From Purpureocillium takamizusanense (lineage: Eukaryota; Ascomycota; Sordariomycetes; Hypocreales; Ophiocordycipitaceae), in assembly GCF_022605165.1 (NCBI RefSeq), contig NC_063069.1, forward strand, positions 3,782,001 through 3,846,000: a stretch of DNA of 64,000 bases, in the 5' to 3' direction. Positions 1 to 64,000 of the stretch are shown here, in pieces (the stretch's first letter is position 1; each line of letters opens with the position of its first letter). A program made the position numbers and the translations under genes. The notes beneath the pieces were generated by a model. The model saw nothing but the letters and a program-made list of their open reading frames with translations, did no database searches and had not been told where the DNA came from.

Positions 1-285
1 GCCGTACTGAATACACGAGGTGGATAATTTCCTGGGCACGGTTTCTTTTCGCCCGTTGTCTGATTGCACGTTGGATCTTGGCTTTTGCATTCCCTTTACG
101 CACGCACTGGCGATGAACTGTTGATTCTGACAATGGTGCACAGATGACAGGTTCCCGCGATCCCCCGACCGTCGACGCCCCCGTATCATTTCGTTGTGAT
201 GCACATGTGCCGCTCCTCAACAGTGAATGTGCCCTATATAGTGCAAATAAAAACATCCTTTTCTCCGTCATGAGCAACCGTCCAG
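1..285. other. Intergenic, downstream of the Zn2Cys6 regulator
   Basis: No coding signal is seen here. It is the 3' flank of the minus-strand regulator that ends at 286, and the rest lies outside the window. Confidence 0.5.
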
Positions 286-1957
286 TCAGATCAGCAACGC
301 GCAAATGCCCATGTCCGCCATGCCGTCCCTCCACGTCCACATCTCTCCGGGCCACCGCCTCGCGTGCGCCCAGCAATGCCTGAGAACGCGCAGCACCGTG
401 CCGCAGTTTGTGAAGCCACCGCCTGACCCGTCGAGCACCCGCTGTCGCATCAGGTCCTCAAAGAAGCACTGCTGCGCCCCAGCCGTCGCGACGGATCCGG
501 CGACGGCTATCGGCCACGCCAGGCCCCGAACCGAAACCCAACTCGGCAGCTCGCGCAGCGCGTCAATGACACGAGAGACGGCGTCGTGGACGGTGGCATC
601 GGCGAGACTGGTCCCAGGGACCGTCGTGTGTAGCTGCACGAGGGCCGCAGAGGCGAACACTCTCGTCAGCGCATCGCTTATAGCCGGTGATGGCTCCTGG
701 ATGTGTCAACAATGCAAGGGATCACCACATGTATCGCAACAGCAATCGTGTGTGCAACTCACCGACTGTTCGTCAATGCCCTCCAGGCCCTGTTCCAGCC
801 GCTTTCTGATGTCCTCGACGGCCCTTACGTCCGGCTCGTCGTCCGCGTCGCCCTCGACGGCAACGCTCGCCAAGTCGCCAATGGCGCGCATCGCCCAGTT
901 GCGGCACCCCATGACGCGCGACATGTCCACGCCCTCGACATCGAGCCACTCGGCGTACCGCGTCCGCGGCGCGGTGCCCGTAACCGTCGCCGCCAGCACG
1001 TCCAGCCAGACCACCTTTGTGACGAGGAAGCGCTCCGCGAGGTCGATGCCGCTGAGGAGCGGCTGCTCGGTGTCCGCGCCGCGCAGCGCCACGGCCTCGG
1101 GCGAGAGCCTGTTGACCACGGAAACGAGAGCGTTGTGATGAGGCTGCCAATTGGTCACGCCGCCCTGGAACAGCTACGCGAACATGTCAGTCAGACATCC
1201 GCAAGATATCCGTCGTGGCTAGTCGCGAGCATCTGCATACCTCGAAGCTGATGAGCGCCGAGCCGCACGCGAGAAACTCAATGAGCTGCTCGCGGTTCTC
1301 GGCGAAGCGCTCCGCATCGCACTCGGAGATGGCCTGTCGCAGCCGCTGCAGCGCATTGGTGTGGTACCCCAGCAGCTCCGAGTCTCTATCACCCAAGTCC
1401 CCATCCTCCGGCGCGTACGCAAACTCGACGTGGTGGTGCAGCGCCGCGAGCGTCAGCACCGCCTGGTGCAGCGGGCCGCGCTTCATGAGCAGCCAGAAGA
1501 GCCACCCGCGTCCGCCGAGCGCCGGGTCGTCCCTGTAGTACGGGTACTGCATGGGGAAGATGTAGTCGAGGTAGTGAATCAGCAGCTGCGCCTCGCGAAA
1601 AGATGTCTCATAGGTTCCATCGATGCCGGCGGATGGAATGGCGCTGCTGGGCGTCGCTGCCACAGCGGTAAGGCTTGGCCCATGATCTTGCGAGAGCTCG
1701 TCAGAGGAACTTCCGCGTCGTCGTCGCTGCTGCTGCTGCTGCTGCCTCCTGGTGCGCCGAAAGTTGGCATTCACCATGCGCTTGATGCGCACCAGCTCCT
1801 GGCGCAGCTGCGTCTCGTCGTCGGCCCAGGCGGGCTTGCGGCCGTAGCCATGGCACGGGATCGCGCGGTCGATGCACTCGCGACAGGCGGGAGTGGCCTC
1901 GTCGCATTTGCGATGCCTGATGCGGCACGTCCAGCAGCCATTGGGGCTTCGGTTCAT
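286..1957 (-). CDS. Zn2Cys6 transcription factor with Fungal_trans_2 domain
   Basis: Predicted nuclear DNA-binding regulator of 512 aa in three exons: 1957..1241, 1173..763 and 696..286. All three exons are phase 0, with donors GTATGC and GTGAGT and acceptors GTAG and CCAG. The Zn2Cys6 binuclear cluster lies at the N-terminus, with cysteines 8, 11, 18, 25, 28 and 35 in CWTCRIRHRKCDEATPACRECIDR order. A polyglutamine/arginine linker encoded by a CTG-repeat tract follows near residues 77-90. The remainder matches the Fungal_trans_2 (PF11951) pattern of aromatic-rich helices, ending in a WPGEMWTWRD-type tail. The ATG at 1957 was chosen because it sits just before the cluster; the frame stays open upstream to 2368, but that stretch does not look coding. 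It is divergent from the FMN-binding gene at 2658, so the two share a 700-bp promoter. The regulon is unknown. Confidence 0.85.
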
Positions 1958-2657
1958 CTGTCGGCGGTACTGCTCATTGTCTAGGGCGAGCAAACACGGG
2001 CGCGTGGTAGTTGGCCCTGGGGAGCCATGGCAGATGCGAGGATGGAGTTTCGGAGAAATGGTGAGGGGCTCGTCTGTCTCGTTTGAAGAGTTAGTCAGCG
2101 GCTCCCAATTGAGCAAGCTGCCTTGGTCACAACACTTCAAGGACCTGATCCGCCTGGCAAATATGGTCAATGATATCTCGTATGAGATGGCGCTTTCCAG
2201 AGAAAGAGAATCTGTTTGAATTAGTAGCTCGGCAGCACTTTTGCCTGAGATGACGGCGTGCGCAAAGGCGCGTAAACCACTTACCCTGCACTCGCGGCGG
2301 GCGGCTCGACCTTCCTTCCCAGATGGCGCTTCGACCTTCCTTCCCGGCTCGTACACCAACCGCACCATGCAAGCCGCTGTCCCTCCGCCATGCCATGATC
2401 ACGAAGACGCCTCTCGACGCGGCGCTCAGCCCTCACCTTGGCAGTACAGGATGAAGGCTATTACGTGAGATATGACGCATTCCTCCGGCCATCGGATCAT
2501 GGCTCATTGGCCTCCTCGAGGGATAGTCGCCGAAGGTAGCCGGTCTCGATGATGCGGCCTCAACACCACAGAGACGACGAAGGCTCTTTCTTCGCGTCCG
2601 GCATCGCAGAACTTGCTGCACTCTTCCGTCTGCAGCTCGAAAGAAGACGTCGTAGAC
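1958..2657. promoter_or_regulatory. Shared divergent promoter region
   Basis: A 700-bp spacer between the start codons of the Zn2Cys6 gene (-) and the PAI2-like gene (+). A short imperfect duplication of the CGACCTTCCTTCCC type occurs at about 2307-2345. Whether the regulator controls its neighbour cannot be read from the sequence. Confidence 0.4.
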
Positions 2658-3578
2658 ATGCACCTCCGCAAGGAACACGCAGAGCTCGACGTCCCGGCTC
2701 TGCGGCGCTTCATCCGCGCCAACCCTCTCGGCCTACTTACCACGGCCATCCCGTCGCCAACATCGTCCTTTCCGCTCCTTCAGTCCACACACATTCCCTT
2801 CATCCTCGACTTCGACAGCGATGATGACGATAATTACGACGGCAAAAGCGCGGGAGCGGGAGCGCCACCTCTGGGCCGGCTACGGGGTCACATGGCACGG
2901 CAAAACCCCCAGGCCAAAGCCATGATCGAGGCGCTGATGCTTGGCGACAGCGAAAACAACGTCCTCGCCCAGGACGTGCTCCTCGTCTTCACCTCCCCCG
3001 TTCAGCACTACATCACGACAAACTTTTACCACGAGACCATGACCTCGGACCGCCGCACCGCGCCGACGTGGAACTACGCCGCCGCGCAGGTCTACGGCCG
3101 GCTGCGCGTGCACCACGACGCGGACGCGCCCACCACGGCAGCCTTTCTCACGCAGCAGCTGCGCGACCTTGCGCGCCTCGGCGAGACGCAGATTATGGGC
3201 TACGATGCGGCCGAGGGCGGGGCGGCGGCAACCACAACAGCAGCAGCCACTACACCAAAGACTATAGCAACGGCAACATCAGAAGCAGCAGGATCCTCGG
3301 CCCCGACGGCGTGGCGGCTCGACGACGCGCCGGGCAGCTACGTGGCGCGCTCCATCCGCGGCATCGTGGGGCTCGAGATTGACATTGTCCGGCTGGAGGG
3401 CAAGGTCAAGATGAGCCAGGAGCTCAGGGAGGGGGATCGCGAGGGCGTGGTGCGCGGGTTGCGGGCGCTCAGAACGGAGACGGCGGAGCGCATGGCGGAG
3501 CTGGTGGAGGAGCGGGCGGCGCTGCTGAGGGCTTCGTCGAGTCGCGCTCCAGTACGGGTAGGGACAGTGTCGCGTTGA
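2658..3578 (+). CDS. PAI2-type FMN-binding split-barrel protein
   Basis: Intronless gene of 306 aa. It matches the FMN_bind_2 family (PF04299, named after Bacillus transcriptional regulator PAI 2): the N-terminal MHLRKEHAELDV motif, then an IRANPLGLLTTA strand, THIPFILD, GHMARQNPQA and a central SPVQHYITTNFY block followed by TAPTWNYAAAQVYGRL. These are the hallmark segments of the flavin-reductase-like split barrel. The ATG at 2658 is preferred over the in-frame upstream ATG at 2613 because family members begin at this motif. An Ala/Thr-rich insert at about residues 191-218 interrupts the barrel. The fungal proteins are annotated as negative regulators by homology, but their biochemical role, probably flavin-linked, is not established. 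The gene is divergently paired with the Zn2Cys6 regulator. Confidence 0.85.
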   Translation: MHLRKEHAELDVPALRRFIRANPLGLLTTAIPSPTSSFPLLQSTHIPFILDFDSDDDDNYDGKSAGAGAPPLGRLRGHMARQNPQAKAMIEALMLGDSENNVLAQDVLLVFTSPVQHYITTNFYHETMTSDRRTAPTWNYAAAQVYGRLRVHHDADAPTTAAFLTQQLRDLARLGETQIMGYDAAEGGAAATTTAAATTPKTIATATSEAAGSSAPTAWRLDDAPGSYVARSIRGIVGLEIDIVRLEGKVKMSQELREGDREGVVRGLRALRTETAERMAELVEERAALLRASSSRAPVRVGTVSR

Positions 3579-4199
3579 AGCGAGGCATTAGGAATACACC
3601 AAGTGCATAGAATTTCACCATAGCCGACTCACGTCAAGACAGAGCCCGCCTGGATCCGTCGAGCAGCGGAATGCGACCCCCCTTTTGCTAAGCACCATGT
3701 GTGGATCAGATAACGCTCGCCGGCACACCACCATCTCGGCTCGCGGTGGCTTGCGGTCCCCTCTTCCCAAGCCGTGGCCCCCCTCCCCCCTCCCCCTTCC
3801 CCCCTGTCCCGCGGACAGATGCCCCGCGTTCGTTGGCGTCGCCTTCGGGCACCAGCCCACCACCACCGCGCGCCGATGACGGCCAGCCGAGCCCACCGAG
3901 CCGAGCGCGCCTTATGATAAATAGTAGAGAGCCGCGCGGGCTCTGCGCGCTGCTGCTTCAATGCTACTATTGTTTGATGCGACCGTGGACAACGTGGATA
4001 CTGTCTTTTCGTGGGCATCAGCCAGACGCCAGGGACTGATTGCTAGCCTCGACCAGAGATTAGACGACGCGACATAGAATACGATATATCCGTACGATAC
4101 AGACTACGCAGACAAACAGCTGGGCAGGACAGCAGGTTCACGACACGGAGGCATCTACGACACCACCGCCACGCACAGCGACGTTACGTCACGCCCGAC
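3579..4199. other. Intergenic, promoter of the amidohydrolase gene
   Basis: Contains pyrimidine-rich C/T runs at 3780-3805. A TATA-like ATGATAAATAG lies near 3913-3923, about 280 nt before the next start codon. No gene is seen. Confidence 0.4.
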
Positions 4200-5855
4200 A
4201 TGGGCGACGCTACGGGCCTAACGGTCCTGCTCAATGGCGGCATCTACCAGTCATCTCCGGACGGGACGGACAAGGCGCCGTCCTTTGCCGCGGCCATGGT
4301 CATCAAGGACGGCCTCATCCAGCACGTCGGGGACGCAGAGGACGCGCCCATCGCCGCGGCTAGGGCGGCCGGCGCCCAGATCAAGGACCTGCAGGGCGAC
4401 ACCGTCCTGCCGGGCTTCATCGATGGGCACCTGCACCTGCTGCTGGTCGGCCAGGCGCTCACAAAGGTCAGCCTCGACGCGTGCAAGACGCTCGACGACA
4501 TCCGGGCCACCATCAAGGCGTACGCGCAGGCGCACCCGGGCGTGCCGCGCATCTTCTGCCGCGGCTGGATGCACTCGATGACGCCCGATGGCGTCGACGC
4601 CAGCCTGCTCGACGACCTCGACCCGCGGCCCATTTTCATCGATACAAAGGACCTGCACTCGTCGTGGTGCAACACGGCCGGCCTCGACGAGGTGCGTCGC
4701 GAGATGGGCCTCTCCGCCGACACGCCTGACCCGGCGGGCGGCACGATCCAGCGCGGGCCTGATGGGGAGCCCAACGGGGTGTTTGGCGAGAGCGCCGTCT
4801 TCCAGATCATGTGGCCGTTCGTCGCGCGCGTCGCGTCCATGGACGAGAAGAAGGAGGCCATCCGCGCCGCGTTTGCCGCCTTCAACGCCGTCGGCTACAC
4901 GGGCATGATCGACATGGCCATGGACGACACCATCTGGGGGCCGCTGCTCGAGCTGCGGCGCGAGCGCGGCACCCTAGACGGCATGCGCGTGGCCGCGTAC
5001 TGGCTCATGAAGCCAGGCGGCTCGCTCGACGACGTGCTCGCGCAGGTCGACCGCGCGGCGGCCCTCGCGCGCGACTTCAACGCCGACACGACACCCGACT
5101 GCCGCATCGTTGGCGTCAAGGTCATCTGCGACGGTATCGTCGACGCGTGCACCGCGTCGCTCACGGAGCCCTACTCGACGGGCGAGAACCCCGACTCCAT
5201 CTGGAGCGAGACGCTGCTGCACCCGCTCGTGGCACGCGCGCACGCCGCGGGGCTGCAGGTCGCGCTGCACGCCATCGGCGACCGCACCATCGGCATGGCC
5301 ATCGATGTGCTAGAGCGCAACACGGACCGCGCGCGCCGGCCGCGCATCGAGCACCTGGAGCTGGCGTCGGCGCGCGACGCCGCCCGGCTCGGCGCCCTGG
5401 GCATCACGGCGTCGATCCAGCCGGTGCACTCGGACCCGGCCATCCTGCGCGCCTGGCCGCGCCTCCTCGGCGAGCACCGCTGCGGCCGCGCCTTTGCGTA
5501 CCGCGACTTCGCCGACGGCGGCGCCGCGCTGGCCCTCGGCTCCGACGCCCCCACGGCGCCGCACCAGCCGCTGCCGAACCTGTACGTGGCGACGACGCGC
5601 CGCTCGTTCCGCGAGCCGGGCCTCGACGCCGCCGTGAACCCGCAGTTCGCCCTCACCGTCTGCCAGGCCGTCGCCGGCGCGACCCACGGCTCCGCGTACT
5701 CGTGCTTCGCCGACGCCTGGACGGGTAGCTTGCGGCCGGGGCTCAAGGCCGATTTTGTTGTGGCGCGTGTCGAGCTGACGCCGGAGGAGCTGGTGCACGG
5801 CGTGGTCAAGGAGACGTGGTTTGAGGGCAGGAGGGTGTACCAAGCAAGCGATTGA
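4200..5855 (+). CDS. YtcJ-type metal-dependent amidohydrolase (Amidohydro_3)
   Basis: Intronless 551-aa hydrolase of the amidohydrolase superfamily. The metal-site signature is complete: GFIDGHLHL gives the H77-x-H79 pair, ALHAIGDRT gives H357, PRIEHLEL gives H385 and LGSDAPTAP gives D449. This order and the length match Amidohydro_3 (PF07969), the group of YtcJ, AepA and N-substituted formamide deformylase. A small beta-sandwich is split between the N- and C-termini, including the final KADFVVARVELTPEE. No signal peptide is visible, so the protein is probably cytosolic. The substrate is not predictable; family members cleave N-acyl, formamide or cyclic amide bonds. The coding region is extremely GC-biased at third positions, which creates several long antisense and alternate-frame shadows that I disregard. 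Confidence 0.92.
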   Translation: MGDATGLTVLLNGGIYQSSPDGTDKAPSFAAAMVIKDGLIQHVGDAEDAPIAAARAAGAQIKDLQGDTVLPGFIDGHLHLLLVGQALTKVSLDACKTLDDIRATIKAYAQAHPGVPRIFCRGWMHSMTPDGVDASLLDDLDPRPIFIDTKDLHSSWCNTAGLDEVRREMGLSADTPDPAGGTIQRGPDGEPNGVFGESAVFQIMWPFVARVASMDEKKEAIRAAFAAFNAVGYTGMIDMAMDDTIWGPLLELRRERGTLDGMRVAAYWLMKPGGSLDDVLAQVDRAAALARDFNADTTPDCRIVGVKVICDGIVDACTASLTEPYSTGENPDSIWSETLLHPLVARAHAAGLQVALHAIGDRTIGMAIDVLERNTDRARRPRIEHLELASARDAARLGALGITASIQPVHSDPAILRAWPRLLGEHRCGRAFAYRDFADGGAALALGSDAPTAPHQPLPNLYVATTRRSFREPGLDAAVNPQFALTVCQAVAGATHGSAYSCFADAWTGSLRPGLKADFVVARVELTPEELVHGVVKETWFEGRRVYQASD

Positions 5856-6329
5856 CTGAGCAGCGGCGGTAGCGAGGCGTTGAGAGCGGTGAGCGTGAAT
5901 TGAACCGGTTGAGAAGTATATTGTACAAAGCAATGCCGATGCCTATTGGGAGTACAGTAAATGCACAAGAGTGGCTGCCGTTGAATGCATCATTTGTAGC
6001 AAGGTGTGGAACCCTGTAAAGCCTTTTGTTTTATCCAGTGTAATGCAAGCACTCATCAGGTTGTGATCATCTTGTCATGGTGTTGCAGTTTCGCGGTGTT
6101 GTGGCCGACTCAGCGCGGATAAACGTTCCCCCCTCCGGCGAAATTTCCACCTCGACCCAACCCAGGCAGCTGCACCACCACCAGGATTCGGTTCCGCGCC
6201 GAGCTCGTCCCCCCGTCGCAACACATCGCGAAGCAGCACGTCCAATCCACACACTGCTCGCCGATCGCCTCTCGTAACGCCTCACTCTCTCTCTCACTAC
6301 CTTCAAGCACCCCCGAACGCAACGACAAC
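5856..6329. other. Intergenic: amidohydrolase 3' end and SME1 promoter
   Basis: Holds the 3' flank of the amidohydrolase gene and a CT-rich leader (TCTCTCTCTCAC near 6283-6297) just before the SmE start codon, typical of fungal housekeeping promoters. No gene is seen. Confidence 0.4.
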
Positions 6330-7060
6330 ATGACTGGACGTGGTGGAGGCGGCGGTCGCCGCGTTCTGCTGCCCCCGATGTGAGCTTCCTCGCCCGCCTC
6401 ACTGCGGGCGTCATCGCGTGATGGCCTGAGCTAATTCGTGCATAGCAACATGATCTTCAAGCTCCTACAGACCGTGAGTTACCCCTATAGACGGACTGCG
6501 CCAACGGCACGGCGACTTCAGCGATGCGATGCGCGACGAGGCGGGGTAGGATGTATGGCCGAGTGGGCTGGGTGGTTGTAGCTGCCGCGCGACTCTGCTC
6601 GCCTGGACTTTGCGTGATGGCAGGCACACATGTTCGCAGCTCTGGATGCAAACCTATATCCTCCGTCCACCGTCCTCGCGCGCTGGTTCCGCTGGCGCAC
6701 ATCGGGCGTCCATTCTACAATCAGACAGCTAACTCGCGCAGAACGCCACCGTCAGCGTGTGGTTGTACGAGCAGCTCGGTATTCGTGTGGAGGGCAAGAT
6801 TCGCGTTCGTAACTCCTGACGCTCCCCGCTTAGCAGCTCATCTGACAATCGCAGGGCTTCGACGAGTTCATGAACCTGGTCATTGACGACGCTGTCGAGG
6901 TCGGCCTCGTTACCAAGACAAACGAGAAGGAGTGGCGGAAACCCTTGGGTAAAGTCAATCAACGCTCAGCAAGCAGTGCTGTCTCGCTAACCTCCATACA
7001 GGTCAAATTCTCCTCAAGGGCGACAACGTGTCCCTGATCCAGAGCGTCACGTCTGCGTAA
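6330..7060 (+). CDS. SME1: Small nuclear ribonucleoprotein SmE
   Basis: Core Sm protein of spliceosomal snRNPs. It is one of seven that form the heteroheptameric ring on U1, U2, U4 and U5 snRNA, and acts in nuclear splicing. I reconstruct 97 aa from five exons: 6330..6379, 6446..6473, 6742..6804, 6855..6948 and 7002..7060. The Sm1 motif spans [31 protein letters not shown], and Sm2 is the LLKGDNVSLIQSV near the C-terminus. The N-terminal RGGGGGRRVLLPPINMIFKLLQT is typical of fungal SmE. Introns are 66, 268, 50 and 53 nt; the 268-nt second intron is unusually long for this window. No single reading frame shows the gene because the longest exon is 94 nt. Confidence 0.95.
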
Positions 7061-7713
7061 ACGACAAGGAGCGAGGGCACAATACGAACAAGGAAGCCCA
7101 AGGGGCCGGGAGGGACACTGGTGGTGGGCATGAAGGAATAAAAACGTTTCAGGCCTGGGTACCATTTCTGACGGACGGCAAGGGAGGCGTTATTGTCACC
7201 GGGCGAGGACCTGGTTTGAGGCGTATGCATGCATGATTTGTTGCTACCTCGGCGTGTCGGGCCTGCACTTGGCTGCCGGCCGACTGCCTGTCAATGAAAT
7301 ATTGTGAAACGGCACTTGGGTTCTTTTTGAGTCGTGCGAGGTACCGTGACTGGCTCGTGTATTAATTGTTGTGACTTCGATTGCACTTTAGACAGCCGCC
7401 ACTCACAACGGATTGATCATTTCGCACGTTGTCAGGGTCAACCCATTTCAGTAACTCGATTTAAGGAACTTTTCAGACGAATGATTATGACTTGAAAACG
7501 ATGTGAGCCTCGAATTATACAATCTTTGCACACAAAGCGTGGTTCAGCACATGCGACCCTTGAGAAGCGAGTCGCGCCTCGGTGTAGGGTAGTCAGCTCG
7601 CCGAAGCTTTGCCGAAGTTGACGTCAAATGTTGGCGGGCAGCTGAAGACAACACCCCTGCTTCAACTCATCCCGTCGCGCTTCGTAAAGCGGCATGACAA
7701 CCGCGCGTCAGAG
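7061..7713. other. Intergenic, SME1 to MDM10
   Basis: SME1 3' flank and MDM10 promoter. It is moderately AT-rich between 7280 and 7520. No coding signal is seen. Confidence 0.4.
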
Positions 7714-9137
7714 ATGCGCGAGTTCATGGACTATGTCCATAGTGCCTTCTACGAGGCGACGGGCTGGAGGCGCGACAACACGTATGCCGCGCTGAACGCC
7801 ACCTCGGATTGTGCAGTCCCCCCCTACCACGGCCTCCTCCCCCGTTCTCGCCCCCCGCGTTGCCAGCCGCTGACCTCGTCGCAGCGCTCCTCGACTTCCC
7901 GACCCCGCGCGGCCTGCGGTTGACGCTGTCCTCGCTCGCGAGCCCTAACTTTGCGACGTCGTACCAGCTCGGCTCGGTGGGCGTCGTTGACGGCTCCATC
8001 TCGTACCTCTTCTCGTCGGTGCCGCTGCGCGTCCTGCTCACGCCGCAGTCGGAGAAGGTGTCGCTGCCGGAGCTGCTGCGCTCGTACCGGCCGCTCTCGC
8101 CGCTGCCGCGACCCGCCGCCGACCCGGTTCCGCCGCAGTCGCCTCTCGATGCGCTGGCCCCGCAGCCGTCGTTGCTCTACGGCCGTCTCTACCTGCCGCA
8201 GTCGCAGCTGGAAGCGCTCGTGGTGAGGAGAATATCGCCGGCGCTGCAGCTGCAGTTCAGCGCCGTGTCGGCACAGCACCTCCGGGATGGCGGAACGGCC
8301 CTGGGTCTTGCGCAGTACGACACGGGCCGATACGCGCTGGAAGGTCTCGCCTCGTCGGACGGCGGGTTGCTGGGGTTCCGGGGCATCTACAACTTTGGAG
8401 GCGATGCCGAGGTTTCCGCGCCTGCCAACATTGCCGAGGGTAACGGCGGCAGCGAGCGGGAGCGGATATATGGGCGGTTCAGTACGGGCGGCGAGATCTA
8501 CTACGGCACGCTCAACAAGTCGGGCGGCGTCAGCCTGGGGGCTCGGTTCGCGACGCTCCCCGCGCACAAGGGCACGCCGCTGTGCGCGACGCTGACGCTG
8601 AACCCGCTGATGGGGAATATTGCGGCAAGCTACGCGGTGGTGGCGGGCAGGCACTGCAGCCTGGCGACGCGCATGGAGTTCAACGTCTTCAGCTACGAGA
8701 GCGGGTGGGCTGTAGGAATGGAGCTCTGGCGTAAGCCGTTCCAACGGCCGGCGCCAGACAAGGACGAGGTCAAGCTCCCGACACGCAGCCTCGAGGCCAA
8801 GCTGGAATGGCGTCTGGACGAGCCGCCGGCGCTGGCCGTTGTGCCGGAGCCGGAACCGGTGCTGGATCTGAAGACGCCGGTGCCAAGCGCGGTTCCGGGC
8901 CAGCCGACGTTGCGACAGGACAGGCCCGCGGGACGCGTACCCGGCGGCGGCAGCGGGACGGAAGAGGAGGAGTACGCCGGGGTGCTCAAGGCGCGGCTGG
9001 ACCAAAATCTGCGCATTGGGGTCCTCTGGGAGGGGCGGGTCAAGTCGCTGCTCTTCAGCCTTGGGAGCGGCATCGACCTGCGCAAGCTGGACAAGCCGTT
9101 CCGGACGCTCGGGCTGGAGATTCAATTTTCGTCGTAG
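7714..9137 (+). CDS. MDM10: Mitochondrial distribution and morphology protein 10
   Basis: Outer-membrane beta-barrel of the ERMES ER-mitochondria tether, also associated with the SAM complex in beta-barrel assembly. The model is 449 aa from exons 7714..7810 and 7885..9137. The intron (7811-7884) has a GTGCAG donor and a CTGAC branch 14 nt before GCAG; splicing gives NATSDSLLDFPTPRGLRL, which matches the family. Diagnostic features are the N-terminus MREFMDYVHSAFYEATGW, the NFATSYQLGSVGVVDGSISYLFSS strands, a YNFGG segment, an RMEFNVFSYESGWAVG strand and the C-terminal LGLEIQFSS ending in an aromatic beta-signal. Length fits the fungal family (about 440 aa). A Pro/Glu-rich loop at about residues 350-385 looks like a lineage-specific insert. 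Confidence 0.95.
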
Positions 9138-10109
9138 CGCGTCGCGCCCGCCCGGAGCAGCCCAGCGACGGACCGGCGGACAATGGAGAGCAAGTGGCCT
9201 AGCGTGAACGGGTTCCTGACACCAGGGGAACAGGGACATGTTGGCCGAGGGCCGTTGATGCCCGGCAGCCAGCAAGCATGACGCTACGTATGCCGGGTGA
9301 TGGAGCGGTGGTGGGGGGATGGGCAGCTGCGATGCGACGGCGGGCGGCATGCTGCGTGCGTTGGGTTGTACGGATTACATACTACTGTACTACTACTGCA
9401 TACTAAGTCAACTACCTCTAGCCAACGAGAGCTGGATGGGACACGGGGCGTGCCTTGGTATGAAGAACTGTTAGTACCAGTACGAAGTACTGTCACAGAG
9501 TCTCTGACGTGATCAGATTTGCCAGATGACTCCTCGTCGGTGCTTGTTGGCTGCACGATGGGGTTGGTCGATGCCGACGTAGGCGGAGCTGAAGCGGCCT
9601 TCCCCTTGTCAAGGGTTGGGAGGGGGGACGGTGCTTGAGGCAGCTGTAGCCGAGGGACGCGGCACGTGCGTCACTGATGAGGGCGAGATGGTTCGGTGCA
9701 GACGAATAGAACAACATACATTGCGATAATGTGCTGAAGGGGTTGGCTCCGTGTCCAGAGACGGGAGACTGGCGGACAGTAGGCGAATGTACCAATGAGA
9801 GGGGTACGGGAAAAGAGAGTCGCTGACCGTGGGTTATGTATGTTTATGTACGAAGTGGCTACAGTACAATCATCCGTCATCATCACACGAGCAATCCCGC
9901 CCCCAATCGGATTATCCAGAGAAGCGCAAGGCACTTGACGCCCAAGAGAGTACAGCTATATGGTAGTAGAACGCAATGTTGCGCCTTGGGGTGGGGTGCG
10001 CATGCAGATGCAGCTTTCCGGCAGACGACATGGGTTGCTTTGCCCTGAGAGGAAGTGTGCTCGCCTCGGACTGACTGTGGGTGAGACACGCAGCCAGTCT
10101 GTTACGAGG

Positions 10110-10148
10110 GTGGTGATGGTGATGGTGATGGTGGTAGTGGTGGTGATG
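10110..10148. repeat. GGTGAT/GGT microsatellite
   Basis: Consecutive GGTGAT and GGT units on the plus strand, imperfect near the end. Confidence 0.8.
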
Positions 10149-10699
10149 CGGACGGGGTCCTGACGTGCGTAGAACAAGTATACTTCGTATATGGTGAGTC
10201 GCGATACACGAACGGCTTGCATACTTGTATGGACTTGGTAGTCGGGTTAAGCAACCTGGAAGCATGTAGGAGGTTCGGCGTACGAAGCAGGTACTGCGTA
10301 ACTTGGCACGGTGCCTAAGGTGGTGCTTCCCATAACTTCAAGACTCAGGTCAGGTGCGAGCTGCTACGACATCTCATCGCGTGGTCCATTGGCGGGCTGG
10401 GTCTACGAACAGCGCAGACCGGAGGAAGGATCCTCACGTTCCCGGTGCGACCCACGGCGATGACATTACAGGTACATACATACATACATACGCGACGACG
10501 TGCAGAGTTGCAGCACAGACTGCTAACGGTGCGGGTGTCTGACTCTGCGCATTACTGAACAGAATGGTACAGTAGCATGCCACAACGTATACTGTAGTGC
10601 TGCTTGCTGCTTTGCCAGCCTCGAAAGAGACGCTACTATTTCCCCGGTTCAACAACATGTGCAACGCGACTTTTACTATGGCGATACGTAGGTCAATAC

Positions 10700-10721
10700 T
10701 GTGTGTGTGTGTGTGTGTGTT
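10700..10721. repeat. (TG)n microsatellite
   Basis: About eleven uninterrupted TG dinucleotides. Confidence 0.85.
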
Positions 10722-10847
10722 TACGCATGGTTGTTGGTGGGATGGCAGAGAGAGAATGAATGATGTGCGGCTTCGGAAAAGGCAGGCAGGCAGGCATGGA
10801 ATCATGCTCCTTGCATGTGAACGGTTGGTTGGCTGTTTGGCCGCCTC

Positions 10848-10884
10848 TTTTTTTTTTTTTTCTTGCGGCGGCGGCGGCGGCGGC
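10848..10884. repeat. Poly-T followed by GCG triplets
   Basis: A run of 14 T followed by C, TTGC and about six GGC/GCG triplets. Confidence 0.8.
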
Positions 10885-12284
10885 GCAGGGCTGGCCACAC
10901 ACTTTTCTGAATGGATGGATGGGATGCGATGGTTGGATGGGTTGGCGGCTGAAGACGCACCCAAGTCCCGAGAACCTTGATGGCCAACCCACCCGTCCGT
11001 CGCACCTTGCCCGCTTCCGGGCGCCCGCCCCCGTCTGTGGGGGCTGCTCTGCCCGGCCAATGGGCGGCCATATGATGCCCAGCTTTGTCGACTCTGGCGT
11101 TTGGTTGTTCGTGAGTACGGATCGGGCCCAGATAAGATGAGGGGAGATGTTTTCACTCTGCTGATGAGCGGTACAGAGCACAGAACAGAACTGTGTTGTT
11201 GCCGTTCATTGCTACCGGGCATGAGGCCGAGTGCGCGCGTGCGTTCGAGCCATGCGCATCGCACGTTGCGGCGGAGCCCAATGGATGTGCACAGTCCTGA
11301 TCGTCAATGCGCTTCATTAGTAGGTTCTCAGTGACGTCCGAGCTGCTGCTGGTGGTTGCGATGGTGGTTGTGGCCAACAAAGGCTCTGTCTCGTGCGCCC
11401 CATCCCGTCACCATCACCCTCATCACCACCACCACCACCACCATCAGCTCTCACACGCGCCCGCCGTGCCGCCCACCGTCCGTGTGTCCGACACAACACA
11501 TGGGCATGCAACCCGTCGGCCGTCGGCGGGCCGTGCTCGATGGAGCCCACCCTCGGTGCAACGGAGGGATTGGAAGGGAAGAGAGACGAGGGAGGAGAGA
11601 GGAGAGACAGTGAGTGCTGCACGCCGCCACGCATTTCATGCCGTGCGACGGACCGACCGAGACACTGGACCCTGGGCGTAGTAGTGCTACTGCTAGCAGC
11701 AGGACGGACCAACGGACGTCCAACATTGAAACAGTAATAAGTCGCACGTAGTAACTTAGTATACCAACGAGTACAATGCTTCCTACAGGACGGGCTCGGG
11801 TTGATATCCAGCCTCAGAAAGAGCGTGTAATACTGTAACTACTGTGGGGTGCCTCTCTGCTCACAATGGCAGAGCTTGTTAGATCCTAGCGTCAAGTAGG
11901 TGCTGCTACTAGTACTGATAACGTGCTTTCTGGCAATATACCAACCGCTACTGTAGAACAGCAGGGTCCGCTTCGTCGTTCACTAGCTCGAGTCTAGGGC
12001 GCTTCGAGAGGGTTGTTGGTGGTGGTAGCCTTTTTTTTCCTTCTTTTCTTTCCGTTTTTTGTCTCTTGGAGCCCCCGGGCCAACGCGCAGCGGCGTGGGT
12101 GGATGAGTGGGTGAGCAAGCGAGCGAGCGAGTGACGGAGTGCGCGACATGGAAAAGGCGGGATGCGATGGGATGGATGGCGGGGCGCCAGCGGCGGGAGG
12201 ATGAGGATGAGGAGGTCGAGGACGAGGACGGGTTGAGGACGTGTCCGTGCTTGTCCATCAAGGTTCCCGCGGCGGGCCGTTTGC

Positions 12285-12299
12285 GGGGGGGGGGGGGGG
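12285..12299. repeat. Poly-G tract
   Basis: Fifteen consecutive G residues inside the gene-free interval. The exact length may be unreliable in the assembly. Confidence 0.7.
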
Positions 12300-13558
12300 C
12301 CTCACATCCGTCGACTTGCCCCCCCAAAAATCCACCACCACCACCACCATCCATCCGCCCGTCCGTCCGCCGGCGATGCCTTGCCCGGACTGGCCTGGCT
12401 GGTCTTTGCGCTGCTCGCTCTCCTCCATCCTATTATCTCTCGTCCTTTCTCCGTCCTTGTCCTGAAATTCTCGTTTTGTTGCCCCCCTCGGTTGGTGGCA
12501 TCATATCCTCCCCCAGCAGCAGCGTCGTCCCGCCCACCCCCCCCAGTGCGTCAGCCTCTTTCACTCACTCCGACCCCTCGGCTCGACTGGGAAACCCTGC
12601 TTTGGTTTCTACAGTACATTGCCCTGCAGCTGTCATCCCAGGCGGCGCGCGCGTACTGCACGTACATATTGTCGGGGTGCCTTTTTATCGATTCTGTGCC
12701 CCCTCTTGCCTCGCGCCAAACACCAAGTACCTAATCGAACTTCCCCCCCCTTCCCGCCCCAGTTCGGTCCCTCGTCTGGGGTTTTGCACCACGACGACCG
12801 GAGCATTTGGCCCAAAGTATTGTATCACCGCCGCTGCGTCTTTGGTGTCACCACACCGCAGAGCTGCCCATTCGCCTCTATAACCAGTCTGGCGCTCCAT
12901 TTACTCGTCCTCTGTATCCTCCAGCCGTCCAGGGGCAGGCTTCAGGGTGCCGTCAGACGTTGGTTTGTCGTCATTCTCCATCGTCAGGTCCTCGATATCG
13001 TTCCCACCCCCCGGTCCCTTCCCGCCATCGGCCAAGCCATTGCATCTCTTGGCCTCGAGGATCCGCGCAGCCGCCGCATCTCTCGGCATCTCTTATCCGG
13101 GGACTCCAGCGTGCTTTCCTGAAAACTGCCTAGAGGCCAAGTCGGGACCCCAGCGTCCTGCGTCTCCTCGTGGCGGAAGCGCGCCTAGTAGTTCGGACGG
13201 CAAGGCGACCTGACCATCAAGGTTACCCAACCCGTCACGTTATTCACGACCACCTCGTACCTTCGGGTATAATCACCCGACACATCTCCGGCCCTGTTGG
13301 CTGCTTCCCTCGTTGTTGTTATATATCAGCTGCACTGCGCGCGCCGCTTCAGCTCAGCTCAAAACGCCAACGCTCCCTGCCGCATCCATCCAGGGAAGTC
13401 GCCTTCGACGACGCAACCTTTGGTCCGGGAGCCGACGACAGCGTTGTCTGGAGGCCCATCATCAGTAACGCGCGCCTTGACGAGGAAAATCATCATCAAC
13501 AACATACCCTCGACACCTCGGCACTCCTTTTTCATCAGCAGACCCTTCAGTCATCGCC

Positions 13559-14656
13559 ATGGCCGAAGAGGACCCCCAGAACACCTGCGATGGCGAGCCC
13601 GTCGACCTCGGGCGCCAGGACTTGCGCATCGGTGCCATCTTCATCATTCTCGTCGCCTCCCTCTTCGGCGCGCTCGCTCCCGTCCTGTTGCAGCGCCAGA
13701 CCAAGATGCACGTCCCCAAGTTCACCTTTTTCATCTGCAAGTACTTTGGTACCGGCGTCATCATAGCCACCGCATGGATGCATCTGCTCGACCCGGCCAT
13801 TGACCAGCTCGGCGACCCCTGCGTCACGGAGCGCTGGCTGGGCGACTACCCCTGGGCCCTCGTCATCGGCCTCATGACCGTCATGGTCATGTTCTTTGTC
13901 GAGTTGATGGCCTCTCACTACAGCAACGACGATGACCACTCGCACGGCGGCGCCTCCGACTCGGAGACGGACCCCACCAACGAGATCCTGGCCCTTAAGA
14001 AACCCCCCAAGAACGCGAACCCTCAGACGCAGGCTTGCCCTCATGTGGACGACATCGAGACTGGTCGCGGCACCTCCATCCCCGGACCCCCTGACGATGT
14101 GAGCTATCCTCCGGGCGGCGAGGACCACATGGGCCACCGCCGCGACCACAAGGACGGCGACACGGGCGGCATCGTCGGCCAGCTCACCGCCATCTTCATC
14201 CTCGAGTTCGGCGTCGTCTTCCACAGCATCTTCATCGGCCTCACCCTCGGCACGACGGGCACCGACGAGCTCGTCGTCCTGCTCATTGTCCTCGTCTTCC
14301 ACCAGATGTTCGAGGGTCTCGGTCTGGGCTCCCGGCTCGCCGTCGCTCCCTGGCCTAAGAACAGGCAATGGGTGCCGTACTTGCTGGCGCTGGGCTTTGC
14401 TATCGCGACCCCCGTCGGTGTTGCCGCCGGAATCGGCGCCAAGCCTAACAACGCAGCCACGCAGAAGCTCGTCAACGGCATCTTCGACTCTGTCAGTGCG
14501 GGCATTCTCATGTACACAGGTCTGGTGGAGCTTCTGGCCCACGAGTTCATGTTCAACCCGCACATGCGCCGCGCGCCGCTCAAGATTCAGTTGTTTGCCT
14601 TTGGCTGCGTCGCTCTTGGCGTGGCCCTCATGTCGCTCCTTGCCAAGTGGGCGTAG
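13559..14656 (+). CDS. ZIP family zinc transporter (plasma-membrane Zrt type)
   Basis: Intronless 365-aa polytopic membrane protein of the ZIP family (PF02535) that would import Zn2+, possibly Fe2+, into the cytosol. About eight membrane spans are visible: three in the first 120 residues (IGAIFIILVASLFGALAPVL; FFICKYFGTGVIIATAWMHLL; ALVIGLMTVMVMFFVELMA), a long histidine- and acid-containing loop at about 121-205, then five more. The metal-binding helices are intact: TM4 has EFGVVFHSIFIGLTLG and TM5 has HQMFEGLGLG. The ATG at 13559 follows a favourable CGCCATGG context. A zinc-responsive element of the yeast Zap1 type (ACCTTNAAGGT) was looked for upstream and not found. Confidence 0.95.
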   Translation: MAEEDPQNTCDGEPVDLGRQDLRIGAIFIILVASLFGALAPVLLQRQTKMHVPKFTFFICKYFGTGVIIATAWMHLLDPAIDQLGDPCVTERWLGDYPWALVIGLMTVMVMFFVELMASHYSNDDDHSHGGASDSETDPTNEILALKKPPKNANPQTQACPHVDDIETGRGTSIPGPPDDVSYPPGGEDHMGHRRDHKDGDTGGIVGQLTAIFILEFGVVFHSIFIGLTLGTTGTDELVVLLIVLVFHQMFEGLGLGSRLAVAPWPKNRQWVPYLLALGFAIATPVGVAAGIGAKPNNAATQKLVNGIFDSVSAGILMYTGLVELLAHEFMFNPHMRRAPLKIQLFAFGCVALGVALMSLLAKWA

Positions 14657-15303
14657 ACGGCGGGAGTGAAGCGATTTCAAAAGCGATGTGAGAGGGCTGC
14701 ACGTGATGGGTTCTCGACTGGATACTCATACCCGGCGTCTGTACTTGATTGATACCTGCTTGAGATAGAGCGCTGGAGCGCATCATGCTTAATATGAATT
14801 CACTAAGCGATCAATCCGTCGGTCTGTCGAGGACCTCGTGCCGTGCCGTGCCGTGCCCTGACTTGACACCGCGCACCGAATAATGTACTTCGCGATGCAT
14901 CCTGTCCGAGTCTCGGGTGCCATAGTTAACAGTGTGCTGTATGCGGACATTTAGTTGGAACTTGGGGCCATCAAGATGGATCGCGCTCGGTTGTTGGACA
15001 GCGTCGCTGAAGCTGAAAACCGATGGTGGAGCTCCTCGGCCCCACGCGGCCGCACAGTCATTGCCCTGAAGCACACTGTATTATGCACTGTCTGGTAGAT
15101 CCGTATTAGTCAGCGCACAAAGCAGTCGGCATTCACAGGTCCATCCGCTTAGGGCCCAAAACCCTAGTGCGAAAAGTTGGCCACCTCCACCAAGCAAGAT
15201 TCACGGCCGCCTCCAAGTCCCATCCCGTCCGTCCTCACGCCTCGACAAGTCCTCTTCAACGCATATCCTCACCCGACTCCCTCCCCCCCAAATCACCTTC
15301 AAA
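14657..15303. other. Intergenic, ZIP to RPS19
   Basis: 3' flank of the transporter, then the RPS19 promoter. The GGGCCCAAAACCCTAGTGCG at 15151-15170 resembles the AAACCCTA-type boxes often found near fungal ribosomal protein genes. No gene is seen. Confidence 0.4.
15151..15170 (+). promoter_or_regulatory. Candidate ribosomal-protein promoter box
   Basis: AAAACCCTAG-containing element about 135-150 nt upstream of the RPS19 start codon. Similar AAACCCTA motifs occur upstream of many ribosomal-protein genes in filamentous fungi. The function here is inferred from position only. Confidence 0.35.
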
Positions 15304-16327
15304 ATGGCCGGCGGAATCACCGTGCGCGACGTCGATGTAGGTCCTCCCTGAATGCAAGACTCCTAAAAGGCAGCCGGGGAGCACACGTTTCCCTGGCTAG
15401 CCGGACAGAAAGAATCATCACGCACTTCCCATTTTCGCGACCGACGGAAGAAAAAAACGAGAGTCCTCGACGACTTGGCGAATCTTCCCCATGCGGACAA
15501 TGGGCTTTCACGACGACTGCTGGCGAATGGAGGGGTCGGCGGCGCTCCCCGGCTGCGACGATGATGGAACACACGCTCGACACAGCGGTTCCTGATCGGG
15601 TTCCCGCTGCGCTTGACGGCCCTCGAGTTGAGACGTCGGCGCAGTGCGGCGCAATATGACGCGACGCGGCCGGGCAGCAGCCGCCGCCGCCTCCCCTCCA
15701 GGAGCTGAACAGACGCGGGCTGGCACCGAAACAATTGGGATCGAGGAGCAGGCGCGAGGGAGTCGCAAGACTTCTGAAGACGGAATTTGCTAATGGGTAT
15801 TGGTTTCGCCAGGCGCAAAAGTTCATCAACGCCTATGCTGCGTTCCTGAAGCGTCAGGGCAAGCTGCCCATCCCTGGTACGTTGTCCTCCTTTTGTCTGC
15901 CGCTTCAGGACTTGTCGTGCCCCATTGTGTGTGCTTCATGTGCTGACGGCTTCGCCACCACTACACAGGCTGGGTCGACACCGTCAAGACCGGCCCCGCC
16001 AAGGAGCTTCCTCCCCAGGACATTGACTGGTTCTACGTCCGCGCCGCGTCCGTCGCCCGCCACGTCTACCTGCGCAAGACGGTTGGCGTCGGCCGCCTCC
16101 GCAAGGTCCACGGCTCCGCCAAGAACCGCGGCAGCCGGCCGTCCAAGCACGTCGACGCCTCTGGCTCCGTCGACCGCAAGGTCATGCAGGCCCTCGAGAA
16201 GATTGGCGTCCTGGAGCAGGACGAGGAGAAGGGCGGCCGCCGCATCACCCAGGCTGGCCAGCGTGATCTGGACCGTATTGCCCAGACCACGGCTGAGGCC
16301 GAGGAAGAGGATGAGGACGACGAGTAA
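15304..16327 (+). CDS. RPS19: 40S ribosomal protein S19 (eS19)
   Basis: Small-subunit ribosomal protein needed for 18S rRNA maturation and 40S assembly. The model is 151 aa from exons 15304..15336, 15813..15876 and 15969..16327. It starts MAGGITVRDVD and continues [30 protein letters not shown]. The core DIDWFYVRAASVARHVYLRK and the GVGRLRKVHGSAKNRGSRPSKH basic segment are diagnostic. The acidic tail EEEDEDDE is a fungal extension. The first intron is long (476 nt), common for ribosomal protein genes; the second is 92 nt. Both have good consensus sites (GTAGGT...CCAG and GTACGT...ACAG). Confidence 0.97.
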
Positions 16328-16694
16328 GCGCCCCGACACAGGCGTTTCCTTTTCCCCGACGGCGACGGGAGGTTACAAAAAGAGCGCGGAACAAACCAAT
16401 GTTATTTGGGACGGCATGAAACGGGCGTACGGTCTAGAATTTCTGTGATGTATGAATGAGATTCCCACTGGGTCATTCGGTTCACTTGGGCCCGTCCGCC
16501 ATATTTGCATCCTGGTCGTGCGAGAAGTGACGATGTGCCATGATTGATGAAGCTGTACTTGTCCCGCAACGCACGTGGCTGGTTGATGTTGGATTGTACC
16601 AAGAAGCACCTCGCCCTGCCGGCACGCGGTATCCAAGCTCTGACTCTGGGAGTTGCGCGAGCGAAGAGATTGTCGCACTGCCGGAGGAAAGGAA

Positions 16695-16713
16695 GGGGGG
16701 GGGGGGGGGGGGG
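16695..16713. repeat. Poly-G tract
   Basis: Nineteen consecutive G residues. Assembly length is uncertain, and it could form a G-quadruplex. Confidence 0.75.
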
Positions 16714-16913
16714 CAAGCTGGGCACCCACCCTCGCAGCTGGCGAGAAGCCTTGGTACAAGTCCATCTCCCCCACGAACGCCCGTGTGTGCCCTCCCGGTG
16801 GGATTTCTGAACCTGTCATCACCTCGCGGGATGATATCGTGGGGTTCGGCGCTCGACTCTTGTGTGAGAGGGAGCAAAGGTGCAGCGTGGGAGTAGAGTT
16901 GACTCCTCCTAAC

Positions 16914-17047
16914 TCCTCTCATCGTCCCCAAGCCAGAGGCATCGTGCTCGCCGACCACGGGCTCTGTTTCTCTTTTCTCCTCCTCTCATCGTCCCCAAGC
17001 CAGAGGCATCGTGCTCGCCGACCGCGGGCTCTATTTCTCTTTTTCTT
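16914..17047. repeat. 67-bp tandem duplication
   Basis: Two adjacent copies (16914-16980 and 16981-17047), each starting TCCTCTCATCGTCCCC and containing CAAGCCAGAGGCATCGTG. They differ by about two substitutions plus small changes in the closing T/C run. It lies about 430 nt upstream of the deaminase-like gene, so it may duplicate promoter elements. Confidence 0.85.
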
Positions 17048-17472
17048 CTCCTCCTTCACTCCTTCTCCTTCAGCCATCTTCACGATCCCCATCACATCAA
17101 GCTTCGGCGCGCGGCCTAGCTCGGCCCCTACCATCATCAAACCTGACATGTGCGTGGCATGAAGTATTCACCATTTAAGAGCATGAGCTAGCTGCCTGCA
17201 TCTCCCCCCCTCTCTCTGTTCGTGCCCTCACGCCCCCGCCGCCGCAAGTCAACGAGGGATACACACAGGGAGAACCCAATTTACCCCTCTATCTACCCTT
17301 GGGTTCTCTCGCCACCGTTCCTGGTGTGTGGCGCCGTGAAACGAAACTTGGCTGGAGTTGAGTCGGGTCTGCTACACTGGCACCTCGACGCGGGCCCCCC
17401 CGTTTTCCCAATCGGGAAAGTATACCAACACCTCCCCTACCCGCAAACCTCCAAGACGAACGAACGAAGGCC

Positions 17473-19605
17473 ATGGCATCGTCAACCTCGTCCAACGCCC
17501 TTCGCGTGTTTCACTATAACCCCTCCCCGCCCGAAGAAGCCTTGATCATTCCTGCAACCATAGCCACCGCCAGCGCCGATAGCCCGAATATCAGAAACAA
17601 CGGCGGCCCCGCCACCGACGACAATGTCAGTGACAACGATGGCGAAGACCACGATGAGGACGGCGATACTCCCAGCGGCAGCGATGGCAGCGGCAGTAGT
17701 GGCACCAACGACGACAGGCGGCCCCAGCACATCTCGGCGCCGCCGCTCGCCCGTCTGCCGGCCTTTGACAACCGGTTTCGAAGGGGCGAGCCGCAGTTTT
17801 ACTTCTACCACGTGGTCGACACGAGGGATGCGAGCCTGCGCGTGCAGGTGCTGGGGCCGGGGCTGAGCTTCACCTTTACCCACGAGCGCGCGAGGAGGCA
17901 CCTCAGCGCGGGTCGCATCGCCGCGGGACTGCGCCGCAAGACGACGGGGTTTCTGGCTCTGGTGCGCACATGCACTGACAGCCGTAACGGCCACCACAGT
18001 AACAGCCGGATGCGTGACGGAGACAGCACTGACAACAGAAGCAATGGCAACGGCGTTGCTCCCCCCCCTCCTCCCCCCTGCCCTCCCCTCCTACAACATG
18101 ATCGCACGGTCCTAGTCTGGGCAGAGAGCGGCCACGGCGCCGGCCGCGCAGGCGACATGCTCGACGCCGCGCCGGGCGCCCTGCCCAACGGCACGTGGAC
18201 GCGGCGCGCGGTGCGCCTCGCCGCGCTGCTGGGCCTGCGGACGGAGCGGCCGTTTGACACCATGGGGCTACGCGAGGGCGAGCTGGATGCGCGCGCGCGG
18301 GAGCGCCTCAGGGGGGTGTTCCTCGCGTCGCACGTCGAGGTCAAGCTCGCGACGCATGGGGTGTACGCGCTGCTGCATGTCTTTGGGCTGCATCGCGAGT
18401 CCCGAGGGGGACGTCGAGAGTGGCGGCGGCAGCGGCAGCGGCGATCACCACCAAACGGCGTCAATACCGACGGCAGATGTCCTGAGCGACACAGGAGTAG
18501 CAGCAGTAGCAGAAGTGACGCTGGCAGTAGCGGCGGCTCCCTCGATCTCGCCACGTTGACACGCCTGCGGGACGCGCGATGGGATGACGGCTCCCGGCCG
18601 AGGCTGGAGGTGTACTTTTCGCGAAGGAACTGCGTGCCGTGTGGGATGTTTGTGCGGCGGCTGAGCGAGGTCATAGGCGTGAGGATCGACTTGATCTGGC
18701 GGGAGAGGCTGACGCACGTGGTGTACGAGACGAGGGCAGGCAGCGGTGGTGTCCCTCGCGAGTCGAACCTGGTGGCCTCGCGCACAGCTGCGCTCCGTGG
18801 CAGTGAAGGACAGAGAGGATCAGGCATGGTAGACACACATGGCCAAAGCGGCTTGTCCAGCAGCAGCCAGAGACTGCGGCCGCAACATGAAGCCGACGAC
18901 GACGATGACGACGTACAGATGCTAGACGTGGTGGACCTTACTGGGGCGGCGCCGCGGTGCTGCATCGACCTTACGGGGGAGCCGTCGACCGGAACGGCGC
19001 CGCCAGTCTGGGATCTCACCAAGGAGGGAGCAGAATCCGACGACGAGAGCGCTATGGGGCGGATGCACTCGGTCGGCAGCGCGCGCGAGGCTTACATGGC
19101 TGCGTACCTGGATGGGCTCGCCTACTGCGTGGGCCAACTTCCCCAGACGACGACGTCTTCTTCTCAGTGCGATGACAAGGCAGCAGAACATGCAGAAGAG
19201 GCGTGGCGCGCGGTGCGTACGGCGATGGTTGACTTTGCGAAGCGCATGCTGCTCCTCCGGCGAGCGTCGTCGTCCTCGCCGCGCCTTTGCGCCACGGAGG
19301 GACGACTCGCAACCGACTCTTCGACCCAGCAGGAAACCGACACAGGTGAGGGCCGCGATTCAGAGAACGGAAAGAGCATGTCTCATGCGAGACTTGGTGC
19401 GCGCGCGCGCCAGGTGAGGACGAGGCCGGTGAGGGAGGTCAACAAGCCACTGCCCGCGACGCCCGAGACGCAACCGCCGGCGTGGATGATGGACGCAGAC
19501 GGCGAGGAGGAAATGTGGGAAACGGACGAGCCGGTGGAGTATGGAGTGGTGGCGAGGGAGGGGACGTCTGCGGTGGTGATGGCGCCATGGGCTCGGCGTC
19601 TGTGA
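17473..19605 (+). CDS. Deaminase-fold-like protein with three DLT (SIM-like) motifs
   Basis: Open frame of 710 aa with no introns needed. Residues about 101-165 form a conserved-looking N-terminal module (RFRRGEPQFYFYHVV...LSFTFTHERARRHLSAG). The block WTRRAVRLAALLGL to VYALLHVFGL (about 242-305) carries H287-V-E289 in a helix. After a low-complexity insert (about 309-356) a strand leads to C387-V-P-C390 in EVYFSRRNCVPCGMFVRRLSEVIGV. HxE followed by CxxC after a beta strand is the zinc and catalytic layout of the cytidine-deaminase fold. I recall this arrangement from fungal relatives of bacterial single-strand-DNA deaminase toxin (SsdA-like C-terminal) domains. Downstream lie an Asp run (475-480) and three hydrophobic-D-L-T motifs: VVDLT 486-490, CIDLT 497-501 and VWDLT 512-516, resembling SUMO-interaction motifs. 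Activity and localisation are unproven. The conserved parts look intact. Confidence 0.75.
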   Translation: MASSTSSNALRVFHYNPSPPEEALIIPATIATASADSPNIRNNGGPATDDNVSDNDGEDHDEDGDTPSGSDGSGSSGTNDDRRPQHISAPPLARLPAFDNRFRRGEPQFYFYHVVDTRDASLRVQVLGPGLSFTFTHERARRHLSAGRIAAGLRRKTTGFLALVRTCTDSRNGHHSNSRMRDGDSTDNRSNGNGVAPPPPPPCPPLLQHDRTVLVWAESGHGAGRAGDMLDAAPGALPNGTWTRRAVRLAALLGLRTERPFDTMGLREGELDARARERLRGVFLASHVEVKLATHGVYALLHVFGLHRESRGGRREWRRQRQRRSPPNGVNTDGRCPERHRSSSSSRSDAGSSGGSLDLATLTRLRDARWDDGSRPRLEVYFSRRNCVPCGMFVRRLSEVIGVRIDLIWRERLTHVVYETRAGSGGVPRESNLVASRTAALRGSEGQRGSGMVDTHGQSGLSSSSQRLRPQHEADDDDDDVQMLDVVDLTGAAPRCCIDLTGEPSTGTAPPVWDLTKEGAESDDESAMGRMHSVGSAREAYMAAYLDGLAYCVGQLPQTTTSSSQCDDKAAEHAEEAWRAVRTAMVDFAKRMLLLRRASSSSPRLCATEGRLATDSSTQQETDTGEGRDSENGKSMSHARLGARARQVRTRPVREVNKPLPATPETQPPAWMMDADGEEEMWETDEPVEYGVVAREGTSAVVMAPWARRL

Positions 19606-20242
19606 GTGAGAAGGAGCAGTGGTAGACTGACGAGAAGCCTTGCGCGTGCGGTTGACCATAAGATGGGAGGAGGAGGCGTGGCCGACACGAGGGTAGAGTC
19701 GGAAGGGCGTGGGCGAACGAGGGAGGCATGAGGTGGAATGCTGTGGGTGAAGGTCTCGCTCTCGCGGGAGGGACTCGCTGATGAGTCTGAGACTTGATCG
19801 ACGTCTGGTCGGCACGTGTATATGATGCTCGACTTCTTGCAAGTTGCACAGGCCTTGCCCCTGCTTATGCCATTGTCATGACACCAAAGTCCTGCATAGA
19901 CTCTTGCTATTTGTCAACGCAGAGAAGAGCGTCGCTGCTGCGATGCCTAAGCATGCTCTCTACCCCTTTCTGGTCATATACTTGAAGACCGTTGTGCCTT
20001 GGGAGCAGTAGAGGTGTCATGACTACCATGGCAAGAGCAATAACCAGCGCCGTGTTGGGATGTGTCTTCTCGAGGCTAATCGCTACATGTACAACACCAA
20101 CTGAGCACGTCTCTTAAGACAAAACCAATGATGCGCCGCTGCTGTATGCGGTAAAACGAACCCCCCTCCCCCTGGTGTAAATGCCATGCGTCTAGTAGAT
20201 AGAGTCTTCCAAGCTGCACCGTCAACGGTCCACGATGATGCC
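19606..20242. other. Intergenic, tail-to-tail spacer
   Basis: Lies between the 3' ends of the deaminase-like gene (+) and the P-type ATPase (-). No gene is seen. Confidence 0.45.
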
Positions 20243-23200
20243 TCACGCAACGCCAGCCCAATGCCCCTCGCTCCCCCTATTCCGCGCCGCCCTCCTCCTC
20301 ACATACACCCTCTTAGCCCACTTCCACGCCTCCGCGCCGAGCATAAACACCACCACGGCGACGAACACGACGCCCCACTCCCAGCTAATCCCCGTGTGCA
20401 TGAAGACGACGTGATCGATGACGGGAATGTACAGCGTGCCGAAGACGACGAAGAAGACGACGGTGACGGAGAAGAAGAGGAAGCGGTTGCCCCAGAGGTG
20501 CCGCGCCCAGGCGCGGACCCCGCGGGGCATGTAGAAGAGCGAGCGGCGCGCGTCGATGAGCTCCCACGCGAAGAGCAGGAAGATCCACGTCATGGTGGTG
20601 TAGCACGTGGCGCGCGCGCGGAACACGTCGTTGCAGGCCGCCGAGTAGGCGTTGTTGCAGTTGGCGCCGAGGTTGCCGTCGTCGAAGCCGAAGATGACGA
20701 CGGTGAAGGAGCCGATGGTGCAGCAGGCCATGAGGAGCCCGTAGGCGACCATGTCGAGGAGGAACTCGGGGCTGAAGACGCCGTATTTGAGCTGCAACGA
20801 CGGGGAGGCACGTTAGCATGTCAGATCTCGGCTCTCCTCTTTCCGTGGTTGCGTGGAATCAACAAAAGACGATATATACGCTCAGGGGGAGGGGACTGGA
20901 GACGAAGAAAAAGAGGAGGAGGAGAGGAAAAGGGGGACATCAATGGCAACTCACGTCGTGTGGGGGACGGTTGAGGATGTCGGGCACCGCCTTTTCGAAC
21001 CCGAGGCCCGTCTCGCAAAAGGCTCCCGTGCCCATGAGCATCCAGAGAATCTCCACGGGTGTGAGGAGGAAGACGGACACGCCCGAGGCGTCCTTAAAAG
21101 CCAGCCCCGTAAGGAGCGCCACCACGAACCCAATGTTGGCGGCGAGGACGTGCAGGATAAACTTTTGTATGTTATCAAAGATGCGACGCCCTTCCTCGAC
21201 CGCGTTGAGGATCGAGGCAAAGTTATCGTCGGTGAGAATGATATCCGACGACTCCTTGGCCACGTCCGAGCCGGTCCCCATGGCGATGCCAATGTCCGCC
21301 CGCTTCAGGCTGGGACTATCGTTGACGCCGTCACCCGTCATGGCGACGTACCGATCGCGCCTGTGCAGCGCCTCGATCATGCGGACCTTTGTGCTCGGCG
21401 CGCAGCGCGCCACCACGAGGGGCAGCTGCGGCAGCGCGTCGATCTGCTCGTCCGAGAGCGCGTCGAACTGGTGCGCCGTCATCATCAGCGAGCGCGCCAC
21501 GTCCGCGGGGAGCAGGCGCATCTGGTCCGCCGGCGGCAGGATGCTGACCTCGGTGGCGATGGCGCGCGCCGTCTGCGGGTGGTCCCCCGTGAGCATGTGC
21601 ACGACGATGCCGGCCCCCTGGCAGGCGCGCACGCTGGGCAGCGACTCGGGCCGCGGAGGGTCGTAGATGCCGATGAGACCGCGGAAGATGAGGTCCTGCT
21701 CCAGCGACTCCCGGTTGTGGCTCGCCACAGTAGAGTGGTGGGTGAAGTCTGATGGCTGGGAGGAGACTGGTTCGTGAACGGGCTTGTGAGCTAGGGCTAG
21801 GACGCGCAGCCCTTGGCTGGCTAGAGCCTCCATGTTGGCGAGGATGTCTGTCTTCACTGCGTCGGTCAAAGCGTCGATGGTATCGCCTTGGGCAATACGG
21901 TTGCAGCTGTCCAAGACGCGCTCGACCGCTCCCTATGAGTTTCTAGTTAGTAAGGTGGCAGCGGCGGCGGTGGGATGCCGTGTGTCGTGGATGTCATCAT
22001 ACCTTGGTGAAGATGTGAGTCTCCTGTGAATGAGCTTCCCGGAACAGCGCAGACATCTTCTTCACATCCGAGTCAAACGGGAACTCGGCAAGGTGCGTCC
22101 ATTTCGCTCCAGAGCCCTCGGAGAGCTTCACGCGGTTCCACCCAAACCGAGCCGCAAACACCTCGATGGCGATCTCTGTAGGAGCACCTCGGGCCTTCCA
22201 CGTGGTGCCCGGCTTTTCCGAATCCTCGCTCGTTTCGTCGACCCGCTCCAGCGTGGCCAGGTTGGCGAGAGAGGCGACGTTGAGATACCACTGCAGCACG
22301 GGTTTGACCTCCGGCTCGTCGAGGGGAGAGATGCTCTGTTGTGGCGTTTCGGCCGCCTTTTCTGCCCCGTCGATATCTCTTGGCTGCTTCTCTTGGAGCG
22401 ACACGCTGCCCACGGTCGGGTTGTACACCTCGTTGCCCGTGTCGATAGAGTACGTGCCGAGCCCCGGCAGCCAGGCCTTCCTAACCGCCATCTGGCCCTG
22501 CGTGATGGTGCCGGTCTTGTCGGAGCAAATGTTGGTCACGCCGCCCAGCGCCTCCAGGCTCTGCAGGTTCCGCATGATGACGTTTCTCTCCACCATCTTC
22601 TTCGTCCCGGCAGCCATGGTCACCGTGAGGACGAGGAGCAGCGACACGGGGATCGTGCCGATGGCGGTCGTGACGGCGTAGAGGATGACGTCCTGGCGCG
22701 TGTCGAACCTGTTGGCGCCGAGAACGACGATGGCGCAGATGATGGCAAAGGCAAAGAGCCACAGGAACAGCTGCGCGAGCTTGCGCTGCAGCGGCGTCCC
22801 GTGGGTGAGGCCGAGGAACTCTCCGAGCCACTTGACGATGGCTCTGCAGCAGCGCCTGACGTATGTGAGCGGCGTCTTGCTCTCTTCCACGACTGCCTTT
22901 TCGTCGCGGCCGCCGCCATGCAATGCACTGGCAATGAGCCCAATCTCCGTGAACATGCCCGTCGCGAACACGACGCCGCGGCCACGGCCCTTTGTGATGA
23001 TGGTGGAGCTATAGACGACGTTGAGGCGGTCGCCCGGCCCGGTGTCGTCGTCGAACACGAGCGCTGGGTTCTTGGCAATGGGCGCCGACTCGCCCGTGAG
23101 GAGCGCCTCGTCGGCCTCGAGGTTGACGGCCTCGAGGAGCCGTATGTCGGCCGGGACCGAGTCGCCCGTGCCGAGGTCGACGATGTCGCCGGGGACGACC

Positions 23201-23796
23201 TCTGCGGTCTGGATCTTGACGGTGTCGCCCTCGCGATACACGCTGCACGTCGGGGATCCGAGGGTGCGGAGCGAGTCGATGGTCTTTTCGGCGTGCAGGC
23301 TCTGGAAGAAGCCGATGAAGATGTTGAGCACGATGATGCCGGCGAGGATGCCGCCCTCGATCCAGGCCTTGATGCCGAAGCTGGCGCCCAGAGCCAACAG
23401 CAGGACCTATCCGTTGCAAGTCGGGGGACGTTCAGTCAGATATTTGTTTCTCTTTGCCTGCCGACGGCATTCTGGACAGACGAGACTCGCAAAGGGCTCG
23501 CTGGGCTCACGCGTAGGACATGGGACACCTACCAGAGTCATGGCGTTGAAGATTTGCTCCAAGAAGATGGCCAACGGCTGGACGCCCTCCTTCCTGTCCA
23601 GCTCATTCTTGCCCAGCTCGACGAGCCGACGAGCCGCGTCCTCGCCCGTGAGGCCGCGGGCAGGGTCGGACTGCAGCTCCCGCAGCACCTCGTCACTCGA
23701 CAGCCCGTGAGCCGGCCGGGAAAGCGGCTTGTTGGACTGGCCCGATACGTGGGGGGGCTCCGCGACGCTCGTCGTCTGCGCACTCGTGGCCTCCAT
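20243..23796 (-). CDS. Type IID (ENA-like) P-type alkali-cation ATPase
   Basis: ATP-driven plasma- or endo-membrane pump for Na+/K+ (possibly Li+). The model is 1064 aa from exons 23796..23533, 23406..22003, 21932..20955 and 20791..20243, all phase 0 with consensus splice sites. An N-terminal cation-ATPase domain precedes actuator motif TGES (192-195) and a TM4 motif IPVSLLLVL. The phosphorylation loop ICSDKTGTITQG has Asp384, followed by the nucleotide domain and the hinge MTGDGVNDSPSLKRADIGIAMG. The C-terminal membrane block has FDDGNLGANCNNAYSAACNDVFRARAT, a segment characteristic of subfamily IID. TM4 reads IPVSL rather than the IPSSL or IPESL of well-known relatives, so efflux (ENA) versus uptake (ACU) cannot be decided. 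Confidence 0.92.
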
Positions 23797-25447
23797 GGCT
23801 GCTTCTGTGGCGAGATGTAGACTCCGCCATCAACGAAAGCGCTTTTGTTTAGAAAGCAAAAGACGCAGAAGAGCGGCCCGACTTGACAGTATCACGAGCA
23901 GGTTTAATGGATGCCATGGACTCTCGAGAGACACAAAAGACTGACTATGTCAGGTGGCCGCCCCCTCCCCGGCAACGGATAAATATATATAGCTGTCATG
24001 TAGTAAAGGCAAACTTTTGCCAAGCATCTCGTCCATCAGTTGGCTCAGCGGGAAGCCGTGCTGCCCAAGCTAGCGCAGCGTGTGCAGCTTAGATGCCGTT
24101 TTGGGAAATGCCATTGTCTGTGTGAGGGTCGATACATGTCAAGTAGCCCACACGGCTCGTCGCCACCTGCCGCCCTCTGTCTCTCTCTCCATCTCCCTCA
24201 CTCTAGACAATTTATCGGCGCCGGGCTCTCGCGGGAGCGGCTCCGGCCCAACCCCCGGGGCTGGCACTGCGGGGCGCCGCCGCCGACAACTAGCCGGAGA
24301 CCTCGACAAGGAACCGGAGGGACGGAGGGAGGGAGGGGGCCTTGGCTGGTTGCGGAGGGCGAGCGCCAGACTAACTCGGCCGTGCAAGGGCCCGAAAAAA
24401 GATGAAAAGGCAAAGCCCCAGAGGCGGCGGGCGTGGCTTTTGCGGGCCTCTTCGGTGGCCGCCGACACCGAGTGCCGGTGGACTAAACCCGGTCGGGAAG
24501 CCAAGAGGCATGTCACGACTTCGTTGTCATGCGAAGCACAAAGTACATGTAAGTTGTAACAAAGAATGTGAAAGGGGAAAGACAAAAAATGTCGAAGGAA
24601 CTCATACCAGTGAATGATCTTTGATGACGAGTCTTGGCTCGATGGGGGTCCCGCCCTGGTGGCAATGCGCACATTACGTATACCGTGCCGTGATCCATTG
24701 GATTTCTTTCCCTCGATAGGCTTCTGTCGTCGCACTAAACACAGGAACTACGTTGCCACCTCTAGCCGGGTCGCTGTTGTCAAGTTGTCCCACTTACGTG
24801 CGATGTTTCCGGGTGTACAACGGGTAGCTTCGCGACAAAGCGGCATGACCGGGATGATCAGTGCTACGAGGTGTTTCTAGTACTCGTGACTGACAGTGGG
24901 CTGGCTGCGTCGAGACTGTACGCGTCTGTGGGCTGGCTTCATGTTTCAACGCGCCACGCTCTGAGACAGACCCCATCATCCGGCACAAGCATCAGCTCAT
25001 CCGAGTTGCCTGCTGAGGAGCAGCTGCTCTAGCTGGGGCTGTTTCAGAGCGGACATCAATGGGGTCACTGGCACCTTGCGTCTTATGATCTCGAGACGCA
25101 TTGTGAGCATGAAAACTCTTGTGCGGGGGGCAAGTGGTAGGTTGCCACCACAGTCAATTTTTGGACCAGTTCTTCGACTCAAGGGAGCGTCTTACTGCAT
25201 AGCGAATGTCGACAACCACTTAGACTAAGCAATTCACACAGGAAACGACAGTGTACCCTCCGTCAGAAGCTAGACTGGAGTTCAGCCTTTGAGCATATGC
25301 ATGCAAGAGACTCTTTCCCCCCCAAAAGTAGTGTGCAACTACTCCAAGAAAATGTCAGCAACATCATCTAAAAGAGTTGCGAACGAGTTGATCCCAACTT
25401 ACTCTTTACATCGGCTGTCTTGCCCATGAGCCATGGCGAACCCTCGT
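23797..25447. other. Intergenic, ATPase promoter side
   Basis: 1.65 kb. The first 700 bp are C/G-rich and hold the ATPase promoter, with a TATATATA-like stretch near 23984-23993. I see no coding signal in the rest. Confidence 0.45.
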
Positions 25448-25711
25448 TCAGCCGCAAGGACCTTGGTAATGGGCGCAGCTGTCACGATAGCCGTAGTGGC
25501 TACAGCCGCCACGCTCGTTGCATTCGTATACATGGTCCGAGATCCAGTCGCCCCGGACCTCTGCGCAGTATCCGCAGTACTGTCCTTGGTGAGCTCCAAC
25601 GCAGTAGCAAGATCGGGCCTCAAGGGTTGCTGGTTCGGCCTCGGGCATGGCAACGGCCGCGCCCAAGCCACTGAGGAGAACAGCCCAGCTCACGGTCTGG
25701 AAGAAGTGCAT
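25448..25711 (-). CDS. Small secreted cysteine-rich protein (87 aa)
   Basis: Starts with a clear signal peptide (MHFFQTVSWAVLLSGLGAAVAM), probably cleaved near residue 21, followed by a short acidic pro-like stretch and then a compact domain. The mature part has eight cysteines (SCYC, YCGYC, YEC, GGC, SC, PC) among many Gly, Tyr and His, consistent with a disulfide-bonded extracellular protein. The family was not recognised. It stands alone in a gene-poor interval with a TATA box about 120 nt upstream, the same layout as the secreted genes at 57-63 kb. A role as an effector or antimicrobial peptide is inference from size, secretion and cysteines. A downstream intron that would change the last residues cannot be excluded. 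Confidence 0.65.
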   Translation of the reverse strand: MHFFQTVSWAVLLSGLGAAVAMPEAEPATLEARSCYCVGAHQGQYCGYCAEVRGDWISDHVYECNERGGCSHYGYRDSCAHYQGPCG

Positions 25712-28421
25712 CTTGAATGCGAGGTGATGTATTTTTTTTTATCGTGATGTTGTCTGAAGGTTACCAAAGATAGGTTGCAGATGGTGAGCGACGAGAGCCT
25801 GCTTTTCCTACGACGTAAAAGGTCCTTTTTATAGTAAACAGAATGTACCGGGAATCTCCAACCCCATGACGAGGCTCTATGACCTACTTGCGCTCACCAT
25901 CTCTGGTTGTCTCATCCGTGAAATGACTCCGCCATCAAGTCGTGTCACGAGAAGCTGAACTCACGGCAAACGCATCCGATTGTCAACTGCAAAGGGACTT
26001 TCGTCGACCGGACATAGTCAGAAGCCCAACGCATCGTATTCTCGTGTCAGCGAGAAATGACCGAATGCAACGGCGATGTACTTGCAGTAAAAAAGCAAAG
26101 GACTTTGACCGAGTCAAGAAGCGTATGGCATCGTATTCTCGTGTCCGTGAGGTATGGCCATGCGTACATGTAGTGTCACACGGAGACTAAAGAGCGCGCG
26201 ACGACCCGACAACATGCATGGGCGCAACGGGATGTCGCCCGGTTCCTGAAGCTCATGGAGCCCTCGAGCTTGACTTCTTGAGCAACCCTATGTCACGTAG
26301 GCTCCGGCTCTAGTCCATGAAGCTGATATTGGTGCTTGCTTCGTAGACGTGGAATGGTCAGACAACAGCCATGGACGTAACTGTAGCAGCCAACCCTCCT
26401 CATTCGCGACGTTGTCAGCCTTGTGGTATGCATACTGCATCTCAGTTGCGGGGATGTGCACGACTTTCTTTTCGGACCCCATGCGCATGTAAACCAAAAC
26501 TCGCGGGTTAGGGTAGCATTCGATCGGTCTGGACCGCGAGACAACGAGGCGGACCAGACTTCGGACTTCCAAGGTTCCTTTTCTCAACCGGGAACAACGG
26601 CACTGCCTATTTCACTTCTAAGTAACGACGTTGACAATCTCCGCGGAAGGAATCATCTGGACTGGCTGCCCTGGGTCTGGTGCTACATGCTCGGGATGTA
26701 ATGCGATAGGAAGGACGTTGAAGCTTTTGGTGCTGGTTCGCCATCGTTTCTGCGAGTCTCCCGGAGCGAGGGCGTTGTTCGCATTATAGGGCTTGATTGG
26801 ATGTGCTGCATTTACCGCTTGGCTTTTATTTTAGATCAAGGACGTGTCGTCTGCGCTGCGTCGTAATCACTCCACGTCAGCATGTTTCAATGTTGCATGC
26901 GGCAAAAACCAAGATCACAGACGGAGCGCTACGATTCGATAGGACAAAGGTATTGAGGGATCGTATGAGTACTATGACCCAAAGATATTGCAGGTAAATG
27001 ATGTTGAAGAATAATGATCGGATGCATGGTGAGTCGGGCTTCTTGTATAGACGACTATGAACGGACTACATGCACAAAGTACAGTATGGCAAGGCATGTG
27101 CTACGCTTGCGGGCCAACCAATGGCTGGTGGAGGTAGGACTCGTCGGGAAATCAGAAAGCGCCAATAATGTGCTGATTCAGTCCGCTGACAATTGTGCGA
27201 CTTAAGAAGTCATGCACAGCGTCTCTGGTGAATTGCGTAGGTGGCCTTGCTGTGGCTTCAGCGTTGCTAATCATCAGATAGAAGCAAGACCAACGTCCCG
27301 ATGGTATTTGGGATAGAGAATTCTGCGTTATGCTCCGAGGATCGGACCAAACCACGTGGGCATACAAGGTCTATCGATCAATGGGACTCTGCAGACGTCG
27401 CTGCAGCCTCACAGAAGAAGCAGGTGATGAATGGAGAGCCGAGCACCGGGGTGGTACGGGGCTGATCCCATGAGACCCGCGCGAGATTCGAAGACGTCTG
27501 CTTGTGTGTTGACGGGTAACTGCGATCCTATTTACTTCTTACATTAATGAAAAAAAAAAATTCATGTCCCATGACAAGCGATGGACTCCTTTGTCGTCGG
27601 CACACTCGACTCGCCATTACTTGCTGCGCCGGCATCTGATGAGATGCCACAGTGACGAGCAACGAAACAAGCCAAGGCCCGACTGGCTAAACGCGCAGCC
27701 ACCGGTTGAGTGAGGGTGACGTGATGAGGAACGATTAAAGAAGCGCAGACTTGACGCGTTCTGGACCCTGCATCGCGCCTATAATATCGCCGAGCCAGAA
27801 AGGCGGTCACGGTATTTGCATGCATGCGGATAGAGATGCTCGTGCCCTGGACCGCGCCAGGGATCAAACGGGGCGCAGAGGAGGCGATGACGCTCCCCAC
27901 AATCGACCCTTTTAAGAAGGAGCAAAGTGCCGAGCAATGAGGCTGATCACTCATCGAGAAATACCGACGAAGAGCAGATAACATGGAAACGTCCACGATC
28001 AAGCACCGCCCTTTACCATGCGCGCGGTTTGGGGGCTACGCGGCCCATAAAAGCAAGGCTGCCATTGGAGGGTCAGACGAGCACGATCATCTCCTGCGAC
28101 ATTGCGACATTTGGTGATAACGCGTTCGGGAGCGGCTAGCACCCCAACACTGCTAGCATATGGACTGGTTAAACTGCCGTAGCTGCCGCAGCTGTCAGGG
28201 ATTGTATTGCGCAATGCTAGTGAAACTACCTTGGCGAACTGACGTCGATGAGGTACCACGGCAATGAATACTCTGCTGCCATCGATGGACGAGCTCTACT
28301 GTGTATATGATGGCCGCCTTTCCCCGCAGAGCTACAGTGTCTCGGATGGCGAGGGCTGGAACTGGAATGCGTTATAGTGCAAAGGACTCGCCCAAAAACG
28401 CGTATGCTCGACTTAGGCAGC
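25712..28421. other. Gene-poor interval
   Basis: 2.7 kb without a supportable gene. Open frames at 26288-26587 (-, 99 codons) and 27562-28002 (-, 146 codons) show no recognisable domain. A poly-A run lies at about 27548-27560. Base composition is less GC-biased than in the first 24 kb. Confidence 0.45.
25826..25833 (-). promoter_or_regulatory. TATA box of the 87-aa secreted protein
   Basis: TATAAAAA on the minus strand, about 120 nt upstream of the start codon at 25711. Confidence 0.6.
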
Positions 28422-30165
28422 ATGTCGAAGGAAACACAAGAATCGCTGCCCAGCGACCTAAGCGACCAGGCGGGATCCGTCGAGGCCGTCGAGGTCAATG
28501 AGAAGACGCTGCTCCGGAAGCTCGACGCCAAACTCCTCCCAGCCGTGGGAATCCTATACCTGCTGTCGTTTCTCGACCGTAGTAATGGTACTGTCACTTC
28601 AGGCCGTGATGGTCATGGGCATCATCAACAGTGTTGCTGACCGTCAGGGTCGCAGTCGGCAATGCTCGCATTGAGGGCATGGTGGATGACCTGCACATCA
28701 GTACGATGAATAACAATCGTCATCACACCTGCTGTGTTCGCTGACATTTGGAAGCTGGCAACGAGTATCTCACGGGCCTGACCGTCTACTTCATTGGTTA
28801 TGTGCTTTTCGAGGTACACCTCCCCATTGATCGCATCCCTATGCGTACGCTAGCAACTCTGACACATCCAGATTCCCTGCAACATCATCCTCAAGCGCAC
28901 CAGTCCCCGACTATGGCTGCCAACCCTGACCATCGCCTGGGGCGTCGTGGCCACACTGCTCGGCATCGTGCAGAACCTGACCGGCTTCCTCGTCGGGCGC
29001 TTCTTCCTCGGCGTCACCGAGAGCGGCCTCTTCCCCGGCGTGGTGTTTTACTTCTCCATGTGGTACAAGCGACGTGAGCGCCAGTACCGCATTTCGCTCT
29101 TCTTCAGCGCGGCGTCGCTAGCTGGCGCGTTTGGCGGCATCCTCGCCTACGTGGGTTCAGCAACAATGCCTCTCTCTCGGAGTCGCAGGCGGCGCTGACA
29201 ATAGGCAGGGAATCGGCAAGATGGCTGGCGTGGTCTGGGAGAATGGATGGCGCTGGATCTTTATTCTGGTTAGTTCAGTGGCTCTGGGCAAGTATGGATA
29301 GACCAGCGCTGATGTCGAGCAGGAGGGCATAGTTACCGTCCTTGTCGCCTTTGCGGCCTACTGGTTCATCGAAAACTATCCCTCCACGGCCAAGTTTCTC
29401 ACGACACAGGAGCGGAGCTTCATCCACGCCCGCCTCGCCGCCGACAGCGATGCCCTACATGACGAGACGTTTGCCTGGAGGGCAGTGCTCGATGCTGTGC
29501 GCGACCCGTCCTGCTGGTTATATGGGCTCGGCTTCCACACCATGAGTCTTCCTCTGTACACGCTCTCGCTCTTCCTCCCCACCATCATCAAGAACCTCGG
29601 TTACACCGCCGCGGTGGCGCAGCTGCTCACCATTCCGCCCTACGCGCTCGCCTTTGTCACGACCTTGACGGTTGCCGTCTACTCGGAGAAGCTGCACCGC
29701 CGCGCCGTCTTCATCGCGGGCTCCGCCGCCGTGGCTGCCGTCGGGTATATCATCCTGCTGGCGAACACGAACCCCACGGCGCGGCCGGGCGTGTCCTACC
29801 TGGGGACTTTTCTCGCCGCGGCGGGCATCTATCCCGCCACGGCGCTGGTGCTGTCGTGGCCCGCCATCAACGTCTCTGGGCAGACGAAGCGCGCGACGGC
29901 TAACGCGATGCAGATCAGCATCGGCAACCTGGGCGCCGTCATGGGCACGCAGCTGTACCGCGCCAACGACGGGCCGCGGTTCGTCGTCGGGCACTCGCTG
30001 GCGCTGGCATATCTGGTCGGCAACGTTGTGGTGGTGCTGCTGCTAGCCCGTAGGTTGAGGCGGCAGAATGAGCAGCGGGCGGCGGTCGCGGAGGAGGTCA
30101 AGCATGTCGGCGAGGCGCCTGACTGGAAGGGCGATGTCGATCCTCGATGGCGCTTTGAGTATTGA
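28422..30165 (+). CDS. MFS permease, Dal5/Tna1 (allantoate/nicotinate) family
   Basis: Twelve-span major facilitator of the anion:cation symporter type, likely plasma membrane, importing an organic anion such as allantoate, ureidosuccinate or nicotinate. The model is 483 aa from six exons: 28422..28587, 28656..28700, 28755..28813, 28872..29150, 29209..29268 and 29323..30165. The introns are 68, 54, 58, 58 and 54 nt. Splicing restores the family signature LSFLDRSNVGNARIEG, then GNEYLTGLTVYFIGYVLFEIPCNIILKR, and GFLVGRFFLGVTESGLFPGVVFYFSMWYKRRE around TM4. An alternative acceptor upstream of 28656 would break the signature, which supports the chosen one. The substrate cannot be assigned. A GFA-domain gene lies tail-to-tail 267 bp downstream. 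Confidence 0.9.
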
Positions 30166-30432
30166 GGTTCGAGTAAAGGACAAGGACTGCCCCTTAGACG
30201 ACCTGGTACTGTTGAGGACAGTCGTCGGCCGGGCTCTCAGAGCTGATAGGGCCTTGGGTCGAGTGAAATTCCAGTAGAAACACGTCACTCCAGTCACTGG
30301 CGAGGTGAGCAAATGCCAGAGCATCCATACGTTCTGGTAGACGCCTTGGATGTTTTACACAAAGTCATAAAAGCGCCACTTTGAACCACCTTATGCGCAC
30401 CTAGCAACTCTTCAGTACTTCGTACGTACTGT

Positions 30433-31152
30433 CTACCGGAAAATAGAAATGTCGATGCTCTCGCCCAAAATCTTGAGCAGTTCGAGGTCGGCGCCGATAT
30501 CGTCACCCATGACCTTATCGCGGAATGCCAGCGGGTGTTCTATGAGGCCACCCAGTCCGCTCCTGGCCTGGTTTCTTACCCACGGTATCCCGCAGGCCGT
30601 CCATGTGGCCCTTTCCGGGACCCACCAATCGCTCGCCAGAAACTCGCGGTCGATTGTAGGAGTCATGACGGCCATTGCCTCTGGCCACCCCCACTCGGCA
30701 GGAATGGAGCGCGTATCGGTAGTGTGGCCGATCGAAACACCACAACGGGGACAAAAGATCTTGCGTCGCCTCACGGAGGAATCGTAGAAGCTAACACAAC
30801 GCTCCTCCAACAGCTTCTCATCTTGGAGCAGCGTAGCAGCGGCGACCCATTGCCTGTCTTTTTCCAGAGGCGGTGCATCCGACTTGGCCTCTGTCTTGGT
30901 CACAAATGACAGCTCCAGGTGGGCTTTCTCAAAGGCCACGCCGAATGCCGCGAGCTGCCCAGTCGTCTCTCGACAGCTGTTGCAATGGCACACCGTCGAC
31001 AAGGGAAGCCGGACGTCCTCGGTGCTCTTCATGCCAGGCAGTAGACCAGGTGCTGGTGCACGCTCGCGGCGAGCCGGTACGGACACTCGGTAGCGTAATG
31101 CCTTGCATTGGCATCCTCCGCGTGCGGTAAATGGTTCATCTGGGAAGCCCAT
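30433..31152 (-). CDS. GFA/CENP-V domain protein
   Basis: Intronless 239-aa protein with the zinc-binding GFA fold (PF04828; glutathione-dependent formaldehyde-activating enzyme-like). Cysteine groups are visible: GGCQCKALRY near residues 13-20, CHCNSCRETTG near 55-65 and FCPRCGVSIG near 132-142. These correspond to the structural and catalytic zinc ligands. The insert between the second and third groups (about 66-130) is longer than in bacterial Gfa. Fungal members are numerous and mostly uncharacterised, and formaldehyde chemistry should not be assumed. The protein is probably cytosolic, as no signal peptide is present. It converges on the MFS permease; a functional link is only possible. 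Confidence 0.88.
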   Translation of the reverse strand: MGFPDEPFTARGGCQCKALRYRVSVPARRERAPAPGLLPGMKSTEDVRLPLSTVCHCNSCRETTGQLAAFGVAFEKAHLELSFVTKTEAKSDAPPLEKDRQWVAAATLLQDEKLLEERCVSFYDSSVRRRKIFCPRCGVSIGHTTDTRSIPAEWGWPEAMAVMTPTIDREFLASDWWVPERATWTACGIPWVRNQARSGLGGLIEHPLAFRDKVMGDDIGADLELLKILGESIDISIFR

Positions 31153-32720
31153 TTTGAGAAAGCTGAGGCTGCATGTACTTTGTTGTATTGCCAGCTACTA
31201 CCTCGAAACGTGAGTGCGCGCACGCCTACTAATATGTCTCGGAACAAAGCCCTCTGCATGACAACGCATGCACTGCCATGAGCTGCAGCCCTACAAGACG
31301 AAATAATATCGGACCTATGAGACGGGAGCACAATGATGGCTTGGTGCGAGCCTGCGGACTTCAATGCGGTGGCTGCTGCGGGGTGACGGGTTTCCCGCAT
31401 CGGCATCGCGGCGTGTTCCTACTGTCCGCCAATTGTGAATCGTCTGCTTGGCTTTCTCGAGTCTCCCGTCCTGAGTGGACGCGACTGCACGTGCGCTGTA
31501 GCGCTGGTTGACAGCGTTCAATGTTGTGGTGGGCATCAATGGCTGGCATATCATCACGACGCGAGTATAGAAAAGTATCCAACTTGTTAACTACAACTTG
31601 ATGACGAAATGCCATCTGACGGCAGTGCTTGACCCGTCTTTTCATTACACAAACGCGATAGAATCCGTCATGCTTTAAATTCAGTGACATTATAGATCCT
31701 CGTGGAAATTAACATGAGCTGCTTATTGCCTACGGTGTATAGGGTATGAAACTGGGGACTGGCGCCCGCGATCTCAAGAATTCTAGCGCGAGGCGTAGCG
31801 AAGTCGCGTCCAACTTGGGGGGTGCGGCTGACCCCAATCGCATGTGGCAGCCCGCCATTATTGCTCCGGTCCGTTATTTCCAACGCCGGCATGTCGGATC
31901 GGCCCTTGTGTGGGGGGCAATAGAGTGGATGGAATGCGGGAGGGAACGTCAACAACGTTCATTGCGCTACTTTGGTGGTTGGATACCCGAGACACGGACA
32001 CATTCGTGGCGTCACAGGTATGGGGCCATTACTTGCGGAGAATGATGCATTCATTCGGCGGAGTTGGGGGAGATGTGAAGTGTTGGCGGGCAGAAGATCT
32101 CATGGAACAGGTTTCGTCCTCTCAGACGGCCTGACGATCGATCCGGTCATCAATCCACTCTCGGCCCCTGCCTGCATGTGGAATCATTTATGTAGAGGGT
32201 TGCTTGGCGACTCAATGCTTACCCGCGTCGCGATCCTGCACGTGTTCAGCGCCATCGTACAGAGACATTCCAGCCTTGGCTTCAGAAATGAGTTTGCTGA
32301 TGAGTCTGGATCTGACAAGTTGACCCGACTGGAGTAGATCTGCGAGCCTGGTCAACCTTCCCGCGGCAAGCTCTGACGTCAGGACTTCGAAGCAGTGGTG
32401 CTCTGGGTCTTGGTTGGGAGTCTGTCGTCCAGGTGGAGAGACAGGACTACTCGGTACAAGACTTCTCTCTACTTCGGTGCGTGCATTGGCAGACTGAAAC
32501 ATGCGCAATGCCTCTGGCCACAAAAAGATATTCTATTTGAGTTTCTGAGGGCATTGACGAAAGCTACTGACAACAGCTCATCGTCCCCATCATTCATCCC
32601 CCTTGTTGAAGCGAGTCCAGATGCCGTACTCCCAGCGCGCCGCCAGGCTCGGTGTGATTGAAAGCCATCTCCTCGAGGCACGACTACCTGCACGCTGAGG
32701 TCCAACCCAGCGCCCCTTTC

Positions 32721-33047
32721 TCAGTCAATCTCGTTAAGCCAAACCCGAATCGAATCCACACCCCGACGGACGGCGAGCAGTCGCAGGACGGCACGGACGT
32801 TGCCTTCAACAATCTCCGTCTCTTGGGGAAGGAAATCGTTGCTGCTGTGGTTCCACTGCGCCCACAGCCTTGTGATGCTCCTCTCACCCTGCTCCAAGTA
32901 GAATTCGGGAATCTTTGGGCGAAGACTCTGGTAGAGCAGAGCTGCAAGCTGTTCGAATGACTCGGTGTCTTCGTCGATTAGAGCCACGTCGTTTGTCCTC
33001 CGGTCTCCCGTTAGGGAAATAATCACAGGAAATGATTTGTCCGACAT
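32721..33047 (-). CDS. Small hypothetical protein (108 aa), uncertain
   Basis: Open frame starting MSDKSFPVIISLTGDRRTND and ending VDSIRVWLNEID. It has amphipathic helices, a balanced residue composition and no low complexity, which is more protein-like than neighbouring frames. No family was recognised, and no signal peptide or membrane segment is seen. It sits alone in a gene desert and could be a remnant exon of a larger degraded gene. Confidence 0.35.
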   Translation of the reverse strand: MSDKSFPVIISLTGDRRTNDVALIDEDTESFEQLAALLYQSLRPKIPEFYLEQGERSITRLWAQWNHSSNDFLPQETEIVEGNVRAVLRLLAVRRGVDSIRVWLNEID

Positions 33048-35116
33048 TGTGGCGTCTGACGTAAGAGGATGTCGGCAAAAGTTTGCGAATGTATGAGGCT
33101 ATGGTGCACGGGTCACAGCACGACTGAGTGGAAGCAAAACAGTCTCTATTTATCATCTGCGATGTCGCAACGTGATCCTTGCCGCAAAAGACCTTCAGCA
33201 GTTGAAGGCGGATCAATACGACGATGCGGCTGAGAGTAAGATCGGCCCATTGCATGTCACTGCAGGGCCGCGACAGTTGCTCACAGAATCGGGCTGGCAG
33301 CGGATTTGAGCCGCATGAGCGCTAGAAGTGCAAGAGCCTCAGGTGCTGACGGGGTCTGCTACCAATTTGCACGTGAGGTGCCTGGTAAGAAGCAGGGGTA
33401 GTGAGTGTCCCCTCACCTTTGGCATCGCCGTACGGGTTTGCTGTCTCTTACTTATTTCTTGCGCGTTCTGTCGCTAGCCTTGAGGAGCGTACGTCTCAAT
33501 GTTCCGCGAAGCATACCACATTGAGCCAGCATTGCAGTCTGCTGGAAATGGGTGTCCGTTGTGTCGGTTGACTGCCTCCTGCAATTAGGCCTCCCGGACA
33601 GTTGACTGACGCCTGACTGCCTGTGCACCTCACGATTATTGGGTGATTGAGATAAATCGTAGCCGTGTGTCAACCTAGGGAGGATTAAGTGACCGGTGGA
33701 TGGCATCTCGACATGTATACCCTGTAGAGCTGCCGCGACACGCCGTAAGCTTCACGCGGTACGGTACAGAAACTTGGTTGGGATAGGATGAGGGCTACGT
33801 ATAATGCTCCGCGCTCAACTTGTGGCGGGCCTGGTAACACTCGGCAGGGCTGCGAAACCTCGGTTTCTTTTGCTGCGGAAAACCTGTCCCTCGCAATAAT
33901 TATATGTGCCCCAGCAGGGTTCGGAGTCTCCCTTCAGTCGGCAAACAGAATGATAGCCCTCTATGTAGGGCACTAGAGCGCGCTTCCCAGTGGCAACAGA
34001 CGTGGTGCGATTGCTTGAGCGGGCGATCTCAAGGCCATCGTACTCGCACTTGCAATAAAGCATAGATCTGGTGCAGCGTTCCAACCTCGAGTCTGATCTT
34101 TTGAGCAGTATCAGTCGCCGTCGTACCAGGGTAGAGGCTTGGGATTGGGCTGGCTGGTCCGCGAAGCAACGCTCGGCTGTCTCAAAGCTACCGCAAAACG
34201 CCAAAGTCCCCCGCCATGCCTCTGGAGATTCGGCATTCTGAAGGCCCGAACAGTCGTGACTGGAAGGAAAGGAGCATGAAAGCTTATCATGATATGTTCT
34301 TGACGGGTGTCGGGCTTGCGTGGACGCCCACGGCGGCAGAGCATGCTGGAGCGATGGAGGCGCGCTCGGCCGCGGCTGCTACGCAAATGATGGAGGAGAG
34401 AATTGCTGATAGCACCCACAGCCACGGTATAGATAACAAGGGTAATAGTTAGTGACGAGTCTCGCGAAAAGGGTAGTACGGTCGCTCGGAGGGACTTTAT
34501 TCAATCCTTTGGCGATGTCTGAGGCGGCCTTTTGCAAACGCATCACACGGCAGCCGGTACTCACCTCGGAGCCCCTTCAGAGTATGCACAGAACAATCTG
34601 CATGGAAAAGAACATAGAAACCACGCCATGTTTACATTCGATGCATGAATTACTTCCTCGATATTGAGCGACATTTATTGGCAGTGCTGCATAGCACATC
34701 CACAGGCATCAATGGAACATGACATGGACCCTGAATGCGCCAAAATTTCTCTTCATACGACCCTGCCCTCCCCTCCGTTGTGTTCAACCTTGGCGCCATC
34801 GGGGCCCACGATGCGGCTTTTTGACCGTTGGACGTTGCAATGTGGCGTTGTAGTACTGCTTTGGGGTATGTTACGACGATCTCGAAAAGGCTGCGCAAGC
34901 CATCGTTACACTGCTGTTACTGCTGCTACGGCACGGTTACGTGGGCTCCTTCATATATAGAGAACTACTTTTCATCCACACGCATATCTCTATTTCACCC
35001 ACGCCCGCCCATACAAACTGGAGCTCCATATAGTCATAATCACACGGCTTACATCCGCGGTCGCAATAGCCGGCGGGGTCACATAGCGAGCTAGCAGCGA
35101 CTAAAGCCGGGCTACA

Positions 35117-35140
35117 GGCTGCGGGCTGCGGGCTGCGGGC
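35117..35140. repeat. GGCTGC/GGGCTGC tandem array
   Basis: Three to four consecutive GGCTGCG units. Similar GGCTGC and CAGCCCGG words recur up to about 35500, as in degenerate transposon ends. Confidence 0.6.
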
Positions 35141-35370
35141 TATAGCGCCGCGGTTGGGAGCAGCTTATATACTATGCGTGGCGTAGGACAATAGATATAC
35201 GTGTAGGCAGCGTTCTATTGTATGTATATTGTCGAGTAGCACTATTTACATTTATGAGTTTCTCTTACACACGTCGAGGCCTGCCAAGCCCGCTATAGCC
35301 AATGGCAACCCCTGCCATATAGTGGGCTACAGTGCTATTCCTTGTCCCGCCGCACGTACTTCGTAGCTCG

Positions 35371-35460
35371 CTAGCCTGCTGCACCCCGCGATAGCTTAAA
35401 TTGCGTATGCAGCCCGGTAGCCTGCTGCAGCCCGTGATGGCTTCAATTGCGCGTAGCTGG
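35371..35460. repeat. About 46-bp imperfect tandem repeat
   Basis: Copy 1 (35371-35416) and copy 2 (35417-35460) share TAGCCTGCTGCA, a GATAGCTTAAATTGCGTA / GATGGCTTCAATTGCGCG core and an AGC-rich end. Several of the differences are transitions. Confidence 0.7.
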
Positions 35461-35599
35461 CTGGTAGCTGGGCTGCGGCGGCCCGGCAGCCCGGCAGCCC
35501 AGCATGGGACAGTGTGGCACTGTAAGCCTGGCTTGACAGGTTTTGGATGCGTGAAAATAGAGAAACGCGTGGCTGTAAGCAGTGCTACTCTTGTTTCTT

Positions 35600-35861
35600 T
35601 ATTTCAAGAGCATTACTGCTTGCTTGCGCCCCTTCTTCTTCCTAAGTCGCATCGGAAAATGTTGTGGATAGGTTAGTCAGCCTCACAGTTGGCCGGCTCT
35701 TTCGCCGGTCTCTCTCGCTCGGCCACCTATATAGCTCTGTTCTTCCTGCCTTTATAGCTCATTAAGCTCTCTTTTGATTAGCTGTGCGCCTATGCCTCCT
35801 TTCTCAAAGAGCATCACTGCTATGCTTGCGCCCCTCCTTCTTCCCAAGTCGTATCGGAAAA
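35600..35861. repeat. Dispersed direct repeat of about 62 bp (two copies)
   Basis: Copy 1 is 35600-35660 and copy 2 is 35799-35861. Both contain CAAGAGCATTACTGCT / CAAAGAGCATCACTGCT, then TGCTTGCGCCCC, CTTCTTCC, AAGTCG and ATCGGAAAAT. Differences are mostly C/T. Copy 2 ends 25 nt before the terpene synthase start codon. Confidence 0.8.
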
Positions 35862-35885
35862 TAACCATCTGCCTAAGCTTCAGCT

Positions 35886-37121
35886 ATGGATTCCTCCAGT
35901 CTATCCAAGCCTTTCGATCGCGAATTGCCACCTGAACTGCAATGTGGAACGTCACTTCCTGTCCGAATCAGCGTCTACGAGAATATTGCGAATGAGGCCA
36001 GCGTTCGGTTTCTGCACGAATGGATGCAGCATGGGCTCCCAACAGCCGGGCCTGATTTCTTATACATGCTTACCCCCTGCAAATACGGACATCTGATATC
36101 GCTTGCCTTCTCTGAAGCATTGCCAGATCGCATACCCGGAATAACAATGATGTGCGATATACTCCTTGCTGCTGACGGTACGGAAGGAACCAATTTCAGC
36201 CTCTCCCTTGCCGTCAGTAATGTTTAGTTGACCAGCGTAATAGCAGTTGATGATCTACATGATGGGATCCGGCTGGTCGCGGGAGGAACCAATGGCTGCG
36301 ATGGAGATGTCGGACCTCCAAAAGACGGCACTGGCAATCTGAGAGCCGTGCTATCGGTTGTGTCAAGGGAGCTCGTCGCGCAAGACCAGAATCAGGGTGC
36401 CTCGTATCTGGCAACTTTCCAGAAGTACTGGACTTCTCTAAAACAATTCCGGCCCAATTTGAGGAGACAGGCGCCTACATTTGTCGAGTTTTTCCCAGTT
36501 CGTTACTACGATTTTGGTGCATCGTAGGTTCATCTTGCTTCCCGGAATTGCTACGCTAACAGGGTGCTTCTATCAAGGTTGTTTATCGTTTCGTCCATGT
36601 ATGCTGCAGGCATCACACTGACAACCGCAGAGATCGAATCGCTCAAGCAAATCAACTTCTTTGTCAATGCTGCAATGATGCTCTGGAACGACATATACAG
36701 CTGGCCCAAGGAACATATCGAGTTTCAACAGCGGTCCGAGGGGAGTCCACCCTGCAACGCGATCGGTGTCCTCATGGCAGAGAACGAGTGCGGGTTTGAT
36801 GAAGCCTTGGATCTTTGCTGGAAGAAGACCCTCCAGTATGAGCTGAAATGTCGACAACTAGGGCAGGAAATCTTCGACACTACGGAAGTGACAATGAACG
36901 TCAAGAAAATGGCCCATAATTTTACACAAGCCATTTCGGGAGCAGCAATGTGGTATTGCACTAGCTTGCGATATCAGGTTGACAGCCCTGAAAGCGTTGT
37001 GATTCGCAAGGTCATGTCACAGCCACCTCCACATGTTGTTTTGGATGCTGCTTTCGAAGAGGAGTGTGCATTGTTGTTCCAGCGGTGTCGGTCTATGGAA
37101 GAGCGCTACATGAATCCATAG
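35886..37121 (+). CDS. Class I terpene synthase
   Basis: Predicted ionisation-dependent terpene cyclase, 371 aa from exons 35886..36177, 36244..36523 and 36578..37121 (introns of 66 and 54 nt, the latter with a GCTAAC branch site 15 nt before the acceptor). The metal-binding motifs are complete: Asp-rich VDDLHD at D100, D101 and D104; NSE motif N228-D-I-Y-S232-W-P-K235-E236; and the C-terminal R322-Y323 pair after WYCTSL. The spacing is that of fungal sesqui-/diterpene cyclases or the cyclase half of bifunctional synthases; no prenyltransferase domain follows. The substrate (FPP, GGPP or other) is unknown. No P450 or other tailoring gene flanks it, so it looks like a solitary cyclase. Codon bias is weaker than in the core genes, suggesting different ancestry or past mutation. 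Confidence 0.88.
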
Positions 37122-37706
37122 AAGAATGCGGCTGCCGTGGTTTTCTTCTACAGTTGCAGGGGTCGTGGGTGCATGTAGAACAGTAGTCTTTTTTGAACTT
37201 TCTCAGCTATACTTGCAGCGGAAACACTTTTGTGCGCGAAAACAAGGGCGTGACCTGTGGTGAAAGAGGCTGGGGGCTTAACGGTGGAACTTCGAGAAAA
37301 AGGCCGCAAAAGCCATGGGAAAGGTAGTATAATCCAGTAGTAGTAATTGTCGTTAACGTTTTAGAGGAAGGAAGGCGAGGTACTACCCGTCGATTGGCCA
37401 CTTTTCTCTAGATGTGCTTTCTGGATCTATTACAATTCTCTTTTAAGTCAAACCCGTATTTCCTCTCAAAATTCGTGACTTTATTTACAACACGAGGCTC
37501 AATGAAGGCCCTCGTCCTTTAGAGGCTTTCTGAAGACCTATCACGAAAAAGACACCAAGTCAAGTCTTACGGGAAGCGCAGTAGAACGTAAAACTGTACA
37601 TCTAAAAACTCTGTGTAAAAGGCCTATATGATAAGAAGGGAAATCCGACATGCGGAGAGAGGTATGAGTGGTCCCATGTTTTTGAGACTGGGCATTGTTA
37701 GAGGTT
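37122..37706. other. Intergenic, tail-to-tail spacer
   Basis: Lies between the convergent terpene synthase (+) and deiminase-like gene (-). AT-richer than average. No gene is seen. Confidence 0.45.
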
Positions 37707-38891
37707 TCAAGGCATGGGTACCTCCTGCGTTGAGCAGTGAATGCCACCACCCAGGAACGCCAGGTGGTCAACCGTGACTGGCTCGATCTCCCTGTTCTTA
37801 TATAACCCTTTGATGGTCTTGAGCGCGGCCGCATCCGCCGCCTTATCGCCAAACTGCGGGAAGATCACACCGTCATTGACGAGCAGGTAGTTGACGTAAT
37901 TCAAGGCAGGCGGATCTTCTCGCCCCTCTTCAATGCCTCGAATGGTCTTCTTGTCCAGTCCAAGCGAATACATATCCGCTTCCGCTACCTCGACGATTTC
38001 GAGCTTTCGGCCTCGTGCATCCGTAGTGTTTGAGAGGATTCCACGGGCCTCCCTGTAAATGCGGGTCCAGATGTCGTCGCTAAGCTCACTCGGCCTGCTC
38101 AAGAGCACTTTGCCAGGTGAGACAAATCGCACAAGTCCATCGATATGGGAATCGGTCACCTCGAGGTTTGGTCGACCAGGGATCCAGATTATCTTCTCTA
38201 CAGCAAGTGTGCGGCGCAACTCAGCCTCGACCTCCTGGCGACTTCTGTTCGGGTTCCGATTCGCGTTGAGGATGGAGGCCTCAGTGACCAGCAAGGTTCC
38301 ATCACCGTCGACCTCAAGAGACCCGCCCTCCGTGACGAGCCAGGTGCCCACACGGGGCCTTTTCTCTTCTACCAGAATCATGGTCGCGAGTGATTTGCAT
38401 GAGTCGACCGGATACTTGTTGCCCCAGCCGTTAAAGTTGTAATCGACACCGTGAACGAGGGACTTGTTGTTATCGTCATTGAGGACAAACGTTGGTGCCA
38501 TGTCCCTCATCCACAAATCCAGCTTGTCGTATCCCTCAACAGGCAAGATGCTGATATCCTTTGTTTTCTTGAAACGCTTCTCGGCGTCGCGCACTCGAGG
38601 TGTCGTCACCAATAGGGTCACTGGCTCAAAGAGAGCAACGGCCTCAGCAATAGACGAAATATCTCGGGTTGCTCCCTTGAGGTCTTCCGGGTCGTCGATA
38701 TAGGCATCGTTATGAGCTGAAGGCCAGGCCATGATAACGTGTGATTGGCGCTGCCACTCTGCAGGCCGATAAAATGCGGCGGCAACGGCTTGGGCCATGA
38801 TGACGGCCCGAATAAGAACTTGCATTACAGGCGAAGGAGAAGTAAAAGAAACCGAATCACTTTGAGTCTTCCACTCTTTTGAACATCTCAT
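37707..38891 (-). CDS. Agmatine deiminase / PAD_porph-type deiminase
   Basis: Intronless enzyme of the guanidino-group-modifying superfamily (PF04371), which hydrolyses agmatine to N-carbamoylputrescine or citrullinates peptidyl-arginine. Catalytic landmarks are WMRDMAPTF, TEGGSLEVDG (Glu/Asp substrate binding), DSHIDGLVRF (catalytic His) and the C-terminal GGGIHCSTQEVPMP with nucleophile Cys386. Length is 394 aa from the first ATG (38891) or 372 aa from the ATG at 38825. The second start gives MQVLIRAVIMAQAVAAAFYRP, a plausible signal peptide just before the conserved YRPAEW, so the enzyme may be secreted. Bacterial agmatine deiminases lack such a leader. The family is patchy in fungi, so transfer from bacteria is plausible but untested. 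Confidence 0.9.
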   Translation of the reverse strand: MRCSKEWKTQSDSVSFTSPSPVMQVLIRAVIMAQAVAAAFYRPAEWQRQSHVIMAWPSAHNDAYIDDPEDLKGATRDISSIAEAVALFEPVTLLVTTPRVRDAEKRFKKTKDISILPVEGYDKLDLWMRDMAPTFVLNDDNNKSLVHGVDYNFNGWGNKYPVDSCKSLATMILVEEKRPRVGTWLVTEGGSLEVDGDGTLLVTEASILNANRNPNRSRQEVEAELRRTLAVEKIIWIPGRPNLEVTDSHIDGLVRFVSPGKVLLSRPSELSDDIWTRIYREARGILSNTTDARGRKLEIVEVAEADMYSLGLDKKTIRGIEEGREDPPALNYVNYLLVNDGVIFPQFGDKAADAAALKTIKGLYKNREIEPVTVDHLAFLGGGIHCSTQEVPMP

Positions 38892-39031
38892 CTTGATGTT
38901 GTTCCTTTATACTTTAAGCCATGTGGCTGAGAGGCTCGGGCGTAGTGCGAGCATCTAAACCCATCTGGGGGTAGATGGCCAGCTGCGCCGCCACTCAAAG
39001 TCGAGTGGCGCCCATAAACGCATGGCGCAGC

Positions 39032-39055
39032 ACTCTTCGCTAGACTCTTCGCTAG
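39032..39055. repeat. 12-bp perfect tandem repeat
   Basis: ACTCTTCGCTAG occurs twice, back to back. Confidence 0.85.
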
Positions 39056-40038
39056 CGACCCCGAGATCTAGGGTTAGGCTTAATGTGATGTCGGGCCGTC
39101 GGCTGTGCCGAGCCATACGCCCGCGGACGCCACTACATGCAGTTAAGTGTTAGAACTTTGCGGTTGGGCTGCGCCCATGTTACTCGTCATGGCTGTTTGT
39201 CCTCACTCGTGCGGCTTCCCATCGGGCAAGGGCTTCTTTGCGGAGGGAAAAGGGGGGGGGGGCCTACAACTGCTCGCGAAGCCCATGCCGAGACTCTGTT
39301 CGGCCAAGCTTCCACTCGAACCCATCGTTTCAACAGCTCCGCGCATGCCACTCGCTGGACTGTTTACACACAGCCCCCATTGGCCGCTACTTTCCTTGCT
39401 TGTAAAATGAGTTGACGTCTTCAACTTGTCCTTACGAGGCGATCTTCTCCGGTCTCGCGATCGGCCGCCATATCATGCGTCGACCCGCTCCACAACGTCA
39501 CCGGCAGAGAGACATATTCGGAGATCTTCTCCGCTAGCATGCCCGTCTGCGCCTTGCCGTTCACTGCAGCTGACGCGGCTACTGACAAAGGTTCTGGCGG
39601 GTAGCAACGGTCTATAGTTGGCCTCCCGTTCCGGCGGCGGAAGCTGTTGTACGCTCCCGTGGGCGATGATGAGTCGATGATGCGGGGAATGTGCGCTGCG
39701 AGTCAAAGTCACAATGTTGTGCAAGTGAATGCTACAAAAAGCAGAAGATCGACTAATAATATTTATGTCTGAATTGTGTGGTGCGTGTTCGCACGCCTCA
39801 TTCCAACATCATCCTCACATACCTGCAAGAACCGACTCCAAGAGCGGCGAGCTAGCAATCCCGTGTCTTAGACGCTCGCAGCACTCAACGGCAAAAAATT
39901 GCTTGGTCTCAGATACTGCAACATCACTGGCAAGATTCAAGGTGTCACAGGCACCTGGCATAGCTCAATGTTAACATTGGCTATTCTGTAGAGGATTGTG
40001 TTGCTGATCCTGAAGAGAGCAACACATTCGTCTTTGCC

Positions 40039-40047
40039 TATATATGA
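40039..40047 (+). promoter_or_regulatory. TATA box of the charged-tail secreted protein
   Basis: CTATATATG element about 105 nt upstream of the start codon at 40149. Confidence 0.55.
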
Positions 40048-40148
40048 AGCGCGCCCATCCCGTAGTCCTGAGAGTGTTCTTCAAGTCACAACTCAATTGC
40101 GCTTCTTGAAACAGTATATTCATTCGCATTACAAATTCTGCTATTACC

Positions 40149-40711
40149 ATGAAGTTGACTCTCTTCTCCATCGCGGCTCTCTGCGCCCCAGTCGCCCTCG
40201 GCGGCGTTGCAAGGCCTTTTGAAATGGAGAGTTCGTTCCCCTGCTACTTCCTGCAACCAGCAGTCACTGACGAAAAATAGAACGTGATCTCTACATGCTG
40301 GATAAGCACACCAGCGCCCCTTGCCAGCTTGCCCTTGAATGTGAGCAGTACGCCGACCGCGGCTTCAAGAACGGTGGTTCCGGCTCCGCCATTTCGGCAA
40401 AAGCCGGCGATGCCAAGGCAGATGCCGCTTCGTCCAGCAGTTTTGCCGAAGGCAACGAGGCAGAGTATGCCAGGTGCGCGAAGCAGATTCAGGCCTGCGG
40501 CCTACATGTAAAGAAAATTGTCAAGCGACCCCATCACAAGCCGCAGAAGGCGCAGGAAGAGGAAGAGGAGGAGGACGAAGGGGAGAAATCCAAGAAACAC
40601 GGCAAGAAGAAGAGCAACTTGGATGAGAAGAAGGATGAAGATGAAGATGAAGATAACAAGGGTAGGAAGGGTAAGAAGGGCAAGAAGGAGAGCTCTGGAG
40701 ACGAGGAGTAA
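40149..40711 (+). CDS. Secreted protein with Lys/Glu-rich tail (170 aa)
   Basis: The model has exons 40149..40230 and 40281..40711, with a 50-nt intron (donor GTTCGT, acceptor AATAG). The signal peptide is MKLTLFSIAALCAPVALGG. Splicing creates a Lys-Arg pair at about residues 28-29, a possible Kex2 processing site. The central domain has four cysteines (PCQLALEC, RCAKQIQAC) and an Ala/Ser/Gly-rich stretch. The last 60 residues are almost wholly charged, with alternating EEEEEEDEGE, KKHGKKK and KGRKGKKGKK blocks that look like nuclear-localisation or nucleic-acid-binding sequence. No family was recognised. A secreted protein with a basic nuclear-type tail is a typical candidate host-directed effector, but that is inference. 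Confidence 0.7.
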
Positions 40712-42422
40712 GCTCATATCTATACTTTATGGGTGTCGATCGATGGGGTTCGCGCTCGCTCGCGGAGCCTTCTGCTGCTGTCTCGACGGTAAGATGTACT
40801 TCGTATGTACAGCGCTTGCTTAATATCATATCTGGTGCAAGCCAACCGCAACACTGGCCCAGTGACGTAGCATGGAAATCTCGCGCATCGTGTGTATCTT
40901 ATACATCAGTCACCCTGCTGTGGCCCTTGCATGGGGCTTTATCCATCCGCCTTAAGAAGAGTTGAAATTCCAAGCAGCCAGTTGATGCCGCTCCTACCGA
41001 CTCCACGGTCACGGGCCGGAATCGTTGGACCCTGAATATCTGGCATCGCCGTGGCAGGTCTTCCCAAGTTTCTAGCGTACTGTCTGGCACACGATCTAGC
41101 TGGCCTCTAGTTAGCGCGCCGCCTAATGTACTTAATTAGCTGTGATGCCCCCTCGCGGCGCTGGTGCATATTGTTACCTTCTGCCTCAGCGCTCCATGTG
41201 AAGTGAAATGAGCACGTTTACCGATCCAGTCTTTGGCAAGGCTGGAGCGACGCCACAGCTCTTACGATAGTCCGCACAGTTTCAACCCCAGGCAGGGGTG
41301 TACAACCGATCCCTGTACGACAGACCGGAAACTAGCCAATGGTCAAAAATGTCGAGGTTTGGGGCGACCATGGATTTAGATGTTTCCTATCGGTTTCGGA
41401 AACACTTGGCCGAACAGATCTGCGTCGATGAGACGTCCGCAGCCGCGGCCGGTTCAAACGCATCAGACACTAGGCACAATTTCCAAGCAGTGCTTTCAGC
41501 CTGCAGCAACGAGCAGAAGCTCGATGTGGTCGTGGTCGAAAACCGCGATGAGACGAGCGCGCGTTTGACACGGCTCGAGGCTGGTACTCCGGGACTGAGT
41601 ACTGTCCTGGCCGCCTCGGATTGATGGCTCTGTTCCACATGCCACTCCAGTGTCAGGCATCGTACAGCAGCGTCTGGTTCCCAGCAATGACGTATGACGG
41701 CTTTGTGAGATTAGGTCTCGAGGGTGCTCATCTGACTTCACATTAGTGGCGCTCTCATGCAGTACATTTACATGCGCGCAATTTTCGTACCACCGTGGGC
41801 TGGGACAGGGCAGATGAGCAAAGATACCACCACCACAACGCAATTACCCGATATTGAGCCCAGGCAGGTCAATGACTCGCTCAGAGGCCGTGATGCAATG
41901 CAAGAGCGAAGATGCGCCGTGCTTGCGATGGCTTCGTCTCCATCTCGTCTCTAGCGTAGAAAGATGGCCGGAAGGGGGGAACGGGTGATCGGTGGTGCAT
42001 GAATCGCCTTGCCTCTCCATCGTGAAGTGTTTCATCAGGTCTTGGAGATAAACTTACGTTGATGGCCTGATTGGCAGTTTGCGACAAAGCACCGCGTCCC
42101 GTGGTGACGATGCGGAGGACTCCTACCAGCGGCCATACACGGCGCTCCCATGAGTCGTTTTCGTGTCACACCAGTGACAACTGCGACGGGGAAAAAGGAG
42201 TTGCAACTATTTCGGCTCAATAGGGGTTGAAGCATGCAATCCATCGCTGGAATGCTGAATCTCGTACCGAATAAGAAGGAAGAGGCCCCACGGCCTTCGC
42301 GACTATCGTGGCTGGGAACAAGTATATATTCAACTCAATTACTTTCTGTGTGCTGGTCACTTTACTTTCTTTGTGCTGGTCACGTCTAGTTATACATTTG
42401 TGAGGAGCTTCTTTTAAGCATT
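40712..42422. other. Intergenic
   Basis: 1.7 kb. The plus-strand frame at 41298-41624 (108 codons) has no recognisable features. The last 100 bp hold the Egh16-like promoter with TATATATT near 42323 and a 22-bp tandem duplication. Confidence 0.45.
42339..42383. repeat. 22-bp tandem duplication in the Egh16-like 5' flank
   Basis: TTACTTTCTGTGTGCTGGTCAC and a copy with one change (CTTTCTTTG) occur one base apart, 40-84 nt upstream of the start codon. Confidence 0.8.
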
Positions 42423-43382
42423 ATGGCTCTGCGTTTACTTGGCGTGTCGACATACCTCCTGGCAGCTCTCGTCCGGTGTCATGGGGTGATCACTAGAGCA
42501 CAAGGCCTAGCAGGCTCACCTCCCAGCGTGGGATTTCAAGGCTCGTGAAGATCTCAGAAACAAGGCAAAGTACTCGTGCTTACTGTATTACAGTCAATCC
42601 CAACATTTCTCGCGCCTGTATTGACATTAATCCCTGCCAACAAGACACATCGATCATCCGTGATGCGGAGATTAAGGCGAATGTCGTCAACCAGTGCGGG
42701 CGCACCGAAATTGGTGGGAATATCGATGTTGGGGAGAATACAGAGAGCGCGATTCGACAAAAGCAGGTGACCCAAGTTAAGGCTGGTAGCAATGTCATCG
42801 TAACCCTTCATCAAGTCAACGCCGACGGTGGTGGCCCGTATGCTTGCGACCTCGATGAGGGTAGTAACACTGGCATAATAACAAAGGTAAGGCCGCAGCG
42901 AAGCTCTAGCGCAGTTCCTTTCGGTAGATCCGAGAGCCTGCGGCCTCAGCAGCGAAGAAGCGCACGCTGATGTTTGAGCAAGAACCTTACCGTGACCAAC
43001 AACGTGCCGGGAACCAACGGGCTGTCGGCGAACAAAACACAATCGTTTAACATAACAGTCGCAATGCCTCAGAGTTTCAAGTGTACAGGAGGCAAGTACT
43101 CAAGCCGTGTCGTCCTCAAATCCATAGCTGATCAGAATAGCTTCTACTGGAAATATCTGCACCATTCGATGTCGCAACAATGCTGTGGCTGGCCCTTTTG
43201 GAGGATGTTTCCCTGTGCAGCAGATGGATACCAAACCGACGAACAACACTCCCGGAACTATAAAAACAGCGCAGAGCCTCAGTGCTGTGGTGGATCAAGT
43301 GAAGGTGAACCAAGTGGATTTTCCAGAGGCCATGCGACAGGCAAACGCTAGGACGAAGCAGAAAGGCACAAGGGCAAAATGA
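42423..43382 (+). CDS. Egh16-like (gEgh16/GAS1-type) secreted virulence-factor family protein
   Basis: Member of the fungal Egh16-like family, secreted proteins reported to be induced during host penetration (GAS1/GAS2 of Magnaporthe, Egh16 of powdery mildew). The model is 253 aa from exons 42423..42540, 42594..42886, 42983..43091 and 43141..43382. It has signal peptide MALRLLGVSTYLLAALVRC, then HGVITRAQG, NPCQQDTSIIRDAEI, a hydrophilic centre, NLTVTNNVPG, QSFNITVAMPQSFKCTGA, and STGNICTIRCRNNAVAGPFGGC. Introns 1 (42541-42593) and 3 (43092-43140) need GC donors (AAG|GCTCGT and GAG|GCAAGT). No GT donor preserves the family alignment, and with the GC donors all phases agree. Without GC-AG splicing the gene would be broken. 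The C-terminal tail is basic. Confidence 0.82.
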
Positions 43383-45190
43383 TGATACGTGTAAGCCGTC
43401 GAATATCGCTCTACATGTGTAAGTAATGAATAGTGCAAACACTAGCTGGTGATGCAGACCTCGCTTCAGTACCAGATACTGCTGTGAAGGGTTAGGGGTT
43501 GAAGGGACAGCATCGGTAGAGAATGACATCATTGATGGTGAGGTTAGATCAGCTCAAAGAAGTGTTCAAGGTAGTGGCAGGCCACTAGAATTTCAGCAAA
43601 CGTGCTTTCTTTATGGTATCTCAAGGACGATGGGATGTGGCGTCGGTTTACGCTCTGCGCCGCCATAAGCAAGCGATGCCAGTGAAGTGTGTTTGAAAGC
43701 CCGTCAACCACAATGGCACCGTAGCCTGTACTGTGTACTCGCCCTAAAGTTAGTATTCTTTGGTTGGCTTAGTTATGGGAAAGGAAGAAGGTAAACTGTC
43801 TCGGATCAAAATTCAATCGATAGGTTTTGCGACAACGCTGCTTGAAAAGCTGCCAACAATCCCACAACTCGGCAGTGACAGATCGGGCTCTATCGCTTTC
43901 TAGGCTATATCAAGCTGAACTCCGACCGACACGTACTTGTATACTCCCGGTGTGGGACTTGTGGAGGCTAACACGGTGACGAACGCTCTGCCCGGGCAAA
44001 CCGTCCTTGAAGCTTGCACGTTGGTGATGTGAGGGTCTCATTTCTAGCCGGACTGAAGTAGGAAGGTCGCACTGGCATTGCGCTCGATGTCTAAACCGTA
44101 GCTAGAGAACTTGTCGGCATATCGTAGGAGAGACATGGTCCCAGAACCCTCCTGATGCCAGAAACATCTGTGTTGGGAAATAGAAAAAAGCGAATGGAAT
44201 GATCCGCGCAGGGTTCTTGCAGGGTCCTGAAAAGCCAACCCGGCCTGGTGAATGCCACACGCGGTGCGATCCTGACCCGGATTGGTGGTTGGTTGATGAG
44301 TTGCACTGATGTCACGGCCCAGGGCTGGCAGACTTTGTCGCAAGTGCGAAGGGGCCATGCTTTGAACCGAATCGGATTATGCCCGAGTGGCAGTCGTCTT
44401 GCGCGTGGGCATTGAATTCACGGATGAAAGGACCGGGATTTCAGGAACAATGAAACGTTGGTGCTTTGATACAAAAAAAATCCAAATTCTGACTTTAATA
44501 AGTGGCTGAAAACTGAGAAGCTTCTTCCGTAGAGACGCATGTGGCTCTTGCGCAGACCGAACACCAAGGATGTGCGCGTGTTCATCTGGTGTACAATCTG
44601 CACGGCATCAATGTATTTTATGGATACTAAGCCCGCAAATTGAGACTAGACGCGTGTCATTGCAAGCCTCTAACGCGAAAGGGGACTCACGAAGTACCTG
44701 CGTACTTCATACTGCCGGGGACACAACCAACGTACCCCTTGGGAGCCTGAAGCTTGAAAGATTCCAAAGATGCCATTTGACGTAAGACCCATGGCAGGTC
44801 ATGGATTCCAGGGGGCAAAGCGCTTCCCCCAGCCGTGGGCCATGATACACAGCCAGGGCGTCGATGGAAGCGGGGCAACGTTTCCCTCTCCTTTATGCCG
44901 AAAGACGCTAGCGAGGCCAAATGAACCGATCTCAAAGTTAGTACTCCGTACTTGTCGTCACGATAGTAGCGACTCTGGCGCCTTTACCCCTGTTGATGGA
45001 CATCCCTGCCACTTGCAAGTAACCGGCAACAGGACTTGCGGGTGCTGAAGCAATTGGGAGGAGCCAGCACGATAAGCGTGCCAGACCGTCTCATGGCTCT
45101 TGAATATGATAGCTCTCGCTCGCCCACGAAAGTTAGCATTACATGCCTCTTCATTTGTTTCCGCGCATGTTACCTCATGTATCGATATAA
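43383..45190. other. Intergenic
   Basis: 1.8 kb with no supportable gene on either strand. Frames of up to 104 codons (44044-44358, -) lack recognisable domains. Confidence 0.45.
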
Positions 45191-46996
45191 ATGGAATCAC
45201 CATTGACGTCTAATGTGTTACTAGGCCTTAATATTCTACAGGCGCGTCTGTCGCTTCTGAGAATCGGAAAACCGGCTCGCCTACAGTTTCGCAGATTTCT
45301 CATCCTTGTGCCGCTCCTTTTGTTGACTGGACTGTATTTAACTGCATCGCCTCAAGGGACGTTCGATCTACGAGGACACATTTCGCGCCCTAGACCGTCT
45401 GCGTCTTCCGACACGAAACACTCAACCTTTGAAGAGGCCCTCGCTCGCGTCATCGAACTTTTGCCGGGACCAGACGAACGCGATAGGCTACTGCGACCGA
45501 TCGAAGATCAGCGTGAACAAAGGTTACGTGAGCTCGCCGCCCGGGTGCGGTGTTATAAGAACCTTCTAAAAGCATGGGAAGAACTACACGGGCTCGATGA
45601 CGACGACGGACGCGGATTCGTCCGCGATAATATTATACAACAACTGCGCGAACTCTATGACGAGGACGAATTTCGTTCGGAGAAGCTTTTGAAGGACGGT
45701 TTCACGCATACCATCCACTCATACGAAAACTTCCGGTACTTACTATCAGCACTTGGGTCGTCGCTGTTCCCGGGGACTGCACCGTATTCTACCGACCACA
45801 TAGCACTGCACTTGCATATCAAGCAAGGTGGACGGGGGATCGTCTTCGCGGCAGGAAACAAGCATGCAGAGTATCTACTATCCTCCATCCCAGCTCTTCG
45901 GGAGATGGGTTGCACATTGCCAGTTGAGGTTATGTATCTCGGCGATGCGGACCTTAGCCAGGACAACCGCGATCGCCTGGAGGCCCTTAGTGCTGTTACG
46001 ACTCGCAACATGGCCCAGATGACGGGTCACACCGGAATGGAGCTAAACAGCTACGCCAGCAAGCCGTTTTCAATTCTTCTATCGAGCTTTCGAGAAGCCC
46101 TGTTCATTGACGCGGACTGCTTCTTTTTCCAGAACCCAGCAGCCCTTTTCGACAGCCAGTGGTACAACGAGACAGGGGCGTTGTTCTTCAGGGATCGGCG
46201 AGTAGGTCCGCACCCGAGAAAAGAGTGGCTGGAGCAGATACTGCCGGAACCGGTGTCCGAGAAGGCGATGGGGAGCCGATTCTGGACCGGCGAGAGCTCG
46301 CATGAGCAAGAGTCTGGCCTAATTCTCGTAGACAAGTGGCGCCACTTTGTGAGCCTTCTTCTGGTCACCCGCCTCAACGGCCTCGAGAGATTCTCTGAGA
46401 ACGGGGGCGCTGGTGTCTACGAGATGGTACATGGTACGAGAAGTCATTAATTCCATACGCTGTGCGCCCTTGGAGCATTGGGGAAGTCTAACCTTCGTTT
46501 ATTAGGCGACAAGGAGACATTTTGGCTGGGCTGGGAGCTGGCCGGCGACGTGGACTATAGCTTCCACCCCGGCGCCGTCGCGGGCATGGGTGCTGCTCGA
46601 GTTGTTGTGCCAGAGCGCGGGAACCAGACCTCACAAGCCGACGAAGCGAAGCTTGATTACGACGTGTGCAAGCTCTGCTCGTCGCAACTGCTGCACATGG
46701 ATGCGGATGGTATGCCCCTCTGGGTAAATGGCTGGATCCTAGGGAACAAGAATCAGGACCCCCAACACTGGGAGTACGGTGCGTGGCAGCACTACGCCGT
46801 CGAGCCACCAACGAACTCCTCCCAAGGCGCCCTGGAATGGGAGCTGGGCCTAGACAACTACTGCTGCATCACGGTGGCTTGCCAGGGAAAGCGCAACTTT
46901 ACCGAAGAGCAGCAGGCGATTTTGGCGGTTCTGATCAACAAGGCGATGGAGGTGGGCGCCAGCATCCGCGATAACCAGACGGATACAATCACTTGA
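45191..46996 (+). CDS. Alpha-1,3-mannosyltransferase-like, GT71 (MNN1 family)
   Basis: Type II Golgi membrane glycosyltransferase that would add terminal alpha-mannose to glycoproteins using GDP-mannose. The model is 577 aa from exons 45191..46433 and 46506..46996 (intron 72 nt, GTACGA...TTAG). It has a short cytosolic tail, a single hydrophobic anchor FLILVPLLLLTGLYL near 36-50, a coiled, charged stem (about 75-170), then the catalytic domain. GRGIVFAAGNKHAEYLLSSI and VEVMYLGDADL are family segments. The DxD metal motif is D307-A-D309 in FIDADCFFFQNP. The segment HEQESGLILVDK follows, and the second exon begins GDKETFWLGWEL. C-terminal CKLCSSQ and NYCCI cysteines are present. It looks complete and intact. 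Confidence 0.92.
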
Positions 46997-47667
46997 CGGC
47001 GCTGGGAAGACGGTCAAGTATACTGTACCATGTTTTCACGCCCGCCTGGTCCAATACGTCTCGGCCATGCGCTCGTCCGTGGCGCGGCATGTACATTTGC
47101 GATTTTTCTCGGTGGGCAACTATGAGGTACGTGTGGCAATTGTGGTGTATGGAGACAATGTTCTTGTTGGGTCGATTCAACGCCGAATTGTTACATGTGT
47201 CGTGCGAGGGTTCGCGAGATGGGTTGATTTGCGGCCTGGCGCCCTCATTGGTTTACCGCAGCAACTAAATAACGAGTCAGACTATATTCTGGGTAACAAA
47301 AGTCTTCTCATTCGAGATGGTGAGGCGTGGTGGCGGGTTGAATGATGGAAGTAGCCGTCGCACTCGGCACTTAGTAGAGATTGAAGGGCAGCGTGTTATT
47401 GCGTATCGTTCATGTTATAGCGGGGTCCACAGCGATTGAACTCATTGAGGATTCCGAACCCCGCGTTGTTGGGACTGGATCCCGGCTCGACACTCAAAGT
47501 GAGCCTCGGCCGAACTCACTGACCGTCTAACCCTACCTTGTCAAATCCCCATTCCATTCCATTCCTCAACCGCCGAGCAGTCCGCAGCATCCAGAGCATC
47601 GGAAGCGATCGTGAACCACGAATCCTTCTGTTGACCCCGACTCTGCTGTGAGCTTCGTAGAGCGACC
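46997..47667. other. Intergenic
   Basis: 3' flank of the mannosyltransferase and promoter of the DJ-1-like gene. A 92-codon frame (47067-47345, +) has no recognisable features and is not called. Confidence 0.45.
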
Positions 47668-48726
47668 ATGGCCAAGGTTATCATCCTCATGGCCGACTAC
47701 GGGCATGACCCGACAGGTGCGCATCCTCATCGTCATCAACGGACCATCCGAAACTAATCGGATGTCGCGCAGAAACGGCCGTCCCATATGCGGCATTCAA
47801 AGACGCGGGGTTCGACGTCAGATTCGCGACTGAGAGCGGCAAGGCACCGGGCTGCGACAGCCGCATGCTCCAGGGCATCACGCAAAAGATTCTCGTAGGC
47901 GCTCACCATCGGCGCATCCAAACCAAACACACGGACTGATACTGATACGTGACGAATTTTCTTGACCAGGGCGCAACGCAGTCCACCATCCAGCTCTACA
48001 ACGCCATGGCCTCGTCGGCTGAGTTCAAGAAGCCCCTCTCTTGGACCGCCTCCGGCTTCTCCCTCGCGCCGTACAACCTCGTCTTCCTCCCCGGCGGACA
48101 CGAAAAGTCCGTTCGCCAGATTATCGACTCGGCTGCGGTTCACACGCTGCTGCTAGACTACTTCCCGTCCACGGCAAAGTCAACGGCGAGCGACGGTAAG
48201 AAGGCGGCGGCGGCAGTCGGTGCGATCTGCCACGGCGTCATGGTGCTGTCGGAGGCGCGGCGCCGGGACGGCGACGGACGGAGCGTGCTTCACGGGGTGA
48301 CGACGACGACTCTGCCGGCCAGGTTTGAGCAAATGGCGTTCTGGGGGACGAGGGCTTTCCTAGGGGATTACTACAAGACGTACGGAGCTGGGAGCGATGA
48401 CGTGGAGGACTCGGTGAGTGTTGACCTTGGCTTGAGACATGGCATGTGTGAGAGACATGCTTACAATCTTGTGCACAGGTCCGGAAGGCGGTTGGTGATC
48501 CGTCGCACCTGAAAATCAGTCTCTCCCCGTCCCCGTATGTCGCCACGACGCCCACGGAGGTGGCTTTTCTTTTGCTGACATAGTGGACAGGTTTGTAGTC
48601 GAGGACGAAAACTTCAACTACATCAGTGCTAGATTTCCCGGAGATGTGCCGCTCATGGCCGAGAGGATGGTCAAGCTGGTACAAGACCTAACAGCCGGAG
48701 AGTCTGGTACGTCTGGCTCGGCTTAG
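47668..48726 (+). CDS. DJ-1/PfpI superfamily protein
   Basis: Class-I glutamine-amidotransferase-like protein of the DJ-1/Hsp31/PfpI group. Members act as glyoxalase III-type, chaperone or isomerase enzymes. The model is 268 aa from exons 47668..47716, 47773..47894, 47970..48413, 48479..48534 and 48591..48726. The N-terminus KVIILMADYGHDPTETAVPY includes the conserved Glu17. YNLVFLPGGH precedes the nucleophile elbow AICHGVM with Cys144-His145. The lid segment contains RFEQMAFWGTRAFLGDYYKTYG, and the C-terminus is FVVEDENFNYISARFPGDV. The longer length and PfpI-like lid fit the fungal DJ-1/PfpI family proteins seen near secondary-metabolite genes. It is probably cytosolic. Substrate unknown. 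Confidence 0.9.
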
Positions 48727-49501
48727 GTACGAATGATATTTTTTTTGGTGGTCACAGGGACCAGCACTGGGGCAAGTACTGCAGCATCACTGTGACGGAT
48801 TGATGACGGAGTGCCAGCGATAGGGTATAACAGTTTGCGCAGTTGTACGGGCGATCTTGCAAATGTGCGGCAGGGGGTCGCTGAGGCGAGGAGCTTGACT
48901 CCTAAGGGGTTTGCCTCCTGCCTCGGCAGGAGCAATGTGTAAGTAACAAAATGCCGTGGGTGAATAATGCTATTGTTTGTTGCATGACGCCAAATTGTCG
49001 CCTTGCGACGATCTTTCCCTGGCCATGTGGTGTCGAGGAACGGCATTGCAGGGCACGTGGCGGCGTGCTACTCTGTTGTTGTCACGATGACGTTGAGGCG
49101 ACGCACACAACGCCTCAGACAATGGTACGCCACACGTTAGAATCCCGCCCAGGGATTGTGTTTATTGCCGAATTGAGTAACAATGTCAAGAGGGAGATCG
49201 GGGCATGCAGGTGTAAATGGGCGACGACGTGTGAAAGACTGGTGTAAGTGGCGAACCCGACAACATCATCATGACCGTAAAGTGCAACGCGCGGAGTCGC
49301 GATTCCAGATCGTGGCGCACAGAAGCCTGATTTGAGCGGGCTTCGGCATCGAGTGCCGCACCGTTCGGAACACGTCGCCCGTGAAAGGCTCGATCGGGGT
49401 ACTTATAAGCATCCGCACTCTGCAAGATAGGACGGTGTTCGCAACATCACAACCACCATATACCCGAATACAACCTAGCACACGCTGCAACAAACACCAT
49501 C
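48727..49501. other. Intergenic, stress-type promoter
   Basis: 3' flank of the DJ-1-like gene, then the promoter of the repetitive protein. CTTATAAGC at about 49402-49410 is a good TATA box roughly 95 nt before the start codon, followed by a CA-rich leader. No gene is seen. Confidence 0.45.
49402..49410 (+). promoter_or_regulatory. TATA box of the four-repeat protein
   Basis: CTTATAAGC, about 95 nt upstream of the ATG at 49502. Confidence 0.55.
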
Positions 49502-50281
49502 ATGAGTCCTCTTGGAAACAAAACCAGCAAGAACAATCCCTACGGCACGCCCACCATTCCGGGGGCTGCCGGGCCACACGTCGGCATGGGACCCGATGCT
49601 CACCTCCCCGGTCCGGCGCCTCACACGGCAGGTCCGCATCGACATGACCTCCTTAACAAGCTCGACCCGACGGTCGACAGCCAGTCCGGCGGCGCGCAGG
49701 TCCTGGGACCCGGCGTCCAAGGCACCGGCCGACAAGCTGCCGTTGCGCAGCCGGTCCCTCCGACAGCCACCGCCGCGGCCGGAGGAGGGATGCCGCCGGG
49801 CAATCACGCCGTGAGCGGCGTCGGAGGCAACTACACGCACGGCCCGCCGCAGCACAACTCCCGTCTGGCCAACACGCTAGACCCGCGTATCGACGCGACC
49901 GTGGCCAACGGCCAGGTGACCACGGCGGCGGCGGCTCCCGCCCCCGGCACGGCGGCTCCGGGGTTCGCACCGGGACAGAACGCGGGCGCCCTTGGAGGCG
50001 TCCCGGAGGGCACGTATGGCCCGCACCGCACGCGAGCGGGCAACGCGCTGGACCCCACCGTCGACTCGGACCTCGACAGGACGCCGCGCGGCATGGCGCA
50101 GCAGGGGGGAGGCGCGTACGGCGCCACGGGAGCGGTGGCGGGCGGCGGCCGCGTGAGGGACGAGAGGCTCCCGGGTCCGGCCCCGCACACGGCCGGGCCG
50201 CACCGGTCTGACCTGATGAATAAGCTGGACCCCAAGGTGAACAGCAAGATGGAGGGCGTGCCGGCGCGGCAGTACAGGTGA
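49502..50281 (+). CDS. Hydrophilic four-repeat protein (GPH...N-x-LDP-x-V-D-S repeats)
   Basis: Intronless 259-aa protein without cysteine or tryptophan. It contains four copies of a roughly 22-27-residue repeat at about 34-60, 111-132, 171-190 and 223-248. The common core is GPHR/QH-x-x-x-L-x-N-x-LDP-x-V/I-D/N-S/A; repeats 1 and 4 are extended to LPGPAPHTAGPHR. Linkers are Gly/Ala/Pro/Gln-rich. There is no signal peptide or membrane segment. The composition (disordered, glycine-rich, hydrophilic) resembles LEA/hydrophilin-type stress proteins. Similar fungal proteins carry labels such as cell surface protein without functional proof. The TATA-box promoter with a CA-rich leader suggests inducible, high-level expression. 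Confidence 0.8.
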   Translation: MSPLGNKTSKNNPYGTPTIPGAAGPHVGMGPDAHLPGPAPHTAGPHRHDLLNKLDPTVDSQSGGAQVLGPGVQGTGRQAAVAQPVPPTATAAAGGGMPPGNHAVSGVGGNYTHGPPQHNSRLANTLDPRIDATVANGQVTTAAAAPAPGTAAPGFAPGQNAGALGGVPEGTYGPHRTRAGNALDPTVDSDLDRTPRGMAQQGGGAYGATGAVAGGGRVRDERLPGPAPHTAGPHRSDLMNKLDPKVNSKMEGVPARQYR

Positions 50282-51265
50282 TGGAGAGCGAGACGAGACA
50301 GAGGAGGAGCAATGGGGCTGGTGAGGATATGTTGAGAAATGATGATGGCAAGATTTGGCTAACGGCACAGAGGCGGGTGGTCCGATTCCAGTAGCTTACA
50401 ATACCCCTCATACCTACGACTGTACTTGGGTAAATTGGCCATTTCTCGTTTCATTCGCTGGTGTGATCTATGGGAGCGACTTGGCTTGCCTGCCTCGCTG
50501 GTGAGCGAACATTTTAACAACATACCAACTTACAGGTCTGGGGAGCAGGAAGAGGGGAAGGGACCATAGCCCACTGAGGAGGCCAAACTATAGCGGCGGC
50601 TGTGGAGCTCGTCCCCGCTAAGGCCCTGCTCGGCACGCGCGGTTAGTGTAACCGCGATTTTGAAAAGTGACATTGGGACCCGCTTTCCGGCTTGGCCAGG
50701 GTTCCAAGCTAATGTACCGTATTATACAGCAGTTTTCCGACGCCCGGGCACCTGCAGCAGGCCGTAGGGCTCTCTCCCCCCATGCGATACACCGAATTGG
50801 AACCGGTTGGATCCAAACCCAATCAACGGGGCATCTGAATTGGTTGGTTGCCAAGCATAGGGAGCATGATTCCGGTTGAGTTGGACTCACAGTTGGAGTA
50901 TCCAACGGCTCTAACTGTTGGAAACGGTTGGTTAATGACGCACTCTGAGTCACATAAAGCCAACGCTGACCCTCGTGGCATCCTCGAGTTCATGGGGGAG
51001 CCAATACAGGCACGGACCCCCGTGCCTTGAAAGGGGCACCGGTCTGTGCCCCTCCTGTTACTGCCGCCGCTGGTTGGCCCGCCGGCGGCTCGCGGGTCCG
51101 CAGCCCAGCCAACCCTATGGCTCCTAGACCCCGCATGGGGATGGTGATTAGACGCTGATTTCGGAATAGTGGCGTAACCGATGAATACGAGCCGAGACTC
51201 CGGTATAAGATGTCGCGTCGCAGCTACCCAGGGAGCCAGCAACTTGACTTGATCAGATTGTTAAA
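50282..51265. other. Intergenic with GGTTGG-rich segment
   Basis: No gene is seen. Between about 50795 and 51115, GGTTGG/CCAACC words recur (for example GGAACCGGTTGGATCC, GAATTGGTTGGTTGCC, GAAACGGTTGGTTAAT), possibly a degenerate DNA-transposon derivative. Confidence 0.4.
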
Positions 51266-51780
51266 ATGGCCACGCAGGAAAATATTCAACATCTTATCCA
51301 AATTCGCAACGCTCGGCTAAAGGAAGCGTCGGAGGCGCGCGACGTAGATGCGCTCATGAAATGGCAGGCCGCCGATACCACATTTATAGACAAGAGTGCG
51401 CTAACCCTGACTTTGGATTGCGATTACGTCTTGCGTTTTGCTAATTGTTAGTGCATGGCATCGTCGTCTCTGGCTGGGACGCCGTCCGCGACCACTATGC
51501 ACAAATCTACCTCGCCATGCCGACGTTTCGCATCCTCCAATCCGAGACAACCGGATATACCCCCGAATTCGTGGTTAGCGAGTTTGAGTGTGAGGCCGTT
51601 CCTGGCGCGGATATGCCGCAGTGGGGCGTAAAGAAAGGTGACGTCCTTCGAATGAAGGCTGTTTCTATGTTTTGGTGGCGATGGGAAGGCAAAGGCGGGT
51701 GGATGGGCGCCTTGGACGATGAGGCTGTCAGTGGATGGAAGATTTATAGAGAGAGGGTATACGTTATGCCGGGGTTGTGA
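51266..51780 (+). CDS. SnoaL/NTF2-like small protein (152 aa)
   Basis: The model has exons 51266..51395 and 51452..51780 (56-nt intron, GTGCGC...TTAG). The first exon gives a helical start (MATQENIQHLIQIRNARLKEASEARDVDALMKWQ) followed by the strand TTFIDK. The second exon starts MHGIVVSGWDAVRDHYAQIYLAMPTFRI and continues with EFVVSEFECEA and AVSMFWWRWEGKGGWMGALDDEAVSGWKIYRERVYV. The pattern alpha, alpha, then curved beta sheet with the WKIYRERVY closing strand matches the NTF2-like/SnoaL fold (polyketide cyclase, small hydrolase or isomerase). Function cannot be assigned. The gene is isolated in a low-complexity neighbourhood. Confidence 0.7.
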
Positions 51781-52341
51781 CCATCTGCAGGCTATCCTGT
51801 GTAAATCATCTAAACTGATGTTTACGCACTTTTAAATATATTGAAATTTAAGAAAACGTATGTCTATCGTGATAAGGGTTACGCGCTAATTACCTAATAT
51901 GGACGCTTCCTTTAGCTTAGGCACTTATATAGTCTCGCTATATATGCGTCGCTATCTGCCGTTACCTGGGATTTTTTCGTTTTGAACCCGACGTCAGCTA
52001 TTCTAAGTGTGTTTTCCTCGACGTGCTCTTCGGACCTAGGCGCAGATATCCCTCTATTGGCTTATGTGAATTACGGCGCGATCGCACCTCTTAACCGATA
52101 ACGTAAGTAAGAGGTACCACGGGAAGATAACCCCTATGGGGATTCACCCGCGGTCTACTAATTGCGGAGACTGTAGGTACCTTACCCAATTGAAAGCAGG
52201 GAGCGCCGAATGCCCCGCCTCGACCAAAAATCCATCGTGCAGTTAGTTATCGCCACCGCCTCTTCAGTGCCGCCTTGCGTCAAACCACAAAACTTCCCAT
52301 TGCCACCGCCATCGTCGTGTAACCGCAATTGCATCGCAACC
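51781..52341. other. AT-rich intergenic stretch
   Basis: 51780-52140 is the most AT-rich stretch I noticed (TATATATAT words, AAATATATTGAAATTTAAG). It could be a repeat-induced mutated relic. No gene is seen. Confidence 0.45.
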
Positions 52342-53848
52342 ATGGCCCAATCCAAGGCGGCCAAGCGCAAGCGCAAGGCACAGGCGCAAGTCGAGCATCC
52401 CAACAAAGCCACCAGGACCGCCTCTCCGTCCACCGAAAACGGCACCGGCGGCTTCGAGCCCAAGAGCCTCCAGACGGTCATCTCGGACGAGGAGCTCGAA
52501 ATCACCATTGACACCCTCGCGACCCTCGCCCAGTACCCCGGCCTGACCAAGTCGAAGCTGTGCAAGGACCTGAGGGTCGCCGTGTACGACTTTCGCCAGT
52601 CGTGCACTACAGGTGTCAACGCTGCTGGTAGGCATAACGTTTATGGTGCTTCTACCTGGCACACAGAGGCTGACACTTCGTCTAGATGGCGCCAATCTAA
52701 CTGCCCGCGTGTCCGCCGCCCTTGCCGACGAGAAATACCTCGAGGCCAGGATCCTTCTCGCCGAGATGCGCCTCCGCGGCCAGGAGCCCAAGCTCGGCGC
52801 CCTCTGCCGCTGGGTCCGCGACCTCGACGTCGTCACGCAGCCCAAGGGCGTCAGCATCGTCGGCCCCGAGCGCTCCACCAAAGACATGGAACTGCTGGGC
52901 GTCCTGGATGCCGTTCTGCGTGTGACCTGTCCGGTGGACACGAGCGCCGCCAAGGCTGCGACCGACCTGTCTTCGCACATCGCCTTCCAGACGACCTGGG
53001 ATCTGCGGCACGCCACCGCATCGCCACACCAGGTGTACGCCTCGGTTCTCGACAAGTCGATTCTCTCTTCTGCGCCAAAAGAGTCCTTGCGTATTATCGA
53101 GACGACGCCCGGCCATCTCCGGAAGCCGCCCAACCACCACCCCGCCATCCTCTACACCACCGAGCCAGACAGCGTTGTGCTCTCGCCCGAATCCCAAGAC
53201 ATCACCTTCCACAACCATCCCAGCGTGCCGAACCTTGGCCTCGCCACCAATGTCCTCTCTCCCGCCGAGTGCAAGGCCATCATCGCCGCTGGTGAGAGCG
53301 TCGGCTTCATCCCCGACACGCCCATCCGCGAGGGCGGAGATACCAGTGTTCTTGCGCACAACTTTTACTGGATCGTCGACACGGCCTTCCATGACAAGCT
53401 CTGGGCTCGCATGGCGCCCTTTGTACCCACTGCGGTCAACGGCCGACTCGCACGGGGCCTCAACCGGCGATTCCGCGTCTACCGCTACGTCCCGGGCGCC
53501 GAATACCGCTGCCACATTGACGGCGCCTGGCCCCCATCAGGCATTCGCCCCGACGACACATATGTATACGACGACTCACCGCCGGAGAAGAAGCAAAGTT
53601 CGCTCTTCACCTTTTTGCTCTACCTCAACGACGAGTTTGAGGGCGGGGAGACGACCTTTTTCATCCCCGGCCAGCGTGAGGGAGTTCTCAATGCGTATCC
53701 CGTGCGACCCGTCATGGGCGGCGTGGCCGTCTTTCCCCATGGCGAGACCAACGGAGCGCTGCTGCATGAGGGAACTAGTGTCAAAAAGGGCGCCAAATAC
53801 ATCATCAGAACGGACATTGAATACGATGTGGAGCCTTCGGAGGCCTAG
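52342..53848 (+). CDS. Prolyl 4-hydroxylase-type 2OG-Fe(II) dioxygenase
   Basis: Predicted iron- and 2-oxoglutarate-dependent hydroxylase, 482 aa from exons 52342..52627 and 52686..53848 (58-nt intron, GTAGGC...CTAG). The N-terminal half is unusual: a basic start (MAQSKAAKRKRKAQAQ, a possible nuclear signal) and a helical region without known domain (about 40-180). The catalytic jelly roll covers about 270-482. Fe ligands are H372-x-D374 in YRCHIDGAW and H456 in LLHEGTSVKKGAKY; Lys466, ten residues after H456, is the expected 2-oxoglutarate C5-carboxylate contact. The strand FTFLLYLNDEFEGGETTFF is a P4H hallmark. There is no secretion signal, so a cytosolic or nuclear substrate is likely. The start at 52342 is preferred to an in-frame ATG at 52210. 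Confidence 0.88.
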
Positions 53849-54215
53849 AGCCCCCGTACCGCATGCTGGGCCTAGAAGTCTTGACAACATCATGGACCAT
53901 CATGACCGCAGAGCTGGCGCGATTACTACCTTGATGCATGACGAACTGCGGCCGGACACCCGCCAAACTCCAATCGTTGCCTTCAACGACTCGTTGCAAA
54001 ACCCCCTCTTCTTGCGATGACGCGATCGTCTGCGTTTGACTTCAAGCCGCGTGGTGTGTGTCCAGGCATATGACACAAGACCCGCGTCTGTGTGTTGTGT
54101 GCCTGGACTCGATATCGGACCGAACGAGGCGGCCAACGCATACATCACGCCTTGACGGCCTGCAGCGTAAACGAGTGAGGCAGCCGCCACGGTCGGTCCG
54201 TCAACGACCACTCCC
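53849..54215. other. Convergent intergenic spacer
   Basis: Lies between the 3' ends of the dioxygenase (+) and methyltransferase (-). Nothing further is seen. Confidence 0.45.
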
Positions 54216-55116
54216 CTACGAAGCCGTCAGTTCAGTCACATCATGGTCCGGTCCTTCCACCATCCGCTGCTGCTCACCTCGCTCATCCTTGGTCATTTGC
54301 CCCGGCAATGCATTCCAAGGCACGCTCTGGTGCTCCGCCAGTCCCGTCACGGTCATCCCCTCCTCCAGCAGAGCCTGCACAATTTCCCCGATGCCGTGGT
54401 TAAACGTTGCGGTTTGCGTTGCCTGGAACTTGTAAACCCCCGCGTCGACGTACCCATCCGGATCATCAAACAGCGTTGCCTCCCCGTCGCGCTCAAAGTA
54501 CGGGTAGCCGAGCACTAGGTCGTCGGTGCGCGCCTCATCCAGGGCCCAGAGCACGGGATGGCCGTCGCGCAGAAACAACCGCCCTCCTGGCTTGAGGAGG
54601 CCATGGACCACCTTCGCCCACTGCACTATACTAGGCAGCCAGCATATGGCCCCTATGCCCGTGTAGACGAGGTCAAAGGTGCACTGGGACAAGGTCGCGG
54701 GGGCATCGTACACGGTTGCTTCGACAAAGACCAGCTTCTCGCCGCCCGTGCCGTCCGTGGCGCTCGCGAGCTTGCGCGCTTCGGAGAGCGATACGCCCGA
54801 GAAGTCAAGCCCCGTAACGGATGAGGCGCCCAACCGCGCGAGACTCAGGGAGTCGGTCCCAATGTGGCACTGTAGGTGGACGCATGGCAGGCCTGTAATG
54901 TCGCCGAGCAGCGGGCGGTCAAACTCGACAACCCCGCTGAGAAAGGCTGGATCGGAGAGGAAATTTCGGACACAGTAATCTCGAGATGCGGCATGCTGGA
55001 CTTGTCAGCTACTACATGCATTCTTGGAGTGGTGGGTTTTGGGGGAGGAAGGGGGAGATTCTCACGACGGGCGCGCGCTCATCCCAGTTGGCACGATTGA
55101 GCTCTTCATAGTCCAT
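54216..55116 (-). CDS. Class I SAM-dependent methyltransferase
   Basis: Soluble methyltransferase of 276 aa from exons 55116..55066 and 54995..54216 (70-nt intron, GTGAGA...TCCAG, phase 0). The short first exon encodes MDYEELNRANWDERAPV, which joins to HAASRDYCVRNFLSDPAFLSGVV. SAM motif I is HLQCHIGTDSLSLARLG, followed by VTGLDFS (acidic loop), FDLVYTGIGAICWLPS (motif IV region) and LLKPGGRLFLRDGHPVLW (post-motif). The sequence style, especially NRANWDERAP and LQCHIGTDSLSLARLGA, is that of a bacterial-type family also found in fungi. The acceptor substrate is unknown. It converges on the dioxygenase gene, with a 367-bp gap between stop codons. Confidence 0.9.
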
Positions 55117-56031
55117 CGCCACAGCCGGTGGCGTGTCACAAAGATCCAGACAGTGAAGCACGTCCGTCTCAAGATGTAGACGTTGGCCGTCGGCGCCAAC
55201 GCCGCATCGATAGTTATATATAGGTACACTGGGATCCTCCACATCCCCGCTATGCCGCATTCAGCAGACCGAAGGTGCAGCTCCGCCGCGGGTGTTGATA
55301 GGGCTCGAGTTGGAGGCTCATACGGGGTGACTCAGTTTTGCGGCGGGCAACGAAATGAAAGCAGAGGGTTGGCCGTGACGGTTCTCAGCCAGGCGCTGCA
55401 GCTCTGTCTTCCCGTTTTTTATGTGGCCACTCATGCAATTATCGTCCGCCACACGGCTTATACGAGACGCCGTATACACGGCTGGCCGGCCGTAAGGAAC
55501 AGAGGCCGGGAGACATCGTCCACGCTACAGACTCTATGTTACCTGCCCAAGCCAGCGATCTATTCGCCGCCGTCGGATCTGTCGGCGATGGCGTTGCTCT
55601 CCGTCACATGTTAAATGTTAAACTATTCTTGAATATTTAGTCGATCGGGAGGCCGTGTCGTCCGTCCATGTGGTGAGCGTTGGCGCTCAACTTGTGCTTG
55701 CGAACACGACATCCCTGCTACGTTGAGGCGCTGAAGTTGGACCTCTTGGTGCTTGGCGAACGTGACTCTCTGCCGATACCTAGCTTATTAGTACCGGCGC
55801 GAGTTTGGGCATGGGTAGACATAGTTATCCTCCTTGGGCATTTGGAGCCTGTGTCCACCTCTCCAGTCGCCACACACACATCTGAGCAACAAAAAGTGAA
55901 GCCGACAGCGCTGGAGCTCGATATCATTCATTGCGCATGACATGGGTCGCAACACTGAGTCAAAGCACACCAACACACGTCGGGTTTGGTCGCCGAGGTA
56001 GTTACAGCTTCGGTTGTTAAACGAGTGTGCG

Positions 56032-56071
<40 letters not shown>

Positions 56072-56321
56072 CTCATCCCGCTCGCAATCAATACATGACC
56101 AATAACAACAGCCGCGACGATATCCTTGCTACACGTTGATAATGCCTGCATTCCAAAGGCTTGAGCCCCTCCACCCGTATTTTCCATTTCAAGCTTGTTG
56201 AGAAGCTCCGAGAACCAGAAAAGACAAAAAACGGCCAACAGAGCGAGCGCGCTTCTCGCCTACCAGCAGCAATGAGATTGTGTGACGCGCCGTGCTTAAA
56301 CTGCCCGCATCACGAGGGGCT
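55117..56321. other. Intergenic with CT microsatellite
   Basis: 1.2 kb without a supportable gene. It includes the methyltransferase promoter (TATATATAGG near 55217) and the (CT)n tract. Confidence 0.45.
56036..56069. repeat. (CT)n microsatellite
   Basis: About seventeen CT dinucleotides, uninterrupted. Confidence 0.85.
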
Positions 56322-57168
56322 CTAGGAAAAGCCAAATTTCGCGAGTTCCTCGTCTAGCGGGGAGCCTGACCATGCCTCATCATAGTGAGGATGTAGGCGC
56401 AACGATTGCGCCTGGGGGATCAGATGCGTCTCGGGGAACGGATACGCCACGCATTCATCCAGACCCTTGTCAATGATTTCGTCCAGATGGAATTCTTCGA
56501 GCACACCACCGCCGTACTTGACATCCTTAGGCGCGTAGTCGTAGCACTGTCCCCTATAGCAGATGTTACCCTTTTTAGGGCACTATGTAGGGATTATCGC
56601 CCCCCCCCCCAATGGTTAGCGGGTAACGGACAGGCGAAGGTTCCAGAGCCCGCTCTTAAGGCAACACATGAGACTCACTCCGTGAGAGCATGGCTCCTTC
56701 TTAACCACGAACATTGCATGTTCCTTCTCGCCGGTATAAGTGTGGTGGTATCTCCCAGCAACGGTCGTCCCTGAGTCGAAAATCTGACCCCGGTGCTTCC
56801 CGTGCCTCACAGGGAATATGCACTCGCCGCCGTTGGTCGTGTCGCAAATCTGGTTTCTTCGGTATCAGTAGTCGTACCACTGACGCTCAGGCTGTAGGTC
56901 TGAGGTCTGCTGGTGAGGGACTTGATGGGGAGAAACGTACCCCTGGAATATGGGATGTCCCGGAAATCTCGAGGCGACCCTTCCAGATAGGCTAGAGGGG
57001 AAAGAATTTAGTAGCTGGAAGAATTCCGGCAACGCAAAGACGCCAGCTTGTGTAAAGACATACGTCGTCTGCGCGTGCCGTAGGGGGGAAGGGCGAGGGT
57101 GAGGCCATGACATGGCCGCAAAGAGAGGCTGCAAGGAGCCACTGTAGGAGGTACATGAAGTACTGCAT
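56322..57168 (-). CDS. Secreted protein of 191 aa in four small exons, unknown family
   Basis: No single frame reveals this gene. I assembled exons 57168..57064 (35 aa), 56991..56941 (17 aa), 56849..56679 (57 aa) and 56570..56322 (82 aa), all phase 0. Intron 1 ends with a textbook CTACTAA branch plus pyrimidine-TAG acceptor. Intron 2 has a GTACGT donor and a CTACTGAT branch. Intron 3 has GTGAGT, but its acceptor (AAAAAG) is weak and the start of exon 4 could lie slightly further on. The protein starts with a signal peptide (MQYFMYLLQWLLAASLCGHVMA), a short pro-region, then ICDTTNGGECIFPVRHGKH, a beta-rich middle with KEHAMFVVKKEPC and CYRGQCYDY, and an acidic C-terminal tail (DEAWSGSPLDEELAKF). 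It has six cysteines in the mature part. Function unknown. Confidence 0.6.
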
Positions 57169-58338
57169 CGTCACAACGCTGCCTTCGTAGTCGTTCCGGG
57201 TTGAATGTTGATGTTGGGTGCTAAAGCTTGGTCTGCTGGGGAGGGACGATGATGTGTTCAGGCAAAATATCCTGGCTGTGGGAGTGGGCAGATCCTGCTC
57301 TTTATACATGTCGATTGAAGCTCCGTGCCAGGAAGTGCAACTACTCGGCGGCCTAATGTGTGTGCAGCGCATACACTTCGAAACACGACGGGCACGCTCG
57401 CTGAAATTGCAGCCGTAATCGGGCGAGAGGCCCCCGTATGATAAGGCTATTGTTCTTAGGCTCCAGGCAAAGCAGGTCATGTTGTTGTTACCAAATCCCA
57501 CACGAGCCGTGCAAAGCAGTTGATGACAAATTTGGCCAACTCATTCGAATATTGGGAGCCAATGTGCCTTGTTGTGTATTCGTGCCTATTAGCATATGAT
57601 TGTAGTATGAAACAACCAACCGGGCATAGGCTGGACATCGCTGCGGTAATATCCCACATATCAAGTCTAGACCAGCGCCGAGCGCGCTGTGGTGGTGCAT
57701 GATGCGGCCCAGATCGATGGCCGCAGCGGCTGCAAGTTGTCGTCTTTGCTTGCCTACGGTGCATTCTCGGACGCAGGAAGTCGGACCGTAAAGTTGTGTT
57801 TCATGTTGTTTATCCGTGAGGTTCTGCATTATCAACCAGTTCGCAGACTGGCTCAACGGCCCGACAGGACCACTGCTGGCCCCCCCAACGATCAACGCTC
57901 GGCCTGAGGGTCGACACCTGCAGCATCTGTAAGTAACGGTTATCCATCGATATTTCGTTTTTTTTTTTCGAACCCACGATGTGGTCAAGGCGAGAGTGGC
58001 TAGGACTTCACCCTCTTCCACCTGTGTAGCGGAACGGGGTCGCCCTGACGTGCTAATTGAGAAAGGGGGCACAGCACAATGAGGCTCAAAAGGATGATAT
58101 GGAGAGACTATGACTATGACTGTGGTCTGCAAAGATGCAGCTATATAGCTGCAGACCTAAACGAGGAAGGGCCAAACCGGGATCCCTAAACCGGGAGTCC
58201 CAAACAGGGAGGCTGACCAATCTCAATACTAATGAAGAACATGAGGGTGTGTGTGTGTGCAACGTGGTGCGCCGTGCATCAGCGGTGCTGAGCATTTATT
58301 AAGCTTCTTCATCAGTTTCATTACTCCGTGTCTGCCTA
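57169..58338. other. Intergenic, promoter of the 191-aa secreted protein
   Basis: TATA box at 57301-57306 (listed). No other coding signal is seen. Confidence 0.45.
57301..57306 (-). promoter_or_regulatory. TATA box of the 191-aa secreted protein
   Basis: TATAAA on the minus strand, about 135 nt upstream of the start codon at 57168. Confidence 0.6.
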
Positions 58339-58923
58339 TTACCCAAACGTAAACATCTGATTCAATGCTCCACTACACCTCGTAGTGTTGACGTAATTCC
58401 CAGTGCCCAGCAGACATGTAAACGCCCCATTCTTCGGCTTCAGCGTCAACGGCCCGACGCCGCCTTCGAACAAAAAGAGCTGCGAGTCGGCCACGGCCCC
58501 GCTGCCGTCTGCTCGGCCTCCACACGAGAATAGATAGATTTGGTCTTCACCATCGTCGTAGTTGAGGCACGCCCGCGTCTGGTTGTTGACCACGAGCATC
58601 TGCCCGGGTTGGTCATTATGTTGCCCCTTGGTGATGAGGTCCCATCCTTGGCCGCTCGCGCCGCTGCTGCATTGGACGATCTGGACCGGCGTGAGGTTCG
58701 CGCGGGAATCCCCGGAAAGCCTGTCGGCGTACAGGCAGAGCCCGTCGGATGTCTTGATTGGCATGTTGGAGAGGTGTCGTCTGGCCTGCTCGTCGTTTCT
58801 CTGCGCCTGGTTGAAGGCGTCGTCGTCGAGTTTGTCGACCCCTCGCAGTGTGATACGTTGAGCAACTGCGAGCAAGGGAACCAACAGCAGCAGGAGGCTC
58901 GCGCGCATCGTTGGGAACACCAA
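58339..58923 (-). CDS. Secreted beta-trefoil (ricin-B-like) protein, 194 aa
   Basis: Intronless. A strong signal peptide (MRASLLLLLVPLLAVAQ) begins at Met6 (58908); the first ATG at 58923 adds five residues, and either start is possible. After a charged pro-like stretch (about 22-52) come three sequence blocks with the spacing of a beta-trefoil: GLCLYADRLSG...QIVQCSSGASGQGWDL, ACLNYDDGEDQIYLFSCGG, and FTCLLGTGNYVNTTRCSGALNQMFTF. Cysteine pairs and QGW/NQM positions resemble the QxW repeats of ricin-B-type lectin domains (PF00652/PF14200), but the repeats are divergent and carbohydrate binding is only inferred. Two N-glycosylation sequons (NQT, NTT) are visible. It is part of the minus-strand series of secreted proteins. 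Confidence 0.78.
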   Translation of the reverse strand: MVFPTMRASLLLLLVPLLAVAQRITLRGVDKLDDDAFNQAQRNDEQARRHLSNMPIKTSDGLCLYADRLSGDSRANLTPVQIVQCSSGASGQGWDLITKGQHNDQPGQMLVVNNQTRACLNYDDGEDQIYLFSCGGRADGSGAVADSQLFLFEGGVGPLTLKPKNGAFTCLLGTGNYVNTTRCSGALNQMFTFG

Positions 58924-59844
58924 ATGTCAGATATGAGCGATCAGAACGTTGTTGGGGTTGGCGAGATGACTATCATGGACCGCTCCTATCTCCGCAGGAA
59001 GGCGAGGTTACGCTGGACGAAGCACCAAACGAACGACAGCATCGCGTAGCGAAAGGACGGTTTGACAAACAGACAACGAAGCGGGAGAGGCGGAGGACGT
59101 AGCCTGCGTACGTACGACTGCCAGGCCATGGCTTTGACTAAATATTGGGGGGGGACTTCGCGTCCCCTCTACTCAGATGAAACGGCTGGGCCGCACTGCT
59201 TCAACGCCGGGGGGCCAAGTACGTAAGTGACTTGCTCCGCGCGCCACCGAACTGAGTCTTTTGCGTTCAATGCCCCGTGGCAGAATCTATCTGACTCGAG
59301 TCGCCTGCCTCGTCGGCCCCCCCCACGCCTAAGAGCAGCCACGTTGTGCTTTCGTCAAATCACGGCTTGCCTCTTCGACATAGGTTCCCGCAAAACGTCT
59401 GCGGGTTGGCCCGCGCTCATTGCGGCACGGACGATTTTTTCGCGCTTGCGGGGTGCATGGCTGAGATGATACGGGGCCTGGTGGCGTCAACCAACAAGTT
59501 GCCGGCTAGGCATGCCTTGCATTGTTTCAAAAGGCACTCTTCATATTTGCTGAGCAAGCAGTAGATGCACAGCAGCATAATATACGTATTCCTGCTGTAA
59601 GGGTTCTAGCTTGATCATCCGCCAAGAACATGAAGCCAATACGACCGGTCTTATACAATCTTTCTTCCGCAACTCCCCTCTTTACCATACAGACAACTTG
59701 TAACGCGGGTCAAGACGCCCTCGCAAGCGATTGGTCACTCGCAGCTTTCTCCTGCTCAAGCGTAGTAGCAGTAGCAGCGCCTGTGTGCGACATATTAGTT
59801 ACCTGGGCATCAAATTGCTGCTGCAACGGTGGCACAATGGAGAC
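58924..59844. other. Intergenic
   Basis: Promoter of the beta-trefoil protein and 3' flank of the next secreted gene. A G-run lies near 59147-59154. No gene is seen. Confidence 0.45.
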
Positions 59845-60178
59845 TTACTGCCAGCCGAGGCCACCGCACTCTCCCTTCTTGTAGTATCCACTGGGGCCCT
59901 TGCACTTCTTGCACTATCCAACACGACTGTTAGGACTGCGCTGGAGTCCGGCTTTTGAGGTAGAGGGGTTCATCAGCGGTACTGTATCTACTCACACGAT
60001 CGTTGCAGAGGTCTCCGCCACCAACGCCCTTGCAGGACCCAGCGGCACCGCAGGCACGAGCCTCTAGGGTGTTGATGTTCTCGGAACGCTCAGTCATATC
60101 TACTGCCTCGCCGGCGGGCATGGCCGCGATGGCAGGGATAAGGAGGGCGAGGACGACGGGAACCTGAGCGAACTTCAT
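59845..60178 (-). CDS. Small secreted cysteine-rich protein (83 aa)
   Basis: The model has exons 60178..59996 and 59913..59845 (82-nt intron, GTGAGT...GATAG, phase 0). The signal peptide is MKFAQVPVVLALLIPAIAAMP, followed by an acidic pro-segment (about 22-41). The mature C-terminal domain of about 42 residues has six cysteines: RACGAAGSCKG, DLCNDRC, KKCKG and KGECGGLGW. Joining the exons places CNDR next to CKKCKG, which gives a compact even-numbered cysteine pattern and supports the splice. The size and pattern are those of fungal cysteine-rich effectors or antimicrobial peptides. No family was identified. Confidence 0.75.
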
Positions 60179-60291
60179 GGTGATGGGTAAAGTGAGTTGG
60201 CTTGCTGAAAATGCGAAGAGGTTGTGTTGTGATTGGGTTGTTGATCTGTTGCTTCGAGACGCTATGCTCTTGAGTTAGAAGACTGGTCGTA

Positions 60292-60297
60292 CTTATA
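60292..60297 (-). promoter_or_regulatory. TATA box of the 83-aa secreted protein
   Basis: TATAAG on the minus strand, about 115 nt upstream of the start codon at 60178. Confidence 0.55.
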
Positions 60298-61084
60298 GAG
60301 CTCAGTCTATTTATCTTCGGAAGCACTTCATTCCGTTCTGACCTTCGGAATATCCTTGGAATTTCCGTTTGCCTCTCAATTCTCCCCATTCTTACATCTT
60401 GAAGCCGCCAAGTCGGACTTTTGACTAGCTCAACATGTCATGGACTTGAGGTTTCGATTCTATTCTCGGGATGCAGATCGTCAGGGGCCAGCCAGCATGA
60501 CTACAGCGGCCAGCCTGCAAGAGCGCAGAGTGATGACGGCACGCCAGCCTTTGTGAGAAGCCACCGCCCTAGCCTGATGTGCAATGCAAAGACGAATCCC
60601 TACATGCCTCGCGCCCTCCATCTGTCGTACGCACCAAGTTGCCTCTCCGCTGCAGAGCGACCGGGGAAAGATGCCCCCAAATGGTGGCCGGGCATATGCG
60701 ATGTTCTAAAAACAGAACAAACGACGTGAGCGGTGGTACTTTGGCTGCAGGTCCCGCCAGCATGTCGTTGGACGTCGTGGTGCAGTGTGGCGTTGAGTGT
60801 GGTACGCCGGGTCAACTATGCCCAGCCTCTCGCCTGGCTCCCCAGCACACCCACTAATAAGAGTATGGCCCGACGACCCGGCCGATGACTTGTCAGCAGA
60901 CGTCTTGGCAAGGGCGATGATCGTGGCGATCACTCTGCGTCAATGTCAGCAGCGTCGCCTCGGGCCGCGCTCAGTGTTGTGTTGCAGTGTCGTAAAGAGC
61001 GTACGAAAAAGGACATCAATGCGTTAAAACATGACAATAATGCATAGTCAAGACCCGATTCGTCGTGGTAATGCCAGCTACCTT

Positions 61085-61123
61085 GTACGAAGTACGAAGT
61101 ATACTGTACGAAGTACGAAGTAC
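61085..61123. repeat. GTACGAAGTACGAAGTA tandem array
   Basis: Two copies of GTACGAAGTACGAAGTA (61085-61101 and 61106-61122) separated by TACT. Each contains two overlapping TACGAAGTA words. Confidence 0.85.
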
Positions 61124-61279
61124 AAATGGGCCAAAGGGTAGCATGACACAAAAACTCGGCTCATCGGCTAATGCTGCAAAAGACGCGCAGCGTCGCGTCC
61201 TCGTAGCGTTTACATTGACACTATTTGGAGAAGTACAACATGTTTCTTTCTGTCTACGACCCTTCCAATTTGAACCCCT

Positions 61280-61589
61280 CTAGCAAGAGCAGTAAGGAAT
61301 GCCACCGTTCTGGTACTTGCAGCAGCCCGGGTTGCACTTGTTGTTCAGCTGGACGACACCATCGTGGCAGATAATCTAGTCTCTGTTGAGCCATTATCCT
61401 TTGACAACGGCACAAGGTCACTAGCCAATGTTCACTCACGACGTTGGAGCATGAGGGGTCACAGAAGTAGGCACCCTCGCTCGTGGACGGGCACTTGTCG
61501 CCGATGGGGTGGGTTGGGGAGCAGTCGGCAGCGACGCCGGCGGCGAGCAGGGCGGCGACAGCGCCAGACAGGAGTGCGTTGAAGTGCAT
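61280..61589 (-). CDS. Small secreted cysteine-rich protein (81 aa)
   Basis: The model has exons 61589..61440 and 61375..61280 (63-64-nt intron, GTGAGT...ACTAG, phase 0). The signal peptide is MHFNALLSGAVAALLAAGVAA, followed directly by a cysteine-rich domain of about 60 residues. Cysteines fall in DC, DKC, FCDPSC, IICHDG, NKC, GCC and CSC, ten in total. Joining the exons gives CSNVIICHDGVVQLNNKC and the end GGIPYCSC. The short final exon terminates immediately after the last cysteine, as in many small secreted fungal proteins. No pro-region. Unknown family; effector or antimicrobial role is inference. Confidence 0.78.
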
Positions 61590-63060
61590 ATTGAAGGTTT
61601 ATGAGTCGAGAGAAATGGTAAGAGACAAACTCCATCAAGCGCCGCATTACCACGGATTGAGTGGTATTTATATTCCAAGCGTGAGGCCCGCTAGTCGCCT
61701 TGTACGGATACCTCCGACCCGGAGTCTCCAGATGTTGATCCTTCGCGCCGGTTCTTCGTCCCACTGTGAGATTTTAGATCTTCTATGCCTCAATAGACGT
61801 CGTCTATGGCTCGAATTAGTGGAACCGCGGGTGGTGACACAAGCTGCGTGTATGTTCAACAACGATGCGGCTACCGGCACGAATTTGCATGGTTGCAACG
61901 CATATCCACGCACCGAAACTCATTGCCCTTTGAGTAACGCTAGCTGCTAGGCTTCGTGTCATGCCTGCAACGGGCGATCGCATGCTGCCAATGGGAAGAT
62001 TCGGAACGGGAAATACCTGGTCCTCAAATGCAGCATTGCCCCTCCCGTCTCACCACGGCCCGGTATTCTACATCCTCGTTCTCCACCGCCTGTCTTGGCC
62101 GGACTTTGCGAAACCTGCTTTGGCCGATGATCCGATAAAGCTCATGATATAGCAAAGGAAGTGCCGCTGGCATTATGGCCAATGCGACTTTCATCGACCC
62201 GTTCTATAGCTTTGATTGGAGCCGTGGGCGATTGTAAGCTAGTTCGACATCGTGGCGACCTGATGGTATATCGTAGATAGAATGCGAGCTGAGCCTGCCG
62301 AGCCTCGCTTGGCCCACAGATCTCCCCGCTGATCGTCGGGAGACCCCTGCAGAACGGATTGTTCAGCCATTCACATGAAGTCATGGACGTACGCGTCGGG
62401 AATATCGGTGCCTCGGGTCCGTGGCCCCGACCTTCCCTCCAGCCTCTGAAGGAACGCTTCGTCAAAACAGCACTTCGCTACTAGAGAGCTGCATATATAT
62501 TCCCCACGTAGAGAGTGTAACTTCTCCAGCACATCCGGTTATAACCATAGTCTTGTGCGGGAAGAGACTGGACCACTGAGATGAAGTGCCGGCGGAACGC
62601 AACGTGAAGTCGTGAGCTCTGTGATCCTGTATTAATAACGTGAGCTTGAGCTCGTCCACCGTACGGGTGCATTCCCATTTGCAGCGCTGCCAGAGCCTAT
62701 CGCTGCTCCAGGTGAGAGGTTTGGATGCTCAGGCTCGATATCATGGAGCGTCCCGAAAGCAGATGGAAACGAGACGCGAGCGTGCTTACGATATCACGCA
62801 TCGCAGTCAAAGCACGGGAGAGGGTCCTGATGCCCTTATATGGCTCATGCATAGCAGGTGCTTAGTGGATTCTTAACTAGTCTGTTCGGAAATACTAGCT
62901 GACTACAGCATGTTCGCGATGCTATCGAAGCTTTCAGTATTGCATGGCGGCTGTAGCACATCAATATTGCTCAATTCACTACCACCACCTTCGTGCTATT
63001 CAGCAAGAATCGTTAGCCTTTTGTCCATTGCAACCCGATATCAAGGGCCAAGTCGCGCGC
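61590..63060. other. Intergenic
   Basis: TATA box of the 81-aa protein at 61667-61672. I find no supportable gene in the remaining 1.4 kb; small-exon genes like those nearby could be missed. Confidence 0.4.
61667..61672 (-). promoter_or_regulatory. TATA box of the 81-aa secreted protein
   Basis: TATAAA on the minus strand, about 80 nt upstream of the start codon at 61589. Confidence 0.55.
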
Positions 63061-63432
63061 TTACCCATACCACATACGGTGGACACACTTCTTCTGCCCT
63101 GTTCTAAAGTCCTCCCGGCACCTCGAGCATGGCTGGCCCGCGATCATTGGGCATCCTCCGCAGTCGTCATCCGTCGTGCAGTGATCTGACACATCGCGCC
63201 CGGTCCTACCGTACACCCTACGGGGCGCACACCTCCGCTCGTTTGTTCCAAACACCGTACGACACTTCGAGCAGAATTCGCCCACCTTTGTCGAACATCC
63301 TCCGCAGTCATCGTCCGTTACGCAGGAAAATGGTCGTTTGGCTTCTCGTGCCAAAATATTGCTCGTCCCCGGCGGGGTAGCACTGACTAGGCCGGCAAGG
63401 ACGGCAACGGCAATGCTAGTGGCAAACTTCAT
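63061..63432 (-). CDS. Secreted protein with duplicated cysteine module (123 aa)
   Basis: Intronless. The signal peptide is MKFATSIAVAVLAGLVSA, then a short pro-region ending in Lys-Arg (AREAKR), a possible Kex2 site. The mature part is an internal duplication: module 1 (about 37-68) is CVTDDDCGGC, EFCSKCRTVFGT, RRC and module 2 (about 85-116) is CTTDDDCGGC, QPCSRCREDFRT, KKC. Each module has six cysteines with identical spacing C-x5-C-x2-C-x7/8-C-x2-C-x9/10-C. The TDDDCGGC core is perfectly conserved between modules. This looks like a two-knottin protein. The exact family was not recognised; it may be an effector, inhibitor or antimicrobial. Confidence 0.82.
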   Translation of the reverse strand: MKFATSIAVAVLAGLVSATPPGTSNILAREAKRPFSCVTDDDCGGCSTKVGEFCSKCRTVFGTNERRCAPRRVYGRTGRDVSDHCTTDDDCGGCPMIAGQPCSRCREDFRTGQKKCVHRMWYG

Positions 63433-64000
63433 TTTCGCAGCTGAATTGAACGCCTTGAGTGATGGTCGTTGAATGGATTGAGACTTGGGAATCGACTTGT
63501 TGATGCAAGTGAGGCACAGTTGTTACAAGAGCACAGCCCAATCGCCTTTATATCCTCGGTAGAATCATTCACGCACCCCATATGTCTAATTTCCCATAGC
63601 ACTATTTCCTCAACCCCGCTTGCATTACACAGACGGAACATAACCCACCGTGGAAGATGACGCAACGAAAATGCACGCTCGGGCGATAGCTATCAGGCAA
63701 CCATTCACCCAGCTCTTCGTAAATCATACCATACACCTCCACTTATCATAGCGCTCGTCACGTTAGCTCATGTAGGCTCACTATAGTCTTCAAGCACTTA
63801 TCACGCGTACTTATCACGCAGCCCCATTTCATATGCTTTAGGGTTCTGCCTGATTTATGCATTGGCTCGCCGGTAATGCGGAATGAAAACGATCCTTCCG
63901 GCTTTAGTGACACGATAGAACTCGATGGCATCGATGTAGACGAGCTGGGACTGCTCAAAAAGGAGATTTGGCTACCGTTTCTTTAGTTTCGTCGGTACGT
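63433..64000. other. Intergenic to window end
   Basis: TATA box of the 123-aa protein at 63547-63552. No further gene is seen before the edge. Confidence 0.45.
63547..63552 (-). promoter_or_regulatory. TATA box of the two-module secreted protein
   Basis: TATAAA on the minus strand, about 115 nt upstream of the start codon at 63432. Confidence 0.6.

Follow-up and report, generated by a model that had tools for sequence, protein, structure and literature searches.

The window analysed here, a 64,000-nucleotide stretch of Purpureocillium takamizusanense (contig NC_063069.1, positions 3,782,001 to 3,846,000), contained an uninterrupted open reading frame from ATG to stop at 17473-19605 on the plus strand; all features of its product given below lie on that strand. 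The species belongs to the Hypocreales, and RNA-seq was used in annotating its genome (PMC9302088), which comprises 35.6 Mb in 14 contigs. The frame encodes 710 aa and matched the public protein of JDV02_002946 (P0001, 730 aa) at 100%. The public protein has 20 residues beyond the ATG of the frame, 14 from 16586-16627 and six from 17455-17472, indicating that the public model joins an upstream exon (16586-16627) to position 17455. In P. lavendulum, the homologue begins at the same ATG as the frame. Upstream of the frame, within the intron of the public model, a 64-nt tandem duplication was present at 16913-17043 (97% identical, 67-nt spacing). The nearest neighbours with Pfam matches were a ZIP transporter gene upstream (13559-14656) and a P-type ATPase gene downstream on the minus strand. 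An apparent ribosomal-protein likeness of the frame at 15735-16448 was dropped, as a Pfam scan returned no match. Elsewhere in the window, a gene matching the Porphyromonas-type peptidyl-arginine deiminase family was found at 37707-38891 on the minus strand (E 2.2e-93). The gene at 17473-19605 was present as one copy in its own genome; the sole other match (E 0.097) contained two stops.

At least 158 distinct homologous proteins, the gene's own record counted, were collected in three protein searches. In each search, roughly 8,000 candidates were scored, picked by exact words in common, and many of the matches were nameless; in one search, the best 120 of 122 passing proteins were listed. Among the matches listed, all named homologues were from Hypocreales genera; 13 taxonomy look-ups all returned Hypocreales. 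The P. lavendulum homologue (P0002) carries the public name isotrichodermin C-15 hydroxylase, which is probably a misannotation because it aligned along its length to the deaminase protein, with 49% identity over 97% of the query.

The N-terminus of the window protein (residues 1-97, 17473-17763) was mostly disordered in the predicted model, with pLDDT mostly below 50 up to residue 90, and was followed by a putative deaminase core (residues 98-418, 17764-18726) with low-confidence inserts at about 168-207 and 304-358. A sequence-only reading of this DNA had proposed H287-V-E289 in a helix and C387-x-x-C390 between a strand and a helix, the layout of the deaminase fold. The predicted model bore this out: H287-V288-E289 (18331-18339), the predicted zinc ligand and catalytic glutamate, stood at the beginning of helix 288-303, and C387-V-P-C390 (18631-18642), with the other predicted zinc ligands, came after strand 377-382 at the beginning of helix 388-401. 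Both motifs thus occupied the N-terminus of a core helix in an alpha/beta core fold, as in the deaminase superfamily. When the model was superposed on SsdA, H287/E289 and C387/C390 were expected to converge on one zinc site. In alignment A3 (117 rows, window protein counted in), H287, C387 and C390 were each retained in all of the 116 rows occupied at the position, and E289 in 117 of 117. Across the full set, HxE was present in 157 of 158 proteins, the exception (P0117) being a fragment that starts within the motif, and CxxC in 155 of 158; P0114 stops short of the motif, and the models of P0143 and P0158 lack that stretch. Loss of the four residues was therefore confined to truncated or internally deleted models. 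The low-confidence stretch at 304-358 (18382-18546) is a variable linker and holds a basic cluster, RREWRRQRQRR (314-324), a possible nuclear localisation signal.

A model of the core, built from an alignment (A5) of 87 of the 158 proteins plus the window protein with fragments excluded, reached a pTM of 0.79. Foldseek alone gave no match at E≤0.001 and its top rows were unrelated; SsdA appeared at E 1.2 (prob 0.69) with the core model and was absent from the best 50 rows with the full model. Foldseek alone was uninformative; the assignment to the deaminase fold rests on the VIA second look, in which ranks 1-31 of 39 listed rows were deaminases. Fold ranking and predicted structure together support the proposed fold and its HxE/CxxC layout. 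Guanine, dCMP and cytidine deaminases shared the predicted core fold in the same second look, which speaks for an enzyme with a non-polymer substrate (nucleotide, modified base or protein), or for a zinc-binding scaffold; we consider such a role very improbable.

The window protein itself had no Pfam match, and searches of NCBIfam and PDB sequences with it returned nothing meaningful. Its relatives were more informative. The Pfam family SsdA_C (PF24120) matched 15 of 20 relatives at E≤1, was precomputed for six of the first 20 homologues and, when seven relatives were scanned singly, matched six, four of them above the family cut-off. In all six matching relatives, the match began at A[EQ]SGHG and ended just past HVE. 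Metarhizium members are named after SsdA in UniProt. Since the window protein has no Pfam match of its own, its kinship with SsdA rests on these relatives (32-57% identical) and on the fold; the suggested likeness to SsdA-like toxin deaminases held at the level of the family and its fold, but the protein that had prompted it was not matched by the profile. A 117-row profile run against PDB sequences gave seven matches (E 0.012 to 5.1), including three cytochrome b562 fusions and one cytidine/dCMP deaminase-domain protein (E 0.32), and these were treated as chance or weak. The block ahead of HVE that had looked conserved proved to be AESGHG (residues 217-222, 18121-18138), where the SsdA_C match starts. 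S219 and G220 were invariant in the 114 rows that cover them; among the 158 proteins, SG was followed by H in 146 cases and by N in 6. AESGHG probably corresponds to the active-site loop SGW of SsdA.

The nearest fold is that of an interbacterial toxin, and Zhang et al. 2012 (PMC3482391) discuss toxin deaminases transferred to fungi and propose conflict uses for them. Both points would suit a bacterial toxin domain acquired by fungi and employed in heterokaryon incompatibility or against other strains or selfish elements. However, the gene is single copy, its catalytic residues are strictly conserved in many Hypocreales genera, and a Kyte-Doolittle scan showed no obvious signal for membrane insertion or secretion. 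Moreover, GTDB genomes scanned with the family alignment, an approach that reaches close relatives only, yielded 41 pattern matches and no bacterial relative by tblastn. We therefore judge a conflict effector to be decidedly unlikely; strict catalytic conservation, single copy number and the lack of an obvious signal favour a cellular job over that of a secreted toxin.

Three motifs resembling SUMO-interaction motifs (SIMs) had been reported in the tail, and they were found within a 31-residue span downstream of an Asp run (475-480, 18895-18912): VVDLT (486-490, 18928-18942), CIDLT (497-501, 18961-18975) and VWDLT (512-516, 19006-19020). When the tail of the window protein was shuffled 100,000 times, three or more [VILW]DLT motifs appeared once, and one or more appeared in 1,612 cases. 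VVDLT follows six Asp residues in a stretch with pLDDT below 50, combining a hydrophobic core, flanking acid, disorder and conservation. Of the three, it alone fits the canonical SIM pattern; CIDLT and VWDLT are poorer fits. A second DLT at the position of CIDLT was also present in P. lavendulum, Tolypocladium capitatum and Drechmeria coniospora among 20 aligned proteins, and a third at the position of VWDLT only in the two Purpureocillium species; other genera, among them Clonostachys with three copies, have DLT repeats of their own. The case for tandem SIMs was thus weaker than the sequence-only reading had put it: one DLT motif is widespread though not universal, and CIDLT and VWDLT are restricted to certain lineages and weaker as candidates.

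A [VIL]DLT motif occurred at least once in 50 of 114 tails (the 117 rows minus three with tails below 60 aa; shuffle mean 1.2, maximum 6) and in 69 of a larger set of 146 (shuffle mean 1.36, maximum 5). The 146 are the 158 proteins minus 12 missed by the strict pattern, which the looser HxE and CxxC counts cover, and they include four tail-less proteins and the gene's own public record. Because the tail counts include related species, the 74 motif-bearing proteins were thinned to 42 (below 60% identity around the motif); in these, the upstream positions richest in acid had an acidic residue in up to 55% of rows. From the 158 proteins, 51 named ones were chosen for a tree: 31 from 18 genera had at least one [VILMF]D[LF]T, five from Trichoderma had a variant only (e.g., IDLS or INLT), and 15 had neither, five of which retain VDL without T or S. 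The tail contained two further conserved elements, a helical stretch at 534-600 (19072-19272) holding GLAYCVGQ, which was found in 104 of 146 tails and in 0 of 200 shuffles, and KPLPATP at 658-664 (19444-19464), whose PLPAT was found in 108 of 146 tails against a shuffle mean of 0.11. KPLPATP is compatible with the pattern of an SH3 ligand or with that of a CDK/Cdc4 degron. Both the DLT motif and the helical module were missing in Beauveria, Cordyceps, Akanthomyces, Lecanicillium, Aphanocladium, [Torrubiella], Ophiocordyceps australis, Geosmithia and Escovopsis; Beauveria, Cordyceps and similar fungi retain KPLPATP.

Judged by these motifs, the disordered tail probably binds SUMO. As 77 of 146 tails have no [VIL]DLT, recruitment through the motif would not be essential to the family. 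The same absence, together with the canonical fit of VVDLT but not of CIDLT or VWDLT, is what one would expect if the protein were a real deaminase whose DLT motifs serve another partner or act as phospho-sites in an acidic tail. On the other hand, the hydrophobic-D-L-T core and the upstream acid of the 42 thinned tails resemble a PIAS-type SIM (PMC3901395); the strong SIM of PIAS is built around VIDLT, and the authors connect acidic flanks with high affinity. A non-SUMO role, which overlaps with the other alternatives, is a possibility that we hold to be doubtful. SUMO, or some other partner, might also target an RNA C-to-U editing enzyme of the plant DYW kind, in place of PPR repeats. However, SsdA, the closer match, prefers single-stranded DNA, the window protein matched neither a PPR nor an RNA-binding family and none was listed for 20 relatives, and a SIM would seem better suited to chromatin factors. 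RNA editing is an unlikely explanation in our view. An RNA-editing study in Coprinopsis reports no PPR-DYW protein in that fungus (PMC10532568).

Three DDE_1 transposase copies were found in the genome, at C2:3765557-3766060 (L011), C2:3721093-3721575 (L012) and C6:1930247-1930540 (L013), each with 9-13 in-frame stops that were TAG and TAA only; two of them are situated to the left of the window, at distances of about 16 and 60 kb. In the middle 600 bases of the copies, TpA/ApT was 1.6-1.95 versus 0.67 for the window, and (CpA+TpG)/(ApC+GpT) was 0.15-0.38 versus 1.19. The stops and these RIP-like indices suggest past C-to-T mutation of repeats, in CpA context, in the P. takamizusanense lineage. 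Two C5-methyltransferase loci and two uracil-DNA-glycosylase loci were also present, and the deamination step of RIP is not known to have an assigned enzyme. One might imagine here a dedicated C-to-T mutator of Hypocreales, a DNA cytosine deaminase of the fungus itself that is guided by SUMO and acts on repeats or other marked DNA, beside or within the RIP pathway. This role is weakened because every named homologue found belongs to Hypocreales, whereas RIP is known from Neurospora, and because nothing connects the deaminase to the DDE_1 damage; we regard it as highly unlikely. SsdA prefers YCY (PMC7901873), and the damage in CpA context therefore does not implicate the deaminase. Literature searches combining RIP with deaminases returned nothing useful.

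Taken together, the most likely reading, to which we give about an even chance, is that of a cytosine deaminase recruited by SUMO in the nucleus, with exposed single-stranded DNA as its substrate. The enzyme would be a member of the SsdA/DYW group that works inside the cell and depends on zinc, the metal being held by H287, C387 and C390, with E289 as the proton shuttle and the AESGHG loop at the position of the SGW substrate loop of SsdA. Its disordered acidic tail would carry at least one SIM (VVDLT), with two weaker ones behind it in Purpureocillium. Through this tail the enzyme would reach SUMO-modified proteins, the most plausible being chromatin or DNA-repair complexes in which single-stranded DNA is exposed. 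There, the deaminase would convert C to U. The sequence, near-invariant catalytic residues, predicted fold, SsdA_C homology of relatives and motif conservation are the evidence on which the reading is built; catalysis, the DNA substrate, SUMO binding, the nuclear site and the biological purpose are inferred from it.

Fungal SsdA-type domains were already present in Pfam and UniProt. In the searchable open-licence literature, we found no paper on a fungal deaminase joined to SIMs, and no fungal SsdA-type deaminase whose role had been tested. An SsdA-like enzyme that is single copy, catalytically intact by sequence and kept across an order, and whose tail is of the SUMO-binding type, suggests a domesticated base editor with a cellular job. 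If so, these moulds may own a targeted DNA- or RNA-editing enzyme, and the protein may offer a eukaryotic source of SsdA-type editor domains.

Compared with known deaminases, the window protein is closest to SsdA, the single-stranded DNA cytidine deaminase delivered by the T6SS of Pseudomonas syringae; by contrast, it is eukaryotic and single copy and has a long disordered tail carrying DLT motifs, and no sign of toxin delivery or of an immunity partner was noticed. SsdA and the BaDTF2 toxins have HAE, SGW and CxDC (PMC11789416; PMC7901873), whereas HVE, SGH and CVPC stand in their place here, so we place the protein in the SsdA/DYW group, by fold and homology, as a divergent branch from fungi, and not among the BaDTF2 toxins. 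DYW deaminases combine a C-terminal DYW with PPR repeats, but the window protein ends in APWARRL. AID/APOBEC enzymes, which scored lower than SsdA in fold comparison with the window protein, have a helix between strands 4 and 5; in the model, no helix occurs over 402-533, and strand 404-409 has behind it, two residues on, a two-residue strand, the next helix starting at 534. In the C-terminal hairpin division, that of SsdA_C/BaDTF2, strands 4 and 5 are antiparallel with none in between. OTT_1508_deam (PF14441) also belongs to the deaminase superfamily and occurs in the same genome, but is a separate Pfam family; its two genes lie at C2:3677176-3677352 (L001) and C2:5741802-5741987 (L002), and the open frame of neither contains [VILM]D[LF][TS]. 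In SIMb of PIAS (VIDLT) and the tandem SIMs of RNF4 (PMC3901395), the hydrophobic-D-L-T core, the acidic disordered tract and, in some species, the tandem arrangement are like those of the tail described here. However, PIAS and RNF4 bear their SIMs on ligases of the SUMO/ubiquitin pathway, whereas the window protein bears its SIM-like motif on a deaminase.
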